Of a stretch of DNA of 64,000 bases, positions 1 through 64,000 are shown in pieces. The stretch's first letter is position 1, and each line of letters opens with the position of its first letter. The stretch covers positions 85,487 to 149,486 of the forward strand of contig JACZTB010000001.1 of NCBI GenBank assembly GCA_022573895.1, written 5' to 3'. Source of the stretch: Nitrososphaerota archaeon. Lineage in GTDB: Archaea; Thermoproteota; Nitrososphaeria; Nitrososphaerales; Nitrosopumilaceae. The notes under the pieces are model-generated. The model worked only from the letters and a program-made list of their open reading frames with translations. It did not search any database and had not been told where the DNA came from. The position numbers were made by a program, and so were the translations under genes.

Positions 1-752
1 AACTCAAATTTTCTGGGATACTTTTTTGACAGATTTTGTGCTTTTTGAATAATTTTTGTATCATGTGACGCTATGGCAAATTCATTGCCTTTTTTGAATA
101 GTATTTTCATTAGTTTTACGTAATTGTAGTCCACGTCTTTTCTTGTTTTGAAGGATATGCTTGCTTTTTCCCTGTATGCCCCCTTTACTAGACGTATTTT
201 TGCACCAATACCTAACAAATCATTTAGATCATTTTCTGTTCGTTTGAGATTAGCCTGCAAGGCAATTCCCAGTCTTTCATATTTTGTAAAGAATGCATGA
301 TAAATTTCAATGGTTTCATCTGTATGCTCTGATGATTCCATGTCCAACCAAACAAAAACATGGGCATTACGTGCATCTTGTACGATTTTCTCAAAATTCC
401 TATAGCATTCTTTTTGACTGATTGAAAGACCAATTTGTGTTGGCTTGATTGAAATGGCTCCACGTATTTTCCATTCTCTAAAAGATTTTACAATTTTCCG
501 ATACTCTTTCAAAGTTGTATTGATTTGTTTTTTTGATGTATGATATTCTCCTAATTTGTTTATGATTGCATGTCTTCCTGTTCGATATGCATTTTTTGCT
601 GAGATTAGTGCATCATCAACAGTATTACCTGCAATCCATTGTTTTGCAATTTTAAACAAAAATTTCTCTATTAACTGCGTACCTGTGATCACGTTAAATC
701 TTCCATCACGGTAATTATATGATTTTAGACTTATTTTGGCTTGTCTAATCAC
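1..752 (-). CDS. Proline dehydrogenase (C-terminal part cut by window edge)
   Basis: Reading the minus strand from a GTG at 752 gives about 250 residues without a stop; the gene runs off the left edge. It should oxidise proline to pyrroline-5-carboxylate with FAD and pass electrons to the respiratory chain. Family motifs are visible in order: a helical N-terminus, a beta strand SIKPTQIGLSI, WLDMES, LQANLKRTENDL, the RLVKGAYREKA motif and FAIASHD, as in the PRODH TIM barrel. No ATG lies upstream in frame before the barrel, so GTG is the best start, but it is not proven. It is transcribed away from the small gene at 859. Confidence 0.87.
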   Translation of the reverse strand, partial: MIRQAKISLKSYNYRDGRFNVITGTQLIEKFLFKIAKQWIAGNTVDDALISAKNAYRTGRHAIINKLGEYHTSKKQINTTLKEYRKIVKSFREWKIRGAISIKPTQIGLSISQKECYRNFEKIVQDARNAHVFVWLDMESSEHTDETIEIYHAFFTKYERLGIALQANLKRTENDLNDLLGIGAKIRLVKGAYREKASISFKTRKDVDYNYVKLMKILFKKGNEFAIASHDTKIIQKAQNLSKKYPRKFE

Positions 753-858
753 AAAAATTGTTAGGAATTTGAATCAAAATATATTATGAAATTACCTTTG
801 ATTAGGCATACCACTTTTATAGAAAAATTATTATATTAAACTAATCATAATATCATAT

Positions 859-1002
859 ATGAGCAAACGTGTTACAATCATGATTGATGATGATCTTGAC
901 AAAAAACTTAGACTTCGTCAAGCAAAAATGATTCTGCAAGAACAGTCATCATATAGTTATTCCAGAACATTGAATGAGGCCCTTCGTAAAGTTTTAAAAT
1001 AA
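859..1002 (+). CDS. Mini ribbon-helix-helix protein, 47 aa
   Basis: A 47-residue frame, MSKRVTIMIDDDLDKKLRLR..., ends at TAA 1000-1002. The N-terminal strand RVTIMIDDDLDKKL followed by two predicted helices ending TLNEALRKVLK is the pattern of CopG/Arc-type ribbon-helix-helix DNA-binding proteins, which act as dimers on palindromic operators. It is divergent from the proline dehydrogenase, with a TATA-like AT-rich stretch just upstream, so it may be a local regulator. No toxin partner is adjacent. The target is unknown. Confidence 0.7.
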   Translation: MSKRVTIMIDDDLDKKLRLRQAKMILQEQSSYSYSRTLNEALRKVLK

Positions 1003-1148
1003 TTTATCAAATCTCAGCACATATCAAGTAAAGGACAGTGCAAAAAACTTCAGTCTTCTAAACTTTTATTATTTTAGAACGAATTTAATCTTTAACGACT
1101 AAAAAATTCTTAATCATTCATTAAATATCTGATAAAATCACTATTATC

Positions 1149-2138
1149 ATGTCATCTCAAATAGGCGCAAAAAAATCCCTGATTTTTGTTGTATTTGTCA
1201 TGTTTTCACTAATTTTTGTTGGAGGAATTTTTGCTGCAACAAACGATATCGCAATTGGCGCAGGTCAAGAACTATCTTATCCTTCTTGGTTAATCATCTC
1301 ATATCTTGCAGGACTATCAATGATAATTCTGCCATGTACACTTCCACTTGTTTTTATAATAATTCCACTTAGCATGGGAAAAGGTGGTAAGAAAGGCCTG
1401 TCAATGGCATTGTTATTTGGCGCAGGTCTTACAATCACAATTTCACTTTATGGTATAGGTATTGGAGCAGTTGGACAAACAGCTGATTTAGATGATATTT
1501 CAGGTTACATGTTTTTGATTGCAGGAATTGCAGCGTTTGTTTTCGGATTGTCTCAATTAAAATTATTTGAATTAAAGTTACCCGCATATTCTGGAACTCC
1601 AAAATTCATCCAAAATCGTGGTGATTATTCAAAATCGTTTTTCATGGGATTACTATTAGGTAATGCTGGTGTTGGATGTCCAAACCCACTGTTTTATTGG
1701 CTTTTAATCTATATTGCAGGAACTGGAAGTGTAGAGATTGGCGCAAGCTTGGGGGCAGTACACGGTGTGGGTCGTGCAATTCCTCTAATTTTGTTGTCAG
1801 TTCTGGCAATTATAGGAGTAAATGCAACAAAAGGAATTACAGTAAATCGTGAAAATATTGAAAAGCTTACTGGCTGGATGTTGATTGTTATTGGCGCATT
1901 TTTGATAATCAATGGTATTCCTGGTGGACATGAATGGTATGAAAGTACAATTATTCATGTTGGATGGAATAATATTGTTTCAATGACTCCAATTCCATCC
2001 GAATTTGAAATGGGTGAACATGAACACGAACGTCAAGCTGAACTGCCTAAGGACCTTGTACCACTTTTATTTATATGCCTAATTGCATTTCCAATCGTTT
2101 GGTATTTTATCAAGAAAAAAAGAGAGGTAATTGCATGA
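1149..2138 (+). CDS. CcdA/DsbD-type thiol-disulfide membrane transporter
   Basis: A 329-residue polytopic membrane protein of the cytochrome c biogenesis CcdA/DsbD transmembrane family, which carries reducing equivalents from cytoplasmic thioredoxin across the membrane. The first hydrophobic segment (about 10-30) is signal-like. The two redox cysteines expected of the family are at C63 (IILPCTLPL) and C177 (GVGCPNPL), each beside prolines in a membrane helix. A histidine/glutamate patch (GEHEHER) near residue 290 lies before the last helix and could bind metal. The stop overlaps the next start (ATGA), so it is co-transcribed with the YHS and thioredoxin-like genes, a plausible redox and metal-handling unit. 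Confidence 0.85.
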   Translation: MSSQIGAKKSLIFVVFVMFSLIFVGGIFAATNDIAIGAGQELSYPSWLIISYLAGLSMIILPCTLPLVFIIIPLSMGKGGKKGLSMALLFGAGLTITISLYGIGIGAVGQTADLDDISGYMFLIAGIAAFVFGLSQLKLFELKLPAYSGTPKFIQNRGDYSKSFFMGLLLGNAGVGCPNPLFYWLLIYIAGTGSVEIGASLGAVHGVGRAIPLILLSVLAIIGVNATKGITVNRENIEKLTGWMLIVIGAFLIINGIPGGHEWYESTIIHVGWNNIVSMTPIPSEFEMGEHEHERQAELPKDLVPLLFICLIAFPIVWYFIKKKREVIA

Positions 2139-2272
2139 AAGATCCTGTATGTGGAATGGATGTAGGAGAAAAAGGCGAACCACTTGTTCATAATGGAAAA
2201 GAATACCGATTTTGTTGTGCTTCATGTAGATGGGCATTTGAGCAAAACCCAGAACAGTTTGCAGAGTCATGA
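2135..2272 (+). CDS. YHS domain protein, 45 aa
   Basis: A 45-residue single-domain protein starting MKDPVCGMDV. I start at ATG 2135, which overlaps the upstream stop by 4 nt and follows a GAGAGGT ribosome-binding site; a longer in-frame start at 2075 would lie wholly inside ccdA. The fold is the YHS metal-binding domain: CGM near the N-terminus, then YRFCCASCRWAF and a terminal helix. YHS domains occur in copper and heavy-metal ATPases and oxygenases. The place between CcdA and a CxxC protein suggests it holds or senses a soft metal, probably copper, under redox control. The metal is inferred. Confidence 0.85.
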   Translation: MKDPVCGMDVGEKGEPLVHNGKEYRFCCASCRWAFEQNPEQFAES

Positions 2273-2493
2273 AAGTACAAGTTCTGACCACTCCTGGTTG
2301 CTCAAACTGTAGTGTTTTGGAAAAAATGTTAGAAAAACTTGAAGTGCAATATGATTTGATTGATGTCACAGAAAAACCAGAATATTTAGAAAAATATCCT
2401 ATTTTTACTGCTCCAGGATTAGTCATAAATGAGAAATTAGAGTTTACAGGTATTCCAAAAATTGATGAACTTGAAAAGAAACTCTCTGAATAA
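2269..2493 (+). CDS. Small thioredoxin/glutaredoxin-fold CxxC protein
   Basis: A 74-residue thioredoxin-fold protein with the active site PGCSNC (C11, C14), a mid-protein cis-proline loop FTAPGLVIN and a C-terminal helix. This is the short archaeal glutaredoxin-like or redox-active disulfide protein type. Its ATG overlaps the YHS stop by 4 nt. With CcdA two genes upstream it is the natural redox partner of that membrane carrier, reducing or oxidising the YHS cysteines or an extracytoplasmic target. The pairing is inferred from the operon. Confidence 0.82.
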   Translation: MKVQVLTTPGCSNCSVLEKMLEKLEVQYDLIDVTEKPEYLEKYPIFTAPGLVINEKLEFTGIPKIDELEKKLSE

Positions 2494-2533
2494 CAGGTAA
2501 TGTTTTTTACTCTGCACAAATTTGTATTTTCTA

Positions 2534-2785
2534 ATGACAGACTATTCAATGAATGAAAAAATGATTATTGTTCAGTACGCAATCAAAAAATATGAAAATG
2601 AAGAAACTATCATTGAAAAATTAAAGGATATTTTATCAGAAAAAGACGTTCAAAGAAATATTGACACACTTATTGGAACTCAACGAGTTAGACGTATAGG
2701 ACCTGAAATCCTCCAAAATAATGAAAGTCATACAGAATTGCCAGAACTGCCAGAAAGTCTTAAACCAATAATTGATAATCTTTAA
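2534..2785 (+). CDS. Hypothetical protein, 83 aa
   Basis: Starts at ATG 2534 (MTDYSMNEKMIIVQYAIKK); a TTG four codons upstream is possible but less likely. The protein is charged and helical, with no cysteine pair or membrane segment. The pattern of helices with a central KDILSEKDVQRNIDTLIGTQRVRRIG could be a small winged-helix-like domain. It ends 1 nt before the convergent radical SAM stop. I do not recognise the family. Confidence 0.6.
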   Translation: MTDYSMNEKMIIVQYAIKKYENEETIIEKLKDILSEKDVQRNIDTLIGTQRVRRIGPEILQNNESHTELPELPESLKPIIDNL

Positions 2786-2786
2786 T

Positions 2787-3668
2787 TTAGAATCCTCGTA
2801 GCCCCTCTGGACGAATAATTTCTGGATGATGTTTCATCCATTCTATTCTATCTATCATCTCTTGTTTGTCCTGTGGTAAAGTACCCTTGACTGTATATGC
2901 ATTTGAACCATGATTTGCTCTAAAAATAATCTCGTCTTTGGTTTCTATTTGGCTAATCAAATCATGAAGTTCTTCTAATGATTCATCATCATTAATTTTA
3001 ATAAATGGTTCTTCAAACTTGTCAAGAAATTCTTGCTTTATTCCCTTTTCCAGATACAGAGTCAGAGCTCCCACATACTGTGGCGAACATGCACTAATCA
3101 CTTCAGCAGTACCTTTGATATGTTCTTTAGAATATGTCCTTCCACCCAATCCCAAAATTATCATGCATGACATTATGTAACCTGCTTCTTTTGCCTTGTT
3201 GACAGATTTTGTGATTGTCTTTGCAATAGCTCCCTTTGTTACTTTCTTCAGAACTATGTCAGAACCGCTTTCAATTCCTAGATAGAACATATCCAGTCCA
3301 GCTTCATTCATTTTCTTTAGTTCTTCAGGTGTTTTCTTTAGAATGTTCATTGGCATTGCATAACAAGAAATTCTTTCAAGCTTTGCAAATTTTTCTTTAA
3401 TGTATTTTACAATTTTTATCATGTACTCTGAATCAAGATTCAATGCATCTCCATCCGCAAGAAATACTCTTCTAGTGTCAGGCAAATAATTTGCCATCAT
3501 ATCAATTTCTGCTTTTACCTCATCCCATGTTCTTTCAGAATACTCTTTTGATCTATACATATCACAAAAAGAACATTCGTTGAATGAACAACCTAATGTT
3601 ATTTGGAAAATCAATGACTTTGATTCTGAAGGTGGTCTGTATAATGGCGCATCATAATTTAACATCAT
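2787..3668 (-). CDS. Radical SAM protein
   Basis: A 293-residue radical SAM enzyme. The 4Fe-4S cluster motif is CX4CX2C at C27, C32 and C35 (GCSFNECSFCDMY), the spacing seen in a COG1032-like subgroup. Downstream come VFLADGDALNLD, a YLGIESGSDIVLKKVTKG motif and a glycine-rich loop GLGG at about 170, typical of SAM-binding strands in this fold. There is no B12-binding or TRAM domain. The substrate cannot be told. It is divergent from the winged-helix gene at 3771. Confidence 0.85.
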   Translation of the reverse strand: MMLNYDAPLYRPPSESKSLIFQITLGCSFNECSFCDMYRSKEYSERTWDEVKAEIDMMANYLPDTRRVFLADGDALNLDSEYMIKIVKYIKEKFAKLERISCYAMPMNILKKTPEELKKMNEAGLDMFYLGIESGSDIVLKKVTKGAIAKTITKSVNKAKEAGYIMSCMIILGLGGRTYSKEHIKGTAEVISACSPQYVGALTLYLEKGIKQEFLDKFEEPFIKINDDESLEELHDLISQIETKDEIIFRANHGSNAYTVKGTLPQDKQEMIDRIEWMKHHPEIIRPEGLRGF

Positions 3669-3770
3669 TTTATTTCAAAGAAATTTGCTTGATTATGTTT
3701 TTTATACTTTCTTTTATGATTAAACCACAAAATACCTTTTAGTAGTAAATCAAAAGAATTTTCATTACTT

Positions 3771-4073
3771 ATGGCAAATGATCCTGACGCAAAAAGACTG
3801 CTTTGGTTTGTATTTGCAGCTTCTCGAGGAGGATTGAATCGATTAAAAATTATTTCAAAATTAAAGGAAAACCCACTTAATACTAATCAACTGGCAAAAG
3901 AGCTAGGTCTAGATTACAAAGCCATTCAACATCATATTCGAGTACTTGAAAAAAATAACATGATCACTAAAGTTGGAGAGAAGTATGGCATTACATTTTT
4001 CATCTCTACCTTTCTTGAAGTAAATATTGAGGCATTTGAAGAAATTGAAAGAAAATTGGGTAAAAGTAAATAA
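3771..4073 (+). CDS. ArsR-like winged-helix regulator
   Basis: A 100-residue winged-helix DNA-binding protein. The helix-turn-helix NPLNTNQLAKELGLDYKAIQHHIRVLEKNNMITKVG occupies about residues 35-70, the classic ArsR/MarR-like arrangement, followed by a short beta wing and a C-terminal dimerisation helix. No metal-binding cysteines are present, so it is not a metal sensor of the SmtB type. It lies 26 nt before a small membrane protein gene. HTH plus small membrane protein pairs are common in archaea and may form a membrane-linked regulatory unit. The target is unknown. Confidence 0.8.
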   Translation: MANDPDAKRLLWFVFAASRGGLNRLKIISKLKENPLNTNQLAKELGLDYKAIQHHIRVLEKNNMITKVGEKYGITFFISTFLEVNIEAFEEIERKLGKSK

Positions 4074-4098
4074 AACCTCAAGAGGTGTTTTTCACTAA

Positions 4099-4383
4099 AT
4101 GGAACCTACATCACTAATCTTATCTATTGTTTCAATTGCAAATATGGGAATTCTTGCAATTCTAATTGCCATATTTGGAAAGATGTATGGAAAAACTCGA
4201 GCGCAGCTTCCATTAGGTATGATTGTTGTTACTGTAATGTTGTTTTTACATAATGTCATTGGTGCCTTTGCATATTTCTCAATGGAGATGCTTTTCTCAA
4301 ATGAAATATTTCCATATATGCTAGGAGTGGGTATTGCAGAACTTGCAGGATTGATAATATTCCTAAAGATTACTTTGGACTGA
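4099..4383 (+). CDS. Small three-helix membrane protein
   Basis: A 94-residue protein with about three transmembrane helices (approximately 5-25, 38-60, 70-92) separated by a short basic loop KMYGKTRAQ. No catalytic motif is visible. It follows the ArsR-like gene on the same strand and is probably co-transcribed, suggesting that the two work together as a regulator and membrane partner. This is inference from context only. Confidence 0.65.
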   Translation: MEPTSLILSIVSIANMGILAILIAIFGKMYGKTRAQLPLGMIVVTVMLFLHNVIGAFAYFSMEMLFSNEIFPYMLGVGIAELAGLIIFLKITLD

Positions 4384-4418
4384 CCTTAGTTTAATTGTAA
4401 CAAAAAATATTCTAAATT

Positions 4419-4862
4419 GTGTTACAAGACTATCTTAAACTTAACAAAAATATTATAATTGCAATTGTAACATCAATAATTATTTCTGCAGCAATTGCCC
4501 AACTTTTATCTGATCAAGAAGACTATCTAAACTCAACATATACTACAATTGCAGATTATTCCATTTACTTTTCAGTTTTTGGTGTGTTGTATTATTTTGA
4601 TAACAGAAAAAAATATCGCATTGAATCTGGAGGTACAGATACTGTAAAATTAAAACGTGATCTCATAAAATTAGTTACCTCACTTGGAACTGCTGAAGTT
4701 GTTTATACCATTGCTAGATGGAGTTTGCAGTACTATTTTCTGACAATAGACTATGATCCATATTTGGCATCAATTATATCACAAAGTATATCCGCAATCA
4801 TTTTCTTGATAGTAGTTAATCTGAATGTAAAGTTAGTGAGGTTGTATAATGATGAGAATTAG
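4419..4862 (+). CDS. Hypothetical four-helix membrane protein
   Basis: A 147-residue frame from GTG 4419; no ATG occurs nearby in frame. Hydrophobic segments lie at about 11-30, 45-60, 85-105 and 115-140, with a charged loop after the second (DNRKKYRIESGG). The last 14 nt overlap the RNase H gene, so the two are translationally coupled. Similar small membrane proteins are common in ammonia-oxidising archaea, but I cannot assign a function. Confidence 0.55.
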   Translation: MLQDYLKLNKNIIIAIVTSIIISAAIAQLLSDQEDYLNSTYTTIADYSIYFSVFGVLYYFDNRKKYRIESGGTDTVKLKRDLIKLVTSLGTAEVVYTIARWSLQYYFLTIDYDPYLASIISQSISAIIFLIVVNLNVKLVRLYNDEN

Positions 4863-5208
4863 TGTTTATGTTGATGGTTCTGGAGGTTCCAATAGCGGAT
4901 TCGGATATTTTGTAAAAGAGACAGGAGAATCATTTTACGAAAAAAAACCAGACATAACTAACAATCAGGCTGAATACTTGTCAATAATTTTCGCATTAAA
5001 CAAGTTTGTTGATTCAAATGATGAAATTACCATTTACAGTGATTCCAAAAATACTGTAAATCAATTAAATCACGAATTTGCAATTAATAATGAACAACTT
5101 CGAATTCTAGCACAAGAAGCTTGGAGCATTATGGGAAAATTTTCTGATCTTTCAATAGTATGGATTCCTAGAAAAGAGAATCTAGCAGGAAAAATGCTGG
5201 GAAGCTAA
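4849..5208 (+). CDS. Ribonuclease HI-like protein
   Basis: A 119-residue RNase H fold. Catalytic-type acids are present at D9 (VYVDGSGG), E42 (NNQAEYLS) and D65 (IYSDSKNTVNQL). The usual fourth acid in the last helix is not obvious: the C-terminus reads IPRKENLAGKMLGS, where many bacterial enzymes have an Asp near the Ala. The protein would cleave RNA in RNA-DNA hybrids. Two ATGs are tandem at the start; either could be used. It overlaps the upstream membrane gene by 14 nt. Confidence 0.82.
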   Translation: MMRISVYVDGSGGSNSGFGYFVKETGESFYEKKPDITNNQAEYLSIIFALNKFVDSNDEITIYSDSKNTVNQLNHEFAINNEQLRILAQEAWSIMGKFSDLSIVWIPRKENLAGKMLGS

Positions 5209-5240
5209 AAAATCATAGATCAAAAATTTCTATGAACAAC

Positions 5241-5253
5241 TTTATTATATAAA
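5241..5253 (+). promoter_or_regulatory. TATA-like box of the acyl-CoA synthetase gene
   Basis: The AT-only run tttattatataaa is centred about 26 nt upstream of ATG 5273. This spacing matches an archaeal TATA box feeding a leaderless transcript. No Shine-Dalgarno sequence precedes the start, which supports leaderless initiation. Confidence 0.55.
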
Positions 5254-5272
5254 ATCCTTAGATCCAACTTAC

Positions 5273-7369
5273 ATGGCAGAGTCTGTCTTTTTATCACCAA
5301 AATCAATTGCAGTAATTGGTGCATCTGACAAGAGAGGAAGTGTTGGAGCTACCATCACCTCAAACATAATGAATGGTTTTACAGGAACTGTTTTTCCAAT
5401 TAGTCCTTCAAGAGACACAGTCTTTTACAAAAAAGCATACAAGAATGTCTTAGATGTTCCAAAACCAATTGATCTTGCAGTTATTGTTATCAAAAATACA
5501 TTGGTTGCACAAGTGTTAGAAGAATGTGGCAAGAAAAAAATCAAAGGCGTCATTATCATTACAGCTGGTTTCAAAGAAGTTGATGAAGAAGGTGCAAAAC
5601 GTGAACAAGAAATTAAAGATATAGCTAAAAAATATAATATCCAAATCATTGGACCAAACTGTCTTGGTGTCATGAATCTTGATCCAAAGACAATGATGAA
5701 TTCCACATTTCTTAAAATTACACCAAAATCTGGAAAAATTGCACTTGTATCTCAAAGTGGTGCAATATGTGCTGCATTAGTTGAAGATGCTAGTGCTCAA
5801 GGAATAGGTTTCTCTGCAGTGATCAGTCTTGGAAACAAAGCTACAATGAGTGAAGTTGACATCCTGAAGATACTTGCAAATCATAAACAAACTGAAGTTA
5901 TTGTAATGTATCTAGAAGATATGGGCAATGGTAAAGAATTCCTTAAAGTTTGTAAAAATATTACTAAAAAACTGAAAAAACCAATTCTTGTTCTCAAATC
6001 AGGACGCAGTCCTGAAGGCGCAAAGGCTGCAATGTCTCATACTGGAGCCTTGATGGGCTCGGATGAAATCTATGATGCTGTGCTAAAACAATCTGGTGCA
6101 ATAAGAGTTGATACTATGGAAGAGCTCTTTGATTATGCAACAGCGTTTTCTAAACAACCACTGCCATCAAGTGGTGATCTTGTTATTGTCTCAAATGCAG
6201 GTGGTCCTGCAATCATCTCTACTGATGCATGCTCTAAGACAAAAATCAAGATGGCAAATATTACGAGTATTAGAAAAAAGATTGACGAGGTAATCCCCCC
6301 TTGGGGAAGCTCTCGAAACCCTGTTGATATTGTTGGTGATGCTGATTTTAACCGATTCAATAATGTTTTAGATCGTGTACTCAAACATCCAAAAGTTGGT
6401 TCTGTTATCACAATGTGTACTCCTTCTGGAACTCTAGATTATGATAAACTTGCAGAAGTTATTGTTCAAATGTCAAAGAAATACAAGAAGACAATGCTTG
6501 CAAGTTTGATGGGATTAGATGAAGGAATTACCAACCGAGAAATTTTGGCAAGAGGAAATGTTCCGTATTATACATATGCTGAAGGAGCAATCAGAACTCT
6601 TGCAGCAATGCTCAGATTTTCTAACTGGATCAAATCCCCAACTGGAAAAATCACTAAATTCAAAGTAAACAAAGAAAAAGTAAAGAAAATTTTTGATCAA
6701 GCTAAAAAAGAAAAAAGATCAAACCTTCTAGAAGAAGAAGGACTCGAAATTCTTAAAGCATATGGATTACCATTACCATCAAGTGCACTTGCTGCAACAG
6801 AATCTGAAGCAGTAAAAATTGCAAAGAAGATTGGGTATCCTGTAGTGATGAAGATTGTGTCACCTCAGATTATTCACAAGTCTGATGCAAGTGGTGTTAA
6901 AGTAAACTTGACAAATGACGCAGAGCTTAAAACTGCATTTAAAACAATTATTAAAAATGCTAAAAATTACAACAAGAAAGCCGAGATTAAAGGTGTCTTG
7001 ATTGTAGAGATGGTAAAAGGTGGTAAAGAACTAATCATTGGTTCAAAGCTAGAGCCTGGATTTGGTCCAGTAATTATGCTTGGGATGGGGGGAATCTATG
7101 TAGAAGTTCTCAAAGATGTTACATTCAAGCTAGCACCAGTAACTGAAATAGAAGCTGATGACATGATAGCCTCAATTAAGACCCAAAAAATCCTACAAGG
7201 TGTAAGAGGTGAAAAACCGTCAGACATATCAAAACTCTCTGAGTGCATTCAGAGATTATCTCAACTAGTTTCTGACTTTACGGAAATCAAAGAATTAGAC
7301 ATGAACCCTGTACTAGTCATGGAAAAGGGAAAGGGTTGTAGAATTCTTGATGTTCGAATAGGGCTCTGA
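5273..7369 (+). CDS. ADP-forming 4-hydroxybutyrate-CoA ligase (3HP/4HB cycle)
   Basis: A 698-residue ADP-forming acyl-CoA synthetase. The N-terminal CoA-binding domain (about 8-140, IAVIGASDKRGSVG), a succinyl-CoA-ligase-like domain carrying the phosphohistidine in AMSHTGALMGSDE (about residue 256), and a C-terminal ATP-grasp domain (about 480-698, YPVVMKIVSPQIIHKSDASG) are fused in one chain. It sits directly before 4-hydroxybutyryl-CoA dehydratase, the same order as the characterised Nitrosopumilus pair, so 4-hydroxybutyrate is the likely substrate. The 3-hydroxypropionate ligase paralogue is the alternative. ADP rather than AMP formation saves ATP in thaumarchaeal CO2 fixation. Confidence 0.88.
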   Translation: MAESVFLSPKSIAVIGASDKRGSVGATITSNIMNGFTGTVFPISPSRDTVFYKKAYKNVLDVPKPIDLAVIVIKNTLVAQVLEECGKKKIKGVIIITAGFKEVDEEGAKREQEIKDIAKKYNIQIIGPNCLGVMNLDPKTMMNSTFLKITPKSGKIALVSQSGAICAALVEDASAQGIGFSAVISLGNKATMSEVDILKILANHKQTEVIVMYLEDMGNGKEFLKVCKNITKKLKKPILVLKSGRSPEGAKAAMSHTGALMGSDEIYDAVLKQSGAIRVDTMEELFDYATAFSKQPLPSSGDLVIVSNAGGPAIISTDACSKTKIKMANITSIRKKIDEVIPPWGSSRNPVDIVGDADFNRFNNVLDRVLKHPKVGSVITMCTPSGTLDYDKLAEVIVQMSKKYKKTMLASLMGLDEGITNREILARGNVPYYTYAEGAIRTLAAMLRFSNWIKSPTGKITKFKVNKEKVKKIFDQAKKEKRSNLLEEEGLEILKAYGLPLPSSALAATESEAVKIAKKIGYPVVMKIVSPQIIHKSDASGVKVNLTNDAELKTAFKTIIKNAKNYNKKAEIKGVLIVEMVKGGKELIIGSKLEPGFGPVIMLGMGGIYVEVLKDVTFKLAPVTEIEADDMIASIKTQKILQGVRGEKPSDISKLSECIQRLSQLVSDFTEIKELDMNPVLVMEKGKGCRILDVRIGL

Positions 7370-7410
7370 TAACAATTTATTCCTAAATTTTTACTCATTT
7401 CTATCTAGAA

Positions 7411-7419
7411 TATTTATAC
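7411..7419 (+). promoter_or_regulatory. TATA-like box of 4-hydroxybutyryl-CoA dehydratase
   Basis: The sequence tatttatac lies about 28 nt before ATG 7443. Position and composition suit an archaeal TATA box with leaderless transcription. The gene therefore probably has its own promoter even though it follows the ligase by only 73 nt. Confidence 0.55.
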
Positions 7420-7442
7420 ATCATGAAAACAAATATTGATAC

Positions 7443-8969
7443 ATGGCTAATGTCTTAAAGACCATTCGAACAGGCGATGATTATATCCAAAGTCTTAGAG
7501 GCCGTGATCTAGTAGTTTACCTATTTGGAGAATTAGTTAAAGAACCAGTAGATCATCCAATGATTAGACCATCAATTAACGCAGTTGCAGAAACTTATGA
7601 TCTTGCAATACGTGACGAATCTCTAGCTACCGCTGATTCATCTATTTCCGGATTTAAAGTTAACAGATTTTTGCACATTGCAGAAAGTGCAGAAGATTTA
7701 GTTTTACAAAATAAAATGCAAAGAACACTAGGACAAAACACTGGAACATGTTTCCAGAGATGTGTTGGAATGGATGCATTGAATGCTTTACACTCTATAA
7801 CTTTTGAAATAGATGAAAAACATGGAACTAACTATCATCAAAGATTCTTAGATTTTGTAAAGATGGTTCAACAAGAAAATCTTGTAATTGGTGGTGCAAT
7901 GACTGATCCTAAAGGCGATAGAAGCAAAGGACCATCAGAACAAGATGATCCAGAGATGTTTACTAGAGTAGTAGAGACTAATGATAAAGGAATCTATGTA
8001 TCTGGTGCTAAAGCACACCAAACTGGTTGTATTAATTCACATTGGATAATTTTGATGCCAACAGTTAGACTAACAGAAAAGGATAAAGAATGGGCATTTG
8101 TTGGTGTAATTCCAGCAGATGCAAAAGGAGTTACTTACATCTATGGTAGACAATCTTGTGACACTAGAAGTATGGAAGATGGTGACATTGATGATGGTAA
8201 CGCAAAATATGCTGGGCAAGAAGCCTTAATGATCTTAGAAAGAGTGTTTATTCCATGGGACAAAGTCTTCATGCATGGAGAATATGAATATGCATCTTCA
8301 CTTATAGAGCGTTTTACTTGTTATCATAGACGTAGTTATGTATGCAAAACAGGACTTGGTGATGTACTCATTGGTGCTGCAGCAACAATTGCTGACTATA
8401 ATGGAGTACCAAATGTATCTCACATTAAAGACAAAATTGTTGAGATGACCCATCTTAATGAATCAATATTTGCTGCAGGAATAGCATCTTCCTATCTAGC
8501 ACACAAGCTGAAGTCAGGTGTATATCTAAATGAAGATATGCTTGCACAAGTTTGCAAACACAACGTTACTCGATTCCCATATGAGATTAGTAGACTTGCA
8601 CAAGACATTGCAGGTGGACTAGTAGTAACTCTTCCATCTGAAAAAGACTTTAGACATCCAGTGGCTGGCCCATTACTCAAAAGATTCCTTGTAGGAAGAA
8701 AAGGTGTTGATGTTGAAAACAGAATGAGAATTCTTAGACTAATTGAAAACATGACCCTTGGAAGAAATTCTGTGGGATATCTTACAGAATCTATGCATGG
8801 TGCAGGTTCCCCACAAGCACAAAGAATTCAAATTCAAAGACAGATGCAGATTGGGTACAAAAAGAATCTTGCAAAGAAGCTAGCTGGCATCACTAATGAT
8901 ATTGAAGAACCATCAGAACCTTCTGGATACTTTAAACGAATATTCCAAACAAAAGATTCTATTCTATAG
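7443..8969 (+). CDS. 4-hydroxybutyryl-CoA dehydratase
   Basis: A 508-residue flavin and 4Fe-4S enzyme that dehydrates 4-hydroxybutyryl-CoA to crotonyl-CoA, the signature step of the 3-hydroxypropionate/4-hydroxybutyrate cycle. The cluster ligands are visible as C103 and C107 (GTCFQRCVG) and the CYHRRSYVC segment with H295 and C301. The acyl-CoA-dehydrogenase-like core motifs AKAHQTGCINSHW and GAMTDPKGDRSKGPSEQ are intact. The C-terminus is a basic helical tail. Codon use matches its neighbours, and the gene is full length. Its presence is the best metabolic marker of an autotrophic ammonia-oxidising archaeon here. Confidence 0.95.
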   Translation: MANVLKTIRTGDDYIQSLRGRDLVVYLFGELVKEPVDHPMIRPSINAVAETYDLAIRDESLATADSSISGFKVNRFLHIAESAEDLVLQNKMQRTLGQNTGTCFQRCVGMDALNALHSITFEIDEKHGTNYHQRFLDFVKMVQQENLVIGGAMTDPKGDRSKGPSEQDDPEMFTRVVETNDKGIYVSGAKAHQTGCINSHWIILMPTVRLTEKDKEWAFVGVIPADAKGVTYIYGRQSCDTRSMEDGDIDDGNAKYAGQEALMILERVFIPWDKVFMHGEYEYASSLIERFTCYHRRSYVCKTGLGDVLIGAAATIADYNGVPNVSHIKDKIVEMTHLNESIFAAGIASSYLAHKLKSGVYLNEDMLAQVCKHNVTRFPYEISRLAQDIAGGLVVTLPSEKDFRHPVAGPLLKRFLVGRKGVDVENRMRILRLIENMTLGRNSVGYLTESMHGAGSPQAQRIQIQRQMQIGYKKNLAKKLAGITNDIEEPSEPSGYFKRIFQTKDSIL

Positions 8970-9190
8970 AGTAAAATATTTTTTAGTTTTTAAAAGAAAT
9001 GATCATGAATTTTAATAACAAATTTTATTTTATGCTAGTTGATAAGTAATTCTACTCTTGGAACTGATGATTTCTCAGGATCCTTTTTTAGTCAATTTTA
9101 CGTAATAATCTCACCAAGCAAACAGGACGATCTATTGCTTTTTTCTTGGCATAATGTGAACCTGTTTGCCTAGATTTCAGCGGATTTGAT
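8970..9190. other. Intergenic stretch with an interrupted inverted repeat
   Basis: Between the dehydratase stop and the convergent signal peptidase gene. An 11-nt arm, aagcaaacagg near 9116, is matched by cctgtttgcct near 9161 with one mismatch and a loop of about 35 nt. It may fold in RNA or act as a bidirectional terminator region. A 21-codon frame on the minus strand inside it is too short to support. Confidence 0.35.
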
Positions 9191-9913
9191 TTACTCTTCC
9201 TTATCCTTCTCAGGTGTTTTCTCATCTGTTTTCGTTGCTTCAGCTGAATATGTTTTAGTTGATTCATCTGTTTTTTTGTCTTCTACAATCTCTGATTTTT
9301 CTACATATTCAGAATATTCAGAATCTTTTTCTATTTTACCAATATCTGATAATTCTTTAATTGTATCTTGATTTTCTGAATCAACCGGATCTGAGATTGT
9401 GAGATCTTTTTCCTTTTTCTTTTTTGTTAACTGTTTTACAATCATTATCCCTATCACAACTACAATTATGACATAGTTAATTGGCGGTTTTAGTAACTGT
9501 GTAACATATCCTACTTGTGGAAGTGTGTATACTACTTTTCCTATGTATTCTTCTTCAGTAATTGGAAAGTCAGTTCCAGGAATTGACGCAGGATTTGAAT
9601 CTCCTTTTGTTCTAAGTGTTATTGGATCGTCATCAATTATTGAGACTACTCTGTGTACAATTACTCTGTTATGGTCTGATGGTCGATTAAATACAATAAT
9701 GTCTCCTATCTCAATATCTTCAAAAGGCTCATGTCCTTGAACTATTAAGACATCATATACTTGTAATTCTGGAGTCATACTTCCACTTGCAACTACATAA
9801 AATGGATTTTGTGTTCCAAATACTAATGTTAGACCTAACCAAATAACTAAAACTCCTACCACAACTATTACGATGTCTTTGATAACTCCTTTTGAGACAG
9901 ATCTTTTTGCCAT
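9191..9913 (-). CDS. Signal peptidase I, archaeal type, with long acidic tail
   Basis: A 240-residue membrane protease that removes signal peptides outside the cell membrane. An N-terminal helix (about 12-33) is followed by the catalytic serine S45 (VASGSMTPEL), the histidine H87 that replaces the bacterial lysine (VIVHRVVS), and D105 in RTKGDSN. A second hydrophobic segment lies at about 143-160. The last 75 residues are a low-complexity, strongly charged tail rich in E, D, K, T and S, which is unusual for this enzyme and faces the cytoplasm if topology is standard. Stands alone between convergent and same-strand neighbours. Confidence 0.9.
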   Translation of the reverse strand: MAKRSVSKGVIKDIVIVVVGVLVIWLGLTLVFGTQNPFYVVASGSMTPELQVYDVLIVQGHEPFEDIEIGDIIVFNRPSDHNRVIVHRVVSIIDDDPITLRTKGDSNPASIPGTDFPITEEEYIGKVVYTLPQVGYVTQLLKPPINYVIIVVVIGIMIVKQLTKKKKEKDLTISDPVDSENQDTIKELSDIGKIEKDSEYSEYVEKSEIVEDKKTDESTKTYSAEATKTDEKTPEKDKEE

Positions 9914-9955
9914 TACATCATCGCCTGTAGTACCATTGATTAAATTTGTTAGCTA

Positions 9956-10681
9956 TTAGAGCTTGGTTCCACACTCTTCACAGAATTTGGAACCTTCCTT
10001 ATTTCCAAAACCACAATTAGAGCATTTTCCTGGTTGAGTAGTAGCTTCTGGATTTCCTAGAAGAATTATTTCTCCAATCTTTTTGATACTTTTCCATGGG
10101 ATACTACCTTCAATACCATCATTTTTAGTTAATACTAGAACCATTGACTGTGTAGCATCAATACCTACTTGTTTTGCAACTCCAATCTTGTTAGCATTTT
10201 CATCATATACTGCTCTTCCTTCAATTGAAGTAACTGAAGTTACTGGGCCTGGCTGTGTAACTGTATTCTGTGGAGTTTGTGTAACCGGCTCTGCAACTTG
10301 TTGTGGTGCACTTTCAACTACTGCCTCTACTGGTTTTGCATTTCCAATTTTCCCTGTCTCGTCTTGTTTTTTAAATTCTCTATATTCTGCAATTGTAGAA
10401 TTACATGAATTACATATGTATTGCCCTTTTTCTGCAAGAATTAGATTTTCTGCAACTTCTTCATTAGGATTCTCAAATTCTATTTTTGGAGGACCCTCAA
10501 ATTCTTTTTCACAGATATTGCAAAAATATTTAGTAACTGTTTCTGGATCTAATCTACCAATTGCTGCTAAAAACAGATCAGGACCACCAAGATTTCCTTT
10601 CGTCTGTTGTTCATCAGTAACTTTGGCCATAACATAGCCTCCAGAACCTCTTAATTTTTTAAGTCTAAGTTCTGAACTCAT
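9956..10681 (-). CDS. Zinc-ribbon and PRC-barrel domain protein
   Basis: A 241-residue protein with three parts. Residues about 50-95 hold two CxxC pairs (YFCNICEKEF and YICNSCNST), a zinc finger. Residues 120-150 are a Pro/Thr/Gln-rich linker. Residues about 152-205 are a PRC-barrel (GRAVYDENANKIGVAKQVGI ...), and the C-terminus is a second zinc ribbon CSNCGFGNKEGSKFCEECG. PRC-barrels occur in ribosome maturation and photosynthetic proteins; the role here is not known. M18 could be an alternative start. Nearby genes at 13346 and 13906 carry the same sort of C-terminal ribbon. Confidence 0.75.
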   Translation of the reverse strand: MSSELRLKKLRGSGGYVMAKVTDEQQTKGNLGGPDLFLAAIGRLDPETVTKYFCNICEKEFEGPPKIEFENPNEEVAENLILAEKGQYICNSCNSTIAEYREFKKQDETGKIGNAKPVEAVVESAPQQVAEPVTQTPQNTVTQPGPVTSVTSIEGRAVYDENANKIGVAKQVGIDATQSMVLVLTKNDGIEGSIPWKSIKKIGEIILLGNPEATTQPGKCSNCGFGNKEGSKFCEECGTKL

Positions 10682-10796
10682 ATCTGAGTTTTATTAAAAC
10701 GTCATTTAAGTATATGTCAAGATTAATTATCCAACAAAAGATATGGTATTAATTCTGGTGAACATTTTTAGGTACGGGCAATAAAATAATAGTACA

Positions 10797-11123
10797 ATGA
10801 CAGTTACACAAGTTTCAGATGCAAAGTCTTGGGAAATCGATGTGATGAACTCTGATATTCCTGTATTTGTAGACTTTTGGGCAGAATGGTGTGGTCCATG
10901 TAGAATGGTGAGTCCAGTAGTAGAAGAACTGGCAAATGACTATGATGGCAAAGTAAAATTTGTCAAGGTTAATGTTGATGAGGCTAATGAATTGGCATCA
11001 AAATACAATGTCTTTAGTATTCCAACCTTAATCATCCTTAACAAAGGTAAAATAGTTAGTCAGCAAGTAGGTGCTGCTTCTAAAGAATCATACAAAAATA
11101 TGATTGATAGAGCACTTGCATAA
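10797..11123 (+). CDS. trxA: Thioredoxin
   Basis: A 108-residue thioredoxin with the active site WAEWCGPCRM at about residues 27-36 and the cis-proline in YNVFSIPTLIIL. The length is standard. It reduces protein disulfides in the cytoplasm and may feed CcdA at 1149. It has its own upstream region and no obvious operon partner. A second WCGPC thioredoxin is at 25056. Confidence 0.93.
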   Translation: MTVTQVSDAKSWEIDVMNSDIPVFVDFWAEWCGPCRMVSPVVEELANDYDGKVKFVKVNVDEANELASKYNVFSIPTLIILNKGKIVSQQVGAASKESYKNMIDRALA

Positions 11124-11176
11124 ATCCCGAAACATATTTTTCCTCTTTTTTGATCTAGACTGAATAAAAAACAGAA

Positions 11177-11599
11177 TTAGGTGTTTAATTTCTGTTCAAA
11201 TACAGACATGATATAACCCATAATCTCTTTATTTAGAGTTGCAAACGATTTTGTGTTTTGATTAAATGTTTCAAACGCCTGTTTTGGTGTCTTTGATGTA
11301 TCTGCACTAATTTTATTTTGTTGGGTATATGCTTGGAGAGAGATGTCAGTAATATCACGGATAGTTCTTAGAACAGACTCTGGTACTTCCGTCTTACAAC
11401 CTATCTTGATTACATATTCTTGTTCCAAAGAAATGGCTGAATTAATTACAGTTTTCCATGCATCAATGTAATCTTGCTGAAGTTTTGGGATTGATTGACG
11501 GTATTTAGGAGAAGATTTTTCAATCTCATTAAAAAATCTCTTAATATTTTTGTTAGATACATCAAAGATATCTTTTGATTCGTTAGAAGATTTATCCAT
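11177..11599 (-). CDS. Hypothetical helical (phasin-like) protein
   Basis: A 140-residue, all-helical, hydrophilic protein without cysteine motifs. The pattern of long amphipathic helices (IPKLQQDYIDAWKTVINSAI, then AFETFNQNTKSFATLNKEIM) recalls phasins and other small coiled-coil proteins that coat polyhydroxyalkanoate granules. That resemblance is general and not proof. It is convergent with the thioredoxin gene and lies upstream of another helical protein gene on the same strand. Confidence 0.6.
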   Translation of the reverse strand: MDKSSNESKDIFDVSNKNIKRFFNEIEKSSPKYRQSIPKLQQDYIDAWKTVINSAISLEQEYVIKIGCKTEVPESVLRTIRDITDISLQAYTQQNKISADTSKTPKQAFETFNQNTKSFATLNKEIMGYIMSVFEQKLNT

Positions 11600-11665
11600 T
11601 TACACTACAATAGATACATTTTAGATAAGATTAACTATAAAAAAACTAAACAAATGTTTGAATAA

Positions 11666-11920
11666 CTATGCAGGAACAGATAGTTTTTGCAAATAGTTGT
11701 AATGTATTCTTAAAAAATCCATTATCTTTCTGTCTTCATTTTTCTCAATTGGAGCCCCATTTGCAATAATGCTGAGATATTTTAGATCAGTTTCTAGTTG
11801 ATGAAGTGATCTTTTAATTCCTTTATCATAATTTACACCCAAAAATTCTACAATATTTTCCTCTACTCGTAAAATCTCATCTTCCAAATTTTTGATGTCT
11901 TGACGAATATTAGATTGCAT
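11666..11920 (-). CDS. Hypothetical coiled-coil protein, 84 aa
   Basis: I start at ATG 11920 (MQSNIRQDIKNLEDEILRVE); a frame extension to 11962 would add a hydrophobic, AT-derived leader in what looks like the promoter. The protein is charged and predicted helical throughout, with heptad-like spacing over residues 8-45. No recognised domain. It is on the same strand as the helical gene at 11177. Confidence 0.55.
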   Translation of the reverse strand: MQSNIRQDIKNLEDEILRVEENIVEFLGVNYDKGIKRSLHQLETDLKYLSIIANGAPIEKNEDRKIMDFLRIHYNYLQKLSVPA

Positions 11921-12054
11921 TAATATTCTAACAATAATATTGAAAATAACTTTAATTATCAAATTTCTTAATTATTGTAAAAATAATCAGAAAAAAATAA
12001 ACATATTTTCATTCTCATAAAATGTGATTTTTATTTAATTATTGTACAATAATG

Positions 12055-12155
12055 TTGAAAGCTGATACAATGTCCTATTGAAAAATGCTAGCATCGATTT
12101 GCTGGTCTATGCGTACAAGTGAGGCCATGCAAAGGATGAATCAGTCAGCTTTCAA
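12055..12155 (+). ncRNA. Candidate structured small RNA, about 100 nt
   Basis: A perfect 11-bp stem closes the element: ttgaaagctga (12055-12065) pairs with tcagctttcaa (12145-12155). Inside is a second hairpin, gctagca (12087-12093) with tgctggt (12100-12106), and a tcct/agga pair. No frame of useful length occurs. A TATA-like ttatttaat at about 12031-12040 lies about 25 nt before the left arm, and a T-rich stretch follows the right arm. This fits an independently transcribed RNA. The strand is chosen from the promoter. It does not match tRNA, SRP, TPP or hammerhead consensus that I can recall. Confidence 0.5.
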
Positions 12156-12259
12156 ACAAATCAAGTAATTTCTAATTGTTCAGTTTATTAGTCAATAATT
12201 AAATAATTTTAAATGTTTTTTATGGTTCTGCTTAAATATTTTTCTAACATATTTGTTAC

Positions 12260-12499
12260 ATGGAAACTGCTTATGTTTTAGTTAATTGTGATCTTGGTTC
12301 TGAAGAGGATATAATCAATGACCTAAAGCATATAGATTCAGTCAAGGAGGTTCATGGAACATTTGGTGCATATGACATAATTGCAAAGATAGAGAACCCT
12401 GAAAGGGACAAACTTAGAGAAATCATTATTTGGAACATCAGAAAACTTGAACATGTTCGTTCAACTCTTACCTTGATGGGAATTCAGGGACAAAATTAG
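12260..12499 (+). CDS. Lrp/AsnC ligand-binding (RAM) domain protein
   Basis: A 79-residue stand-alone RAM domain: METAYVLVNCDLGSEEDI, a helix, then VKEVHGTFGAYDIIAKIE and STLTLMGI. It lacks the helix-turn-helix of full Lrp/AsnC regulators. Such single domains form dimers or octamers that bind amino acids and may associate with full Lrp proteins. It is followed 8 nt later by a related two-domain gene, so the two are probably co-expressed. ATG start with AT-rich promoter about 25 nt upstream. Confidence 0.85.
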   Translation: METAYVLVNCDLGSEEDIINDLKHIDSVKEVHGTFGAYDIIAKIENPERDKLREIIIWNIRKLEHVRSTLTLMGIQGQN

Positions 12500-12507
12500 G
12501 AGAATTT

Positions 12508-13038
12508 ATGGTAACAGCGTATGTTCTAATAGTAAGTGAATCTGGAACTGAAGATTCTGTAATCTCTAATCTAAACAACATACCAAGTGTTACTGATGCA
12601 TTTGGTACATTTGGGGCCTATGATATCTTAACCAAACTAGAATCTTCTGATGAACAAGATATTCAACATGACATTTCAAATGGAATAAGAAAAATTTCAA
12701 ACATCAGATCAACTCTGACATTACTGGTCGATAAAAAATCAGGATTCTTAAAAACAAATAAAATTGAACAAGAGGTATTAGACAGACATATGGCTCAAGC
12801 CTTTGTCACTATTCATTGTTTAAAGTCTGATGAATCAAGTGTTATGAAAAACTTGGAAGAAATTCCTGAAGTTGTAGAGGCTAATGTATTGATTGGAAGC
12901 CATGAAATAATTTGCAAGATTGTGGCTCCTACATATAATGACATTTCTGAAATTGTCAGCAAAAAGATTAGAAAAATACCTAGAATAAAGTCTACAATTA
13001 CAATTAATGTAATAAATAATCAGGGATTTAGTAAATAG
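12508..13038 (+). CDS. Tandem double RAM-domain protein
   Basis: A 176-residue protein with two consecutive Lrp/AsnC ligand-binding domains and no DNA-binding domain. Domain 1 (about 1-75) is close to the gene just upstream: both have GTFGAYDI and RSTLTL. Domain 2 (about 92-172, QAFVTIHCLKSDESSVMKNL) is more divergent: GTFGAYDI is replaced by LIGSHEII. The arrangement implies duplication and fusion, giving an intramolecular dimer. Preceded by AGGAGAATTT, a good ribosome-binding site. Confidence 0.83.
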   Translation: MVTAYVLIVSESGTEDSVISNLNNIPSVTDAFGTFGAYDILTKLESSDEQDIQHDISNGIRKISNIRSTLTLLVDKKSGFLKTNKIEQEVLDRHMAQAFVTIHCLKSDESSVMKNLEEIPEVVEANVLIGSHEIICKIVAPTYNDISEIVSKKIRKIPRIKSTITINVINNQGFSK

Positions 13039-13345
13039 TTATTTTCTAGGTAAAGGCTAACATTTTACCCTTTGGAGTTCTTTCTATGAATTTTTCTTTT
13101 TCTTCTGTCTTCTTTGACACATTTACTGTATGATGATTATTTGATTTATTGTATGATGATTATTTGATTTATTGTAACTAGTGTAAATTCTGAAAAAATA
13201 TCTAAAAATGATTAAAAAAATAAACATCTTTTTAGATTCAAAAATAGTTGATTCAGGCTCAAGTTGTGCTTATCAGGGTAAACAGCAAATGTCAGTCAAA
13301 ATTCTGTTCCTAAAGAATTAATATTCCTACAAATGGAGTGAGATC
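13039..13345. other. Intergenic region, 307 nt, with a tandem repeat
   Basis: AT-rich DNA between the double-RAM gene and the zinc-ribbon gene at 13346. It holds the two-copy 23-nt repeat listed separately and, at 13210-13230, an AT-only stretch that may be the promoter of the next gene. No frame longer than about 20 codons and no strong hairpin was seen. Confidence 0.5.
13127..13172. repeat. Two perfect tandem copies of a 23-nt unit
   Basis: The unit (13127-13149, beginning tgtatgatgattat) is repeated exactly at 13150-13172 and continues for two bases. Each copy holds an ATGATGA, the sequence of a box C in C/D guide RNAs, but no proper D boxes lie at the right spacing, so a guide RNA is not supported. 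Probably a recent slippage duplication. Confidence 0.85.
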
Positions 13346-13882
13346 ATGTCATTTGGTGAAGTAGATACACTAAACATGCTATATGAAAAACTAGAAAGTT
13401 TGTTTGATGAATCTCAAGGATACTATGAAACATTTCTAGATACTAACAATATGTACAAGAAAGGTCAACTAAGTGACAAAGAATTCTTCCAAAAACTAGG
13501 CGATTATGTAGTAGCATATTCTGCATTAGAATTTCTAGCGATCAAAGTAATATTTGAGATGAAAAAAGCAATGGGTTCGAGTTCTGGAAATACACAGTCT
13601 CCTGGTTTGATGCCAGGAATGGGAAATCCTGGAATGATGGCAGGAGGAGCAGGAATGCCACCAAGGGCTGGAACTGCAGAAAATCCTGTTGGTGGGGCAG
13701 GTCCACCAGGAATTGTTTCTGCACAAGAAACATTTGGAGACCCTGGAACTTTACCATCACCAGATCCACGTTTGATACCTAGAGATACAGTTACACCACC
13801 TAGTGGAAATGGATGTTCTTCATGTGGTGCTGAACTAAGACCAAATGCAAAGTTTTGTACAAAGTGTGGATCTAAAACATAA
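13346..13882 (+). CDS. Zinc-ribbon protein with Gly/Pro/Met-rich linker
   Basis: A 178-residue protein. Residues 1-75 are helical and acidic. Residues about 76-150 are a low-complexity stretch rich in G, P, M and A. The C-terminus is a zinc ribbon, CSSCGAELRPNAKFCTKCG. The shape (helical head, flexible linker, ribbon) suggests an adaptor, possibly membrane- or polymer-associated, but no function can be assigned. A typical start with upstream GGAGTGAG. It is convergent with another ribbon gene. Confidence 0.7.
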   Translation: MSFGEVDTLNMLYEKLESLFDESQGYYETFLDTNNMYKKGQLSDKEFFQKLGDYVVAYSALEFLAIKVIFEMKKAMGSSSGNTQSPGLMPGMGNPGMMAGGAGMPPRAGTAENPVGGAGPPGIVSAQETFGDPGTLPSPDPRLIPRDTVTPPSGNGCSSCGAELRPNAKFCTKCGSKT

Positions 13883-13905
13883 AATTAAAACTTAAAATTA
13901 TTTTT

Positions 13906-14265
13906 TTATTCTTGTGTTGTACCGCATTCAGGACAGAACTTTGCTGTTGCTGAAAGAGTTGTGCCACATTCAGAACAAAACTTTCCGTCTGTCTTTTCTT
14001 CTTTGTAGGCGTTCCCCGTAAATGCCGTACTTCCAATTGCACCAGATGGTACAAATACATCATCATCGATTAAAACGGGTTCAAAATCTTGTTCTGTCAA
14101 AAATGTCATCATTCTTGGAAAACCCTTTCCTTCGTTTTTTGGATTTGGGACTGAATCTCCTAACCAAAATGCAAATCTCATTAGAGTTAATTCTGGAGTT
14201 GAAAATGCTAGAGTATGTGTTGACATGTAATCTGTTGCAGCTTTCTTACCGTCAAAAACTTCCAT
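13906..14265 (-). CDS. Zinc-ribbon protein, 119 aa
   Basis: A 119-residue protein. The first 85 residues form an unrecognised alpha/beta domain (FAFWLGDSVPNPKNEGKGFPR). The C-terminal 25 residues are a zinc ribbon, CSECGTTLSATAKFCPECG, nearly the same as those at 10000 and 13850. Three such ribbons within 4 kb suggest a shared interaction module. ATG start; convergent with the gene at 13346, with 23 nt between the two stops. Confidence 0.7.
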   Translation of the reverse strand: MEVFDGKKAATDYMSTHTLAFSTPELTLMRFAFWLGDSVPNPKNEGKGFPRMMTFLTEQDFEPVLIDDDVFVPSGAIGSTAFTGNAYKEEKTDGKFCSECGTTLSATAKFCPECGTTQE

Positions 14266-14308
14266 GGCGTTAGTATTTTTTATTTATGTATATTAGTTTC
14301 TAGAAAAG

Positions 14309-14380
14309 TGGACCGGGAGGGAATCGAACCCTCGACATCCTCGTTGCGAACGAGGCATTATACCCCTAAACCACCGGCCC
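14309..14380 (-). tRNA. tRNA-Ala (anticodon CGC)
   Basis: The reverse strand folds as a tRNA: acceptor gggccgg/ccggtcc with the G3:U70 pair that marks alanine tRNAs, anticodon stem cctcg/cgagg around loop ttcgcaa (anticodon CGC), and a T-arm with ggttcgatt. Discriminator A. No CCA is encoded. There is no intron. Confidence 0.93.
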
Positions 14381-14687
14381 TTGAATCACTTCTTTTAGTT
14401 GTATTTTTATTCATTTTCTCAATAAACACCATAACACAGTATGTTTTAGTTCATAAAATAAGGAACTGCCATTTTGGATCCAAAAATATAGAAAAAATTC
14501 CTTAGTCTTTATGCTATACACTAACATACTACTAGTATGATAGGCCACAAGGCAATACTCTTTGTTCCCATTAAGCCATGTAGAAGATCAACAGATGAAG
14601 AAAACTTTGATGATTAAGTAATTAAAATGGAAATACAAGAATAAATCATCTCAACGCATAATAGACTGTCAGGTATAAAATTTTCAG
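14381..14687. other. Intergenic region, 307 nt
   Basis: Upstream of both the tRNA-Ala (minus) and the amidohydrolase (plus). It contains the AT-rich tRNA promoter near 14400-14440 and one short frame, 14537-14617, listed separately. No repeat or hairpin stands out. Confidence 0.5.
14537..14617 (+). CDS. Possible 26-aa peptide
   Basis: ATG 14537 opens a 26-residue frame, MIGHKAILFVPIKPCRRSTD..., ending TAA 14615-14617. The composition is protein-like and the flanks are AT-rich, but the frame is short and has no clear ribosome-binding site. It could equally be chance. Confidence 0.25.
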   Translation: MIGHKAILFVPIKPCRRSTDEENFDD

Positions 14688-16079
14688 ATGACGTATGATA
14701 CTGTGATTACCGATTCACACATTATACTTCCTCAGGGAATATTGGATAAAAATATTATAATTGACGAGGGAAAAATTATCGGGTTTACAAATGATATTCC
14801 TGCTTGTGATAACAAAATCAATGGAAATGGATTAATCTCTATTCCTGGCCCAATTGATACTCATGTTCACTATGGTGTATATTCTCCAATTAATGAAGCA
14901 GCAAAAACTGAATCTTATGCTGCAGCAATTGGTGGAATAACTACTATGATGCGAATGCTTCGGTTGGGAGATTCATTTTCTAGCTCACTACAAGCTCAGC
15001 TTGACGCATCATCTCAAAGTCATTATATTGATTACGCAATTCATGCATCAGTTTTTAATTCTCAACAAATCAATGAGATGAATTTTTGTGTTGAAAAAGG
15101 AATCACATCTTTCAAAATTTACATGAATCTTGGTGGCGAAGTTGGTCATGTATACATGGATATGCCTCCAAACTCCTCCAAACTTATTACATCTCAAGTA
15201 GATGTTACTGATAAAATAGTTGAACAGGCTGTGAAGACTGCAGCTTCGCTTGGTTGTCCAATACTTGTTCATGCAGAAGACTATGAATCATGTGAATGTG
15301 GGATTAAAACTGCAAAAGAAAAAAAACAAGATGGGTTATCTGCTTGGTCTAATAGTCGTTCTCCTGAATCTGAGGCAAAAGCAATCAAGACTGTCTCAAA
15401 GTTTGGAAGAGATTATGGTTGTGTAATCTACTTTGCTCACATTGGTTCAGAGCGAGCACTAGCACAGATTAAAGAAGAGAGAAAACTTGGAACAAAAATT
15501 TTTGTTGAGACATGTCCTCATTATCTTACTTTATCTTATGAAAAACAAAAAGGATATCTTGCTAAGGTCATGCCTCCAATAAGAACAAAAAATGACAACA
15601 AGGCAGTTTGGAATGCTCTTTCTCAGAATCTAATTGATACTATTGGTACAGATCATGTTGCAAATCAACTAAAACTCAAACTAGCTGGAGATGATATTTG
15701 GGGAGCATTGGCAGGATTTCCAGGAATTGGAACAGTAATTCCAATATTGCTTAATGATGGTGTAAATCAAAACATAATAACACTTGAACAGTTTGTGCAA
15801 TTTACAAGTCAAAACGCTGCTAAAATTTTTGGAATGTATCCACAAAAAGGAACACTAGAAAAGAACTCTGATGCAGACATTACTATGATAGATTTGAAAA
15901 AAGAAAAAAAAATAACATCTGATTTGTTTGGAGGCTTTTCTGATTATATTGTATATGAAGGAATAAATCTAAAAGGATGGCCTGTTAAAACAATTGTTAG
16001 AGGAGAAATAGTTGCTGATGACTTTGAAATAATCGGAAAACTTGGTTATGGTAAACTAGTTGAACGAAAAATTAACTAA
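14688..16079 (+). CDS. Cyclic amidohydrolase (dihydroorotase/hydantoinase family)
   Basis: A 463-residue metal-dependent amidohydrolase. The first metal pair is H59 and H61 in GPIDTHVHYG; the bridging carboxylated lysine is at about 144 (TSFKIYMNL); further ligands are in PILVHAEDYE, YFAHIGSE and TIGTDH. The composite-domain strands (DADITMIDLKKEKKI) close the C-terminus. Family members hydrolyse dihydroorotate, hydantoins, dihydropyrimidines or allantoin. Length and the AED and GTDH motifs fit either a class I dihydroorotase or a dihydropyrimidinase. No other pyrimidine genes are beside it. Pcm follows 53 nt later. Confidence 0.85.
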   Translation: MTYDTVITDSHIILPQGILDKNIIIDEGKIIGFTNDIPACDNKINGNGLISIPGPIDTHVHYGVYSPINEAAKTESYAAAIGGITTMMRMLRLGDSFSSSLQAQLDASSQSHYIDYAIHASVFNSQQINEMNFCVEKGITSFKIYMNLGGEVGHVYMDMPPNSSKLITSQVDVTDKIVEQAVKTAASLGCPILVHAEDYESCECGIKTAKEKKQDGLSAWSNSRSPESEAKAIKTVSKFGRDYGCVIYFAHIGSERALAQIKEERKLGTKIFVETCPHYLTLSYEKQKGYLAKVMPPIRTKNDNKAVWNALSQNLIDTIGTDHVANQLKLKLAGDDIWGALAGFPGIGTVIPILLNDGVNQNIITLEQFVQFTSQNAAKIFGMYPQKGTLEKNSDADITMIDLKKEKKITSDLFGGFSDYIVYEGINLKGWPVKTIVRGEIVADDFEIIGKLGYGKLVERKIN

Positions 16080-16132
16080 TTTTCAAAATAACAAAATTGG
16101 GTTTAAATGATAAAAAATAATATCTATATTAT

Positions 16133-16801
16133 ATGAATAGAATTAAAATTGAAAAAAAATATCAGATAGCATTAAATGATTTAATCAGTTCTTTGAGAGA
16201 CTCAGGTTTTCTTAATGATTATAACGTTGAAAATGCATTTAGAAATATTCCTAGACATGAATTTGTCCAAACATCAGAACTAGATAGAGCATATTACAAT
16301 GAACCTCTCTCAATTATGAAAAACCAGACCATTTCTCAACCAGGAGTTGTATCAAGAATGACAGAGTGGTTAGATATTAAGAATGGACAAAAAATTCTTG
16401 AGATTGGTACTGGTTCTGCTTGGCAGACTGCAATTCTTTCTTACTTGGCAGGAACGGGAACTGTTTATTCTGTTGAAAGACATCCAGAACTAGTAAAATT
16501 TGCAAGAGAAAATTTAGAAAAATTCAAACTGGATAACACCCATGTGATTTTAGGTGATGGCAGTTTGGGTTATCCACAAGCATCACCTTATGATAGAATC
16601 ATAATTACTGCAGCATGCACAGAAATTCCTTTACCATTACTTGAACAACTAAGTGAAAATGGGCTGATAATTGCACCTGTGGGGGACTCTTCTCAGTCTT
16701 TAGTTTTGCTGAAAAAAACTTCTGGAGGTATTGTTAAAATTAAAAACGAATCACACTATGTTTTTGTCCCACTACTTGGAAAATTTGGCAAAAAAGTGTA
16801 G
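16133..16801 (+). CDS. pcm: Protein-L-isoaspartate O-methyltransferase
   Basis: A 222-residue SAM-dependent methyltransferase that repairs isoaspartyl residues in aged proteins. Motifs include IPRHEFV, the active-site loop QTISQPGVVSRM, the SAM site ILEIGTGSAWQTAILSYLAG and VYSVERHPEL. Full length for the family. ATG start in an AT-rich context. It is convergent with rpiA. Confidence 0.93.
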   Translation: MNRIKIEKKYQIALNDLISSLRDSGFLNDYNVENAFRNIPRHEFVQTSELDRAYYNEPLSIMKNQTISQPGVVSRMTEWLDIKNGQKILEIGTGSAWQTAILSYLAGTGTVYSVERHPELVKFARENLEKFKLDNTHVILGDGSLGYPQASPYDRIIITAACTEIPLPLLEQLSENGLIIAPVGDSSQSLVLLKKTSGGIVKIKNESHYVFVPLLGKFGKKV

Positions 16802-16816
16802 ATTTTTAGAAAAACT

Positions 16817-17491
16817 CTAGAGAATATCAAACTTACCACCTGTTTTGGCTCTATAAATTACATCTGGCTTTCTAAGAAAAATTCCAGATTCCAGAACTCC
16901 AGTTGTTTGTTTTATTTTTTGAGTAAGTACTTTTGGATTTTTTATCGTTCCAAAATTACAATCCAAAATTATGTTACCATTTTCTGTAAAAAATGTATAG
17001 CCTCTATCTAATGAACGTAGTTGTGCTGTTCCTCCTAGTTTTTTGATAGAATTTATTACTAAATTTCTAGCAGATGGATGAACTTCTACTGGAACAGTTC
17101 TCGTAAAATTTTTTACAAACTTTGTTTTGTCTGCCATGACTACAACTTTTTTTGCAAGATTAAATAAAATATTTTCTCGCAGTAAAGCACCTCCTCCACC
17201 TTTGATTACAAATTTTTGAGAATTAATTTGATCTGCACCATCAAATACAACATCAATGTGGTCTACTTGATCAGCTTCTATTAGAGGTATTCCCACTTTT
17301 TCTGCAACTAATTTGATTTGTAGCGAAGTTGGAATTCCTTTAATGTTGTAACCTTTTAGTTTGATTAATTTTCCAAGTGACTTTACAAATACAGTAGCGG
17401 CTCTACCACTGCCTAATCCAATTACATAATCATCTTTAACAAATTTTAGTGCATTATTTGATAATGCCAAAATGGCATCATCAAAAGACAA
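16817..17491 (-). CDS. rpiA: Ribose-5-phosphate isomerase A
   Basis: A 224-residue enzyme interconverting ribose 5-phosphate and ribulose 5-phosphate. Signature motifs: VIGLGSGRAATVFV near the N-terminus, DVVFDGADQINSQKFVIKGGGGALLREN and VMADKTKFV, with the catalytic acid and lysine in the standard places. Length is normal. Its start directly abuts the stop of the coiled-coil gene upstream, so they are one transcript. Confidence 0.95.
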   Translation of the reverse strand: MSFDDAILALSNNALKFVKDDYVIGLGSGRAATVFVKSLGKLIKLKGYNIKGIPTSLQIKLVAEKVGIPLIEADQVDHIDVVFDGADQINSQKFVIKGGGGALLRENILFNLAKKVVVMADKTKFVKNFTRTVPVEVHPSARNLVINSIKKLGGTAQLRSLDRGYTFFTENGNIILDCNFGTIKNPKVLTQKIKQTTGVLESGIFLRKPDVIYRAKTGGKFDIL

Positions 17492-18424
17492 TTACTCTAC
17501 CTCTGCCTGATCAAGCTTTGACATAACTTTTGCGATACTTTCTTTGATTTTATCTAAATCATCTGCATCATTATCAAAGTCATCATCTATTGTTATTGGT
17601 TTTTGTTCTGGTTCTGGGAGTGCCTTGTACTCTGTAATCTTTGCAACTTCTTTGTTAATGTCAGGCTTAGTTTCTAATACTGGCTCTGCTTTTGGTGTAA
17701 CTGACTGAATAATCTCAATTTTATCTTCCACTTTTGGTCTTGGCTGAATAATTTCTTGGATTATCTCTTCTTTTGGTTTGATTATTTCAGGCTGTGTTAC
17801 CTTTGGCTGTGGCATTGGATTTACAATCTCTTGTTTTGATTCCTTTTTTGAAATATTTGTTAAAGTAGTTAATTCAAATGATTGCTTGAATCTTGCTGGA
17901 GGAATTACAATTGGCTCCATCTTTGTTTCTTTTGGTTTCTCAAAATTGAATGGTTTTGATGTATTTTGTTTTGATTCTTGATTTTTTATTTCTGATTCTT
18001 TTGTCTTTGGCGTTTCAATTTTTGTACTTGCCAACTTTGATGATATCTCATACAATCTATCATCTAGTTTTGATAATTTTTGATCCATCAAAGTAATCAA
18101 ACCATCACCTACTGGACCCAAGTCTGGATGTTTACTTGCTTGCTCAAGTTTTTCTAGTTTAGCTAAAACAATTCCTAATTGGTGTTGATATCTTAGTAAC
18201 AGTTTGTCCTTTTGAATTTTGGAAAATTCAGAGTCTGCCTGGTATAATCTTGAAATTGTTTTAGTCAGAATATCTTTTTCAATTCTTAGAGAACTAATTT
18301 GACTTTTAATGTGTGAACTAGCGCCAAGACTGAGCAATTGATTTTTGTTTCTTGGTAATCTTCGTACAGCAACGGCTGTAGCTACACCAGCTAATGAACT
18401 AAGAATAAGAACAATTTCTTGCAT
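17492..18424 (-). CDS. Membrane-anchored coiled-coil protein
   Basis: A 310-residue protein with one N-terminal hydrophobic segment (about 3-20, IVLILSSLAGVATAVAV), a coiled-coil part (about 35-130) and a long low-complexity region rich in K, E, P, I and Q (about 135-290), ending in an acidic helix. I see no enzyme motif. The form is that of an anchored scaffold or spacer protein. It abuts L37e upstream and rpiA downstream with no gap, so it is in the same operon. The function is unknown. Confidence 0.65.
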   Translation of the reverse strand: MQEIVLILSSLAGVATAVAVRRLPRNKNQLLSLGASSHIKSQISSLRIEKDILTKTISRLYQADSEFSKIQKDKLLLRYQHQLGIVLAKLEKLEQASKHPDLGPVGDGLITLMDQKLSKLDDRLYEISSKLASTKIETPKTKESEIKNQESKQNTSKPFNFEKPKETKMEPIVIPPARFKQSFELTTLTNISKKESKQEIVNPMPQPKVTQPEIIKPKEEIIQEIIQPRPKVEDKIEIIQSVTPKAEPVLETKPDINKEVAKITEYKALPEPEQKPITIDDDFDNDADDLDKIKESIAKVMSKLDQAEVE

Positions 18425-18592
18425 CTATGTATACCATTTAATCCAGGAATACTTTCTGCGTTTGGCCTCTGGGAATCCACAACTTGCACATTTGTGATGA
18501 CGTTTATGAAGCGAGTTTTTACCACATCTTCTACATCTGATGTGAACTTTTTTCTTTGTAAAACCACCCATGGAAGTTGTACCTTTTACCAT
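18425..18592 (-). CDS. rpl37e: 50S ribosomal protein L37e
   Basis: A 55-residue frame: [20 protein letters not shown] followed by [19 protein letters not shown]. The two CxxC pairs form the zinc finger of L37e, and the N-terminal GTTSMGGF and basic HKRHHK are family hallmarks. It begins 10 nt after the LSm stop; the LSm-L37e pair is conserved in archaea. Confidence 0.95.
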
Positions 18593-18602
18593 CTCAAATC
18601 AC

Positions 18603-18839
18603 CTATTTCTTTGGTGGTGGTGGAGATATCATAACTACATTATCTCCTCTAACTACAATGGTTCCAAGGCCTTTAGAATCGCCTTCAGCAGGGATTTCCT
18701 CTGAAGAATCGAGTAGCAGGTTCATGTGTTGGTCAAAACCAAGTAGATTACCTCTAATTGTCTTGTTTCCTTTGAGTTTTACCAATACTACTTCATTGAT
18801 ACTCTCATCCAATACTTTTACTGCCATATCAACGGACAT
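18603..18839 (-). CDS. Sm-like archaeal protein (LSm)
   Basis: A 78-residue Sm-fold protein. Sm1 motif: [28 protein letters not shown]; Sm2 motif: [15 protein letters not shown]. It forms a heptameric ring that binds U-rich RNA. First gene of the cluster LSm, L37e, coiled-coil, rpiA. ATG start; the C-terminus is a short proline run. Confidence 0.95.
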
Positions 18840-18896
18840 CTATTTCACTTATTGACTTTGATATTGAGGGATTATATTAAAATTTCATTGGTGAAA

Positions 18897-19619
18897 TTAA
18901 GAGCTATGCTCAGTAAGGCAAGTTTGACACTTTTTTCCTAGATTTTTAAGGATTTCAGCTAAAATTACTTGTCCGTCCTTCTTTGTAGCTTTTGTAGGAT
19001 CGCCCCAAATTCCATTTTTGGCAGCTTTGGGAAATGATTGATTAGCTAGTTTTCCAAGTGTTTTGATTTCTTGCTTTGTCATTCCATCTGTGATTAATCC
19101 TTTCTTCGCTAATTTCATTTTGATATTTTTTGAAATTGCTAACATCAATGATGTCTCTACAAATCCTGCATGATCAAACTCTCTTTTCAAAAAATACCAA
19201 TAGGATAATGAAAACACTTTGAGCTTGTTTTTTGAAAGTTTTTCAAGTTTCACATCAATATTTTTGATTGATTTTAGATTTCCATGATGTCCATTAATTA
19301 TGAAAACTGTTTTGATGTTATTTGCTAAAAGTGATGAACACAAATCAGTTAGAACAGTACGTAAAGTTGATTCTCTGATACTTAAATTAAAAAATGGTGC
19401 ATGCTCAAATGAAACTCCATAGGTAAGTGTTGGAAGAAGAAGATATCCTTTCATTTCAGATAGTTTTTTTGATACTTCAGTTACAATATCTGAGTCAGTT
19501 GATATAGGCAAATGTGGGCCGTGTTGCTCTATTGAACCAATTGGAATTACTGCCACTTGTTTTTTCTTTTTAATTAATTTTCTAAGACTAGGATCAAATT
19601 GGGTTTTGATATCTACCAT
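18897..19619 (-). CDS. Creatininase-family amidohydrolase (ArfB-like)
   Basis: A 240-residue metal-dependent amidohydrolase. Metal ligands are in PIGSIEQHGPHLPISTD (E and H, then D), INGHHGN and GFVETSLML. In archaea a member of this family, ArfB, removes formate from the ring-opened GTP product on the way to riboflavin and F420, and ammonia-oxidising archaea make F420, so ArfB is a good guess. Creatininase or MftE-like activity is the alternative. It follows PurU by 5 nt, so the two are co-transcribed; both reactions would release formate. Confidence 0.75.
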   Translation of the reverse strand: MVDIKTQFDPSLRKLIKKKKQVAVIPIGSIEQHGPHLPISTDSDIVTEVSKKLSEMKGYLLLPTLTYGVSFEHAPFFNLSIRESTLRTVLTDLCSSLLANNIKTVFIINGHHGNLKSIKNIDVKLEKLSKNKLKVFSLSYWYFLKREFDHAGFVETSLMLAISKNIKMKLAKKGLITDGMTKQEIKTLGKLANQSFPKAAKNGIWGDPTKATKKDGQVILAEILKNLGKKCQTCLTEHSS

Positions 19620-19624
19620 TTAAT

Positions 19625-20467
19625 TCACTTGGATTTGATGTGAACCTTTCTCCAACGAACTTCGAGTTTGTTTTCTAGATGCATTTTCATTGCTTTAAGC
19701 AATGTATATGCTTCTAGTCTTTGTCCTTTTGCCTTAATTTTTTCTAATGAATCATTTGGATCCACTTCGAACGAATCTTGGAAAATGATTGGTCCTTGAT
19801 CTAAGTTTTCTGTAACATAATGTGCAGTTACTCCAATAATTTTTGTACCTCTTTCATAAGCTTGTTCATATGCTAGTGCTCCTGGGAAAGCTGGTAATAA
19901 TGCTGGATGAATGTTGATAATTCTGTTTGGATATCTCCAAACAAAGTTAGGGCTAAGAATTCTCATGTATCTTGCAAGCGAGATTAAATCAATCTCATAT
20001 TTTTTACATATTTCAATAATTTTCTCTTCTGCCTTTTGCTGATCTTTCTCTTGTACTAAAACAAATGGGATCTTTGCTTTCTTTACCAATTGTACAAGTG
20101 TCTTTTCTGTACCAACTATTACTGATATTTTTCCTTTGAGTGATTTTGCATTACCAAGAATTGTTTTTAGGCAAAGTGACTCTTTAGTTACAAATACTGC
20201 AATATTTTTCTGTGAATTTGTTTCATGATGCGTATTTACATCCATCTTTTCTTTTTTTGCTAAACTTTGTATTTCTACATCAAATCTTTTTACATCAATT
20301 GTTTTTGAAAAGGACACTTCTAGATACATTCCAAAAAGACCTTTGATCACATTTTGGTTTACTTTCTCAATGTTTCCAGCTTTTGAAAATACAAAATTTG
20401 TAAATGCAGCTACAATTCCTTCTCTGTCTTTTCCAACTACTGTAATTCCAATTACTGTCTTTTTCAT
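19625..20467 (-). CDS. purU: Formyltetrahydrofolate deformylase
   Basis: A 280-residue protein from ATG 20467 (MKKTVIGITVVGKDREGIVA), the normal length; a further ATG nine codons upstream is less likely. The N-terminal ACT domain (about 1-80) is followed by a formyltransferase fold with the catalytic N-H-D set: RIINIHPALLP and NLDQGPII. It hydrolyses 10-formyl-THF to formate and THF. The N-terminal ACT domain separates it from PurN. Directly upstream of the ArfB-like gene. Confidence 0.85.
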   Translation of the reverse strand: MKKTVIGITVVGKDREGIVAAFTNFVFSKAGNIEKVNQNVIKGLFGMYLEVSFSKTIDVKRFDVEIQSLAKKEKMDVNTHHETNSQKNIAVFVTKESLCLKTILGNAKSLKGKISVIVGTEKTLVQLVKKAKIPFVLVQEKDQQKAEEKIIEICKKYEIDLISLARYMRILSPNFVWRYPNRIINIHPALLPAFPGALAYEQAYERGTKIIGVTAHYVTENLDQGPIIFQDSFEVDPNDSLEKIKAKGQRLEAYTLLKAMKMHLENKLEVRWRKVHIKSK

Positions 20468-20522
20468 GACTTTGTTTGTTGAGAATTTTCTCATTATTAA
20501 TCATTCACAGAAATCACAAAGG

Positions 20523-20607
20523 TGCGGGAGGTGGGATTCGAACCCACGAACTCCTAAGAGATAGGGTCCTAAGCCCTACGCCTTTGACCAGGCTGGGCGA
20601 CTCCCGC
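20523..20607 (-). tRNA. tRNA-Leu (anticodon TAG)
   Basis: The reverse strand gives acceptor gcgggag/ctcccgc, an anticodon stem around loop cttagga (anticodon TAG), a long class II variable arm (tctcttaggagttc) and a T-arm gtgggttcgaatcccac. Discriminator A, no encoded CCA, no intron. Confidence 0.93.
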
Positions 20608-20654
20608 AACGGACATGCTATTAAACACAAATTTATCTATTATTGAATAATATT

Positions 20655-22001
20655 ATGGCAAAATTTTTTGGAACTAATGGAATTCGTGGAGTATTCTCTG
20701 AAGACTTTACATTAGAATTTGTTTATGATATGACTTTAGCTATTGGAACTTACTTTGAAAGAGGTCTAATACTGATTGGTTTTGATGGAAGAGAATCAAG
20801 TCCAGTAATTTCTAAAGTTGTAAGTTCTGCTTTTAATTCAATAGGAATTAATTGTAATGTTGCAGGAATTATTCCAACTCCGTGTCTTGAATATGCAGTA
20901 AAGACTTTGGGATATTCTGGTGGAATAATGATCACCGCATCTCACAATCCTCCTCAATACAATGGAATCAAACCTGTTGCAAAGGATGGAGTTGAGATTT
21001 CACGAGAAGATGAATTAGTAATTGAAGATATCTATCTGCAAAAGAATTGGATTAGAGATACAGAAAATTGGGGCACAACAGGAAAAGAAGAAAAAGCAAT
21101 TGAGACATATCTTAAAGGAATTATATCTCAAGTTGATTCTAAATTAATAGAATCAAAAAATTTCAAAGTTGTTTTAGATTTGGGAAATGGTGCACAAACA
21201 GTTTCTGCACCTAATTTTTGTAAAATGATGCAATGTGAAACACTTCTTATTAATCGCAATATTGATGGAAACTTTCCAGGACGTGGACCAGAACCAACAC
21301 CACAAAATCTTTCAGAACTTTCCAAGACTGTAACAGAAAATAATGCTGATTTTGGAATTGCGTTTGATGGAGATGGAGATCGAAGTATTTTTTGTGATAA
21401 TCAAGGCAATATCTTAACTGGTGACAAATCTGCACTAGTCCTTACTCAGTATATCTTAAAAAAAAACCCAAACTCTTTGATTGTAACTTGTTTAAACTCG
21501 GGTTCTAATATTGAAGTTTTAGCTGATAAATTTAATTCAGAAGTTATTCGCACCAAAGTGGGCAGTATTGAAGTATCAAGAAAGATGGTTCATACTGATG
21601 CGTTAATAGGATTTGAAGAAAATGGTGGATTCATGTATGGAAAGCATAATCAGGTCAGGGATGGTTGTATGACTTTGGCATTAATGCTTGACCTTTTGGC
21701 TACAGGAAAATCTCTATCAGATGAGATTGCCAGTTTGCCTCCTTCTTTTACTACAAAAGATAAGATTTCATGTTCTCCTGAAAATGTTTCAAAACTGATT
21801 TCTTCACTAAAAGAAGAATTTCCAAGTTCTGATACAACTGATGGTATCAAAATTTCAATTGATCCTAAAAACTGGGTAATGATTCGACCTAGTGGAACAG
21901 AACCAATTGTCAGAGTCTATGCAGAAGCTGAAAGTCAAGAGAAACTAGACGCTTTAATGTCTGAATATCTCAAGATAGTAAAGTCAATCATTTCCCGATA
22001 A
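20655..22001 (+). CDS. Phosphohexomutase (phosphoglucosamine/phosphomannomutase type)
   Basis: A 448-residue alpha-D-phosphohexomutase. I start at ATG 20655 (MAKFFGTNGIRG), since GTNGIRG is the normal N-terminus; the TTG four codons earlier is less likely. The catalytic serine is in GGIMITASHNPPQYNGIK, the Mg site is FDGDGDRS, the sugar loop GFEENGGFMYG, and the phosphate site RPSGTEPIVR. Such enzymes make glucosamine-1-P, mannose-1-P or glucose-1-P for glycans. The substrate cannot be fixed from sequence alone; archaeal GlmM is the likeliest. Confidence 0.88.
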   Translation: MAKFFGTNGIRGVFSEDFTLEFVYDMTLAIGTYFERGLILIGFDGRESSPVISKVVSSAFNSIGINCNVAGIIPTPCLEYAVKTLGYSGGIMITASHNPPQYNGIKPVAKDGVEISREDELVIEDIYLQKNWIRDTENWGTTGKEEKAIETYLKGIISQVDSKLIESKNFKVVLDLGNGAQTVSAPNFCKMMQCETLLINRNIDGNFPGRGPEPTPQNLSELSKTVTENNADFGIAFDGDGDRSIFCDNQGNILTGDKSALVLTQYILKKNPNSLIVTCLNSGSNIEVLADKFNSEVIRTKVGSIEVSRKMVHTDALIGFEENGGFMYGKHNQVRDGCMTLALMLDLLATGKSLSDEIASLPPSFTTKDKISCSPENVSKLISSLKEEFPSSDTTDGIKISIDPKNWVMIRPSGTEPIVRVYAEAESQEKLDALMSEYLKIVKSIISR

Positions 22002-22062
22002 CACTTTTAATACCATCCGTATCGATTGAGAGAATGGAGAATGAACCCTAGGGTGACGAAGT

Positions 22063-22449
22063 ATGGCAAAACCTTATTACGTTAAATTTGAGACGCCAGA
22101 GGACCTCGTAAGTCCAATTTTAGAGGCACTTAGAGTAGCAGCTACTAGTGGTAAAGTCAAGAAAGGAACCAACGAAGCCACCAAGGCAATCGAACGTGGT
22201 TCTAGCAAACTAATCGTTATAGCCGAAGATGTTGAACCACCAGAGGTAGTAGCTCATCTTCCAATTCTATGTGAGGAACAAGGTGCAGCATTTGTATTTG
22301 TTCCAACTAAGAAAGAATTAGGCAATTCACTAGGTATTGAGATTACTTCAGCAGCTGCAGCAATTTTGGATGCTGGTGATGCACAACACATAGTAGATCA
22401 AATTGTAGCAACAATTGCTAAAATCAAAGGTGGCAAGACTGATCAATGA
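22063..22449 (+). CDS. rpl7ae: Ribosomal protein L7Ae
   Basis: A 128-residue k-turn-binding protein ([30 protein letters not shown]), part of the 50S subunit and also of box C/D and H/ACA RNPs and RNase P. First gene of a five-gene translation operon that runs to aIF5B; the next start overlaps its stop by 4 nt. The leader carries short TGA and GA elements (see findings) that could act in autoregulation, as known for other archaeal L7Ae. Confidence 0.96.
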
Positions 22450-22658
22450 GCTCTACAACTGATCAAGTAGTTCAATCTGAAATTATTCAAATTGTTGGAC
22501 GAACTGGTATTGCTGGTGAAGTAATTCAAGTAAGAGTTAAAGTTCTTACAGGAAATGATAAAGGAAGAATTCTTACAAGAAATGTCAAAGGTTCTATTAG
22601 AGTGGGAGAAATTCTAATGCTAAGAGAAACAGAGAGAGAAGCAAAGAAGATCAAATAG
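22446..22658 (+). CDS. rps28e: 30S ribosomal protein S28e
   Basis: A 70-residue protein with the OB-fold pattern [20 protein letters not shown] and the conserved C-terminus [14 protein letters not shown]. Length is normal. Overlaps L7Ae by 4 nt (ATGA), so translation is coupled. Confidence 0.95.
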
Positions 22659-22666
22659 GTGATTAG

Positions 22667-22867
22667 ATGAGTCTTTTAGCAAAACCTTGTAGTTTCTGTG
22701 ATAGGCCTGTTCCAAAAGGTTCTGGTACTATGCTTGCTAAAAATGATGGAACTGTTCTATGGTTTTGTTCTTCAAAATGTAAAAAAAATGCACTAGTTCT
22801 AAAACGTGATCCAAGAAAATTAAAGTGGACCAAGAAACACGTTAAAGGCGGAATTAGAAAGAAGTAA
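22667..22867 (+). CDS. rpl24e: 50S ribosomal protein L24e
   Basis: A 66-residue zinc protein: CSFCDRPVPKGSGTMLAKNDGTVLWFCSSKC, the FCS/KC treble-clef of L24e, then a basic tail with WTKKH. It follows S28e by 8 nt with GTGATTAG as spacer, in the same operon. Confidence 0.95.
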   Translation: MSLLAKPCSFCDRPVPKGSGTMLAKNDGTVLWFCSSKCKKNALVLKRDPRKLKWTKKHVKGGIRKK

Positions 22868-22869
22868 AA

Positions 22870-23271
22870 TTGACTGAAAAAACCCTGTTCATTGTAAAGC
22901 CAGATGCAGTAGCTAGAAATCTAGTTGGCAAAATTATCTCAAGATTTGAAAGAAAAGGATTCAAAATTTTGAAACTAAAAATGTTTACATTTACTCAAGA
23001 ACAAGCAGAGAAATTCTATGATGTGCACAAAGACAAACCATTCTTTGGTGAATTGACATCATTTATCACATCCGGACCTGTAGTTGCAACAATTATTGAA
23101 GGAAACAATGCAATTGCTACTACTAGAATTATGATTGGAGCAACTAAATCATTTGAAGCAGAACCTGGTTCCATTAGAGGAGACTTTGGGTTAGGATTAA
23201 GTGATAATATTATTCATGCATCAGATTCACAAGAAAGTTTTGATCACGAATCGAGGGTAGCATTTGAGTGA
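22870..23271 (+). CDS. ndk: Nucleoside diphosphate kinase
   Basis: A 133-residue enzyme that balances NTP pools. It starts at TTG (TEKTLFIVKPDAVARNLVG); no ATG fits. Active-site motifs: KPDAV near the N-terminus, ATTRIMIGAT, and the phosphohistidine in NIIHASDS. It is 2 nt after L24e and 6 nt before aIF5B. The neighbour set L7Ae-S28e-L24e-Ndk-aIF5B is classic for archaea. Confidence 0.95.
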   Translation: MTEKTLFIVKPDAVARNLVGKIISRFERKGFKILKLKMFTFTQEQAEKFYDVHKDKPFFGELTSFITSGPVVATIIEGNNAIATTRIMIGATKSFEAEPGSIRGDFGLGLSDNIIHASDSQESFDHESRVAFE

Positions 23272-23277
23272 TCTGAT

Positions 23278-25059
23278 TTGCAAATTCGTCAGCCCATAGT
23301 GGTAGTTCTTGGTCACGTAGACTCTGGTAAAACATCTCTTTTAGATAAAATTCGTGGTACGGGAGTTCAAGGTAGAGAAGCAGGTGGAATTACCCAACAT
23401 ATTGGTGCTAGCTTTCTTCCAACTGAGACCATCAAAGAAATATGTGGTATTTTATACAAGAAACTTGAACAATCAGAAAACAAGGTTTCAGGACTTTTAG
23501 TTATTGATACTCCGGGACACGAAATCTTTACAAACCTTCGTTCCCGAGGAGGTTCCGCAGCTGACATTGCAATTCTTGTAGTTGATGTTAATCGCGGATT
23601 TCAACCACAAACAAATGAAAGTTTGAAAATTTTACAGAACAGAAAAGTTCCATTTGTTATTGCACTAAACAAATGTGATCAAATTTCTGGATGGAGAAAA
23701 TCTGAATCTTCTTTTATCTCACAGGTATTAAAAGAACAAGACGCATCAGTTCAAGCTGATCTTGATCAAAAATTATATGACGTAGTAGGAACTCTTTCCA
23801 TTTTAGGCTATAAATCAGAAGCATTTTACCGTGTTAAGGACTTTAAATCCGAAATTGCAATAGTTCCAATTTCTGCACGATCTGGAGTTGGAATTCCAGA
23901 ACTGCTAAGTGTATTAGTTGGATTAACACAACAGTATCTTCAAAAAAGACTAAATCAAGAAGAAAAAGATCCACGTGGCATTGTCTTAGAGGTAAAAAAT
24001 GAGGTTGGATTAGGACATACAGCAAATATTATCCTAATTGATGGAACAATCAAAAAAGAAAACAGCATTGTTGTAGCTAAAAGAGATTCTGTAATAGCTA
24101 TAAAACTAAAGGCATTACTTTTACCAAAACCTCTTGACGAGATGCGAGATCCTCGAGATAAATTCAAGCCAGTAACACAAGTAGATGCAGCTGCTGGACT
24201 AAAAATTGCATCACCTGATCTTGAAGGAGTTCTTCCAGGAAGTACTCTCTATGTTGCATCAAATGATGAAGAGATTGAAAAATTTACCAAACTTGTCGAA
24301 TCTGAGATGAAATCTATGTTTATTGACACTGAAACTAATGGTATTATCCTCAAATGTGATACCATAGGCTCACTTGAGGCTATAATTGAAATGCTTAGAC
24401 GTTCACAAGTTCCTATTACAAAAGCTGACATTGGTCCTGTCACCAGACGAGATATCATACAAGCAAAAGCAATCAAAGAAAAAGATAGACATCTTGGAGT
24501 TGTTTTATCATTTAACGTAAAAGTTCTACCTGATGCAAAAGACGAATCACAAGATAGTCATATTAAAGTATTTGAAGACAAAGTAATCTACAGTTTAATT
24601 GATAACTATAATGCTTGGGTTGAAGAAGACACTGCAAATGAAGATGATGCAATCTTTTCAGAACTAATCCCAATCTCAAAATTTACTTTCCTTAAAGGAA
24701 TGGTTTTCCGAAATAATAATCCTGCAGTATTTGGAATTCGTGTAGATGTAGGAACTCTAAAGCATAAAATTCCATTTATGAATATGGCTGGAAGAAAGGT
24801 GGGAAATATTCATCAACTTCAGCTTGATAAAAAGACAGTAAGTACTGCTAAAACTGGAGATGAGGTTGCTTGTTCTGTTCAAGATGTCACAATCGGAAGA
24901 CAAATCTTTGAAGAGGAAGTATACTATACATTTCCACCATCGCATGAGGCAAAACAACTACTCAACAGATTCATGTATAAACTAAATCCTGAAGAACAAA
25001 AAGTTCTAAATGAAATAGTTAGGATTCAACGAGAAAAAGAATCAGTATACGCTTACTAG
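23278..25059 (+). CDS. infB: Translation initiation factor aIF5B (IF2-like)
   Basis: A 593-residue GTPase that joins ribosomal subunits and places the initiator tRNA. Starts at TTG 23278. GTPase motifs: GHVDSGKTSLLD (G1), DTPGHE (G3), NKCD (G4), with domain II, III and IV following. The C-terminal domain has the helical cap RFMYKLNPEEQKVLNEI. Full length for archaeal aIF5B. Its last codons overlap the convergent thioredoxin stop by 4 nt. Confidence 0.96.
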   Translation: MQIRQPIVVVLGHVDSGKTSLLDKIRGTGVQGREAGGITQHIGASFLPTETIKEICGILYKKLEQSENKVSGLLVIDTPGHEIFTNLRSRGGSAADIAILVVDVNRGFQPQTNESLKILQNRKVPFVIALNKCDQISGWRKSESSFISQVLKEQDASVQADLDQKLYDVVGTLSILGYKSEAFYRVKDFKSEIAIVPISARSGVGIPELLSVLVGLTQQYLQKRLNQEEKDPRGIVLEVKNEVGLGHTANIILIDGTIKKENSIVVAKRDSVIAIKLKALLLPKPLDEMRDPRDKFKPVTQVDAAAGLKIASPDLEGVLPGSTLYVASNDEEIEKFTKLVESEMKSMFIDTETNGIILKCDTIGSLEAIIEMLRRSQVPITKADIGPVTRRDIIQAKAIKEKDRHLGVVLSFNVKVLPDAKDESQDSHIKVFEDKVIYSLIDNYNAWVEEDTANEDDAIFSELIPISKFTFLKGMVFRNNNPAVFGIRVDVGTLKHKIPFMNMAGRKVGNIHQLQLDKKTVSTAKTGDEVACSVQDVTIGRQIFEEEVYYTFPPSHEAKQLLNRFMYKLNPEEQKVLNEIVRIQREKESVYAY

Positions 25060-25457
25060 TCAGAATGCTTTTTACAAATCATATGAATTCCAGGTGCACC
25101 AATTGCCCCCATCATTTTATCTATTACCTGTCCTGACTTGAACATGATAAATGTTGGAATTGATTGAACTGCAAATTTCATTGAAATGTTTTGATTGTTA
25201 TCAACATTGACTCTTGCAAATTTTATTTTTGGATAATTTTTTGACAAGCTCTCAAAAACTGGATGCATCATTTTACATGGACCACACCACTCTGCCCAAA
25301 AATCCACTAGTGTTGGATTCTCAGCTGATATTATTTGATCAAAATTAGAATCATTCAAATCTGTGATTCCAGGCTCAACTCTAGACTGGCTTTGCTGTTT
25401 GAGCATCTCTTCCAGTTTTCTCTGCTTTATTTTTTCAATTTCTGGGTCGTCAGACAA
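25056..25457 (-). CDS. Thioredoxin with N-terminal extension
   Basis: A 133-residue thioredoxin with active site WAEWCGPCKM (about residues 56-65) and cis-proline in AVQSIPTFIMF. It has a charged 30-residue N-terminal extension (DPEIEKIKQRKLEEMLKQQ) not found in the 108-residue thioredoxin at 10797, which may be an interaction helix. Overlaps the aIF5B stop by 4 nt (convergent). ATG start. Confidence 0.9.
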   Translation of the reverse strand: MSDDPEIEKIKQRKLEEMLKQQSQSRVEPGITDLNDSNFDQIISAENPTLVDFWAEWCGPCKMMHPVFESLSKNYPKIKFARVNVDNNQNISMKFAVQSIPTFIMFKSGQVIDKMMGAIGAPGIHMICKKHSD

Positions 25458-25501
25458 TGTATCTCAAAAATCTATTCTATTAAAAAATCTATGTTAAAAA
25501 A

Positions 25502-25648
25502 TTACCCATCGTCTGATTTAATTGAAACTTTCTCAAACCTTCTTGATTTGCATATGGGACACCGATCAATGTACTTTGTATAGCTAACAGAAGCGTACGC
25601 AATTCCACACTCACCACAAATTCTAAGATTTCTACCTAGTTTTCCCAT
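25502..25648 (-). CDS. Small rubredoxin-like zinc-ribbon protein, 48 aa
   Basis: A 48-residue minus-strand frame: MGKLGRNLRICGECGIAYAS and, later, DRCPICKSRRFEKV. Two CxxC pairs about 18 residues apart are a zinc-ribbon or rubredoxin-like knuckle. It is too short for usual length cut-offs but has a clear motif and a normal ATG. It lies between the CFI-box protein and thioredoxin genes on the same strand. Confidence 0.72.
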   Translation of the reverse strand: MGKLGRNLRICGECGIAYASVSYTKYIDRCPICKSRRFEKVSIKSDDG

Positions 25649-25671
25649 AATTATGGTGACCAAGTATCTGA

Positions 25672-27150
25672 TTAAAATCTAGCTCGCCTAACTTTTCTAA
25701 TTCCATAAAACAACATGGCAGGTGCTACAAAGTACATTCCAATATTCATCAAAATAACACCAATACCATATCCTAGAACTTGTGATTCAGATTCAGCATG
25801 TGACATTATTGACAGTGATGATAACAGTGGAGTTATTCCAATCTTTATCGTTTCTTTGAATACTGGATTTTCTCTTTGCATGTCAGCGATTGTTGGTGAG
25901 AATGAATAGTACAATTGATTGAAACCTGTCATAAATAATACCCCCGAATTAGTATTCATTAACTGGTTGTCACGAATCTCTCTGAGAAATTGAACTTGTG
26001 GTGCCATCTCAGAGCCATAAGTGGCAGTTGCAATTAGACAACCCCCACCTTCACTTTTTGTTACAACAATTGTACATTTGCCATCGATTAGCTTTGTTCC
26101 TTCACCACATTCACCAAACTCTGGTTCTTCAATTATTAGTTCTTCAATTATTGGTTCTTCTAGTCCTACTGCTTCATAAATTGTAATTTCTGGATATGTC
26201 TTGTCAAACCATTCCTTGTATGTAATTTCATTGTTGTATCTATCGATGTAGGATTGAGGATCTAAATTTGGATCAACAAATGATGCTAATTCTTTAGGTG
26301 CTTTTAATCCTACAGCCTCATAAATGGAAGAATACTCTGGATATGTTACATCAAACCATTCCTTGTATCTTGGTTCTGAATTATATCTATCAACATAACT
26401 CTGTGGATCCTTTGATTCATCAACAAATGGTGCTGGAATTTCTAATTCTTTTGGTTCTGATGTTGTTTGTTCTGTTTCTGATGTTGTTTGTTCTGTTTCA
26501 AGGATATCAATTACAGTAATAGTAATAGTTTCTCTGTCTTCAAGCGGTCCAGACTTTACAACAATATCTAAAAAGTATCCTCCAGATTGTGTGTCAGTTG
26601 GTGTCCAAGAGAATACTCCCGTATCTTTATTTATTGTAGCACCACTTGGATGATTTTCAAGACTAAACTCAATATCCTCAATTGTAGAATCAGTAACACT
26701 TGCTGTAAAAGATAATTTTTCTGTTTCATCTACTTGTTTGTTTCCAATTTCTTTTAACTCTAAAACATAGTCTGGTAATACAACTGCTCCATTGTTGTCA
26801 TATTTTATTTTGATAATGAATCCACTTTCAGTTGCTTGATACTGAGTAAAAACATTGATTGTATAGATACCTTTAGATTTGAAAATAAGTTTTGCATCTA
26901 TGGGTATAAACGAAAATGTTCCTTGATCTGAAAACGTGTTTTTGATAGGATATTTTTCCCCAGAAGGCCCTCTTATTACTGCAGTTACCATTACTGGCTC
27001 TGCATCACTGATAGTTCCAGAAATTGTAAATTTTTCATCAATTGTAAATGTTTCTTTGTAAATTGTTGCTATGTCTACATCAGCATAAACAGGAATAATC
27101 ATTAGAATAATCAGCGAAAATACTGAAAATAATCCTACTTCTGTTCGCAT
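25672..27150 (-). CDS. Secreted surface protein with CFI-box C-terminal region
   Basis: A 492-residue exported protein. It has a signal peptide (about 1-23), beta-rich Ig-like domains (about 25-130), a putative-Ig cadherin-like domain (SLENHPSGATINKDTGVFSW...) at about 160-210, and two related modules of about 45 residues with DPQSYVDRYN and YKEWFD (about 240-330). Near 365 is the CLIATATYGSEMAPQVQFL segment, matching what I recall as the CFI-box C-terminal motif of thaumarchaeal surface proteins, and a final hydrophobic helix with basic stop (GIRKVRRARF). Probably a cell-surface protein that is anchored or processed. Confidence 0.75.
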   Translation of the reverse strand: MRTEVGLFSVFSLIILMIIPVYADVDIATIYKETFTIDEKFTISGTISDAEPVMVTAVIRGPSGEKYPIKNTFSDQGTFSFIPIDAKLIFKSKGIYTINVFTQYQATESGFIIKIKYDNNGAVVLPDYVLELKEIGNKQVDETEKLSFTASVTDSTIEDIEFSLENHPSGATINKDTGVFSWTPTDTQSGGYFLDIVVKSGPLEDRETITITVIDILETEQTTSETEQTTSEPKELEIPAPFVDESKDPQSYVDRYNSEPRYKEWFDVTYPEYSSIYEAVGLKAPKELASFVDPNLDPQSYIDRYNNEITYKEWFDKTYPEITIYEAVGLEEPIIEELIIEEPEFGECGEGTKLIDGKCTIVVTKSEGGGCLIATATYGSEMAPQVQFLREIRDNQLMNTNSGVLFMTGFNQLYYSFSPTIADMQRENPVFKETIKIGITPLLSSLSIMSHAESESQVLGYGIGVILMNIGMYFVAPAMLFYGIRKVRRARF

Positions 27151-27228
27151 AATATTAATTCTCAGAGTTTATTTTTAAAAAACGCGTGTAACTTCTTCAT
27201 GTTTCTTGCAAAGAATAGTTCACCAAAT

Positions 27229-27645
27229 TTACAAATCAAGCAAGAATCTCATAAAAACACCCTTGTCTTGTTTAATCTCCATATCATAAAATGTTGGTGC
27301 CTTGATTTCCACTTTGAAATTATGTTTGTGAAAATCAAGAGGCTCACCGTATGCCTTTGCAATTATTTTGTAGCCCTTATTTTCCTCAATATAAAACTCT
27401 ATTCTCTTTATTGCAAATCCTTCCGTAATTAGAACAAAAGTAATTTCTTCAAGCCAACTAAATAGAAGGTAGCTTAGATCTTTTCCTTGTGCTGAAAACT
27501 CCTTTTGATCTTTTTCTTCTACTTTGTCTTGATCAAGTGTTAGATTGATCACTGCATCAGCTGTTACTGAAAATGCTTCTTTGAGGTCTTTTGCTGTAAC
27601 TTCAATTATTGCATCAGTCGCATGATCCAAAAACTTGTAACTCAA
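27229..27645 (-). CDS. Archease
   Basis: A 138-residue archease, the activator of the tRNA-splicing ligase RtcB. Motifs: YKFLDHATDAIIEVTAKDLKEAF at the N-terminus, the SWLEEITFVL helix, EIKAPTFYDMEIKQD near the C-terminus with the Ca/metal acids. Length is standard. rtcB is not in the window. The gene is on the minus strand with its own upstream region. Confidence 0.92.
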   Translation of the reverse strand: MSYKFLDHATDAIIEVTAKDLKEAFSVTADAVINLTLDQDKVEEKDQKEFSAQGKDLSYLLFSWLEEITFVLITEGFAIKRIEFYIEENKGYKIIAKAYGEPLDFHKHNFKVEIKAPTFYDMEIKQDKGVFMRFLLDL

Positions 27646-27776
27646 TTGTAGATTTTGGAATCTCTCTGATTATTAATTTAGGTGGATTACAGTGAATCTT
27701 TAGACACAAAATATGACTAATCAATTAGAGTTTATACTCGTAAAGTAATTTAGTAAGACCTCATTGCCAGAAATAA

Positions 27777-28322
27777 ATGGAACCTTTTGATTCGTTTTTG
27801 GTATGGATTACAGAATTTTTAGGTGAACATCTCTATGAAGGAATTTTTCTAGCTGCTTTAATTGAGACAATAATTCCACCAATTCCTACTCTTGCAATAT
27901 TTCCAACAGCAGGATTCTTGGCATCGCAACAAGAGATTCCATTAATTGGTGTAATTCCTATGATTATTCTTGGTGCAATTGGTGCTACTATTGGAACTTC
28001 AGCAATCTATTTTATTGCATTAAAACTTGGACGAGTAGTTTTACTTCGTTATCTAAAATATGTTAAGGTCTCAGAAAAAAAACTAGAGCGAGTTGAGATT
28101 TGGTTTGAAAAGTATGGAGACAAGGCCGTATTCTTGGGAAGAATGATTCCAGTAATGAGGGAAATGATTTCAGTTCCAGCTGGATTGCTAAAAATGAAAA
28201 TTTTAAAGTTCGTAATCTATACATTTGCAGGCTCTTGTGTTTGGTCTGCTGGAACAATTTTATCTGGATATTACTTTGGTGAAGCCATAGGACTTGGTAG
28301 TAATCTTACATCATTGCCTTAA
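27777..28322 (+). CDS. DedA-family membrane protein (VTT domain)
   Basis: A 181-residue polytopic protein. The family motif FLGRMIPVMREMISVPAGLLKMK is at about 120-142, the PPIPTLAIFPTAGFLA re-entrant segment at about 38-53, and transmembrane helices follow. DedA proteins move phospholipids such as undecaprenyl- or polyprenyl-phosphate carriers across membranes. Length is slightly short. Convergent with the UDG gene, 3 nt between stops. Confidence 0.9.
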   Translation: MEPFDSFLVWITEFLGEHLYEGIFLAALIETIIPPIPTLAIFPTAGFLASQQEIPLIGVIPMIILGAIGATIGTSAIYFIALKLGRVVLLRYLKYVKVSEKKLERVEIWFEKYGDKAVFLGRMIPVMREMISVPAGLLKMKILKFVIYTFAGSCVWSAGTILSGYYFGEAIGLGSNLTSLP

Positions 28323-28325
28323 ATT

Positions 28326-29012
28326 CTAAAAATCTCCTTTAGGCATATTTCTAATCAGTTTTTTTGCCTTTGCAAATACTGCAGACCACTGTTTCCAAGT
28401 TAGTCGCCCTGTCTGTGTGTTTTGCTTTGATGGATGATATGATGTTAAAATCTTGTAGTCATTATATGTGAAGAGTTTGTTGTGTCCAAACTTTTCTGGT
28501 TTTATCTCAAGTAACTTGCATGTTGTATCATATGCAATTTTTCCAAGACACAAAATTACTGAAATATTTTTGAGAATTTTTAGTTCTTCTTGCAGATACA
28601 CAAAACAGTTTTTCATTTCCTCTTGTGTGGGTTTATTTTGAGGAGGTGCACACCTTATAACTGCTGTAATGTAAGCATTATGCAAAACCAGCCCGTCATC
28701 TCTGCTTTGGCTTGTAGGAATGGAGGCAAATCCATACTTGTGCATGACTTTTGTAACCCAGTCACCCGAAGAATCTCCTGTAAACATTCTTCCAGTTCTG
28801 TTTCCACCATGTGCAGCTGGAGCCAATCCAACAATCAGCAACTTTGCATTAACATCACCAAATCCTGAAAGCGGTTTACCATAGTATTTCTCATCTTTGA
28901 ATCGCCTTACCTTGTTTTTTGCAACATCTCTTATGTACACTGCAAGTCTTGGACATTTTTTGCAGCTCACAATCTTTTTGTTTAATGATCCAATTGACTT
29001 CAACTGGAACAA
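28326..29012 (-). CDS. Uracil-DNA glycosylase, type 5 (UdgB)
   Basis: A 228-residue DNA repair enzyme. The motif LLIVGLAPAAHGGNRTGRMF (about 58-77) with FTGDSSG is typical of type 5 UDGs, which remove uracil, hypoxanthine and other deaminated bases. Iron-sulfur cysteines are in SCKKCPR near the N-terminus and VIRCAPPQNKP and NCF further on. The C-terminal HPSKQNTQTGR loop holds the catalytic-strand histidine. Full length. Confidence 0.88.
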   Translation of the reverse strand: MFQLKSIGSLNKKIVSCKKCPRLAVYIRDVAKNKVRRFKDEKYYGKPLSGFGDVNAKLLIVGLAPAAHGGNRTGRMFTGDSSGDWVTKVMHKYGFASIPTSQSRDDGLVLHNAYITAVIRCAPPQNKPTQEEMKNCFVYLQEELKILKNISVILCLGKIAYDTTCKLLEIKPEKFGHNKLFTYNDYKILTSYHPSKQNTQTGRLTWKQWSAVFAKAKKLIRNMPKGDF

Positions 29013-29102
29013 TCTTAATTTATCTCAATAAAAATACTTTTTTCAGAGTCTATAATATTAATCATAAACAATATTTGTTCCATTTTCAAAGTTAACAAGA
29101 TA

Positions 29103-29267
29103 ATGAATAGAAGTATAGCAATAATCATTGGAATTGTAATTTTTGTATTAATAATAGTATTTTTTGTTCCATTAGTAGATGAGTTTGAAACATTCAACTG
29201 TATTACAATACCATGTATGATGCCAAAAATTACTATTCATCAGTCGTTACATAATCAATATCCTTAA
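29103..29267 (+). CDS. Small single-span membrane protein, 54 aa
   Basis: ATG 29103 opens a 54-residue frame with one strong transmembrane segment (about 4-24, SIAIIIGIVIFVLIIVFFVPL) and a short C-terminal part with two cysteines (FNCITIPC). It lies between UDG (minus) and the gene at 29478. A minus-strand frame overlaps it but has poor composition. The single-span design looks real; function unknown. Confidence 0.5.
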   Translation: MNRSIAIIIGIVIFVLIIVFFVPLVDEFETFNCITIPCMMPKITIHQSLHNQYP

Positions 29268-29282
29268 TAATGTGAAAAGAAG

Positions 29283-29390
29283 CCATCGTTGAAACATGCT
29301 TATCCTGTTGCAACGAGTGCACATACACGAAATAGGACTTTCGTGCATTAACTACGTGAACGTTAAACATAAGAAGAGTGGAGTTTTTCT
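29283..29390 (+). ncRNA. Possible small RNA with two hairpins (weak)
   Basis: tcgttg (29286-29291) pairs with caacga (29311-29316), and a perfect 7-bp stem, cacgaaa (29326-29332) with tttcgtg (29339-29345), follows with a 6-nt loop. A TATA-like ccttaataa lies about 20 nt before and a T-run (gtttttc) follows near 29383-29390. A 61-codon frame crosses it but looks non-coding. An RNA gene or a structured leader for 29478 are both possible. Confidence 0.3.
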
Positions 29391-29477
29391 TACATTTTCT
29401 AGTCCATTTTGGTTAATTTTTAGGAAAACAAAAAGAGTTCTCTTTAAATTCGATAATGAAGTATCAAATGTGATTAA

Positions 29478-29744
29478 ATGAGTGAAACTTGGAGACAAAG
29501 ACTCAGCCGAAGGAGATTGGAAATAGGAATAGAAGGATCAGAATACGATTACATCCAAAGTTACATCGAGTTTTATTGTTCTGAGGCTGATCGTAGATGC
29601 AAAGAAATCGACATGAACAAAACTGTGGATGAAGTTATTGATTCTATGAAAAACGAAGACTTTGATAGATTTACAAGATCAGTAATTGATTCTGTTCATA
29701 AAAAACAGGGATATGATGGGCAAGCTCCTGCTCAGATGGCTTGA
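29478..29744 (+). CDS. Hypothetical protein, 88 aa
   Basis: A hydrophilic, helical 88-residue protein, MSETWRQRLSRRRLEIGIEG..., with a C-terminal GYDGQAPAQMA tail. It contains two isolated cysteines and no known motif. ATG start within an AT-rich stretch about 25 nt after a TATA-like TTTAAATT. I do not recognise it. Confidence 0.6.
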   Translation: MSETWRQRLSRRRLEIGIEGSEYDYIQSYIEFYCSEADRRCKEIDMNKTVDEVIDSMKNEDFDRFTRSVIDSVHKKQGYDGQAPAQMA

Positions 29745-29901
29745 TGAGATTTAGAAACTGTTTCTAGAATATTGTAAAATAAAAAGTTAGTATACAAGTA
29801 TTTTGATCTCGAATTAATTTTGTGATAAATTTACCAAAAAGGAATCTCCAAAACTAGTTAATTTCCATACTTGATATATCAAAAGCTGTGTATGTATTAG
29901 T

Positions 29902-30102
29902 ATGAGTCAAGAAGAGATTGATCCACAACGGATTAAAGGATGGAGGGTTCCTTTGTCATGCCCAAACTGTAGTAGTGTATTGTCACTGGAAGGGTATGTA
30001 ACACTCTCAAAAACTCTAAAACCATTATACTGGCACAACTGTAGTCATTGTGGCTTTAAGAGAAATGTAGATGATTTCAAAAGAGATCTACTTGTCGTTT
30101 AA
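29902..30102 (+). CDS. Zinc-finger protein, 66 aa
   Basis: A 66-residue protein with two CxxC pairs: SCPNCSSVLSL (about 19-29) and NCSHCGFKRN (about 46-55). This is a compact zinc ribbon. The N-terminal SQEEIDPQRIKGWRVPL is unrecognised. Likely nucleic-acid or protein binding; the partner is unknown. ATG start with an AT-rich upstream region. Confidence 0.65.
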   Translation: MSQEEIDPQRIKGWRVPLSCPNCSSVLSLEGYVTLSKTLKPLYWHNCSHCGFKRNVDDFKRDLLVV

Positions 30103-30173
30103 TCAATCTTTGAATTTACCATGTTAGGAAAGAGTTTAGAAAATGTTAAAGATTATTACTGGTAAATAATAGT

Positions 30174-30296
30174 ATGAAACCCGATACAAAAGATTCTATA
30201 TTTTCTTCTGTAAAACCTACGAGTCTTCCGTGGTTTTTTCTACCAGTAATATTGGGAGTAATTGCATTGGTTGTTCTTTTCAAATGGTTTTCTTGA
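30174..30296 (+). CDS. Small tail-anchored-like membrane peptide, 40 aa
   Basis: ATG 30174 gives 40 residues: a hydrophilic head MKPDTKDSIFSSVKPTSLPW and then one transmembrane segment FFLPVILGVIALVVLFKWF. Plus-strand frame ends TGA 30294-30296. The composition is that of a genuine small membrane protein such as a respiratory-complex accessory subunit, but nothing identifies it. Confidence 0.45.
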   Translation: MKPDTKDSIFSSVKPTSLPWFFLPVILGVIALVVLFKWFS

Positions 30297-30568
30297 ACTA
30301 TATTCTAGTGGAAAGAAACCATGTCTATAAACTAACGAGCATTTATGTTGAAAAATGATTTATTGCATATACTACAATTCCCATTCCAAGAAGGGCATAA
30401 AAGATGTTAGTGATCATTTGTGGTTTCATAATTCTAATATTCTAAATCAAGTATATCTTCTTTCAGTATGGTTGCTGAATTACCAAAAGTTAGCTTCATT
30501 CTATGTTTTTATTACTTTGTATAAAATCAATCTATATTCTTTATATATAATAGCTAGAAAGTTTTGTA

Positions 30569-31936
30569 ATGAAAAGTAGGAAACTTCTAAGTGTTGTTTT
30601 ATCTCTAATTATGGTATTAGGTGTAACTGTAGGTTCTGTATATGCCCAAACAGATAATGAGATTGATCTTGACGACAGACTAGATAAATTCTGTAATATG
30701 ACTAACGAGGGAAAACATCAATTCTTTGCAGACCATCCAAGACTTGAACAATTTGCCAACAGACTAGCAAATTATTGTGAATTGTCTGCATATGAAAGAA
30801 CAGTTTCAATTCAGGACTTTGTCAGAGAACATATTGATGAAGCAAGAGATTACGACATCAGAAACAAACTAGATAGATACTGTGAAATGACTGACGAGGA
30901 AAAAAGAGATCTTATTTCAAAGTATGATAAAGCAGAAGATCATGTTGATAGAATGAATTCATACTGTGAACTTGATGAAAATGAGCGAGATACATACATT
31001 GAAGAACATAAAGCCAAATTCAGAATGAATCATGACAAAGACATCAGAGGCAAACTTGCACGATACTGCGAAATGACTGACGAGGAAAAGCAAGTATTTT
31101 TAGCTGAACATGAGAAAGCAGAAGATCATGCAGATAGAATGAATGCATATTGTGAACTAGATGAGGATGCAAGAATTGCTTTCATTGAAGAACACAGAGA
31201 TGAGTACAAATCTCATATGAAAGACAAAATGGACAAAGTCAAAGGTAAGCATTTGGATTATGATAGACTATGTGCATTATCTGAATCTGACAGAATATTA
31301 GAATTTGATGATTCTGAAAAACTTGAGAGAATCTCTAATTGGTGTAATATGACTATTGAAGAAAGAGAAGAGTTCAAGAAAGAACATCATGACATTATGA
31401 AAGAGAAACGCCAGGATGCAGTAAATAGAATACAGGAAAATCCTAACATTCCACAACGTATCAAAGTAATGATCATGGATACGCGTGACATCTCTAATGA
31501 TAGATTAGATGAAATCAGAATGAAATACGAAGAAAAGTACGGTGACTTTGATGAGAAAAAATCAGAACTCAAAATAAAGTTCAAAAACTATATGGCAACA
31601 ATTGAAATTAAAATGTCTGAAGAACGTAAATCTGCAATTAAAGATAGAGTAGCAGAGATGAAGGCCTTCAAGATAGATCTTCGTGAGAAATCATCAGAAC
31701 TATCTGACGAGGAAAAACAAGGACTTAGAGCAGAATTCATTGAAACTGCAAAAGATATCCGACTGGCATGGATTTCACCACGTCACCAAATGAATGCAGG
31801 TATTGATGCTGCAGAGATTGAATGTCGTGAAGGATATAGTCTTTTAATGAAAGAATCAAACGGAGTAGCAATGTGTCTTAAAGCAGATACAGCACTCAAA
31901 ATGATTGAACGTGGTATTGCAGTTCCTGCAATCTAA
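30569..31936 (+). CDS. Secreted cysteine-repeat helical protein
   Basis: A 455-residue exported protein with a clear signal peptide (about 1-26, ending SVYAQ). Residues 30-290 contain repeats of about 40 residues, each with one cysteine followed by an acidic helix: RYCEMTDEEK and SYCELDENER alternate at about residues 108 to 210. Two copies are almost the same at DNA level. The C-terminal part (about 300-420) is a long charged coiled-coil, ending with IECREGYSLLMKESNGVAMC and a hydrophobic tail. Probably a surface or exported structural protein. I do not recognise a characterised family. Confidence 0.65.
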   Translation: MKSRKLLSVVLSLIMVLGVTVGSVYAQTDNEIDLDDRLDKFCNMTNEGKHQFFADHPRLEQFANRLANYCELSAYERTVSIQDFVREHIDEARDYDIRNKLDRYCEMTDEEKRDLISKYDKAEDHVDRMNSYCELDENERDTYIEEHKAKFRMNHDKDIRGKLARYCEMTDEEKQVFLAEHEKAEDHADRMNAYCELDEDARIAFIEEHRDEYKSHMKDKMDKVKGKHLDYDRLCALSESDRILEFDDSEKLERISNWCNMTIEEREEFKKEHHDIMKEKRQDAVNRIQENPNIPQRIKVMIMDTRDISNDRLDEIRMKYEEKYGDFDEKKSELKIKFKNYMATIEIKMSEERKSAIKDRVAEMKAFKIDLREKSSELSDEEKQGLRAEFIETAKDIRLAWISPRHQMNAGIDAAEIECREGYSLLMKESNGVAMCLKADTALKMIERGIAVPAI

Positions 31937-32043
31937 TCTTTTTTTATTATTTTTAGGGCTTTGAACTAGCATTTTTCCATGGGTAAAATGAGGTGGATCA
32001 AGTTAATTTACAGGTTTATGATTTCATCAAGTCTGGAGAAAAA

Positions 32044-33258
32044 ATGAGCAAAGAGAATCTAAAAATATTATGTGTATTGTATGATGACCCAGAAGACAAG
32101 TTCCCACCAAATTATGCAAGAAATGATATTCCAAAGATTACTGGTTACCCTGACGGTCAAAGTACACCCACTCCTGAAAAGATCGATTTCACCCCGGGAG
32201 AACTGTTAGGATGCGTTTCAGGAGAACTGGGACTACGAAAATTCCTAGAAGAGAGAGGACACACATATGTTGTAACATCTGACAAGGACGGACCAGATTC
32301 AGTATTTGAAAAAGAGTTAGTAGATGCAGACATTGTAATATCCCAGCCTTTCTGGCCAGCTTATCTTACTGCTGAAAGAATTGCCAAGGCCCCAAAACTA
32401 AAGATTGCAATCACAGCAGGTATTGGATCAGACCATGTAGACTTGCAAGCAGCAATGAATAATGACATAACAGTAACTGAAGTAACGTATTCTAACAGCA
32501 TTAGTGTATCAGAACATGTTGTAATGATGATCCTAGGTTTGGTAAGAAACTACATTCCATCATACAACTGGATAATCAAAAACGGATGGAATATTGCTGA
32601 TTGTGTATCAAGGTCATATGATGTAGAGGGTATGAATGTTGGAACAGTAGCTGCTGGAAGAATTGGATTGGCAGTCCTAAAGAGAATGAAACCATTTGAT
32701 GTCAAGCTTCATTATTTTGATAAACATAGATTGCCTGAAGAAACTGAAAAAGAACTTGGATTGACATTTCACCAAAGTGTAGAGGAGATGGTGAAGGTGT
32801 GTGATGTCATTACAATTAATGCACCACTTCATCCAGAGACTGAAAATCTATTTGATGAAGAATTGATTAGCAAAATGAAGCATGGAGCATATTTAGTAAA
32901 TACTGCACGTGGCAAGATTTGTGACAGAAATGCTGTTGCAAAAGCACTAGAGACAGGCCAGCTAGCAGGGTATGCAGGAGACGTTTGGTTTCCACAACCC
33001 CCACCAAAGGATCATCCGTGGAGAACAATGCCAAATCACGGCATGACTCCTCATACTTCAGGAACATCACTTTCTGCTCAGACAAGATATGCATCAGGGG
33101 TTAGGGAGATTTTGGAGTGTTGGCTAGATGACAAACCAATACGAGATGAATATCTAATTGTAAAGGATGGAAGATTGGCAGGAGCCGGTGCACATTCCTA
33201 CAGCAAAGGTAATGCAACTAGCGGTTCTGATGAATCTGCTAGATTCAAAGAAAGTTAA
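32044..33258 (+). CDS. fdh: NAD-dependent formate dehydrogenase (D-2-hydroxyacid dehydrogenase fold)
   Basis: A 404-residue FDH from ATG 32044 (MSKENLKILCVLYDDPED), matching the normal N-terminus of the bacterial enzymes; the GTG 17 codons upstream is less likely. It oxidises formate to CO2 with NAD and needs no metal. Typical segments: PFWPAYLTAERIAKAP, ITAGIGSDHVDL, TYSNSISVSEHVVMMILGLV, the NAD loop GTVAAGRIGLAVL, arginine in NTARGKICDR, WFPQPPPKDHPWRTMP with the conserved glutamine, and the catalytic histidine in GMTPHTSGTSLS. The C-terminal AHSYSKGNAT tail is also conserved. Closeness to methylotroph enzymes is striking for an archaeon. Confidence 0.92.
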   Translation: MSKENLKILCVLYDDPEDKFPPNYARNDIPKITGYPDGQSTPTPEKIDFTPGELLGCVSGELGLRKFLEERGHTYVVTSDKDGPDSVFEKELVDADIVISQPFWPAYLTAERIAKAPKLKIAITAGIGSDHVDLQAAMNNDITVTEVTYSNSISVSEHVVMMILGLVRNYIPSYNWIIKNGWNIADCVSRSYDVEGMNVGTVAAGRIGLAVLKRMKPFDVKLHYFDKHRLPEETEKELGLTFHQSVEEMVKVCDVITINAPLHPETENLFDEELISKMKHGAYLVNTARGKICDRNAVAKALETGQLAGYAGDVWFPQPPPKDHPWRTMPNHGMTPHTSGTSLSAQTRYASGVREILECWLDDKPIRDEYLIVKDGRLAGAGAHSYSKGNATSGSDESARFKES

Positions 33259-33331
33259 GCCCAGCATATTTGATGGAATAAATTGTGATTGCAAAACCTG
33301 AACTAAAACAAAAAGAGTTTAGAACTCTTTT

Positions 33332-33721
33332 CTATAATCCCCCACCAGAAACTTCACCTAGTTCTATTTCATAACCACTAGGATCTACAATGTAAATTGA
33401 TTTTGATTTTTCCCAATCTACTATACCGCCATAAAGTATCTCAACACCTAGTTCTTTGCATTTTTCAATTACTTCATTGAAATTTGCAATATTGAATCCA
33501 AAGTGAGCAATTCCTCCATCTGGTGACATATCAGGAATCTCATACAAGCAAAGCTTGATTGCATCATTTCCAATTATTTTTGATGGCACATCCAATTTGT
33601 TTACGTTTTCTTCTTGTTTAATCTTAAATCCAAAAAGATTTTTGTAAAATTCTACGCTTTGCTTCAAGTTTTTGACTTTCATATTTACATGATCAATTGA
33701 TGTAGCTTTGAGATTACCCAT
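33332..33721 (-). CDS. Glyoxalase/VOC-family protein
   Basis: A 129-residue VOC domain protein: SIDHVNMKVKNLKQSVEFYKNLFGF, later IAHFGFNIANFNEV and IYIVDPSGYEIELGEV. The H, H and E metal ligands of the family are in place. VOC enzymes act as lyases, isomerases, dioxygenases or resistance proteins; the substrate cannot be told. Stands alone on the minus strand between fdh and a hypothetical gene. Confidence 0.82.
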   Translation of the reverse strand: MGNLKATSIDHVNMKVKNLKQSVEFYKNLFGFKIKQEENVNKLDVPSKIIGNDAIKLCLYEIPDMSPDGGIAHFGFNIANFNEVIEKCKELGVEILYGGIVDWEKSKSIYIVDPSGYEIELGEVSGGGL

Positions 33722-33769
33722 ATTATTTCTAAATAGTATTGGTATTTAGTTTGTTATTTACAAACAGAG

Positions 33770-34168
33770 TTATCCCAAATACACTTGTTTGGGTGTATAG
33801 TCTGGATCATCAGAATATTTTGTTATCAGTTTTATTATATCACCAACGACTTCATGAAGTTCTAGTTCAGGTTCTGAATTTACCATTAAAAGCGCCTTTG
33901 TGCTGACAGGAATTGTCAAACGATTAATTTTTGCATATTTTGTAATTGAATACAGTGGTTGACCTATTATTGGTGCATCATGTTGACGAGTTCTCCATCT
34001 CATGTAGGCATGAATTAATGTATCATTGGTTTTTTCTTTGTCAAAGAATCTGGTAATCCCTTTTTGTATTTTTTCCCAAATTTGTATATTTCCAGTTTGA
34101 TAGATTCCAGCATATCTGATCTTAGAATTCAGTTTTATGATGTCACTATTCAGGCTGTTGTAATCCAT
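33770..34168 (-). CDS. Hypothetical protein, 132 aa (thaumarchaeal type)
   Basis: A 132-residue protein beginning MDYNSLNSDIIKLNSKIRYA, with a helical first half and a beta-containing second half (SKYAKINRLTIPVSTKALLM). It has the look of a family common in ammonia-oxidising archaea, possibly the DUF6659 group, though I am not sure of that name. No catalytic motif is seen. Divergent from hisS. Confidence 0.6.
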   Translation of the reverse strand: MDYNSLNSDIIKLNSKIRYAGIYQTGNIQIWEKIQKGITRFFDKEKTNDTLIHAYMRWRTRQHDAPIIGQPLYSITKYAKINRLTIPVSTKALLMVNSEPELELHEVVGDIIKLITKYSDDPDYTPKQVYLG

Positions 34169-34292
34169 GTGTAATGTTGGTATTCCTAGTAATTTAATTT
34201 TATTTTATACTATATTGATACCCAAAAACTGCCTAGTTCTGCATAGTTATTGCAGAAATATCTAAATCACAACAATATGACAACTAATTATC

Positions 34293-35573
34293 TTGGATTT
34301 ACCACGTGGAATGAAAGACTTTGATGAAACAGAAACAGCAAACATTGAGCATATCAGATACCATTTCAAGCAACTATCAAATTTGTATGGATTCTCATTT
34401 ATGGATCCATCACCAATTGAGTTACTATCTGTATTAGAGACAAAGTCAGGTCCAGCAATCAAAAACGAAATCTACTACTTTAAAGACAAAGGAGACAGAG
34501 AAGTAGCACTACGATTTGACTTTACAGTTGGATTAACAAGATATGTAGCATCCCAAAAATCAATTAAACTACCAGCGAAGATCTCTAGCTTTGGTGGAGT
34601 ATTTCGATATGACGAGCCACAAAGGGGAAGATACAGATACTTTCACCAGTGGGATATCGAGATTTACGGTAAAACTACACTAGAATCAGAAGCTGAAATC
34701 ATTGAATTAACATCTAGATTATTTGATTCACTATTACTGAAAAATATCACCATTGACATTAACCACAGAAACCTCGTAGAGTCTTATATCAACAAAATTT
34801 TTGACTCTAAGGATCCACAACTAGTAACTGATATTTTACGAGCAGTAGATAAGATTTCAAAAAAATCAAAAGACAAAATACTAACAGAATTCAAAGACAG
34901 ATATGAGACAGAAAAACTAGAAAAGATTTTAGAGTTCTCACAAATTAAGGGAACAATATCTGAAGTTGAAAAATCATTTGATGTATCCCAACTAGAGTCT
35001 TGGAATGAATTAAAATTATTGATCGAGTCTTTAGAAAACAGAGGAGTCTCAAATGTTAGAATTAATTTTGGAATAGTTAGAGGACTAGATTACTATTCAG
35101 GTATAGTCTTTGAGGTATTTGATAAAAATTCAACATTGGGAGCTTTGGCTGGTGGTGGACGATATGATTCTCTAACTAAAGCATTTGGTAGAGATGACAT
35201 TGGAGCTACAGGAGTTGCAGGTGGAGTTGAGAGAATAATTCTAACAATGCAAGAGCAAGGAATAATTCCAGAAGTTAAACAGATCAGAGTTGCAGTACTA
35301 TACATTAATGATGAGATGCAAAAAGTTGCACACTCTATTACATCACTACTTCGACTAGCCAACATTCCAACTGACATTGACTTGGCTGGACGTAACCTAA
35401 AAAAGCAGATGGAGATAGCTACTAACGCACGATTCTCAATTATTGTAGGGCCACAGGAACTAGAACAAGGCAATGTTGTACTACGTGATATGATTGATGG
35501 GACAGAAGGAACCATCTCTTTAGAAAAACTTACCGAAGATCCAAACTCTATTCTTAATTTAGAAAAGCCCTAG
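34293..35573 (+). CDS. hisS: Histidyl-tRNA synthetase
   Basis: A 426-residue class II synthetase starting at TTG 34293 (DLPRGMKDFDETE). Motifs in order: motif 2 RYDEPQRGRYRYFHQWDIEIYG, histidine loops FDFTVGLTRYV and GLDYYSGIVFEVF, motif 3 GGGRYDSLTKAFG...GVAGGVERI, and the C-terminal anticodon-binding domain. Length is normal. It is convergent with aIF6, and the two coding ends overlap by 20 bp. Confidence 0.95.
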   Translation: MDLPRGMKDFDETETANIEHIRYHFKQLSNLYGFSFMDPSPIELLSVLETKSGPAIKNEIYYFKDKGDREVALRFDFTVGLTRYVASQKSIKLPAKISSFGGVFRYDEPQRGRYRYFHQWDIEIYGKTTLESEAEIIELTSRLFDSLLLKNITIDINHRNLVESYINKIFDSKDPQLVTDILRAVDKISKKSKDKILTEFKDRYETEKLEKILEFSQIKGTISEVEKSFDVSQLESWNELKLLIESLENRGVSNVRINFGIVRGLDYYSGIVFEVFDKNSTLGALAGGGRYDSLTKAFGRDDIGATGVAGGVERIILTMQEQGIIPEVKQIRVAVLYINDEMQKVAHSITSLLRLANIPTDIDLAGRNLKKQMEIATNARFSIIVGPQELEQGNVVLRDMIDGTEGTISLEKLTEDPNSILNLEKP

Positions 35574-36219
35574 TCAACATCATAATCTCAGGACCCGTAG
35601 TTAAGGAACCAACAACTAGTGCATGATTATTTGCAAGAATTCCAGACGAGACATATGGAGTGCCATTATTGATTGAAACCTGCTCTATTTTTACACCTAG
35701 GAGATTGGCAAAAGTCTTCATGTCTTCTTCATCAGCTTCTGGATGAATTGCAGCGCCAGTATTGTTTGCAACAAGTACTACTCCTGTTTGATTGAATCCA
35801 GCAATTCTCTTCTGAATTACCTCGACTTCAAGAATATTCTTGATGGTCTGACAATCTTTATCTGATAACCAAGGAGACACAACTGCTCCTTTGTCATTTG
35901 CACAGATTACATTTCCAAGCGCAGTAAATTTTGAATCTAGCACACCAACTTCCAAGTCAGTCTCTTTTTTCAATAAATCATACTCTTCTTGATAAGCAGT
36001 TTTAGGAAGCAGGATTCCCTTGTTATTCATTACAGATAATATCCCAATCAATCTGGTGTTTGCAATTGATGTGTAAAGAATATCTACATCAAGATATTTT
36101 GCGAGCTTTTCTGCTTTTGATTTAGCGTAACCCATTGGAACCATTACCACTCTATCATTAACACTAATGTAGATTCCAAGATTTGGCCCCCGATAAACAT
36201 CAAATTTGAAAATATCCAT
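35554..36219 (-). CDS. eif6: Translation initiation factor aIF6
   Basis: A 221-residue anti-association factor that binds the large ribosomal subunit. I start at ATG 36219 (MDIFKFDVYRGPNLGIYISV); the minus-strand frame continues open upstream through the ferredoxin gene, but that stretch is a shadow. Five repeated pseudo-symmetric segments carry NTRLIGILSVMNNKGILLP, ALGNVICANDKGAVVSP and NQTGVVLVANNTGAAIHPE. Length is typical. It overlaps hisS by 20 bp at the convergent ends. Confidence 0.95.
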   Translation of the reverse strand: MDIFKFDVYRGPNLGIYISVNDRVVMVPMGYAKSKAEKLAKYLDVDILYTSIANTRLIGILSVMNNKGILLPKTAYQEEYDLLKKETDLEVGVLDSKFTALGNVICANDKGAVVSPWLSDKDCQTIKNILEVEVIQKRIAGFNQTGVVLVANNTGAAIHPEADEEDMKTFANLLGVKIEQVSINNGTPYVSSGILANNHALVVGSLTTGPEIMMLTRAFLN

Positions 36220-36310
36220 CTTCAAAAATTGATCGTAGATCGTTATGAACGTAAGGAAATCTTTATTCATAATTAATCTCATGTTGACTGGTAGATTTCT
36301 CTTCAATCTA

Positions 36311-36328
36311 TCTAGCTTTAAATTATAT
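36311..36328 (+). promoter_or_regulatory. TATA-like promoter of the first ferredoxin
   Basis: tctagctttaaattatat ends about 18 nt before ATG 36347, with its TATA centre about 26 nt upstream. The same core ctagctttaaat is found before the third ferredoxin. It predicts leaderless mRNA. Confidence 0.5.
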
Positions 36329-36337
36329 CTAAATTGA

Positions 36338-36856
<519 letters not shown>

Positions 36857-36934
36857 AGATAGACAATTTTAAAAATACTTGAACAATTAGACAAGTTTTT
36901 TCTATTTCTAATTTTTGATACGATCTAAAACTTA

Positions 36935-36966
36935 GTCTAAACTAATTTTATCTATACTTAAATAAA
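36935..36966 (+). promoter_or_regulatory. Repeated promoter block before ferredoxin 2
   Basis: The sequence beginning gtctaaactaatttta and continuing tctatacttaaataa (36935-36966) closely matches 37563-37594 before ferredoxin 3. The TATA-like cttaaata is about 26 nt before ATG 36987. The shared upstream stretch may bind a regulator or reflect duplication. Confidence 0.6.
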
Positions 36967-36986
36967 AATGAAATTAGAATTGAAGT

Positions 36987-37520
36987 ATGCCAATATTAGA
37001 AGACTTTTGTCATGACAAAGAACCAATTGGTAAGATAAAGCATTCAGATGGTGAGCATTTTCATTTTGTTTGGCCATCACAAGGACTAGTTGAAGCATCA
37101 AAGGATGAAAAGACCTTAGATGCTTACAAAAAAAATGGAGAAGAGATGGTACCACTAGGTGTTAGCGGTACAAGTGTTGCAATTGATTGGGATTCTTGTG
37201 TGGGTGATGGTGCATGTATTGAAGCATGTCCAGTTCAAGTATTTCAATGGTATAGAACCGAAAAAAACATTCCAGCAATTGATGCAATTAATGAGACCTT
37301 TGATGGAACAGGCAGTGATGTAAAAGAAGAGCGAAAAGATTTTTCAGATAAAGCAGATCCAATCAGAGAACATGATTGCATCTGGTGTATGGCATGTGTA
37401 TCAGTATGTCCTCCTCAAGCTGTTCTAGTTGATCAAGGTAACCAGGAATGGCATGAAAAGGCAGCAGGTACATTTGTGGTAATGCCTTCAAGTGGTGGCG
37501 GACCACACTCACACGACTAA
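36987..37520 (+). CDS. Zinc-type dicluster ferredoxin, copy 2
   Basis: A 177-residue paralogue of the gene at 36347, with the same cluster motifs [12 protein letters not shown] and [13 protein letters not shown]-terminal GEHFHF has the two-histidine pattern, but the LGVSGT position again has Ser. The insert of about 50 residues between the clusters is the same length. The tail ends GGGPHSHD, a histidine-containing finish shared with copy 3. Closest to copy 1 around the clusters, to copy 3 at the ends. Confidence 0.88.
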
Positions 37521-37562
37521 AGAAATTTTATCTTTTTCTAATTTATTATACTATTTGAGATT

Positions 37563-37594
37563 GTCTCAACTAATTTTGTCTAGCTTTAAATAAT
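37563..37594 (+). promoter_or_regulatory. Repeated promoter block before ferredoxin 3
   Basis: gtctcaactaattttgtctagctttaaataat is a near copy of the block at 36935. The TATA-like ctttaaata sits about 26 nt before ATG 37614. The block differs from 36935-36966 by only a few bases, showing that promoter and gene were duplicated together. Confidence 0.6.
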
Positions 37595-37613
37595 ATTCTG
37601 AAATCCTCTTAAT

Positions 37614-38159
37614 ATGGTAGAATTAGTAATACCTGAAGACTTTTGTCACAATGACGTAAAGCCAGAAGGAAAGACAAGCCATGCAGATGGTGAGAATTTT
37701 CACTGGATTTGGGGCAAAGGAGATCCAAACGGAAAAGCATTCTCAAATGACGATGTAAAGGCAGCTTATGAAGAACATGGGGAAGAAATGGTTCCTCTAG
37801 GTATTCATGGAACAACTGTCGCAGTTGATTGGGATTCATGTATTGCAGCTGGTGAATGCTTTGGTGTATGTCCTGTTCAAACATTCCAGTGGTATAGAAC
37901 CGAGAAAGATATTCCAGCAGCAGATTGTCTTAATGAAACCTTTGAAGGTACTGGCCTTACAGAAGCATCTGAAAGATTAGATGCTTCAGACAAATCACAA
38001 CCAATCAGAGAACACGATTGTACAATTTGTATGGCATGTCAAGAAATCTGTCCTCAAGGAGCAATTCTAATCGAAGCAGGCAACTTGGAATGGCATGAGA
38101 AAGCAGCTGGTACATATGTAAAAATGGAATCAAGCGGCGGACCACACGCTCACGATTAA
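37614..38159 (+). CDS. Zinc-type dicluster ferredoxin, copy 3
   Basis: A 181-residue ferredoxin with CIAAGECFGVCP and CTICMACQEICP clusters. Unlike copies 1 and 2 it keeps HGT in PLGIHGTTVAVDWD, the place of the third zinc histidine in Sulfolobus zinc-ferredoxin, and has SHADGENFHWIW with two histidines near residue 25. A complete zinc site is therefore likely in this copy. Second cluster flanks differ most from the others. ATG start after a repeated promoter. Confidence 0.88.
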   Translation: MVELVIPEDFCHNDVKPEGKTSHADGENFHWIWGKGDPNGKAFSNDDVKAAYEEHGEEMVPLGIHGTTVAVDWDSCIAAGECFGVCPVQTFQWYRTEKDIPAADCLNETFEGTGLTEASERLDASDKSQPIREHDCTICMACQEICPQGAILIEAGNLEWHEKAAGTYVKMESSGGPHAHD

Positions 38160-38232
38160 AGAAATTTTTTCTTTTTTCTTATCTTTCTATTTTACCTCAA
38201 CAAATTTTAATCACTTTTTTGCACCATTTTCT

Positions 38233-38316
38233 GCAGAGGTCGCCTAGCTCGGTAGGGCGCGGGCCTTGAGAGCCTGTGTGCGCAAGCATACGGGGGTTCA
38301 AATCCCTCTCTCTGCG
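38233..38316 (+). tRNA. tRNA-Ser (anticodon TGA)
   Basis: Acceptor gcagagg pairs with tctctgc, anticodon stem cgggc/gcctg surrounds loop cttgaga (anticodon TGA), and a long variable arm (tgtgtgcgcaagcatacg) marks class II. The T-arm is ggggttcaaatccct. Discriminator G, as in archaeal serine tRNAs; no CCA encoded; a T-run follows. Confidence 0.93.
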
Positions 38317-38390
38317 TTTTTGTTAATAATAACTCACAATGCACAAATTTTGATAATTTATTAGACATTACAAGTAACAAGATTACAACT

Positions 38391-39299
38391 ATGGCACAGC
38401 AACAACTATCAAAAAAGGAAAGTTGTCCCAGATGTGGCAAAACCAAACTAATCACTGATGAAGAAACAGGTGAAATGTTTTGTGGCAAGTGTGGCTTTGT
38501 AATTACTGATAGGGTAGCAAATCACGGACCAGAAAGAACATTCTCAGATAGTAGCACAAACAAATCTAGGACTGGAGATAGAACATCACTAACTAGACAT
38601 GATCAAGGTCTAAGTACAATAATTAATCCAATTAACAAAGATTCTTCTGGAAATCCATTATCTACATCCATGAAATCATCCATTAAGCGATTAAGGATTT
38701 GGGATAGTCGAAGTCGAACAAAGAATTCTGCTGATAGAAATCTTCAACATGCACTAGGAGAACTCCTCAAGATGAAAGAGAAATTAACCCTATCAGATGC
38801 TATAGTTGAAAAAGCAGCTTACATTTACAGAAAAGCTCTGGAAAAAAAACTTGTCAGGGGCAGATCAATCCAAGGATTAATAGCTGCAACACTTTATGCT
38901 GCCTGTCGTGAATCTGGCACCCCCCGAACTCTTAATGATGTTTCAACTACAATTAACATCACAAGAAAAAGCCTCGCAATCTGTTACAGAATGATAGTAA
39001 AAGAATTAGACTTGAAGATGCCTGTAGTGGATTCAGTACAGTGTATTGCACGAATTGCAAGTCAGATAGGTCTATCAGAAAAAACTAAACGTCATGCAAT
39101 GAAGCTTCTTAAAAAAGCTGAAGAAAAACAAATTGTATCTGGAAAAGATCCAATGGGAATGGCGGCATCTGCACTATATCTTGCAAGTATGGAAACTGGC
39201 GAGAATATAACCCAAAAAACAATTGCATTGGCTGCAGGTGTTACAGAAGTGACAATCAGAAATAGATGTAAAAGTCTAAAATCTTTAGATACTCTCTGA
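38391..39299 (+). CDS. tfb: Transcription initiation factor B (TFB)
   Basis: A 302-residue TFB. The N-terminal zinc ribbon (CPRCGKTKLITDEETGEMFC, GKCG), the B-finger region, then two cyclin repeats (about 110-200 and 205-295) with SLAICYRMIVKELDL and TIRNRCKSL are all present. It recruits RNA polymerase to TATA-TBP complexes. Many thaumarchaea have several TFB genes; this is a full-length one. Convergent with rfcS, 1 nt between the stops. Confidence 0.95.
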   Translation: MAQQQLSKKESCPRCGKTKLITDEETGEMFCGKCGFVITDRVANHGPERTFSDSSTNKSRTGDRTSLTRHDQGLSTIINPINKDSSGNPLSTSMKSSIKRLRIWDSRSRTKNSADRNLQHALGELLKMKEKLTLSDAIVEKAAYIYRKALEKKLVRGRSIQGLIAATLYAACRESGTPRTLNDVSTTINITRKSLAICYRMIVKELDLKMPVVDSVQCIARIASQIGLSEKTKRHAMKLLKKAEEKQIVSGKDPMGMAASALYLASMETGENITQKTIALAAGVTEVTIRNRCKSLKSLDTL

Positions 39300-39300
39300 G

Positions 39301-40254
39301 TTAGTTTTCTAATTTTGCAAGCTCTGCAAGCATTGCAGATAACTGAATTTCAGAATTTGCTCCAACTAAAATTCTATAGTCATACTTTGCAATTATTTGT
39401 AAAATATCTGATAGTTTGTCATGTTTTGATTTGAAAACAGCTGAATTGAGATACTTTAGGAAATCCGATTCTGACATTCCATAAACTTTGATTAGTTCTA
39501 TCATCTTCTCTCTTGCTTTAGTAACTTTTCCAGATAGTGCAATTTTTAGAACCTCATCAACATCACTGGTTTTTGTTAGCCCAGCTGATGTCTTTACATT
39601 CTCTTCAGTTATTCCACCAAGACTTGCAGCAGCTTGCATTAGGTTGATTGCATGTCTCAAATCTCCCTCTGTATATTCATAAATTGCCTCTAGACCCTTT
39701 TTGTCTACCTTCACTTTCTCTTTTTTGGCAATCTCTTCTAGTCTGGAAATGACATCTTCCTCAGAAACTGATGTGAATTTGAAAGCTGCACATCTGCTTT
39801 GAATGGGTTGTATTATTTTGGACACATTATTTGCAATTAGAATAAATCGACAAATTTTTGATGCGTCTTCAATAATTCTTCGAAGAGCAGTTTGAGCATC
39901 TGAAGTCATTTCATCTGCTTCATCTAAAATTATAATCTTGAATGGAATATCTGCAAACCCTGACCATTTTGAAAATTTCTTCACTTTTTCTCTAACCATT
40001 CCAATTCCTCTCTCATCTGATGCGTTTAGCTCTAGAATGCTGTTTAGATTATAATTACTCCCCAAAATTTGTCTTGAAAGACATAATGCAGTAGTGGTCT
40101 TACCTACTCCTGCAGAACCAGAAAAGAGCAAGTGAGGCATGTCTGTTGGATCTTTGATTAGAGCTTTCAGACTACCAATAATTTCTGCCTGGTTTACAAT
40201 TTCTGAAAGTTGTGTTGGTCGATATTTTTCTACCCACATACCAGTTACAGACAT
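39301..40254 (-). CDS. rfcS: Replication factor C small subunit
   Basis: A 317-residue AAA+ clamp-loader subunit. WVEKYRPTQLSEIV is the RFC box I, Walker A is FSGSAGVGKTTTALCLSR, Walker B is IILDEADEMTSDAQTALRR, sensor 1 is RFILIANNVSKII and the arginine finger is in IQSRC. Full length without intein. Divergent from the GINS-MCM operon, sharing a 190-nt upstream region. Confidence 0.95.
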   Translation of the reverse strand: MSVTGMWVEKYRPTQLSEIVNQAEIIGSLKALIKDPTDMPHLLFSGSAGVGKTTTALCLSRQILGSNYNLNSILELNASDERGIGMVREKVKKFSKWSGFADIPFKIIILDEADEMTSDAQTALRRIIEDASKICRFILIANNVSKIIQPIQSRCAAFKFTSVSEEDVISRLEEIAKKEKVKVDKKGLEAIYEYTEGDLRHAINLMQAAASLGGITEENVKTSAGLTKTSDVDEVLKIALSGKVTKAREKMIELIKVYGMSESDFLKYLNSAVFKSKHDKLSDILQIIAKYDYRILVGANSEIQLSAMLAELAKLEN

Positions 40255-40367
40255 GAGACTTTAGGTTCAATTCCCATTAATAAATCCGAATTGGTTATTG
40301 TGACATACTGTAAATTAAAATCCTACTCAGTTCTATTTTCTGTGCGATCAGCCTGAGATAAAATTAG

Positions 40368-40415
40368 GATCAATTGATCTCACTATATGGTTAATAGAAT
40401 TGATCGATCCGATTC
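40368..40415. promoter_or_regulatory. Paired GATC-rich dyads in the rfcS/GINS divergent promoter
   Basis: A perfect 12-bp palindrome, gatcaattgatc (40368-40379), is followed by a second dyad around gaattgatcgatcc (40397-40410), with aattgatc shared. They bracket a TATA-like ctatatgg at 40382-40389. Placed between rfcS and the GINS-MCM-Hel308 operon they could be operators that coordinate replication genes. No regulator is identified. Confidence 0.45.
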
Positions 40416-40447
40416 ATGAGGATCTTAAGGACGATTAGTGATCTCGC

Positions 40448-40978
40448 ATGGAAATAGACAAGATAGAAAAAGTGCATTCAGTTGGATACCGTCTAAAGAA
40501 TGCTAAGATCACAGTCAATCGTAATTTCAAATTCAATGTTGCAGGAACAAAGACTGAAGGAACTCAAGGTGATGTAATTAACATACCTCAGTGGATTGGA
40601 AAGATATTATCTGACAATAATCTGGCAACACTAGATTCTCCAGATATGATTACTGAACTAAAACAAGCATTATCAAAAGAAAAGATGGTTGGAGAATATC
40701 AACTCTCTACATTAGACCCTCACTTTTACATCAAACTAAAAGAGTCTATGAAACAATTGAATGGTGATAATTTTGATAAAATTGAAAGCATTATGTTTGA
40801 ATTATTCCGAATGAGAAGAGGTAAGATAGTAAAGATAGCAGATTCTATCAAACTAAATTCTGAACTCTACAACAAATTAACTGTTGAAGAAAACATTTTC
40901 TATAAAACTATCCATGATAACAGTGTAGAGTTTGAAAGACAAATAAGAGGAGATCTAAATGAGCAACGCTCAAACTAG
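40448..40978 (+). CDS. GINS complex subunit (Gins23-type)
   Basis: A 176-residue GINS protein. The small B-type beta domain (RNFKFNVAGTKTEGTQGDVINIPQWIGKILSDNN) comes first and the helical A domain (about 80-176) second; this B-A order is that of archaeal Gins23 rather than Gins51. It forms part of the Cdc45-MCM-GINS replicative helicase. Its end overlaps the MCM start by 20 nt, so the two are coupled. Start chosen at ATG 40448. Confidence 0.8.
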   Translation: MEIDKIEKVHSVGYRLKNAKITVNRNFKFNVAGTKTEGTQGDVINIPQWIGKILSDNNLATLDSPDMITELKQALSKEKMVGEYQLSTLDPHFYIKLKESMKQLNGDNFDKIESIMFELFRMRRGKIVKIADSIKLNSELYNKLTVEENIFYKTIHDNSVEFERQIRGDLNEQRSN

Positions 40979-43046
40979 TACATATACTGATTCTGCATTA
41001 TCAGATAAAGTAAAAGAATTCCTTACTAGATTCAAAAATAAATCTGGCAACTACAAGTATGTAGAGGCAATCGATGAGATGATGCCTAAAAATGCAAAAT
41101 ACATTGTAGTTGATTACAATGATTTGGTTTTCGAACCAGAAATTGAGATCTTATTTTCTAAAAATCCTGACAGAATCTTTGATGCATTCTCTAGAGCAAT
41201 CAAAGAAGCACTACAAACACGATTTCCAGATTATGCTGAAAAAATCAAAGATGAAGTTCGTGCAAGATTAGTAAACTATCCACTTCAGAGAAACCTCAGA
41301 CAAATCAATGCTGAAACTATTGGAACAATTACAAGTGTTTCAGGAATGGTAGTTAGAGCATCAGAAGTAAAACCTCTTGCAAAAGAATTAGTCTTTGTTT
41401 GTCCAGATAATCATCCTACCAAGGTGATTCAGCTTAAAGGAATGAATGTTAAAATCCCTGTAGTATGTGATAACCCAAATTGTAAACACAGAGATTTTGA
41501 GCTAAAACCTGAAGCAAGCAAGTTTATTGATTTTCAACTTCTTAGATTACAGGAACTCCCTGAGGATTTACCTCCAGGACAACTTCCTCACTATATTGAC
41601 ATCACAATTAGACAAGACTTGGTGGATAATGCTCGTCCTGGAGACAGAATAATCCTTACAGGCATAGTAAGAATCGAACAAGAATCTGTTGCAGGCGTTC
41701 AGAGAGGTCACAGTGGATTATACAGATTAAGAATTGAAGGAAACAATATTGAATTTTTGGGAGGTCGCGGTGTTAAGACCTCACGTCAAATAGATCGAGA
41801 AGAAGTTTCACCGGAAGAAGAAGAAATGATCAAGACGCTAGCACAAAGCCCTAATATTTATCAAAAAATAATTGATTCATTTGCTCCCCACATTCACGGA
41901 CATGCAATCATCAAAGAAGCTATCATATTACTTATTGTAGGTTCTAATCAAAGATTATTGGCTGATGGAAGCAAGATTAGAGGAGACATCAACGTTTTTC
42001 TAGTTGGTGATCCTGGTACTGCAAAAAGTGAAATGCTAAAGTTTTGTGCAAGGATTGCACCAAGAGGCTTGTATACTTCTGGAAAAGGCTCAACTGCTGC
42101 AGGACTGACAGCTGCTATAGTTAGAGATAAAACAGGAATTATGATGCTAGAAGCCGGTGCAGTTGTACTTGGTGATCAAGGTCTTGTATGTATAGATGAA
42201 TTTGATAAGATGAAACCCGAAGACAGAAGTGCTTTACACGAAGTAATGGAACAACAATCAGTAAGTATTGCAAAAGGTGGTATTGTAGCTACCCTAAATG
42301 CTCGAACTTCAATTTTAGCTGCAGCAAATCCAATGTATGGAAAATATGATCCTTTTAAAAATATTACAGAAAATGTAAACTTACCAATTCCACTGCTTAC
42401 AAGATTTGATTTGATTTTTGTTGTAAGAGACATTCCAAGTAAAGAGAAAGATGAAAAGATTGCTAGACACATTATCCAATTACACACTCCACAAGGAACA
42501 GAGAGTCTTTCTGTAATCGATGTTGATTTACTAACAAAATATCTTTCATATGCAAAACGTGGTTCTCCTATCTTGACAAAAGAGGCTGAAGAGAAGATTC
42601 TTGAATATTATCTCCAGATGAGAAACGTAGAATCTGAAGAAATGATTACAGTTACGCCAAGACAACTAGAGGGAATTATCAGGCTCTCTACGGCAAGAGC
42701 AAGACTGCTTATGAAAGACAAGGTCGAACTGGAAGATGCCGAGCGTGCAATCTTTCTGCTTCAGAGTATGCTTGAGGATGCAGGAGTAGATGTCAATACT
42801 GGAAAGATAGATCTTGGAGTATTACAAGGAAAACCAAGAAGTGAGGTTTCAAAGATGCAATTATTCATGGATGTTCTCAGAAGTCTTGAGGGTGATAACA
42901 AGATACCAGTTGAGGAAAAGACATTTGTTCAGGAACTTGAAAAGAGTGATAAATTCACCCAAGACGAGGCAAGAAACTATATCCGAAGAATGCTTAGAGA
43001 AGCATCTATTTATGAATCAAAACCCGGTCATTATAACCGAGTATGA
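40959..43046 (+). CDS. mcm: Replicative helicase MCM
   Basis: A 695-residue hexameric helicase. N-terminal OB region with a zinc motif CPDN...CDNPNCKHRD (about 145-180), then the AAA+ core: Walker A GDPGTAKSEM (about 350), Walker B CIDEFDKM, sensor and arginine-finger LLTRFDLIFVV, and a C-terminal winged helix (about 610-695). No intein. Overlaps GINS by 20 nt and Hel308 by 4 nt. Confidence 0.97.
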   Translation: MSNAQTSTYTDSALSDKVKEFLTRFKNKSGNYKYVEAIDEMMPKNAKYIVVDYNDLVFEPEIEILFSKNPDRIFDAFSRAIKEALQTRFPDYAEKIKDEVRARLVNYPLQRNLRQINAETIGTITSVSGMVVRASEVKPLAKELVFVCPDNHPTKVIQLKGMNVKIPVVCDNPNCKHRDFELKPEASKFIDFQLLRLQELPEDLPPGQLPHYIDITIRQDLVDNARPGDRIILTGIVRIEQESVAGVQRGHSGLYRLRIEGNNIEFLGGRGVKTSRQIDREEVSPEEEEMIKTLAQSPNIYQKIIDSFAPHIHGHAIIKEAIILLIVGSNQRLLADGSKIRGDINVFLVGDPGTAKSEMLKFCARIAPRGLYTSGKGSTAAGLTAAIVRDKTGIMMLEAGAVVLGDQGLVCIDEFDKMKPEDRSALHEVMEQQSVSIAKGGIVATLNARTSILAAANPMYGKYDPFKNITENVNLPIPLLTRFDLIFVVRDIPSKEKDEKIARHIIQLHTPQGTESLSVIDVDLLTKYLSYAKRGSPILTKEAEEKILEYYLQMRNVESEEMITVTPRQLEGIIRLSTARARLLMKDKVELEDAERAIFLLQSMLEDAGVDVNTGKIDLGVLQGKPRSEVSKMQLFMDVLRSLEGDNKIPVEEKTFVQELEKSDKFTQDEARNYIRRMLREASIYESKPGHYNRV

Positions 43047-45169
43047 AAATAGAAAAACTAGATCTTCCTAACACTGCAATTGAATTTTTAAAATCACAAG
43101 GTTTCGAAAAATTATATCCTCCACAAGCTGATAGTATTAAGTCTGGATTACTAGATGGAAAAAGCATTCTGGTGTCTTCTCCTACTGCAAGTGGGAAGAC
43201 TTTGATTGCAATGCTTGCAATGATTAGTTATCTTTCCAAGAATGATGGTAAGGTAGTTTATCTTAGTCCTCTACGTGCATTAGCTGCTGAAAAATTCTCT
43301 GAATTTAAAAAATTAGAAAAAGTTGCACTAGGAAAAAGAATCAAGGTCAGTATATCTACTGGAGACTATGAAAATATTGAAAAGAATTTAGAGAAAAGTG
43401 ATGTATTAATTTTAACAAATGAAAAAATGGATTCTATTATTAGACATGGTGCTGAGTGGGTTGAAGAAATTGGACTTGTAATAGCTGATGAAATTCATTT
43501 GATTGGAGATGAAAATCGAGGTCCTACACTTGAAATGATTCTTACACAACTAAAATTATTAGAGATAACCCCTCAGATTGTAGGTCTTAGTGCTACTATT
43601 ACAAATTCTGATGAGATTGCAGATTGGCTTGATTGCAAACTAGTAAAAAATGACTGGAGGCCAGTACCTCTATCTGAAGGAGTGTGTGATGCAGGCGAAG
43701 TTACTATGAATAATGGAAAAGTCTTTTCAGTTGAGCGCAGCATATGTGGAATTCCTATTGATTTAGGCGTACAATCAGTAAAAGAAGGAGGGCAATCTCT
43801 AGTATTTGCAGAGACTAGAAATCGTTCAAAATCACTTGCAGTAAAAGCAGCAGATGCTATCTCTCAAATTTTAGAAAAAAAAGATTTGATAGAATTAGAA
43901 AAAACCTCAAAAAAAATTCTATTAGAAAATGAACATACAGAATTAATAAAGACATTGGCATTTCTTGTAAAAAAGGGAGTTGCATTTCATCATGCAGGAT
44001 TAAATCAAAACTGCAGAGAAATAATAGAAAAAGAATTTCGTAAAGGAACTATCAAACTATTGTCCTCTACACCAACCCTAGCTGCGGGAGTCAATCTTCC
44101 AGCAAGAAGAGTTGTAATTTCAAATATTAATCGATACAATGCAAAAGTTGGTGCAAATAGGCCAATTAGTATCTTAGAATACAAACAACTTTGTGGCAGA
44201 GCTGGACGACCACAATATGACGATTATGGGGAAGCAATAATTGTTGGAAATGGAAATACTGAAGATCTAATTGACCATTACATTAATGGAGAACCAGAGC
44301 CAATAATTTCAAAGATTACTGATGACAAATCTTTACGTACTCATATACTTAGTGTGATAGTTACACATCCTGGAATTAAAAAAGATGAGATCTTAGAATT
44401 TTTCTTGCAAACATTAGGTGGATTGCAGTCAAGAAAACCTACAATAAAATTTGCAATTGATATTTCTTTGCGTTTTCTTTCCAGTGAATATTTAATAATT
44501 AGAAAAGGTGAAAGATTTGCTGCTACAGAATTTGGAAAAAAGACATCAATGTTGTATATTGATCCTTTGACTGCAACATACTTTAGAGATGCTGTTGAAA
44601 ATGTATCACAAGACAGAAAACATACCTTTGGATTCTTGCATTTGATTTCAAATTGCGAGGAATTCTATCCTAAATTTTCACTTCGAAACAAGGATTATGA
44701 GTCTGCTAGTCTCTTAATAGAAAATAATTCTTCAGAATTGCTTGAACCAATTTCAGAATATGATTGCTCAAGAAGCCTTTTGGCTTTACATGCATGGATT
44801 ACAGAATCTTCAGAACTATCCCTTTCTGATAGGCTTGGAATAGAGTCAGGAGACATGCATCGGATGGCAGAAACGGCAAACTGGCTTTCCTATTGCCTCA
44901 GGGAGATTTCTAAGCATGTTGAGAGAGCAGATTTGCTTGAGGAACTTGGTAATCTAAGAAAAAGAATAGTTTATGGAATTCGAGAGGAATTACTTGAACT
45001 TGTTAGGGTAAAAGGAATTGGAAGAATTAGAGCTAGAGTTCTATACAAACATCGAATTAAGAATCTAGATGATTTGGCAAAGATTCCAGTGAATAAATTA
45101 TCAGAAATAGATAAAATTGGTTCAACCCTTGCAGAGAATATCAAGTCTGAATTAAGAAAGGTTAGATAA
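43043..45169 (+). CDS. hel308: Hel308-type DNA helicase
   Basis: A 708-residue superfamily 2 3'-5' helicase that acts on stalled forks. Motifs: Q-motif YPPQADSI, Walker A SSPTASGKT, DEIH box VIADEIHLIGD, motif III GLSATI, motif IV-VI AFHHAGLN, STPTLAAGVNLPARRV, and QLCGRAGRPQYD. The C-terminal ratchet and helix-hairpin-helix (VKGIGRIRARVLYKHRIKN) complete the family layout. Start ATGA-overlaps mcm. Confidence 0.95.
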   Translation: MKIEKLDLPNTAIEFLKSQGFEKLYPPQADSIKSGLLDGKSILVSSPTASGKTLIAMLAMISYLSKNDGKVVYLSPLRALAAEKFSEFKKLEKVALGKRIKVSISTGDYENIEKNLEKSDVLILTNEKMDSIIRHGAEWVEEIGLVIADEIHLIGDENRGPTLEMILTQLKLLEITPQIVGLSATITNSDEIADWLDCKLVKNDWRPVPLSEGVCDAGEVTMNNGKVFSVERSICGIPIDLGVQSVKEGGQSLVFAETRNRSKSLAVKAADAISQILEKKDLIELEKTSKKILLENEHTELIKTLAFLVKKGVAFHHAGLNQNCREIIEKEFRKGTIKLLSSTPTLAAGVNLPARRVVISNINRYNAKVGANRPISILEYKQLCGRAGRPQYDDYGEAIIVGNGNTEDLIDHYINGEPEPIISKITDDKSLRTHILSVIVTHPGIKKDEILEFFLQTLGGLQSRKPTIKFAIDISLRFLSSEYLIIRKGERFAATEFGKKTSMLYIDPLTATYFRDAVENVSQDRKHTFGFLHLISNCEEFYPKFSLRNKDYESASLLIENNSSELLEPISEYDCSRSLLALHAWITESSELSLSDRLGIESGDMHRMAETANWLSYCLREISKHVERADLLEELGNLRKRIVYGIREELLELVRVKGIGRIRARVLYKHRIKNLDDLAKIPVNKLSEIDKIGSTLAENIKSELRKVR

Positions 45170-46156
45170 TTGATTGAATTAATACTTCCAGTAGTAGTTT
45201 CTTGCATAATTGCATTTTTTGTTGTATTTCTAATGACGCCACCATTGATTAAATTTCTAGAAAAAAGAAATCTTGCAGTCAAAGACGTGAACAAGAAAGG
45301 AGATGTTATGGTTGTTAGACCGGGTGGACCATCTATAATTGTGGGAATTATTGCATCAGAAATTGTTCTTTATGCATTTTTGCAGTTAAATGAAATTCTT
45401 GCCATAATTATTACTACGTCTGCAGCTTTTGTCATTGGATACATTGATGATAAAAGATATTTTAAAATGCATAATCAACGATGGTTCAAACCAGTTGCAC
45501 TTGCAATTGCAGCAATTCCAATTATTGCATTAGGTGCATATGATTCAGATCTTGCTTTCCCATTATTTGGAACTGTTCAGATTCCAATACTTTATCTTGC
45601 TTTGATAATTTTTATGATTCCTATTACTGGAAACACAATTAATTCTATTGATGTTCTTAATGGCGTTGCTAGTGGCTTCATGGTGATTGCAAGTTTTTCA
45701 TTATCGATATGTTTGTTTATTGTGGAGAATTATGAAATTGCAATAGTTAGTTTACCATTAGGATTTGTTTCGTTAGCTTTTTACAAATACCATAAAATTC
45801 CAAGCAAGATTTTTCCTGGAGATTCTGGTGCGCTAACCTTAGGTGCAATGTATGGTTCAATTGCAATTGTAGGTGGTGTGGAAATCATAGCTGCAGTTGT
45901 GTTATTACCTGCTGTTATCAACTCATTTTTGTTCCTATCAAGCGTAAAACGAATGCAAGTAAAGCCTATAGAGCATACTGATGATTTCCGACTCAAAGCA
46001 ACTAATGACAAGACTGCTCCTATTACTCTGGTGAGATTGATACTCGCAGTAGGACCATTATCTGAAAAACAAGTTGGATTTACAATCTTCAAACTTGCTA
46101 TATTTTCAGGAATTTTGGCTATAATTACTGCATTTTTGATGGGTGTTTCTCTTTGA
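45170..46156 (+). CDS. Polytopic phosphoglycosyltransferase (MraY/AglH-like)
   Basis: A 328-residue membrane transferase of glycosyltransferase family 4, which puts a sugar-1-phosphate on a polyprenyl phosphate. Motifs: DVNKKGDVMVVRPGGPS, the AFVIGYIDDKRYF aspartates, NTINSIDVLNGVASG and KIFPGDSGALTLG, each in a loop between about ten helices. It probably starts N-glycan or surface glycan synthesis (AglH-type). TTG start directly after the hel308 stop, so it is co-transcribed with the replication genes; the functional link is unclear. Confidence 0.88.
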   Translation: MIELILPVVVSCIIAFFVVFLMTPPLIKFLEKRNLAVKDVNKKGDVMVVRPGGPSIIVGIIASEIVLYAFLQLNEILAIIITTSAAFVIGYIDDKRYFKMHNQRWFKPVALAIAAIPIIALGAYDSDLAFPLFGTVQIPILYLALIIFMIPITGNTINSIDVLNGVASGFMVIASFSLSICLFIVENYEIAIVSLPLGFVSLAFYKYHKIPSKIFPGDSGALTLGAMYGSIAIVGGVEIIAAVVLLPAVINSFLFLSSVKRMQVKPIEHTDDFRLKATNDKTAPITLVRLILAVGPLSEKQVGFTIFKLAIFSGILAIITAFLMGVSL

Positions 46157-46383
46157 AGTCTGGTCTTTTTGGATTTTTGTTTGGAATGTGGATTTTGATA
46201 CTTGTTGGAGGTGGAATTGCTGTCACAATATTAGGACCATTTTCTATTTCTGGATTTGGTGAACTTGATTGGTTTTTTGGATCTGTAATTAAAGCAATAG
46301 TTGCAATCATTCTAGTTGTACTATGGATTTTAATTTTATCTAAATTGAAAAACTGGATTTTCAGAAAAGAGATAAAATCCTAA
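46153..46383 (+). CDS. Small two-helix membrane protein
   Basis: A 76-residue protein from TTG 46153 overlapping the upstream stop by 4 nt. Two hydrophobic segments (about 3-24 and 42-63) and a basic C-terminus. Last gene of the operon; its end overlaps the convergent acyltransferase by 4 nt. Function unknown. Confidence 0.6.
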   Translation: MKSGLFGFLFGMWILILVGGGIAVTILGPFSISGFGELDWFFGSVIKAIVAIILVVLWILILSKLKNWIFRKEIKS

Positions 46384-46856
46384 CTTTCTTTCCATTCTCT
46401 TTGCTTCGTATCATATTCCTCTCTAGTGTACCTGATTGTAGCTGGAGAACCAATAACTACAGAGTTTTCAGGAACATCTCTTGTTACAACTGCCCCCATT
46501 CCAACAACACTGTTCCTTCCTACAATAACTCCTGCTTTGATCACTGCACGTGCACCAATTATTGCATTGTCTTCAATTGTAACACCTATCATTTTATTAC
46601 ACGTAGGATAGGGGTCGTTTGTTAATACAACTGCTGGACCTATGAAGACATCTTTTCCAATTCTAGATAGGGGCGGAATGTATACTTGGCCTTCTATCTT
46701 TGTATTTTCACCAATCTTTACATTGTAGTCAATGTGTGCAAGAGAACCAATCTTGACATTGTCACCAATCTCTACATCATCTCCAACATATGAAAAATGC
46801 CAAATCTGTACATTCTGACCAATTTTTGCTTTTTCCGAAATAAAATTTGTAACCAT
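46380..46856 (-). CDS. Hexapeptide-repeat acyltransferase (WbpD-like)
   Basis: A 158-residue left-handed beta-helix acyltransferase. The hexapeptide repeats are plain (IGQNVQIWHFSYVGDDVEIG and onward), with an ATRD-like AVVTRDVPENSVVIGSPA C-terminus. It resembles UDP-2-acetamido-3-amino-glucuronate N-acetyltransferases such as WbpD. The neighbour at 47127 is a matching Gfo/Idh/MocA oxidoreductase, so the set may build an acetylated sugar-acid nucleotide for surface glycans. Confidence 0.85.
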   Translation of the reverse strand: MVTNFISEKAKIGQNVQIWHFSYVGDDVEIGDNVKIGSLAHIDYNVKIGENTKIEGQVYIPPLSRIGKDVFIGPAVVLTNDPYPTCNKMIGVTIEDNAIIGARAVIKAGVIVGRNSVVGMGAVVTRDVPENSVVIGSPATIRYTREEYDTKQREWKES

Positions 46857-46860
46857 TATT

Positions 46861-47130
46861 TCACAAATGCCATGGGTTTGCTTTTGTAATAATTTTTTCA
46901 GGCAATTTATCCTTGTTAGTTTTTAGAAATTCCATTTCTTGTTTTTTATCTCTTAATTCATCAGGAAGCAATATTGGAATTTCTTCAATAATTGGATAAA
47001 ATCTAGAACATTTTGAGCAAAACAATGCTCCTTCAGAGACTATACTATCTTTTTCTTTAATTTCAAATAATTCTAAAGGATGATTTTTGTCAATTGGGCA
47101 TGCCAAAATATCCATCATTGTCTTGTTCAT
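46861..47130 (-). CDS. Trm112-like zinc protein
   Basis: An 89-residue Trm112-family protein: LACPIDKNHPLELFEI, then ALFCSKCSRFYPIIEEIPILLPDELRD. Trm112 activates several SAM methyltransferases for tRNA, rRNA and translation factors. Methionine 5 or 6 is a possible alternative start. The gene overlaps the oxidoreductase stop by 4 nt, an unexpected neighbour. Confidence 0.85.
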   Translation of the reverse strand: MNKTMMDILACPIDKNHPLELFEIKEKDSIVSEGALFCSKCSRFYPIIEEIPILLPDELRDKKQEMEFLKTNKDKLPEKIITKANPWHL

Positions 47131-48062
47131 TTTAGATCTAGATAGATTGGTATCCCTTTTTGACTAGATAAAAGTGCAGCTTCTGCAATCTTTGTAACGT
47201 TTACAGCTTCTTGTGATTTGACAACTAGTTCATTTTTACCTTTAATCGCTCCTAGAAAACTCTGAATTTCTAATAATAGCGGCTCCAGTTCTTCAATTCT
47301 TATATTTTCAGTCTCTTCTTTCTTTTCAATTTTAACTTGTTGTGAAATAAAGTCTGATGTGATTGTTGCATCAATACAAACTGCACTAAATGTCCTAACC
47401 TTTTTTGGCGTAATCCAGTTTGATGAAATTATTGCAATCTTGTCATCTTTGTATCCAAGCATAATACTTGAAAAATCCTCATGTTCGTGTTTTATTTTAC
47501 CTGCTCTTGCAAATATTACATATGGTATATCATCAAACAACCAATTTGCAGTATCAATATCATGTACTGCAGTATCAGAAATTATTCCCTTATCGTTAAT
47601 GTGAAGAGGCATTCTATTTCCGCGATGAAATTCTAGCATTATTAGTTCACCAAATTTTTTCTCTTTAACATAATTTTTTACCAAATCTACTACTGGATTA
47701 AATCTCTCAATATACCCACAAGTGATAATCACTTTATTTTTCTCTGCAAGTTTAACAAGTTTTTCACCATCTTCAGATTTGTACGTCATTGGTTTTTCTA
47801 CAAAAACATGCTTTTTTGCCTCTAACAATTTTGTTGTAATTTCTACGTGAGTTGATGTAGGTGTTACTACAAATGCTACATCAAACTCTTCTGAAATTAG
47901 TAGTTTATCTAATGATTCATAATGATTTACAGAATATTTTTCGCCATATTCTTTACTTCTTTGAGAATCTACATCACAAACAGCTGAAAGCACACCTAAT
48001 TTAGATAAAATTCTGGTATGATGTTTGCCCCATCCACCTGTTCCGATTTGAACAACTTTCAT
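47127..48062 (-). CDS. Gfo/Idh/MocA-family NAD(P)-dependent oxidoreductase
   Basis: A 311-residue dehydrogenase. Rossmann motif VVQIGTGGWGKHHTRIL at the N-terminus, then EKPMTY with the conserved lysine (HVFVEKPMTYK), and AVHDIDTANWLF with the catalytic HD pair. It fits sugar-nucleotide 3-dehydrogenases such as WlbA/WbpB. It is in an operon with ilvE upstream (no gap) and the Trm112 and WbpD-like genes downstream. Confidence 0.87.
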   Translation of the reverse strand: MKVVQIGTGGWGKHHTRILSKLGVLSAVCDVDSQRSKEYGEKYSVNHYESLDKLLISEEFDVAFVVTPTSTHVEITTKLLEAKKHVFVEKPMTYKSEDGEKLVKLAEKNKVIITCGYIERFNPVVDLVKNYVKEKKFGELIMLEFHRGNRMPLHINDKGIISDTAVHDIDTANWLFDDIPYVIFARAGKIKHEHEDFSSIMLGYKDDKIAIISSNWITPKKVRTFSAVCIDATITSDFISQQVKIEKKEETENIRIEELEPLLLEIQSFLGAIKGKNELVVKSQEAVNVTKIAEAALLSSQKGIPIYLDLK

Positions 48063-48980
48063 TTAATACACCGAAGTTAACCAATGAGAGTAATTATCAT
48101 TTCTATTCATTACTATGTCTATGTATTCTTGCATCATCTTCTTTGTTATTACACCTGGTTTACCATTACCTATCTTCTTTGAATCCATTGATATAATGGG
48201 AGTGATTTCAGCTGCTGTTCCAGTTAGAAAAATCTCATCAGAAATAACTAATTCACTTCTCGCAATCTCTCTTTCAACAACATCTATATCCAAATCTCTT
48301 GCAATTTTGATTACTGCATCACGAGTAATTCCTTCAAGTGCTGATGACACTAGTGATGGTGTTATCAATTGTCCATCTTTTACAATAAAGATATTTTCTC
48401 CTGGTGCTTCACTAACATTTCCATTATGATCAAGCAAAATTGCTTCATCAACACCATTTCGTTTTGCTTCTTGTGTTGCAATAATAGAATTTAGATAGTT
48501 TCCACCCATTTTTGCTTGTATGGGGGTAGACTTGTCTGAGAATTTCCTCCAAGATACAACTCCTGCCGAAATTCCATTTTTGTTAAATAAATCTCCAAAA
48601 AGAAATGAAAAAATTGCAACGTTTGTTGGAGCTTTTTCTGTTACATGTAGATTGATTCCATAATCTCCTACAAAATAAAACGGTCTAATGTAACATGATT
48701 CCTTAATCTTGTTCTTTCTACAGATTCCTGTTATTGCATCAGTAATAATTTTATCAGAGAAATTAAGTGAAATGTTATAAAACTGTCCTGATCTTCTAAA
48801 TCGCTTTACATGTTCATCTAGTCTAAATACATAGAGATTCTTTCCATTCCAATATGCTCTTATTCCCTCGAAGATTGACGTTCCATAGTGAATTGCATGA
48901 GTAGTAATTGGAACTTGAGCCTTTTCTGTCAGAACATATTTTCCGTCAAACCAAACATATTTTGAAAGTGGAGGTTTCAT
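48063..48980 (-). CDS. ilvE: Branched-chain amino acid aminotransferase
   Basis: A 305-residue class IV PLP aminotransferase: WFDGKYVLTEKAQVPITTHA, HYGTSIFEGIRAYW, the PLP lysine in AKMGGNYLNSI, LDHNGNVSEAPGENIF and LTGTAAEITPI. It makes valine, leucine and isoleucine from their keto acids. Length is normal. It directly abuts the oxidoreductase gene downstream. ATG start. Confidence 0.92.
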   Translation of the reverse strand: MKPPLSKYVWFDGKYVLTEKAQVPITTHAIHYGTSIFEGIRAYWNGKNLYVFRLDEHVKRFRRSGQFYNISLNFSDKIITDAITGICRKNKIKESCYIRPFYFVGDYGINLHVTEKAPTNVAIFSFLFGDLFNKNGISAGVVSWRKFSDKSTPIQAKMGGNYLNSIIATQEAKRNGVDEAILLDHNGNVSEAPGENIFIVKDGQLITPSLVSSALEGITRDAVIKIARDLDIDVVEREIARSELVISDEIFLTGTAAEITPIISMDSKKIGNGKPGVITKKMMQEYIDIVMNRNDNYSHWLTSVY

Positions 48981-49015
48981 ATGAAAATTTTTACTGGATG
49001 TGTATTAATCTCTAT

Positions 49016-49618
49016 TTATTTTGACCAACCTTCTTTAGGAAATTTCATTCCTACAACTCTTGTGGTCATGTCTTCAATATTTGCAAATTTCTCTACAGTT
49101 TTCCAATCTTCTTCTATTATTTTGGCTATGCTTTTTGGAACATCTTCTTTCCATGTAGATTCTTTTCCAAGTGCAGCATCAAATAATTTTTCTTTAACAG
49201 ATGATGCAGAAATTAATTTTCTTTCTCCTATTCTTGGTTTTAGTCTGTACATTTTTAGCATGTACCCTTCAGCCTTGTCACCTGTGTATGAAAAAAAATC
49301 TCCTTCTACTCCTTGAAGAATCTGTTTTCTTAATTTCCATGATCTTCGTCTTAATAATGGAGGAAGATATTTTTTAAATGGAGCAAAAAATGCATAATCA
49401 TCAGTAATTTGAATTGAATCCCCAAAAACCGACATCAACATTTTTTTTCTAGTTTTAAAATTAAACGGAAAACTTTTACTGTTAACTTCTCTGTCTCCAT
49501 ATTTGAAAACCACAGGCATGACTTTGACAATGTCAGCTTCTTTTTTTAAATCTAAAATAATTTCAACATGTGCATCCGTTACTGGATTTAGATGTGCAAG
49601 ATATAGCGCAGTAATCAA
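49016..49618 (-). CDS. Nucleotidyltransferase-fold protein
   Basis: A 200-residue protein of the cytidylyltransferase-like (HIGH) fold. The N-terminal strand and loop read ALYLAHLNPVTDAHVEII, in place of the usual GxFxPxHxGH, and the C-terminal ISASSVKEKLFDA corresponds to the ISSTxIR phosphate-binding motif. Substrate could be NMN, phosphopantetheine or a lipid headgroup. The first histidine pair is altered (HLN..DAH), so activity is uncertain. Confidence 0.65.
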   Translation of the reverse strand: MITALYLAHLNPVTDAHVEIILDLKKEADIVKVMPVVFKYGDREVNSKSFPFNFKTRKKMLMSVFGDSIQITDDYAFFAPFKKYLPPLLRRRSWKLRKQILQGVEGDFFSYTGDKAEGYMLKMYRLKPRIGERKLISASSVKEKLFDAALGKESTWKEDVPKSIAKIIEEDWKTVEKFANIEDMTTRVVGMKFPKEGWSK

Positions 49619-49669
49619 TTACATTTACTATATAAATCTCATATTTCAATGATTGATTTTTAAAAAATT

Positions 49670-50515
49670 CTATCCGTATGATTCGTATTTAACTTCAAAA
49701 CTTCCATCTTCACGTTTGTTATGTTCTGTGACAAAGCCTTTTGGTTTTAAAAAGTCCATTGCACCATCGATTGTTCCCTGCCAACCACAAATATAGAATA
49801 TTGTGTTCTCTTTGGTAATTTTCTCACCAATTAATTCTTCTAGTGGTGACATTCCATTGTCTCTAGGTCTTAGGAATGTTTCAACTCTTCCAACTTGACC
49901 GGCCCATGATCTGTTAAACCATTCTTGAGGTCTGCTGATTGCTGCTCTGTACTTAAAATTCCATTCATCCTTACCTTTGGCAATACTGTCATCCTCAAGA
50001 GAAGTTAGCAAATCTTTGTAACTTAACTCATCAACGTAACTGGCACCCTGTAAAATTATGATCTCTCGTTTATCTCCAGTATCATGAAAGTGCTGTGCAA
50101 AGCTAACAAATGGTGCAAGACCTGTACCTCCACCTATACAAACAATTCTTCTGTTATCTTTTTCTCCATTTGCAAGTTTTTCATTAATCATTAATGCTTT
50201 ACCTGAAGGTTTTAACCAAAGAATTTCATCTCCTTCTTTTGCATTAAATAATTGTGTAGTTAATCTACCTGGGAGTGGTTTTCTAACCCATCTAACTACA
50301 AGCTCTATGTAATCTCTGTTTTCTGGATGAGATGCAATTGAATATGCTCGTCTAACAATCTTTCCACTTTCTGCAGGATTTGGCAGTCCTAATGTAATAA
50401 ATTGACCAGCTTGAAATTCTGGAACTGGACTATCTTTAGGAACCAATCTGATAATCACAAGATCCTCTTTTAGTAATTGAACATATGTGATAGTTGCTTT
50501 GTTATCTACTACCAT
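49670..50515 (-). CDS. Ferredoxin/flavodoxin-NADP reductase family protein
   Basis: A 281-residue FAD/NAD(P) flavoprotein. FAD site RRAYSIASHPENRDYIELVV, and the pyridine nucleotide site CIGGGTGLAPFVSFAQHFHD, then FYICGWQGTIDGAMDFL and a C-terminal aromatic-containing tail. It links NAD(P)H with ferredoxins such as the three at 36-38 kb. Own promoter; no adjacent redox genes. Confidence 0.88.
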   Translation of the reverse strand: MVVDNKATITYVQLLKEDLVIIRLVPKDSPVPEFQAGQFITLGLPNPAESGKIVRRAYSIASHPENRDYIELVVRWVRKPLPGRLTTQLFNAKEGDEILWLKPSGKALMINEKLANGEKDNRRIVCIGGGTGLAPFVSFAQHFHDTGDKREIIILQGASYVDELSYKDLLTSLEDDSIAKGKDEWNFKYRAAISRPQEWFNRSWAGQVGRVETFLRPRDNGMSPLEELIGEKITKENTIFYICGWQGTIDGAMDFLKPKGFVTEHNKREDGSFEVKYESYG

Positions 50516-50639
50516 AACGATTCAATCAAGATAATTATGGTTAAATATCTTTTGTGTTAATTTCATACTAAATTAACTTGGATTACTAAACGTTAATAAC
50601 CAATTTGAAAAATGTTATTAGATCAGAATTCTGATTATT

Positions 50640-50713
50640 GGGCCGGTCGTCTAGTCTGGTAGGATAGGTGCATGGCATGCATCGGATCGAGGGTTCAAAT
50701 CCCTTCCGGTCCA
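50640..50713 (+). tRNA. tRNA-Ala (anticodon GGC)
   Basis: Acceptor gggccgg/ccggtcc with G3:U70, anticodon stem ggtgc/gcatc around loop atggcat (anticodon GGC), and T-arm gagggttcaaatccctt. Discriminator A. No intron, no encoded CCA. The acceptor is the same as that of tRNA-Ala(CGC) at 14309. The convergent HEAT gene ends on the next base. Confidence 0.93.
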
Positions 50714-51253
50714 CTATATTTTTTTCAATTGGAAAAGTAATTTTTCTATTTCGGGATCTTTTTCTTTGATAATTTCTTTTATTTTATTTTCTGAAATTGT
50801 AATGTTTAGATCAATTACTGCCTGAATAGCACTTTTTCTTACTTCTAAATTAGAATCTAATAGAGATTCAAGAAAAATTTCCTTAGCTTCTTGCGCTTTG
50901 AGATATCCTAGTGCCCCAATCGCACAAGATCTGACCATAGAACGTTCATCTTTTGCAAGTTTTATAATTTCTGGAATTGCAGTTGTTTCATTTCTGTTTG
51001 CTAACACCAATGATGCAAAACCTCTGATATTTTTACTCGTAGAATTCAAACTTTTAATTAAGAAATTTGAAATTTTATTTTTGTTTAATACAAGTGAACT
51101 AAATGCTTCTCCTCTAACTTGAATATCATCATCATCTAATTTCAAAATTACTTTTTCTAAAATTTCTGGGTTATTTGTACAATCTAAAGTTTCTAAAATT
51201 TTGATTTTTTCTTCACAACTTCCTAATTCTAAAACTTTTGAAATATTTTCCAA
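50714..51253 (-). CDS. HEAT-repeat protein
   Basis: A 179-residue protein of about five PBS-lyase-type HEAT repeats, for example DDDDIQVRGEAFSSLVLN, STSKNIRGFASLVLANR and DERSMVRSCAIGALGYL. It is a helical scaffold for protein binding; some archaeal members modify or monitor other proteins. The stop lies just beside the tRNA-Ala 3' end. ATG start. Confidence 0.82.
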   Translation of the reverse strand: MENISKVLELGSCEEKIKILETLDCTNNPEILEKVILKLDDDDIQVRGEAFSSLVLNKNKISNFLIKSLNSTSKNIRGFASLVLANRNETTAIPEIIKLAKDERSMVRSCAIGALGYLKAQEAKEIFLESLLDSNLEVRKSAIQAVIDLNITISENKIKEIIKEKDPEIEKLLFQLKKI

Positions 51254-51367
51254 ATTCTGAACAAATTACTCTTTTCTGGTTAATAATGGTTCAAATTTTT
51301 CAAGAAACTTTTATCAGATCCACAAAAATCCTTTTAGATTTAAATTATCCCCCGATGGTTGAATTTT

Positions 51368-51835
51368 ATGACAACAGAAAACACACAGTCTTCTGCACCT
51401 AAAGAAAGTACAGAAAACACACAGTCTTCTGCACCTAAAGAAAGTACAGAAAACACACAGTCTTCTGCACCTAAAGAAAGTACAGAAAACACACAGTCTT
51501 CTGCACCTAAAGAAAGTACAGAAAACACACAGTCTTCTAAACCTAGAGAAACTTCAGGAAGCAGAGATACCATATTCATAGGTAAGAAACCATTGATGGC
51601 ATATGTCACAACCACGCTAATTCAATTGGCAAACTTACCAGCCGTTCATATCAAAGCTAGAGGAATGAGCATAGGTCGTGCTGTAGATGTAGCTCAAATC
51701 ATTGCACGAAAAACAGAAAGTGCAGGCTATATTATCGGAGATATCAAAATTGGCTCAGAAGCATTAGAGTCACAAGACGGCAGAATGAGAAACGTTTCAA
51801 CAATAGAAATTGAAGTAAAGAGAAACACATCATAA
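51368..51835 (+). CDS. Alba chromatin protein with repetitive N-terminal tail
   Basis: A 155-residue protein. I prefer ATG 51368 (MTTENTQSSAPKES); a TTG three codons earlier is possible. The C-terminal 90 residues are a full Alba domain, IFIGKKPLMAYVTTTLIQLA onward, a DNA/RNA-binding chromatin protein. The first about 60 residues are five tandem copies of a 12-residue unit TENTQSSAPKES, the last diverged. Classical Alba proteins lack such a tail; it is disordered, S/T/E-rich and may be a site of modification. Confidence 0.88.
   Translation: MTTENTQSSAPKESTENTQSSAPKESTENTQSSAPKESTENTQSSAPKESTENTQSSKPRETSGSRDTIFIGKKPLMAYVTTTLIQLANLPAVHIKARGMSIGRAVDVAQIIARKTESAGYIIGDIKIGSEALESQDGRMRNVSTIEIEVKRNTS
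51374..51553 (+). repeat. Five 36-bp tandem repeats inside alba
   Basis: Units start at 51374, 51410, 51446, 51482 and 51518. The first four are the same over their length; the fifth differs in its last third. Each encodes TENTQSSAPKES in frame. The near-identity of copies at DNA level implies recent expansion. There are no spacers, so it is not a CRISPR array. Confidence 0.95.
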
Positions 51836-51864
51836 ACACACTTTACTTGTAATTTTTTATTTTA

Positions 51865-52728
51865 TTATCTTTTTGAAAATCTGTACTTCTTTTCCATCTT
51901 TCTGAACTTTGGAAGTTCAACTAAATCATTAAACTGATCAAAATTCACAACTTTTTGTTTGAATTTTGTAGTATTTCCTGACTTCTTTAACTCTTTTAGA
52001 ATATTCATAGTTGCAAATGTATTGGCATACAAAACAGATAGTGGATAGAGAATTATTTTAAATCCCATCTTGTTTAATGTTTCAGCTGAACTCAACGGTG
52101 TAGCTCCTCCTTCAATCATGTTTGCAACCAAGGGTGCATTGATTTCTTTTCCAATCTTTTTCATTTCCTCTAATGATCTTGGGGCTTCCACAAATATTGC
52201 ATCAGCTCCTGTTTTCTTATTTTGTTTTCCACGTTCAATAGCTGCATCTAATCCTTCAGTAGCTCTTGCATCTGTTCTTGCAACAATTATGAAGTCTTTG
52301 CTTTCTCTTGCATCAAGTGCAGCTGATAATTTCTCTGTGTATTCTTCTTGTGGAACTACTTCTTTTCCTTGCATGTGCCCACATCTTTTAGGCCATCTTT
52401 GATCTTCAAGAAAAATTCCTGCAGCTCCTGATGATTCTAGTTCATTTACTAATTTCCATACACTCAAAGCATTTCCATATCCTGTATCTGAATCAACTAT
52501 TACAGGTACTGAAACTGCTCTGCATATGCGTCTTGCATTATCTATTGTTTCTGTCGCTCCAATAAATCCATAATCTGGCATTCCAAATAGAGTTGCAGAC
52601 GTTCCATAACCTGTTTGGAACATTGCCTCAAATCCAACTTTTTGGGCAATCTTTGCACTCAATGCATCATAAACTCCTGGAATAACAAGTGATTTTTTTG
52701 ATTTTAACATATTTCTTAAATTTTTCAT
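51865..52728 (-). CDS. Isocitrate lyase/PEP mutase superfamily protein
   Basis: A 287-residue TIM-barrel enzyme: DALSAKIAQKVGFEAMFQTG, PVIVDSDTGYGNALSVWKLV with metal acids, and FLEDQRWPKRCGHMQGKEVV holding the catalytic KRCGH. This is the signature of 2-methylisocitrate lyase, oxaloacetate decarboxylase and related carboxy-lyases. The length suits methylisocitrate lyase or oxaloacetate lyase; a true isocitrate lyase would be longer. Substrate is uncertain. Located between Alba and PadR. Confidence 0.82.
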   Translation of the reverse strand: MKNLRNMLKSKKSLVIPGVYDALSAKIAQKVGFEAMFQTGYGTSATLFGMPDYGFIGATETIDNARRICRAVSVPVIVDSDTGYGNALSVWKLVNELESSGAAGIFLEDQRWPKRCGHMQGKEVVPQEEYTEKLSAALDARESKDFIIVARTDARATEGLDAAIERGKQNKKTGADAIFVEAPRSLEEMKKIGKEINAPLVANMIEGGATPLSSAETLNKMGFKIILYPLSVLYANTFATMNILKELKKSGNTTKFKQKVVNFDQFNDLVELPKFRKMEKKYRFSKR

Positions 52729-52844
52729 AGTTGTGTTCTCTCTCTGAATTATTTATGATTTTAATCAAAAATTACCCAATATTATTTCATAGATATCATT
52801 TGAATTTGATTCTTTAAGAAACTTCAAATAATTTTTCTATATTG

Positions 52845-53354
52845 TTACTCGATCTTAATTTCTTTGCCTTTCTTCTTTACTTCTTTTCCTTGAATTTTCT
52901 TTAATTCTGATTCAAGAAAATGTTTGTATTTCTTTGTTTCATCATCAGTCATATGGGCAAAATTTGAACTTAGGATAGAACCCATTGCTGAAATCTTTTC
53001 TAATATATCTATAACAACAATTCTTCCTACATTCCCTAGTCTAAATAAAACCTCTAATTGTTTTCTAACAATATCGTTTATCTTATCTACGTCAGCTGCT
53101 GTTTCGATTCCTTTCTTTGTTAGTTGATATTTTCCACCTTTAGTTTCTTCAATTAATCCCTCATCTAGTAATCTACCTAATAATGGATAGATTAACCCTG
53201 GAGATGGTTTCCAAATTCCGTTACTTTGTTCAACTGCATAATCGATGATCTCTTTTCCAGTACGTTCTTTCTTTTTCAATAATTCTAAAATGAAATATCT
53301 TGAAAATCCTCTGGGAATTGAACTTCCAACCCTCTGAAACCATTCAGAAATCAT
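52845..53354 (-). CDS. PadR-family transcription regulator
   Basis: A 169-residue winged-helix regulator starting at ATG 53354 (MISEWFQRVGSSIPRGFSRY); a GTG five codons upstream is possible. PadR motifs are FILELLKKKERTGKEIIDYA and PSPGLIYPLLGRLLDEGLIEET, with the wing KGGKYQLTKKG. The C-terminal half is a helical dimer domain with a very basic end. A tandem palindrome overlaps the start codon, suggesting autorepression. Divergent from sdhA. Confidence 0.88.
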   Translation of the reverse strand: MISEWFQRVGSSIPRGFSRYFILELLKKKERTGKEIIDYAVEQSNGIWKPSPGLIYPLLGRLLDEGLIEETKGGKYQLTKKGIETAADVDKINDIVRKQLEVLFRLGNVGRIVVIDILEKISAMGSILSSNFAHMTDDETKKYKHFLESELKKIQGKEVKKKGKEIKIE

Positions 53355-53376
53355 CACTAGTGATATCACTAGTGAT
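53353..53376. promoter_or_regulatory. Tandem palindromes, likely PadR operator
   Basis: Two adjacent copies of the perfect 12-bp palindrome ATCACTAGTGAT occupy 53353-53364 and 53365-53376, with no gap. They overlap the padR start codon and lie 74 nt before sdhA. Two head-to-tail copies spaced by 12 bp suit two dimers binding on neighbouring helix faces. Confidence 0.75.
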
Positions 53377-53449
53377 ATATTTCAATATTTGGGATCACGA
53401 CCACTTAATACTACATTTTTAACCCACTCAAAGCAAGTTTGTCTGAAAA

Positions 53450-55162
53450 ATGGTAGATTCCATTGAATTTGATTTGATAATATGTGGTTCTGGTCTTGCT
53501 GGCTTGAGAGCCGCAATAGCGGCTACAAAAAAGGGACCAAATCTCAAAATCGGCATTGTTTCAAAATTACAAGTAATGCGTTCTCATTCTGTATCTGCAG
53601 AAGGGGGAACCGCAGCAGTACTTTTTGAAGATGAAGGCGATACTATTGAATCTCATATTTATGATACTGTAAAAGGAAGTGACTTTCTTGCAGACCAAGA
53701 TGTTGCTGAAAGGCTTTGTGTAGAAATTCCAAAAGAAATTCATCAATTAGAACATTGGGGAATGCCATGGTCTAGAAAAGAAGATGGTAGAGTTGATCAA
53801 AGAAACTTTGGTGGTTATAGTTTTCCAAGGGCAACTTATGCATCAGATAAAGTTGGATTCTACGAAATGCAGACCTTGTATGACACATGTCAAAAATATG
53901 AAAATATTGAATATCTTAACGAATGGTTTGCAACATCAATTATTCATGATGGAAAACGATTCATGGGACTTACTGCAATAGAATTATCTTCTGGTACATT
54001 TTACACAATCAAAGGTAAAGCTCTTATCATTGCAACTGGTGGTGCTGGACGATTGTATAGTTTTTCAACTTATGCGCTATCGTCAACTCCAGATGGTTTG
54101 GATATGGGATTACGTGCTGGTATGGCACTAAAAGACATGGAATTTGTGCAATTTCATCCAACAGGAATTTTACCATCTGGAATTTTGATCACAGAAGGTG
54201 CAAGAGGAGAAGGTGCTTATCTGCTTAACAATAAAGGTGAACGATTTATGAAAAACTATGCTGCAAGTACAATGGAATTAGCTCCACGTGACATTGTATC
54301 AAGATCAATAATGACAGAAATTAAAGAAGGTCGAGGATTCAAACATGAAACTGGAATTGATTGTATGAAACTTGATTTAAGACATATTGGGGATGAAAAA
54401 ATTAAAGAGAAGTTAGGTGGAATTAGAGAAATATCTATCAAATTCTCTGATATTGATCCTGCAAAAGAATTACTTGACATTAGACCTGTTTGTCATTATA
54501 TGATGGGCGGAATTCATACTGATATTGAAGGTGCAACAGAAATGCAAGGAGTTTGGGCTGCAGGCGAGGCTTCATGTAATAGTGTTCATGGCTCAAACCG
54601 ATTAGGTGCAAATTCAACTGCGGAATGCATCGTTTGGGGTAAAATCACTGGAGAATTGGCAGTGGAATATATCCAAAAAGGTATTCCATCAAATCCCTGG
54701 CCTCATCATTTGGTTGTAGCAGAAGAAAAGAGAATCTATGATGGAATCTTTAGAGGAGGTGGTGATGCAAATCCATATGAAATTAAACAACAACTTACTG
54801 ACACTATGGATGAAAAGGCCTATGTCTACAGAAATGAAACTGATTTAGTTGCAGGTCTCAAGAAAATTCGTGAGCTTAAAACACAGACTTGGAAACATGT
54901 TGATGACAAGGCAAAAGAGTACAATACCAACTTTTCAAATGTTATGGAACTTGATTCCATGTTTCGAGTAGCAGAGATTGTGTTACTAGGTGCAATTAAC
55001 AGAAAAGAATCTCGTGGCGCACATGCTAGAACTGATTATACTAAGCGCGATGATGTAAACTTCTTACATCATACACTTGCTTACTATGATCCAAATGAAC
55101 CAATTATGAAAACATATCCAGTCACAATTACTAAGTACAAGCCAGTGGAGAGGAAATATTAG
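53450..55162 (+). CDS. sdhA: Succinate dehydrogenase flavoprotein subunit
   Basis: A 570-residue FAD subunit. FAD motif LIICGSGLAGLRAAIAAT, the covalent-FAD histidine in MRSHSVSAEGGTAAV, GGYSFPRATYASDK, and HPTGILPSGILITEGARGEG with active-site arginines. It oxidises succinate to fumarate with the next three genes. First gene of the sdhA-C-D-B operon; the next gene begins directly after its stop. Confidence 0.96.
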   Translation: MVDSIEFDLIICGSGLAGLRAAIAATKKGPNLKIGIVSKLQVMRSHSVSAEGGTAAVLFEDEGDTIESHIYDTVKGSDFLADQDVAERLCVEIPKEIHQLEHWGMPWSRKEDGRVDQRNFGGYSFPRATYASDKVGFYEMQTLYDTCQKYENIEYLNEWFATSIIHDGKRFMGLTAIELSSGTFYTIKGKALIIATGGAGRLYSFSTYALSSTPDGLDMGLRAGMALKDMEFVQFHPTGILPSGILITEGARGEGAYLLNNKGERFMKNYAASTMELAPRDIVSRSIMTEIKEGRGFKHETGIDCMKLDLRHIGDEKIKEKLGGIREISIKFSDIDPAKELLDIRPVCHYMMGGIHTDIEGATEMQGVWAAGEASCNSVHGSNRLGANSTAECIVWGKITGELAVEYIQKGIPSNPWPHHLVVAEEKRIYDGIFRGGGDANPYEIKQQLTDTMDEKAYVYRNETDLVAGLKKIRELKTQTWKHVDDKAKEYNTNFSNVMELDSMFRVAEIVLLGAINRKESRGAHARTDYTKRDDVNFLHHTLAYYDPNEPIMKTYPVTITKYKPVERKY

Positions 55163-55594
55163 ATGCCCCAAGACGAAAACAAAGAAGGCATTGGAGGTAT
55201 GGCCAATCCAGGTCGTTATGGAATTGAAAGAGTTGCATATTGGTTAATGCGATTAAGCGGATTAGGACTATTGGCATATTTTGTAGCTCACATTTATGAA
55301 ACAAGTAATATTCTGAGAGGACAAGTTGGATGGGATGAATTGATGGAAATGACATCCACTACCGAGGGACATGCTATTTTAGCAATTGTAATTGGAATGT
55401 GTGTATTTCATACTGTTAATGGAGTTAGAGTGATGTTAGGACATGGAGGAGTTGGTGTAGGAAAACCTACTAGACCTGATTATCCCTATGTTCCAGCATC
55501 ACAAAACTACAAACACAAGATAGGTATCTATTCTGCAATTGTTCTTGCAGCATTTGCAATGATGTATGGGCTAGCGGTAATGTTTGGTGAATAA
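55163..55594 (+). CDS. sdhC: Succinate dehydrogenase membrane anchor subunit (SdhC-like)
   Basis: A 143-residue membrane protein with three helices. ERVAYWLMRLSGLGLLAYFVAHIYE resembles the conserved haem-b and quinone-binding helix, with histidines H43 in AHIYE and FHTVNG later. It anchors the SdhAB head and passes electrons to the quinone. Starts directly after sdhA; the next start (55596) is 1 nt after its stop. Confidence 0.87.
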   Translation: MPQDENKEGIGGMANPGRYGIERVAYWLMRLSGLGLLAYFVAHIYETSNILRGQVGWDELMEMTSTTEGHAILAIVIGMCVFHTVNGVRVMLGHGGVGVGKPTRPDYPYVPASQNYKHKIGIYSAIVLAAFAMMYGLAVMFGE

Positions 55595-55595
55595 G

Positions 55596-55940
55596 ATGAG
55601 AGAAAGTACAATCATGAAAATTCATTATGGAACTGCAATTGCAGCAGTAGCTCTGGTAGCAGTTCACATTTTGATGCGGCTTACGCAGGGATTTGCGGAA
55701 TCCTTAGAATTTGAAAGTGTTCTTGCTAACTACAAATTCGTTCCATATGCTATAATGTTGGAATTAATACTCATCCTGCTTTCAATTCATGGATTTAATG
55801 GACTTAGAGTTGTTTTATTGGAATTAAAACAAGGAAGAATTTATGAAAAAGCCGTTTCTTATGGTTGCTTGGCTGCAATGATTGGATTAATAACATACGG
55901 TTCAAGAACAATTATTGTGGTAAACATGGGGTTGGTATAA
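55596..55940 (+). CDS. sdhD: Succinate dehydrogenase membrane anchor subunit (SdhD-like)
   Basis: A 114-residue protein starting at ATG 55596 (MRESTIMKIHYGTAIAAVA), just after the sdhC stop; a longer start overlapping sdhC is less likely. Three helices, with histidines in IHYG and VAVHILMRLTQG and LLSIHGFNGLRVV. It completes the two-subunit membrane anchor. The next ATG (55943) is 2 nt after its stop. Confidence 0.85.
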   Translation: MRESTIMKIHYGTAIAAVALVAVHILMRLTQGFAESLEFESVLANYKFVPYAIMLELILILLSIHGFNGLRVVLLELKQGRIYEKAVSYGCLAAMIGLITYGSRTIIVVNMGLV

Positions 55941-55942
55941 AA

Positions 55943-56704
55943 ATGGCACAGGTATCTATTATTGCAGACGAACAAACATCATTATCTTCTTCAAAATCAA
56001 TTACACTAAGAATTTCAAGATACAATCCTAAACATGATGATTCAAGTATATTTACGGAGTTTATTATTCCATATGAGAAATGGACAACTGTTCTAGATGC
56101 AATTCTTGAGGTCAAAAAATACTTTGATCATTCAGTTGCAGTTCGTTACTCTTGTAGACAAGCTTCATGTGGTTCATGTGGAATGATGATTAATGGAAAA
56201 CCAAGACTTGCATGTTTTACAAAAATTAGTGAATTAAACTCTAATGTTATTACAGTAGAACCCATGAACAACTTTCCAATTATTCGTGATTTGGCTGTAA
56301 AGTTTGAAAGAATGTTTGAAAGTCATCATAAAATCAAACCATATCTTATCAGAGATGATACAGAGCTGGAATCTGACGCAAAAGAATTCTTACAATCTCC
56401 TAAAGAAGTAGAACAATACATCCAATTTGCTAATTGTATCAAATGTGGTTTATGTAATTCTGCATGTCCTACAATGGCAACAGATTCTTCATTTGTTGGG
56501 CCACAAGCATTAGCTCAAGCATATCGATATGTTGCTGATAGTAGAGATAAAGGAAAAGATTCTAGACTTAAGATAATCGATGAGTCTCATGGTATATGGA
56601 GATGCCACTTTGCTGGATCTTGTAGTCAAGTATGTCCAAAAGGTGTTGATCCTGCAATGGGAATACAACTACTTCGAGGCTATTTGCTAGGATTTAGAAG
56701 TTAA
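55943..56704 (+). CDS. sdhB: Succinate dehydrogenase iron-sulfur subunit
   Basis: A 253-residue protein starting MAQVSIIADEQ (ATG 55943). The N-terminal plant-type 2Fe-2S domain has CRQASCGSCGMM and a later cysteine in ACF; the C-terminal domain has CIKCGLCNSACP and CHFAGSCSQVCPKG for the 4Fe-4S and 3Fe-4S or 4Fe-4S centres. Carries electrons from SdhA to the membrane part. The C-terminal 18 bp overlap the convergent DUF59 gene. Confidence 0.95.
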   Translation: MAQVSIIADEQTSLSSSKSITLRISRYNPKHDDSSIFTEFIIPYEKWTTVLDAILEVKKYFDHSVAVRYSCRQASCGSCGMMINGKPRLACFTKISELNSNVITVEPMNNFPIIRDLAVKFERMFESHHKIKPYLIRDDTELESDAKEFLQSPKEVEQYIQFANCIKCGLCNSACPTMATDSSFVGPQALAQAYRYVADSRDKGKDSRLKIIDESHGIWRCHFAGSCSQVCPKGVDPAMGIQLLRGYLLGFRS

Positions 56705-57025
56705 CCCAGTTTTTTTGGGGTTTGGACTATTATTTACTTGATTGTTAATCTGCTCTGCCATAAAGTGATTTGAAACATTTACTTTAACATCATCTACCCC
56801 ATCTACCTTCAAAAGATAATCGTGAACATCTTGACAAATCTTAAAACCAAAAACTGCTGGACAGAATGGACTAGTAAGATGCAAATCAACTTTAACATTA
56901 CTATTATTGATATCAACCTCATCAATTAATTCTAATTCAACAATTGATGTGTTGATTTCTGGGTCCACAATCTTTGATAACTCATCGAAGATTTTTACTC
57001 GTAGCTGTTTAATGTCTTGACTCAT
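56687..57025 (-). CDS. Metal-sulfur cluster assembly protein (MIP18/DUF59 family)
   Basis: A 112-residue protein from ATG 57025 (MSQDIKQLRVKIFDELSKIVD); an upstream in-frame start in the promoter is less likely. The pattern VDPEINTSIVELELIDEV and the cysteine in TSPFCPAVFGF are family marks of SufT/PaaD/MIP18 proteins that help insert Fe-S clusters. Placed against the Fe-S subunit SdhB, with an 18-bp convergent overlap. Confidence 0.83.
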   Translation of the reverse strand: MSQDIKQLRVKIFDELSKIVDPEINTSIVELELIDEVDINNSNVKVDLHLTSPFCPAVFGFKICQDVHDYLLKVDGVDDVKVNVSNHFMAEQINNQVNNSPNPKKTGLTSKS

Positions 57026-57074
57026 ATCGGCAAAAGCGTCGATGCTATATATAACCATTCCAAAACCTTAGGTA

Positions 57075-58535
57075 ATGTATCGTTCTCGTCTTGGAAATGA
57101 TTTGAATGATATTACTTTAGACTATGTTTCATCAATAGATGATGATTCTGAAATTGTACTTTATGATATTATTGGAAGCCAAGCTCATACTTTGATGTTA
57201 TTTCAAAAAAACATTATAACAAAAAATGATGCAAAAAAGATCTTGTCAGCTTTAAAACATTTAAAAAATCAAAAATTTGATTCATCATCTGGAGCAGAAG
57301 ATATTCATGAATTAATTGAATCCCTCGTCATCAAAAAAGCTGGCATGGCAAGTGGAGGAAAGATGCATACTGCAAGGTCTCGAAACGATCAGGTTGTTTT
57401 AGATATTAGAATGAAAATTAGAGACGACATTAACATTATTTGCAATTGTCTTCTAGATACCATCGAAGCTCTTGTCTCTGTGGCTAAAAATCACCAAAAA
57501 ACAATCATGCCCCTTTACACTCATCTTCAACAAGCTCAAGTAGGTCTATTTTCACATTATCTTTTGGCATATGCAGATGTTTTGTCCAGAGATTTTCAAC
57601 GACTTTATGGAACCTTTGAACGAGTAAACCAAAGCCCACTTGGTGCAGGACCTATTGGAGGAACAAGCATCTCAATTGATAGACATAGCACAGCAAAGAT
57701 GTTGGGTTTTGATGATCTTGTTGAGAATTCAATTGATGCAACAAGTACGCGTGATTTTGTAGCAGAATATGTTGCAATGATTTCAATTTTGATGACTAAT
57801 CTAAGTAGAATATCTGAAGATTTTGTTCTCTGGTCTACATCTGAATTTTCTTTTATTGAACTATCTGATGAATTTACATCTCCCTCAAGCGTAATGCCTC
57901 AAAAGAAGAATCCAGATATTTTAGAATTAACAAGAGGTAAAACTGCTGAAGTTATTGGAAATTTAACTGCAATTCTAACAACTATCAAAGGCTTGCCAAC
58001 TGGTTATGGACGTGATTTACAACAAATAAAACCATCTATTTGGTCAACATCAAGAATATCTATCAGTGCACTGTTAATTTTAAAATCAATGCTTCTTACT
58101 CTAAAAGTAAATGAAAGGCAAATGAAAAAAGTTGCAGAATCAAGTAATCTTATTGCATTAGATATATCTGAAAAATTAGTTAAAGAGGGAATTCCATTTA
58201 GAGTTACGCATAAAATTGCAGGTGTTTTGGTTCAATTGGCACATCAATCAAAAAAACCTATCTCAAAATTAACTTCAACAGAAATTAAAAAATCTGTAGT
58301 TGATACTAAAGTTAATCCAAAAATTGTTTCAAAAATTATCTCTTCTACCACTATTGTCTCCTCTCTAAAGGATAGAAAATCGTATGGTTCCTCAGGATAT
58401 GATGAACAAAAGAGAATGATTTTTGATAGAATTCAAAAGATTAACAACTATAGAACAGATGTAACTAAAAGAGAAAATAAAATCAATTCATCTATTGAAG
58501 ACTTGGAAAAACAAGTTAATGAAATAATTCAGTAA
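57075..58535 (+). CDS. argH: Argininosuccinate lyase
   Basis: A 486-residue fumarase/aspartase-superfamily enzyme that splits argininosuccinate to arginine and fumarate. Motifs: GMASGGKMHTARSRNDQVV, THLQQAQVGLF with the catalytic histidine, and the signature SSVMPQKKNPDILELTRG. Length is normal. ATG 57075 in an AT-rich context. It is the last conserved gene before the accessory region. Confidence 0.94.
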   Translation: MYRSRLGNDLNDITLDYVSSIDDDSEIVLYDIIGSQAHTLMLFQKNIITKNDAKKILSALKHLKNQKFDSSSGAEDIHELIESLVIKKAGMASGGKMHTARSRNDQVVLDIRMKIRDDINIICNCLLDTIEALVSVAKNHQKTIMPLYTHLQQAQVGLFSHYLLAYADVLSRDFQRLYGTFERVNQSPLGAGPIGGTSISIDRHSTAKMLGFDDLVENSIDATSTRDFVAEYVAMISILMTNLSRISEDFVLWSTSEFSFIELSDEFTSPSSVMPQKKNPDILELTRGKTAEVIGNLTAILTTIKGLPTGYGRDLQQIKPSIWSTSRISISALLILKSMLLTLKVNERQMKKVAESSNLIALDISEKLVKEGIPFRVTHKIAGVLVQLAHQSKKPISKLTSTEIKKSVVDTKVNPKIVSKIISSTTIVSSLKDRKSYGSSGYDEQKRMIFDRIQKINNYRTDVTKRENKINSSIEDLEKQVNEIIQ

Positions 58536-58869
58536 CTCTAATAAAAAAAAGTAGCGGGTCTAGAGGGACACATTCCATCGTAGATACTTTTCTGGGACTC
58601 AAGAACATATTTTCTTGAATCATTACAATACCATACCATCACTAGAAATAAAGTTTTTCATATATGTATTATTATTCATTTTTGCAAAATACATGAGCAG
58701 AATATCATAGTAATACAAAATTTTGGCAATGGCTAAAGAAATATCGTTCAATGATCTGATAATTTTCTAATTAAAACAAGAAAAATATCCTCAACTATTT
58801 TGATCGATACTTTTTGTTACAACACAGATCAATTTTTGTGAACCTTTATTTTATAATGATTCAACGACC
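58536..58869. other. Non-coding junction between argH and the accessory region
   Basis: 334 nt of AT-rich DNA. It starts with the tRNA-like fragment at 58553-58569. A small hairpin, caagaa and ttcttg around 58601-58618, follows. Only short frames of up to about 13 codons occur (for example MAKEISFNDL near 58730). No promoter is certain, though 58840-58860 is TATA-like before the gene at 58870. Confidence 0.5.
58553..58569 (-). mobile_element. tRNA 3'-end-like fragment, possible attachment site
   Basis: On the minus strand 58569 to 58553 reads gtccctctagacccgct, the form of a tRNA T-stem and acceptor 3' strand, followed by acttttttttatt like a terminator. No matching 5' acceptor (gcgggtc) lies nearby. 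It is exactly where conserved genes stop. A displaced tRNA 3' end beside foreign DNA is what integration into a tRNA gene leaves. The parent tRNA is not in the window. Confidence 0.4.
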
Positions 58870-59199
58870 TTGCAATCTGATTTGACATCTCTAAAAGTTA
58901 CTCATGAAAAACCTGATCGATTTACAGGATTACGTAATTCATTAAGTGTTAGTCCAATTAATGTAGTTCTTGGCGGTAAGTCATTTTCTTCACCTGAAAT
59001 TTCAGCTAATAGTACGGATCTAAAATGTTTTGAAACATGTGCATTAACTCCTAAACTAAAACTCGTACAATTCATTAGACGAAGTTATCACGTTTCAGAT
59101 TTAGATTATTCCGACAAAATTTCAACAATTACACAGAAATATGAAAAACTAATAAATTCATATCCAACTGCAATTCCCAATTTACAAGATACCAAGTAG
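58870..59199 (+). CDS. Hypothetical protein, 109 aa
   Basis: A frame from TTG 58870 (start uncertain) gives a 109-residue protein with mixed strands and helices and a C-terminal helical part (LDYSDKISTITQKYEKLINSY). No motif is recognised. It sits 17 nt before the DUF5655-like gene and may be co-transcribed with it. It could also be part of a broken gene. Confidence 0.45.
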   Translation: MQSDLTSLKVTHEKPDRFTGLRNSLSVSPINVVLGGKSFSSPEISANSTDLKCFETCALTPKLKLVQFIRRSYHVSDLDYSDKISTITQKYEKLINSYPTAIPNLQDTK

Positions 59200-59216
59200 G
59201 TGCAAGTGGAATTGGT

Positions 59217-59747
59217 TTGCCTGTAAAACTGTTTCAAATCAGTCAATATGATAATGACATTATAACTATTGATAGAATTGGTGAAGTTTCAAAAGAGGAA
59301 GCAAGGTTTGGACCAACACAAGAGGCAACGAAATCGAAGACTTGTGTAAGACTTGACGAATACTCTGAAGAAGACTATCTTAGTAGAAAGTATAAGACTG
59401 GAAACGCAAGCGAAGAGACAAGGAATCTCTACTTCAAACTAAAGAAACGAATTCTGGAAAGTTTTGAGGAGATAGAGCCACAACAGAAAAAGGCCTACAT
59501 GGGATTCTATTCAAAAGAAAATGACGCTTGTATTTGTACCCTTGATGTTGCAAAATCTAAGATAAAACTGACATATTCCATTACAACTGCGAAAAAGATA
59601 CTGTCACAATCTGATTTCATAAGAGACGTCGAAAATATTGGAATCTTTGGAGTAGGTCATTATCAATCCGAAATAAAGGATGAAGCAGACATAGAAAAGG
59701 CATTACCCTACATCAAGCAAGTTTATGATTATAAAATGAAACATTAG
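59217..59747 (+). CDS. DUF5655-like protein
   Basis: A 176-residue protein starting at TTG 59217. The C-terminal 100 residues match the DUF5655 pattern as I recall it: TRNLYFKLKKRILESFEEIE, a strand pair ICTLDVAKSKIKLTY, then FIRDVENIGIFGVGHYQSEI and a final helix. This domain is usually the tail of predicted nucleases and transport-type proteins near restriction systems; here it is nearly alone. Its N-terminal 60 residues are not recognised and could be a remnant. Confidence 0.65.
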   Translation: MPVKLFQISQYDNDIITIDRIGEVSKEEARFGPTQEATKSKTCVRLDEYSEEDYLSRKYKTGNASEETRNLYFKLKKRILESFEEIEPQQKKAYMGFYSKENDACICTLDVAKSKIKLTYSITTAKKILSQSDFIRDVENIGIFGVGHYQSEIKDEADIEKALPYIKQVYDYKMKH

Positions 59748-59792
59748 ATAAATCATTGACCTACTATTTCAGTTACAGAACCTTTGGAGAAA

Positions 59793-59801
59793 GGCTATAT
59801 A
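59793..59801 (+). promoter_or_regulatory. TATA-like box of the candidate RNA
   Basis: ggctatata at 59793-59801 lies about 25 nt before the structured stretch that starts near 59821, without any frame between, so it suits a stand-alone RNA gene. Confidence 0.45.
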
Positions 59802-59820
59802 CGATTGTCAAATCGATAAG

Positions 59821-59890
59821 GATCGGTCAAGGGGCTTTGGAGCATCTCCTCGCTTAGTTCTCCGCTATACGATTCACTCCCCTTGGCTTT
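59821..59890 (+). ncRNA. Candidate small RNA with 9-bp closing stem
   Basis: gtcaagggg (59826-59834) pairs over 9 bp with ccccttggc (59879-59887), one G-U. Inside, ggag (59839-59842) can pair with ctcc (59846-59849). A TATA-like box is about 25 nt upstream and a run of T follows (cttttgatt). It is more GC-rich than the neighbourhood and contains no coding frame. Not a tRNA by my reading. It sits between the DUF5655 gene and a minus-strand gene. Confidence 0.45.
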
Positions 59891-60008
59891 TGATTCTGAT
59901 AATTGTTCAATCATATTTTTTGTTATTAGATAAATTTATGATGCAGCATTCATCCTCCCTGTGTTGAGAAGAGTGGAAGAGATCAAATGAGTAACTAACA
60001 AAGATTAA

Positions 60009-60371
60009 CTAGATTTTTTCTATATCTATATCTCCTTCAACCAAAATTTTCTCAGCTACAAAATAAGAACGCCTTTTTGCATCAAGATAACGTCCTTTAG
60101 CAAATACATAATGAACTTTTCTTGTTATTTTATTAGGTACAGCATCCGAATCTAATGTTTCAGAACCTGTACCAATTGCCGTTTCTGCATTACGTATATC
60201 ATGGCTATCGTTACCTGTAGCATGGTCACGTACAAATTTTAGGAAAACCTTGACTAGAATTTGTTGTAATTCTTTGTTAATTTTATTCTCATCTGCTGAT
60301 TTAAACCACTTTGATATCTCCAGTTGTTCATTTTTCCAGTTTGCAACTGCTACTCCGCGAATCATTTCCAT
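60009..60371 (-). CDS. Hypothetical accessory protein, 120 aa
   Basis: A 120-residue protein, MEMIRGVAVANWKNEQLEIS..., with a helical first half and a basic second half (NKITRKVHYVFAKGRYLDAK). It contains an NDSHDIRNAETAIG stretch around residue 60. I do not recognise it. It is divergent from the gene at 60415 with 43 nt between starts, so the two share a promoter region and may be co-regulated. Confidence 0.55.
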   Translation of the reverse strand: MEMIRGVAVANWKNEQLEISKWFKSADENKINKELQQILVKVFLKFVRDHATGNDSHDIRNAETAIGTGSETLDSDAVPNKITRKVHYVFAKGRYLDAKRRSYFVAEKILVEGDIDIEKI

Positions 60372-60414
60372 ACTGTATTACAAACTTATACTTTGAAGAT
60401 AATAAAAACAAATT

Positions 60415-61569
60415 ATGAATCAAGACGACAAATTAAAAGAAAGAACAATCCTGTTGATGCGCCTATACTGGCGTGATGAAATTCACAAGATTGGAACTGA
60501 ACTAAATATAGATGAAATAAAAAAATTCGAAAATTATTGGGATTTAGATCATTACAAAGGTGCATATCAAATTGCACGAACTTTGGATGATAAAAAACTA
60601 GAGGAATTAGTTGCCAGAAACCCGCCAAAATACGTATCTCTGGGAGGATTCCAAGGAAAGCATTACTCGGTAGATAAGCGAGGTCGTATTAGTTTTAGCA
60701 GTTCCTGGCCAACAGTTAAAGAAAATATAAAAAAATCACTTGATAATTGGGGAGATAAAGCCTATTCTGTATTGAGGGCATTAATTAACAAGAAGGGAGA
60801 TTCTGCATATTTTGAACTAATAGATGAGATTGGAAAGATTTTAGGTAAAGAATACATTCCCTCATGGATTTTACCAAGGCTAGAGCCCTTAAAACTCGTA
60901 TTCAAAACTGGCAGTAACAAATACCCACGTTGGACCATACCAACTGAGATAATTCCTGTAATACAGGAGGAGTTGAAAGGGTACCAATTAGGTTTTGATG
61001 ATGAGAAAGAATTCAAGAGAACTAAATCAAAAAGAATTGCTAAGGAACAAGAGTCATCATTACTTTCCATAGAAAGGAAATTGGATAATCTTGTTGGGAA
61101 TCTGGTTGATAGAAAAAGGGAGATCAATCTTATTTGTCAAAATAGGTTCAGTACGCGATTCTTTATTGATAATGAGAAAGCCATAATGAGCATAAAGCGA
61201 CCATGTAGTAATGAAGAAGAATTCGATTACAGAATTCAAGGACTATCTTCAATCATTGACAATGTTGAAGTGGAAAAGACGAAAAAAGCGCTTAAAATTA
61301 ACGATAAAGTGAGTGGTTCAATAAACCTCATGGAATTTTTACTTGAAGAAAATGGAAAATTAAGTCATAAAAATATAATAAAAAATCTTAGAATGTTAAA
61401 AATTCTTAGAAATAAAAAATTCCCCACGCACCATGATGATGGAAAGTTTATAGAAGCCATGAATAATTTTGGCCAACAAACATTCCCACCAGATTGGGAA
61501 GTACTGTGGGAAAATGTACTTGAAGGTACAACCGAAAGTTTGAAAAAGTTCAGAGACTCCTTACAGTGA
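60415..61569 (+). CDS. Accessory protein with winged-helix-like middle and helical C-terminal domain
   Basis: A 384-residue protein of unknown family. Residues about 1-95 are an unrecognised N-terminal domain; about 110-185 look like a winged helix (KAYSVLRALINKKGDSAYFELIDEIG); about 205-235 are a coiled coil; about 300-384 form a helical domain with ILRNKKFPTHHDDGKFIEAMN and FPPDWEVLWENVL, a pattern often seen at the end of defence-type proteins. Divergent from 60009 and convergent with the nuclease at 61583. I infer a possible sensor or regulator of that nuclease. Confidence 0.55.
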   Translation: MNQDDKLKERTILLMRLYWRDEIHKIGTELNIDEIKKFENYWDLDHYKGAYQIARTLDDKKLEELVARNPPKYVSLGGFQGKHYSVDKRGRISFSSSWPTVKENIKKSLDNWGDKAYSVLRALINKKGDSAYFELIDEIGKILGKEYIPSWILPRLEPLKLVFKTGSNKYPRWTIPTEIIPVIQEELKGYQLGFDDEKEFKRTKSKRIAKEQESSLLSIERKLDNLVGNLVDRKREINLICQNRFSTRFFIDNEKAIMSIKRPCSNEEEFDYRIQGLSSIIDNVEVEKTKKALKINDKVSGSINLMEFLLEENGKLSHKNIIKNLRMLKILRNKKFPTHHDDGKFIEAMNNFGQQTFPPDWEVLWENVLEGTTESLKKFRDSLQ

Positions 61570-61582
61570 ACAAAACGATCGG

Positions 61583-62782
61583 TTATCCGACAGTAAATGT
61601 CATACCAAACCCTTGTCTGGCAGGACCAGATCTTGTAATAGCATATCCAGAACGTCTAAAATATCCCATATAGGCATATTCACTAATTCGCTTGTATCCA
61701 GATTCACAGAACTTCCTAACGTCATCAACTATTTGGTCTGATGGTACAATGTAATAATAGTCCTCAAATGCAGTTTCACCCTCCAAAACCAAAACAGTGT
61801 GCCCTTTTTCAAAAGATGAAATCTTTGTAACGAGAAGTCCATCATAGTATACTTTCAACGTGTTGTTCATTATTTGTGACCAGGGAGCAATTGCCACCAT
61901 ATCTTTATCCTGAAAAATTTGCTCCAGCGCCTCCCCAAAACGATTACGAAGACTCTTGGAAAATCTTACGAAATGGTCAGGATGGTTTATTGCTTCAGAC
62001 ACTATTGTTTTAATTTCCACGTCGTCATCGTTCACGCACAAATCAGGAAATCTCTTTTTTTTGTTCTCAATTTCAGTATCCACTTTAAAACCAAGGTCTT
62101 GGTACTGTACTGCTAATTGAGCAATCATCCTGTTATGCAATAATTCATCATAATTGCCATCAAGCTTCTTTAATTTGTCAAATTCAGATGGCAACTGATC
62201 CAAAAATTTTGCCAAAGCAGGCAGATCATATAGAAAAAAATAGAAATCTCTACCATTGTCCTTGTAGTCGTTTGCCCAATTTTTTAGAATATCTTTTTTG
62301 TTCAAAACCAACTCATTTAAAATTTTAAATGCAGAATTTGGGAAATCCAAAGGAATTCTCTGGTGATCAAAATCAACAAACTCTGAATCCCCGCTTGTAA
62401 GACGCAATCCGAATTGTCTTCCGTCATTTTCGGATGTGAAGACATCAATTACCCTTTCATTCTGATGCATGTCAGACATTTTTATTATCTGCTCTTCAAT
62501 CTTTTTCTGCTCCTCGCTTTTTGGAATCAGCAAGTCGCTGTGTTTTTTAACTTTACTTTTAGTAAAGTCTATTCTTTTGGAAAGCTCTTCTCTGGATGTA
62601 AGAGCAGTCGAATTATAATTTTTGGTATCTTCGAAATGAATTAGAAGCTGAATGTGTAAATCTTGAAATTTCTTAATATAATCAATTTCAGAAATCTGTT
62701 TGGATTCAAATTTTTTCAGAATATCATGGTATTCTTTATCCAGTGATTTATCTTTCTTAATTAGATCATCGTTAGGTTCCAT
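61583..62782 (-). CDS. PD-(D/E)XK-like nuclease protein
   Basis: A 399-residue protein. Residues 1-115 are a charged coiled coil; about 120-220 an unknown domain; about 225-300 carry a nuclease-like core, VDTEIENKKKRFPDLCVN followed by DDVEIKTIVSEA, the PD...ExK arrangement with D and E-x-K. The last 100 residues end in a glycine-rich basic tail. Such nucleases occur in restriction and abortive-infection systems. The other PD-(D/E)XK elements are consistent but not proven. Convergent with 60415. Confidence 0.58.
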   Translation of the reverse strand: MEPNDDLIKKDKSLDKEYHDILKKFESKQISEIDYIKKFQDLHIQLLIHFEDTKNYNSTALTSREELSKRIDFTKSKVKKHSDLLIPKSEEQKKIEEQIIKMSDMHQNERVIDVFTSENDGRQFGLRLTSGDSEFVDFDHQRIPLDFPNSAFKILNELVLNKKDILKNWANDYKDNGRDFYFFLYDLPALAKFLDQLPSEFDKLKKLDGNYDELLHNRMIAQLAVQYQDLGFKVDTEIENKKKRFPDLCVNDDDVEIKTIVSEAINHPDHFVRFSKSLRNRFGEALEQIFQDKDMVAIAPWSQIMNNTLKVYYDGLLVTKISSFEKGHTVLVLEGETAFEDYYYIVPSDQIVDDVRKFCESGYKRISEYAYMGYFRRSGYAITRSGPARQGFGMTFTVG

Positions 62783-62857
62783 ATCTTGTCATGTAAATTC
62801 TTTTTAAATTAAAGATTATGAAGAGCATTTAAAACTTAAAGAATAAACTGTCATGTG

Positions 62858-63193
62858 ATGTTAAGATCAGATGTAGACGTATTCTTTATTACTAGCGTCA
62901 AGAGGGAGAATAAAAAAATTGTCGGTGTTTCTGCCATCCAATCAAGGGCGATTCCTCCAGTTAGATTGTATATGGATTTGTCACACATCTATTATACCCA
63001 ATTTACTGGGAGACAGAGCGTGTTTTTAGTTCCGTATATTGCAAATGAAGATCCTTTGGAAATTTCCGCATTTAGATTGGCGGTGAAAAAAGAGGAGGAA
63101 GTCTTTACTATTGAATTGCCGAAAAACATTGAACAAAGACAAGGACTAGCGTCTCTTCTTGAATATGTAAGAATGCCAACTGATTTCATATAG
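62858..63193 (+). CDS. Hypothetical accessory protein, 111 aa
   Basis: Starts at ATG 62858 (MLRSDVDVFFITSVKRENKK); a GTG one codon earlier is possible. The protein is beta-rich, with FTGRQSVFLVPYIANEDPLE and a C-terminal helix. Not recognised. Divergent from the nuclease gene with 75 nt between. It is followed within 30 nt by a fragment in another frame. Confidence 0.5.
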   Translation: MLRSDVDVFFITSVKRENKKIVGVSAIQSRAIPPVRLYMDLSHIYYTQFTGRQSVFLVPYIANEDPLEISAFRLAVKKEEEVFTIELPKNIEQRQGLASLLEYVRMPTDFI

Positions 63194-63218
63194 ATGAACT
63201 ATGCAAGAAATGTTATGA

Positions 63219-63392
63219 GGAAAAAGAATCAACAAAGTCACAATATCAAATGAAGGTGACCGTATCAAGGTAATTCCCAAAGGCTGGGTCGATAAGGCAG
63301 TTTGGCGAGAGATTAACAACATTCTAAGACTGCATGGGTTCAGCTGGTTATCCAATGGGAAAGATATCTGTTGGATGAATCTTCTCTCCTAA
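63219..63392 (+). pseudogene. Remnant of a small protein domain without a start codon
   Basis: An open stretch of 57 codons after TGA 63216-63218 reads RINKVTISNEGDRIKVIPKG then WREINNILRLHGFSWLSNG and ends TAA. The pattern looks like a real domain, one that I believe is found at the C-terminus of archaeal proteins, but it holds no ATG, GTG or TTG near its beginning. It is therefore probably a broken gene or a frameshifted tail of an upstream gene. Confidence 0.45.
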
Positions 63393-63396
63393 TTTT

Positions 63397-63615
63397 TTAT
63401 CTTTCAAAGTATAGATTTTTGTTCCTAGAGCCAATGAATATACGATGTTTTCCTGTCGAACATTTCCATGTTTCATATCCCATTTCCTTTGGATCTGTTT
63501 TTATTGCCTCTCCATAGTCAGGAGGAAGTTGGTCGATAGGTTTAAACTCCGAATCATATCCTTGCATTCCAGATTCAAAACATTCGATTATTACTTCCTT
63601 TTCTATTTTTATCAT
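63397..63615 (-). CDS. Hypothetical protein, 72 aa
   Basis: A 72-residue protein, MIKIEKEVIIECFESGMQGY..., with two cysteines and an acidic middle. No motif known to me. It stops 4 nt after the remnant on the other strand and has an AT-rich upstream region. Its small size makes the call uncertain. Confidence 0.45.
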   Translation of the reverse strand: MIKIEKEVIIECFESGMQGYDSEFKPIDQLPPDYGEAIKTDPKEMGYETWKCSTGKHRIFIGSRNKNLYFER

Positions 63616-63837
63616 AACATGAACCCAAATTTTTATTATTTATTGTTTTAATCTTGACTTTGATTTATTTCCAAAATGTTTTTCACCAAAAACCAGCACC
63701 CGCCTATCTTTACACCTACTTGAAAATTCAGAAATTATTGAAAACGCCCTTCAACTTCCAGTGTATCATAATTCTCTGTTAAGGATCGGGTCATGGATGA
63801 TCTTTTAATAGCGATTGCTTAGTCATAATCTCACACT

Positions 63838-64000
63838 ATGGGTAAAAAGAAAGCCATTATAATAGTACCAATTATTCTTGTTATCCTTTATTTTGGTTTT
63901 CAATTTTTCCAGCAAGAAGTATCCCAAAGAGAAGCACTAAAAGATGTAGAAATATCTTTGGACGGCGTTAATGTAAATAGTGTAGGATTTACAAGTGCAA
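63838..64000 (+). CDS. Membrane-anchored protein, cut by window edge
   Basis: ATG 63838 opens a frame that reaches the right edge (54 residues seen). It begins MGKKKAIIIVPIILVILYFG, an uncleaved-type N-terminal anchor, then a charged segment and VEISLDGVNVNSVGFTSA, which resembles the first strands of LEA type 2 domain proteins common in archaea. The rest is outside the window. Confidence 0.55.
   Translation, partial: MGKKKAIIIVPIILVILYFGFQFFQQEVSQREALKDVEISLDGVNVNSVGFTSA

Follow-up and report, generated by a model that had tools for sequence, protein, structure and literature searches.

A displaced tRNA-Lys 3′ end beside argH marks mobile-element integration in a marine ammonia-oxidizing archaeon

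Fourteen nucleotides on the minus strand just past argH (58555–58568 of the window, by which we mean the whole 64,000-nt stretch of DNA analysed here) clearly mark where a mobile element entered a tRNA-Lys gene in a marine ammonia-oxidizing archaeon, and are very probably the attachment site, on the argH side, of an integrative element in tRNA-Lys(TTT). The site is characterized by a repeat of the tRNA 3′ end, empty counterparts in relatives, an integrase beside the intact tRNA, paired inverted arms and a homologous element contained on a single contig of a relative. The element fits the thaumarchaeal tRNA-targeting cryptic integrated elements, and events of this type are already well known; what is gained is one exact mobile-element boundary fixed in a marine ammonia oxidizer, and an example of how an element end that lies off the window can be foretold from a tRNA scrap of 14 nt spotted by eye.

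The window corresponds to positions 85487–149486 of contig C32, which runs 10.7 kb beyond the right edge, in an assembly of 1.80 Mb and 92 contigs (genome G000). A preliminary description had singled out a minus-strand 17-mer at 58553–58569, read as a tRNA 3′ end followed by a T-run. This 17-mer is present once in the window and as one exact copy in the genome, begins 17 nt past the argH stop (58535) and does have a T8 run behind it on the minus strand. Its tRNA-matching part is shorter (14 nt, 58555–58568, minus strand TCCCTCTAGACCCG) and comprises the T-stem 3′ strand, the acceptor 3′ strand and the discriminator G of tRNA-Lys. Of the three remaining letters of the 17-mer, the G in front is element sequence and the CT behind is part of the host trailer. 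The tRNA assignment thus holds for 14 nt and fails for the other three, and the 17-mer as a complete tRNA piece was rejected. The features of the junction and of the genes that share its sequence are as follows.

57075–58535, plus strand: argH (argininosuccinate lyase), the host gene that borders the element (NCBIfam TIGR00838, E 1.3e-145; genus synteny)
58536–58554, minus strand: host DNA that remained beside argH, the 3′ trailer and T-run that tRNA-Lys(TTT) had before integration (aligns with the empty-site trailer of G090)
58555–58568, minus strand: displaced 14-nt tRNA-Lys 3′ end, att repeat of the argH end (exact match to both tRNA-Lys genes)
C32:67021–67094: tRNA-Lys(CTT) gene
C86:57685–57758: tRNA-Lys(TTT) gene
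C86:57745–57758: twin of the 14-nt att repeat, within the intact tRNA-Lys(TTT)

A search of the 1.80-Mb genome for intact tRNAs sharing this 3′ end recovered the two tRNA-Lys genes, such that exact copies of the 14-mer number three in all (tRNA-Lys(CTT) at C32:67081, tRNA-Lys(TTT) at C86:57745 and the argH scrap). About 0.0007 copies would be expected genome-wide by chance (first-order Markov estimate), and the reversed 14-mer, used as a control, has no copy in the genome.

Comparison across the genus informs on the ancestral arrangement. In 71 genomes (73 argH places) a convergent tRNA-Lys unit lies 13–25 nt past argH; in the loci scanned for tRNAs it typically consists of tRNA-Lys(TTT) with tRNA-Asp behind it. 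In G090, the closest relative examined (argH 93% identical), the tRNA-Lys trailer resembles the flank of the scrap in the window, and because of this resemblance the simplest view of the scrap and T-run is that they are the tip and terminator of the host tRNA gene itself. The argH-side flank is hence of the host trailer type, and the tRNA-side flank on contig C86 is no longer host trailer. As a separate observation, two genomes carry tRNA-Lys(CTT), not TTT, after argH (G080, C1:380115–445646; G117, C60:1–79); the Lys(TTT)/Asp pair of G080 lies 65 kb off, as if the stretch between the two oppositely oriented tRNA-Lys genes had been inverted.

In G000 the Lys(TTT)/Asp pair sits on C86, where an intact 414-aa ORF, described below as a divergent tyrosine recombinase, starts 92 nt beyond the tRNA-Lys on its element side and is oriented away from it. 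Direct att repeats matching the tRNA 3′ end are thus found at both ends (14 nt beside argH and in the tRNA-Lys(TTT) on C86). The proposal that the scrap is a tRNA-integration boundary is supported by the intact tRNA with the same 3′ end, the integrase beside it and the empty sites: the comparison of synteny 3′ of argH, like the search for a recombinase, gave the outcome that the preliminary description had anticipated, with relatives that lack the element carrying an intact minus-strand tRNA-Lys directly there. Its forecast of an element ending rightward at an intact minus-strand tRNA stands as to orientation, which fits when C86 is placed reversed after C32, but the tRNA is on another contig.

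The far end is placed by synteny and by the homologue in a relative rather than by a read-through in the G000 assembly. That relative, the Marine Group I thaumarchaeote SCGC AAA799-D11 (G067, JOSY01000006.1), has on a single contig argH, the scrap, a 13.3 kb insertion, an integrase 78% identical to that of G000, an intact tRNA-Lys(TTT) and tRNA-Asp; in both genomes the scrap bears the T-stem variant (CTAGAGGGA or CTAAAGGGA) of its own host. We infer that the pieces on C32 and C86 are one element, split across two contigs in G000; the G067 element is continuous between its repeats. The ends of C32 and C86 do not overlap, no contig of the assembly bridges both, and the C86 end carries adapter-like bases (CTTTTCCGATCT). 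The element measures at least 20.6 kb (pieces of 16.1 and 4.5 kb), with a middle gap of zero or many kb. Its extent and terminal features within the window are listed here.

58555–64000, no strand: stretch of the element that falls within the window, continuing to the end of C32 (16.1 kb total) and, by inference, onto C86:57759–62220
58573–58600, plus strand: 28-nt terminal arm repeat TTCCATCGTAGATACTTTTCTGGGACTC (23/28 partner after the C86 tRNA-Lys, inverted; kept in the G067 element)
58599–58618, no strand: inverted repeat TCAAGAA-N6-TTCTTGA of the argH-side end (kept in 4/4 related left ends: G000, G067, G085 and G091)

Since the two contigs are unjoined, the argH-side and integrase-side ends could instead stem from two elements accreted at one tRNA, or from a composite island whose internal att fell into the assembly gap. 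An att-like motif (AAGACCTGTTCC...TTTTCTGGGACTC) does lie within the C32 part at C32:156517, and remnants in G013 and G102 speak for repeated use of the site. The motif, in the form AAGACCTRYTCCTYTGTAG-N4-TTTTCTGGGACTC, resembles a degenerate tRNA-Lys 3′ end plus arm repeat and occurs in accessory DNA (C32:156517–156552, C83:1417–1452, C86:34776–34811 and G086:C20:11507); a search of 95 genomes for the C32:156517 copy found it in just one other genome. Against such an accretion, both G000 ends match the single G067 element and the G000 arms pair together, and we regard it as unlikely.

The single-element reading is also consistent with the far side of the tRNA pair, where another element, about 31.8 kb long (C86:25679–57528, outside the window), occupies the neighboring tRNA-Asp. 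Both of its 20-nt att copies are on one contig, the tRNA-Asp 3′ end being repeated at C86:25682–25695 with a 20-nt repeat, and a XerA-like recombinase of 459 aa adjoins tRNA-Asp. Past this element lies the host gene p255 (C86:24836–25543), a neighbor of tRNA-Asp in relatives; the ancestral p255, Asp, Lys, argH order has therefore been broken on both sides, which supports the placement of C86 beside argH. Fragments of the 459-aa integrase, with insertions of about 5–9 kb on the tRNA-Asp side, were seen in G118:C1 (L166) and G013:C1 (L159), and suggest that the tRNA-Asp side has been re-used too. A broader proposal, tentative and in our estimate rather doubtful, is that the head-to-head Lys(TTT)/Asp pair forms a two-sided hotspot of the genus served by a distinct integrase family (very short core, inverted arms), which may drive tRNA-Lys/tRNA-Lys inversion.

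The arm repeat is found inside both G000 ends (TTCC..C.TAG.T.CTTTTCTGGGACTC, 23/28 positions identical, inverted), with a similar pair in G067. The arm repeats and the TCAAGAA inverted repeat are putative recombinase arm sites or regulatory structures.

Casposon insertions, too, combine a duplication at a tRNA 3′ end with inverted terminal repeats. A casposon or other transposon would account for the 14 nt as a target-site duplication and for the arms as terminal inverted repeats, and insertions of that kind do resemble the ends seen here. The resemblance is incomplete in that the argH-side repeat begins 4 nt from the 14-mer, not flush with it, and no Cas1 turned up in the proteins scanned from the C32 and C86 parts of an element whose middle may be missing. 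In G000 and G067 alike the tRNA has a tyrosine recombinase next to it, and this very improbable reading is therefore set aside (casposon duplications and terminal repeats are described in PMC6563490). A decayed tRNA-Lys duplicate or chance match with no integrated element is more improbable still: the common sequence does amount to 14 nt and no more, but the low chance expectation, the separation of the intact gene and tRNA-Asp from their conserved place after argH, the integrase that now follows tRNA-Lys and the empty-site comparison all contradict it.

Integration by a tyrosine recombinase thus remains the preferred reading, and the enzyme itself is divergent. The 414-aa ORF scores 18.7 bits against Pfam PF00589 (under the cut-off of 27.1), is not recognized in NCBIfam and PHROGs searches, and gave no match in a PDB sequence search with the single protein; a profile built for the PDB search gave a marginal XerA match alone. 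Its assignment as a divergent tyrosine recombinase is supported by a structural model (mean pLDDT 80, pTM 0.58), whose best PDB matches include XerA, Cre, XerH, Tn1549 Int and lambda Int, and by the putative catalytic residues R173, H300-G-F-R303, G331-H332 and Y342; among 12 relatives R173, G301/R303, G331-H332 and Y342 are invariant. Many relatives of the enzyme in the genus adjoin the 3′ ends of tRNA-Lys(TTT), Lys(CTT), Arg(GCG), Val(CAC), Val(TAC) and Thr(GGT), and several others have no tRNA inside the 1.5 kb examined. No relative of the integrase that would indicate a free form was found in IMG/VR, INPHARED phages or PLSDB plasmids.

Integration of pNOB8 leaves its integrase gene whole. 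The pNOB8-type integrases share with the present case a tRNA target and a gene that is whole after integration. They have a consensus of R...YxxR...Y and an att of 40–50 nt (PMC8371274), whereas here the residues read R173...H300-G-F-R303...Y342, which departs from that consensus, and the att is 14 nt. SSV1-type (suicidal) integrases (R...KxxR...Y; PMC8371274) are likewise archaeal tyrosine recombinases with tRNA gene targets, but their genes split on integration, unlike the 414-aa ORF, which is whole on the tRNA side.

Taken as a mechanism, the element-encoded tyrosine recombinase would have joined a short site of the element, bearing the final 14 nt of tRNA-Lys, to the 3′ end of the host tRNA-Lys(TTT), which would have stood about 20 nt after argH. 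The tRNA at the integrase end, far from argH, would owe its restored 3′ end to the 14-nt copy brought in by the element, and the tip and terminator that the host gene had before would have remained beside argH. The chemistry is presumed to follow tyrosine recombinases in general, and the inverted arms are candidate recombinase binding sites.

Further relatives show the site in other states. G085 and G091 have related left ends on broken contigs, a stop-ridden integrase adjoining tRNA-Lys in G085. Altered scraps are present in G013 (one contig, 6.9 kb gap, integrase fragments) and G102 (1.5 kb gap), both of which appear, from these traces, to be decayed occupants of the argH/tRNA-Lys site. With its empty, occupied and decayed forms on view in one genus, the site is useful to date and track the gain of genes in these archaea, here a defence-like cargo.

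Among 74 integrated elements from 20 thaumarchaeal genomes (Krupovic et al, 2019; PMC6563490), 39 of the 68 mapped elements were in tRNA genes, with a median att of 17 bp and a median length of 17 kb for cryptic elements (PMC6563490). The present element resembles these cryptic elements in its tyrosine recombinase, tRNA 3′ target and mostly unknown genes, and is near their median size; its att is 14 nt against their median of 17 bp, and it differs from them (PMC6563490) in the tRNA-Lys(TTT) site beside argH, the divergent integrase, the paired inverted arms and the defence-like cargo. The G067 element is alike in tRNA, orientation, integrase and matching ends, and unlike in cargo (TBP, TFB and a methyltransferase versus the defence-like genes here). 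Beyond the integrase, the sole G000-element protein with a sequence match in the G067 element is a distant HTH/coiled-coil protein (29% over 267 aa), a point against the preferred reading. The TBP and TFB genes of the G067 element are adjacent (L164:7020–8555). The cargo inside the window is as follows.

59217–59747, plus strand: ORF with a DUF5655 domain, similar to the candidate defence family PDC-S18 (PF18899, E 8.7e-7; PADLOC PDC-S18, E 2.3e-23)
60009–60371, minus strand: ORF of 120 aa, no Pfam family above cut-off
60415–61569, plus strand: ORF of 384 aa, without assigned function
61583–62782, minus strand: ORF of 399 aa, without assigned function
62855–63193, plus strand: ORF of 112 aa, without assigned function

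Past the window, a cluster at C32:150262–160174 (L034:7263–17175) encodes SIR2-like, AbiV HEPN-like, TIR-effector-like and weakly nuclease-like proteins; these similarities, with that of the DUF5655 ORF, point to a possible defence-related role for several cargo genes. Neither viral capsid nor conjugation genes were recognized in the C32 and C86 parts, between which a middle portion may be missing. A 209-aa protein (L034:16057–16686), which spans a 10-N assembly gap, is similar to the C-terminal part of phrog_11768 and phrog_1907 (phage DNA polymerase).
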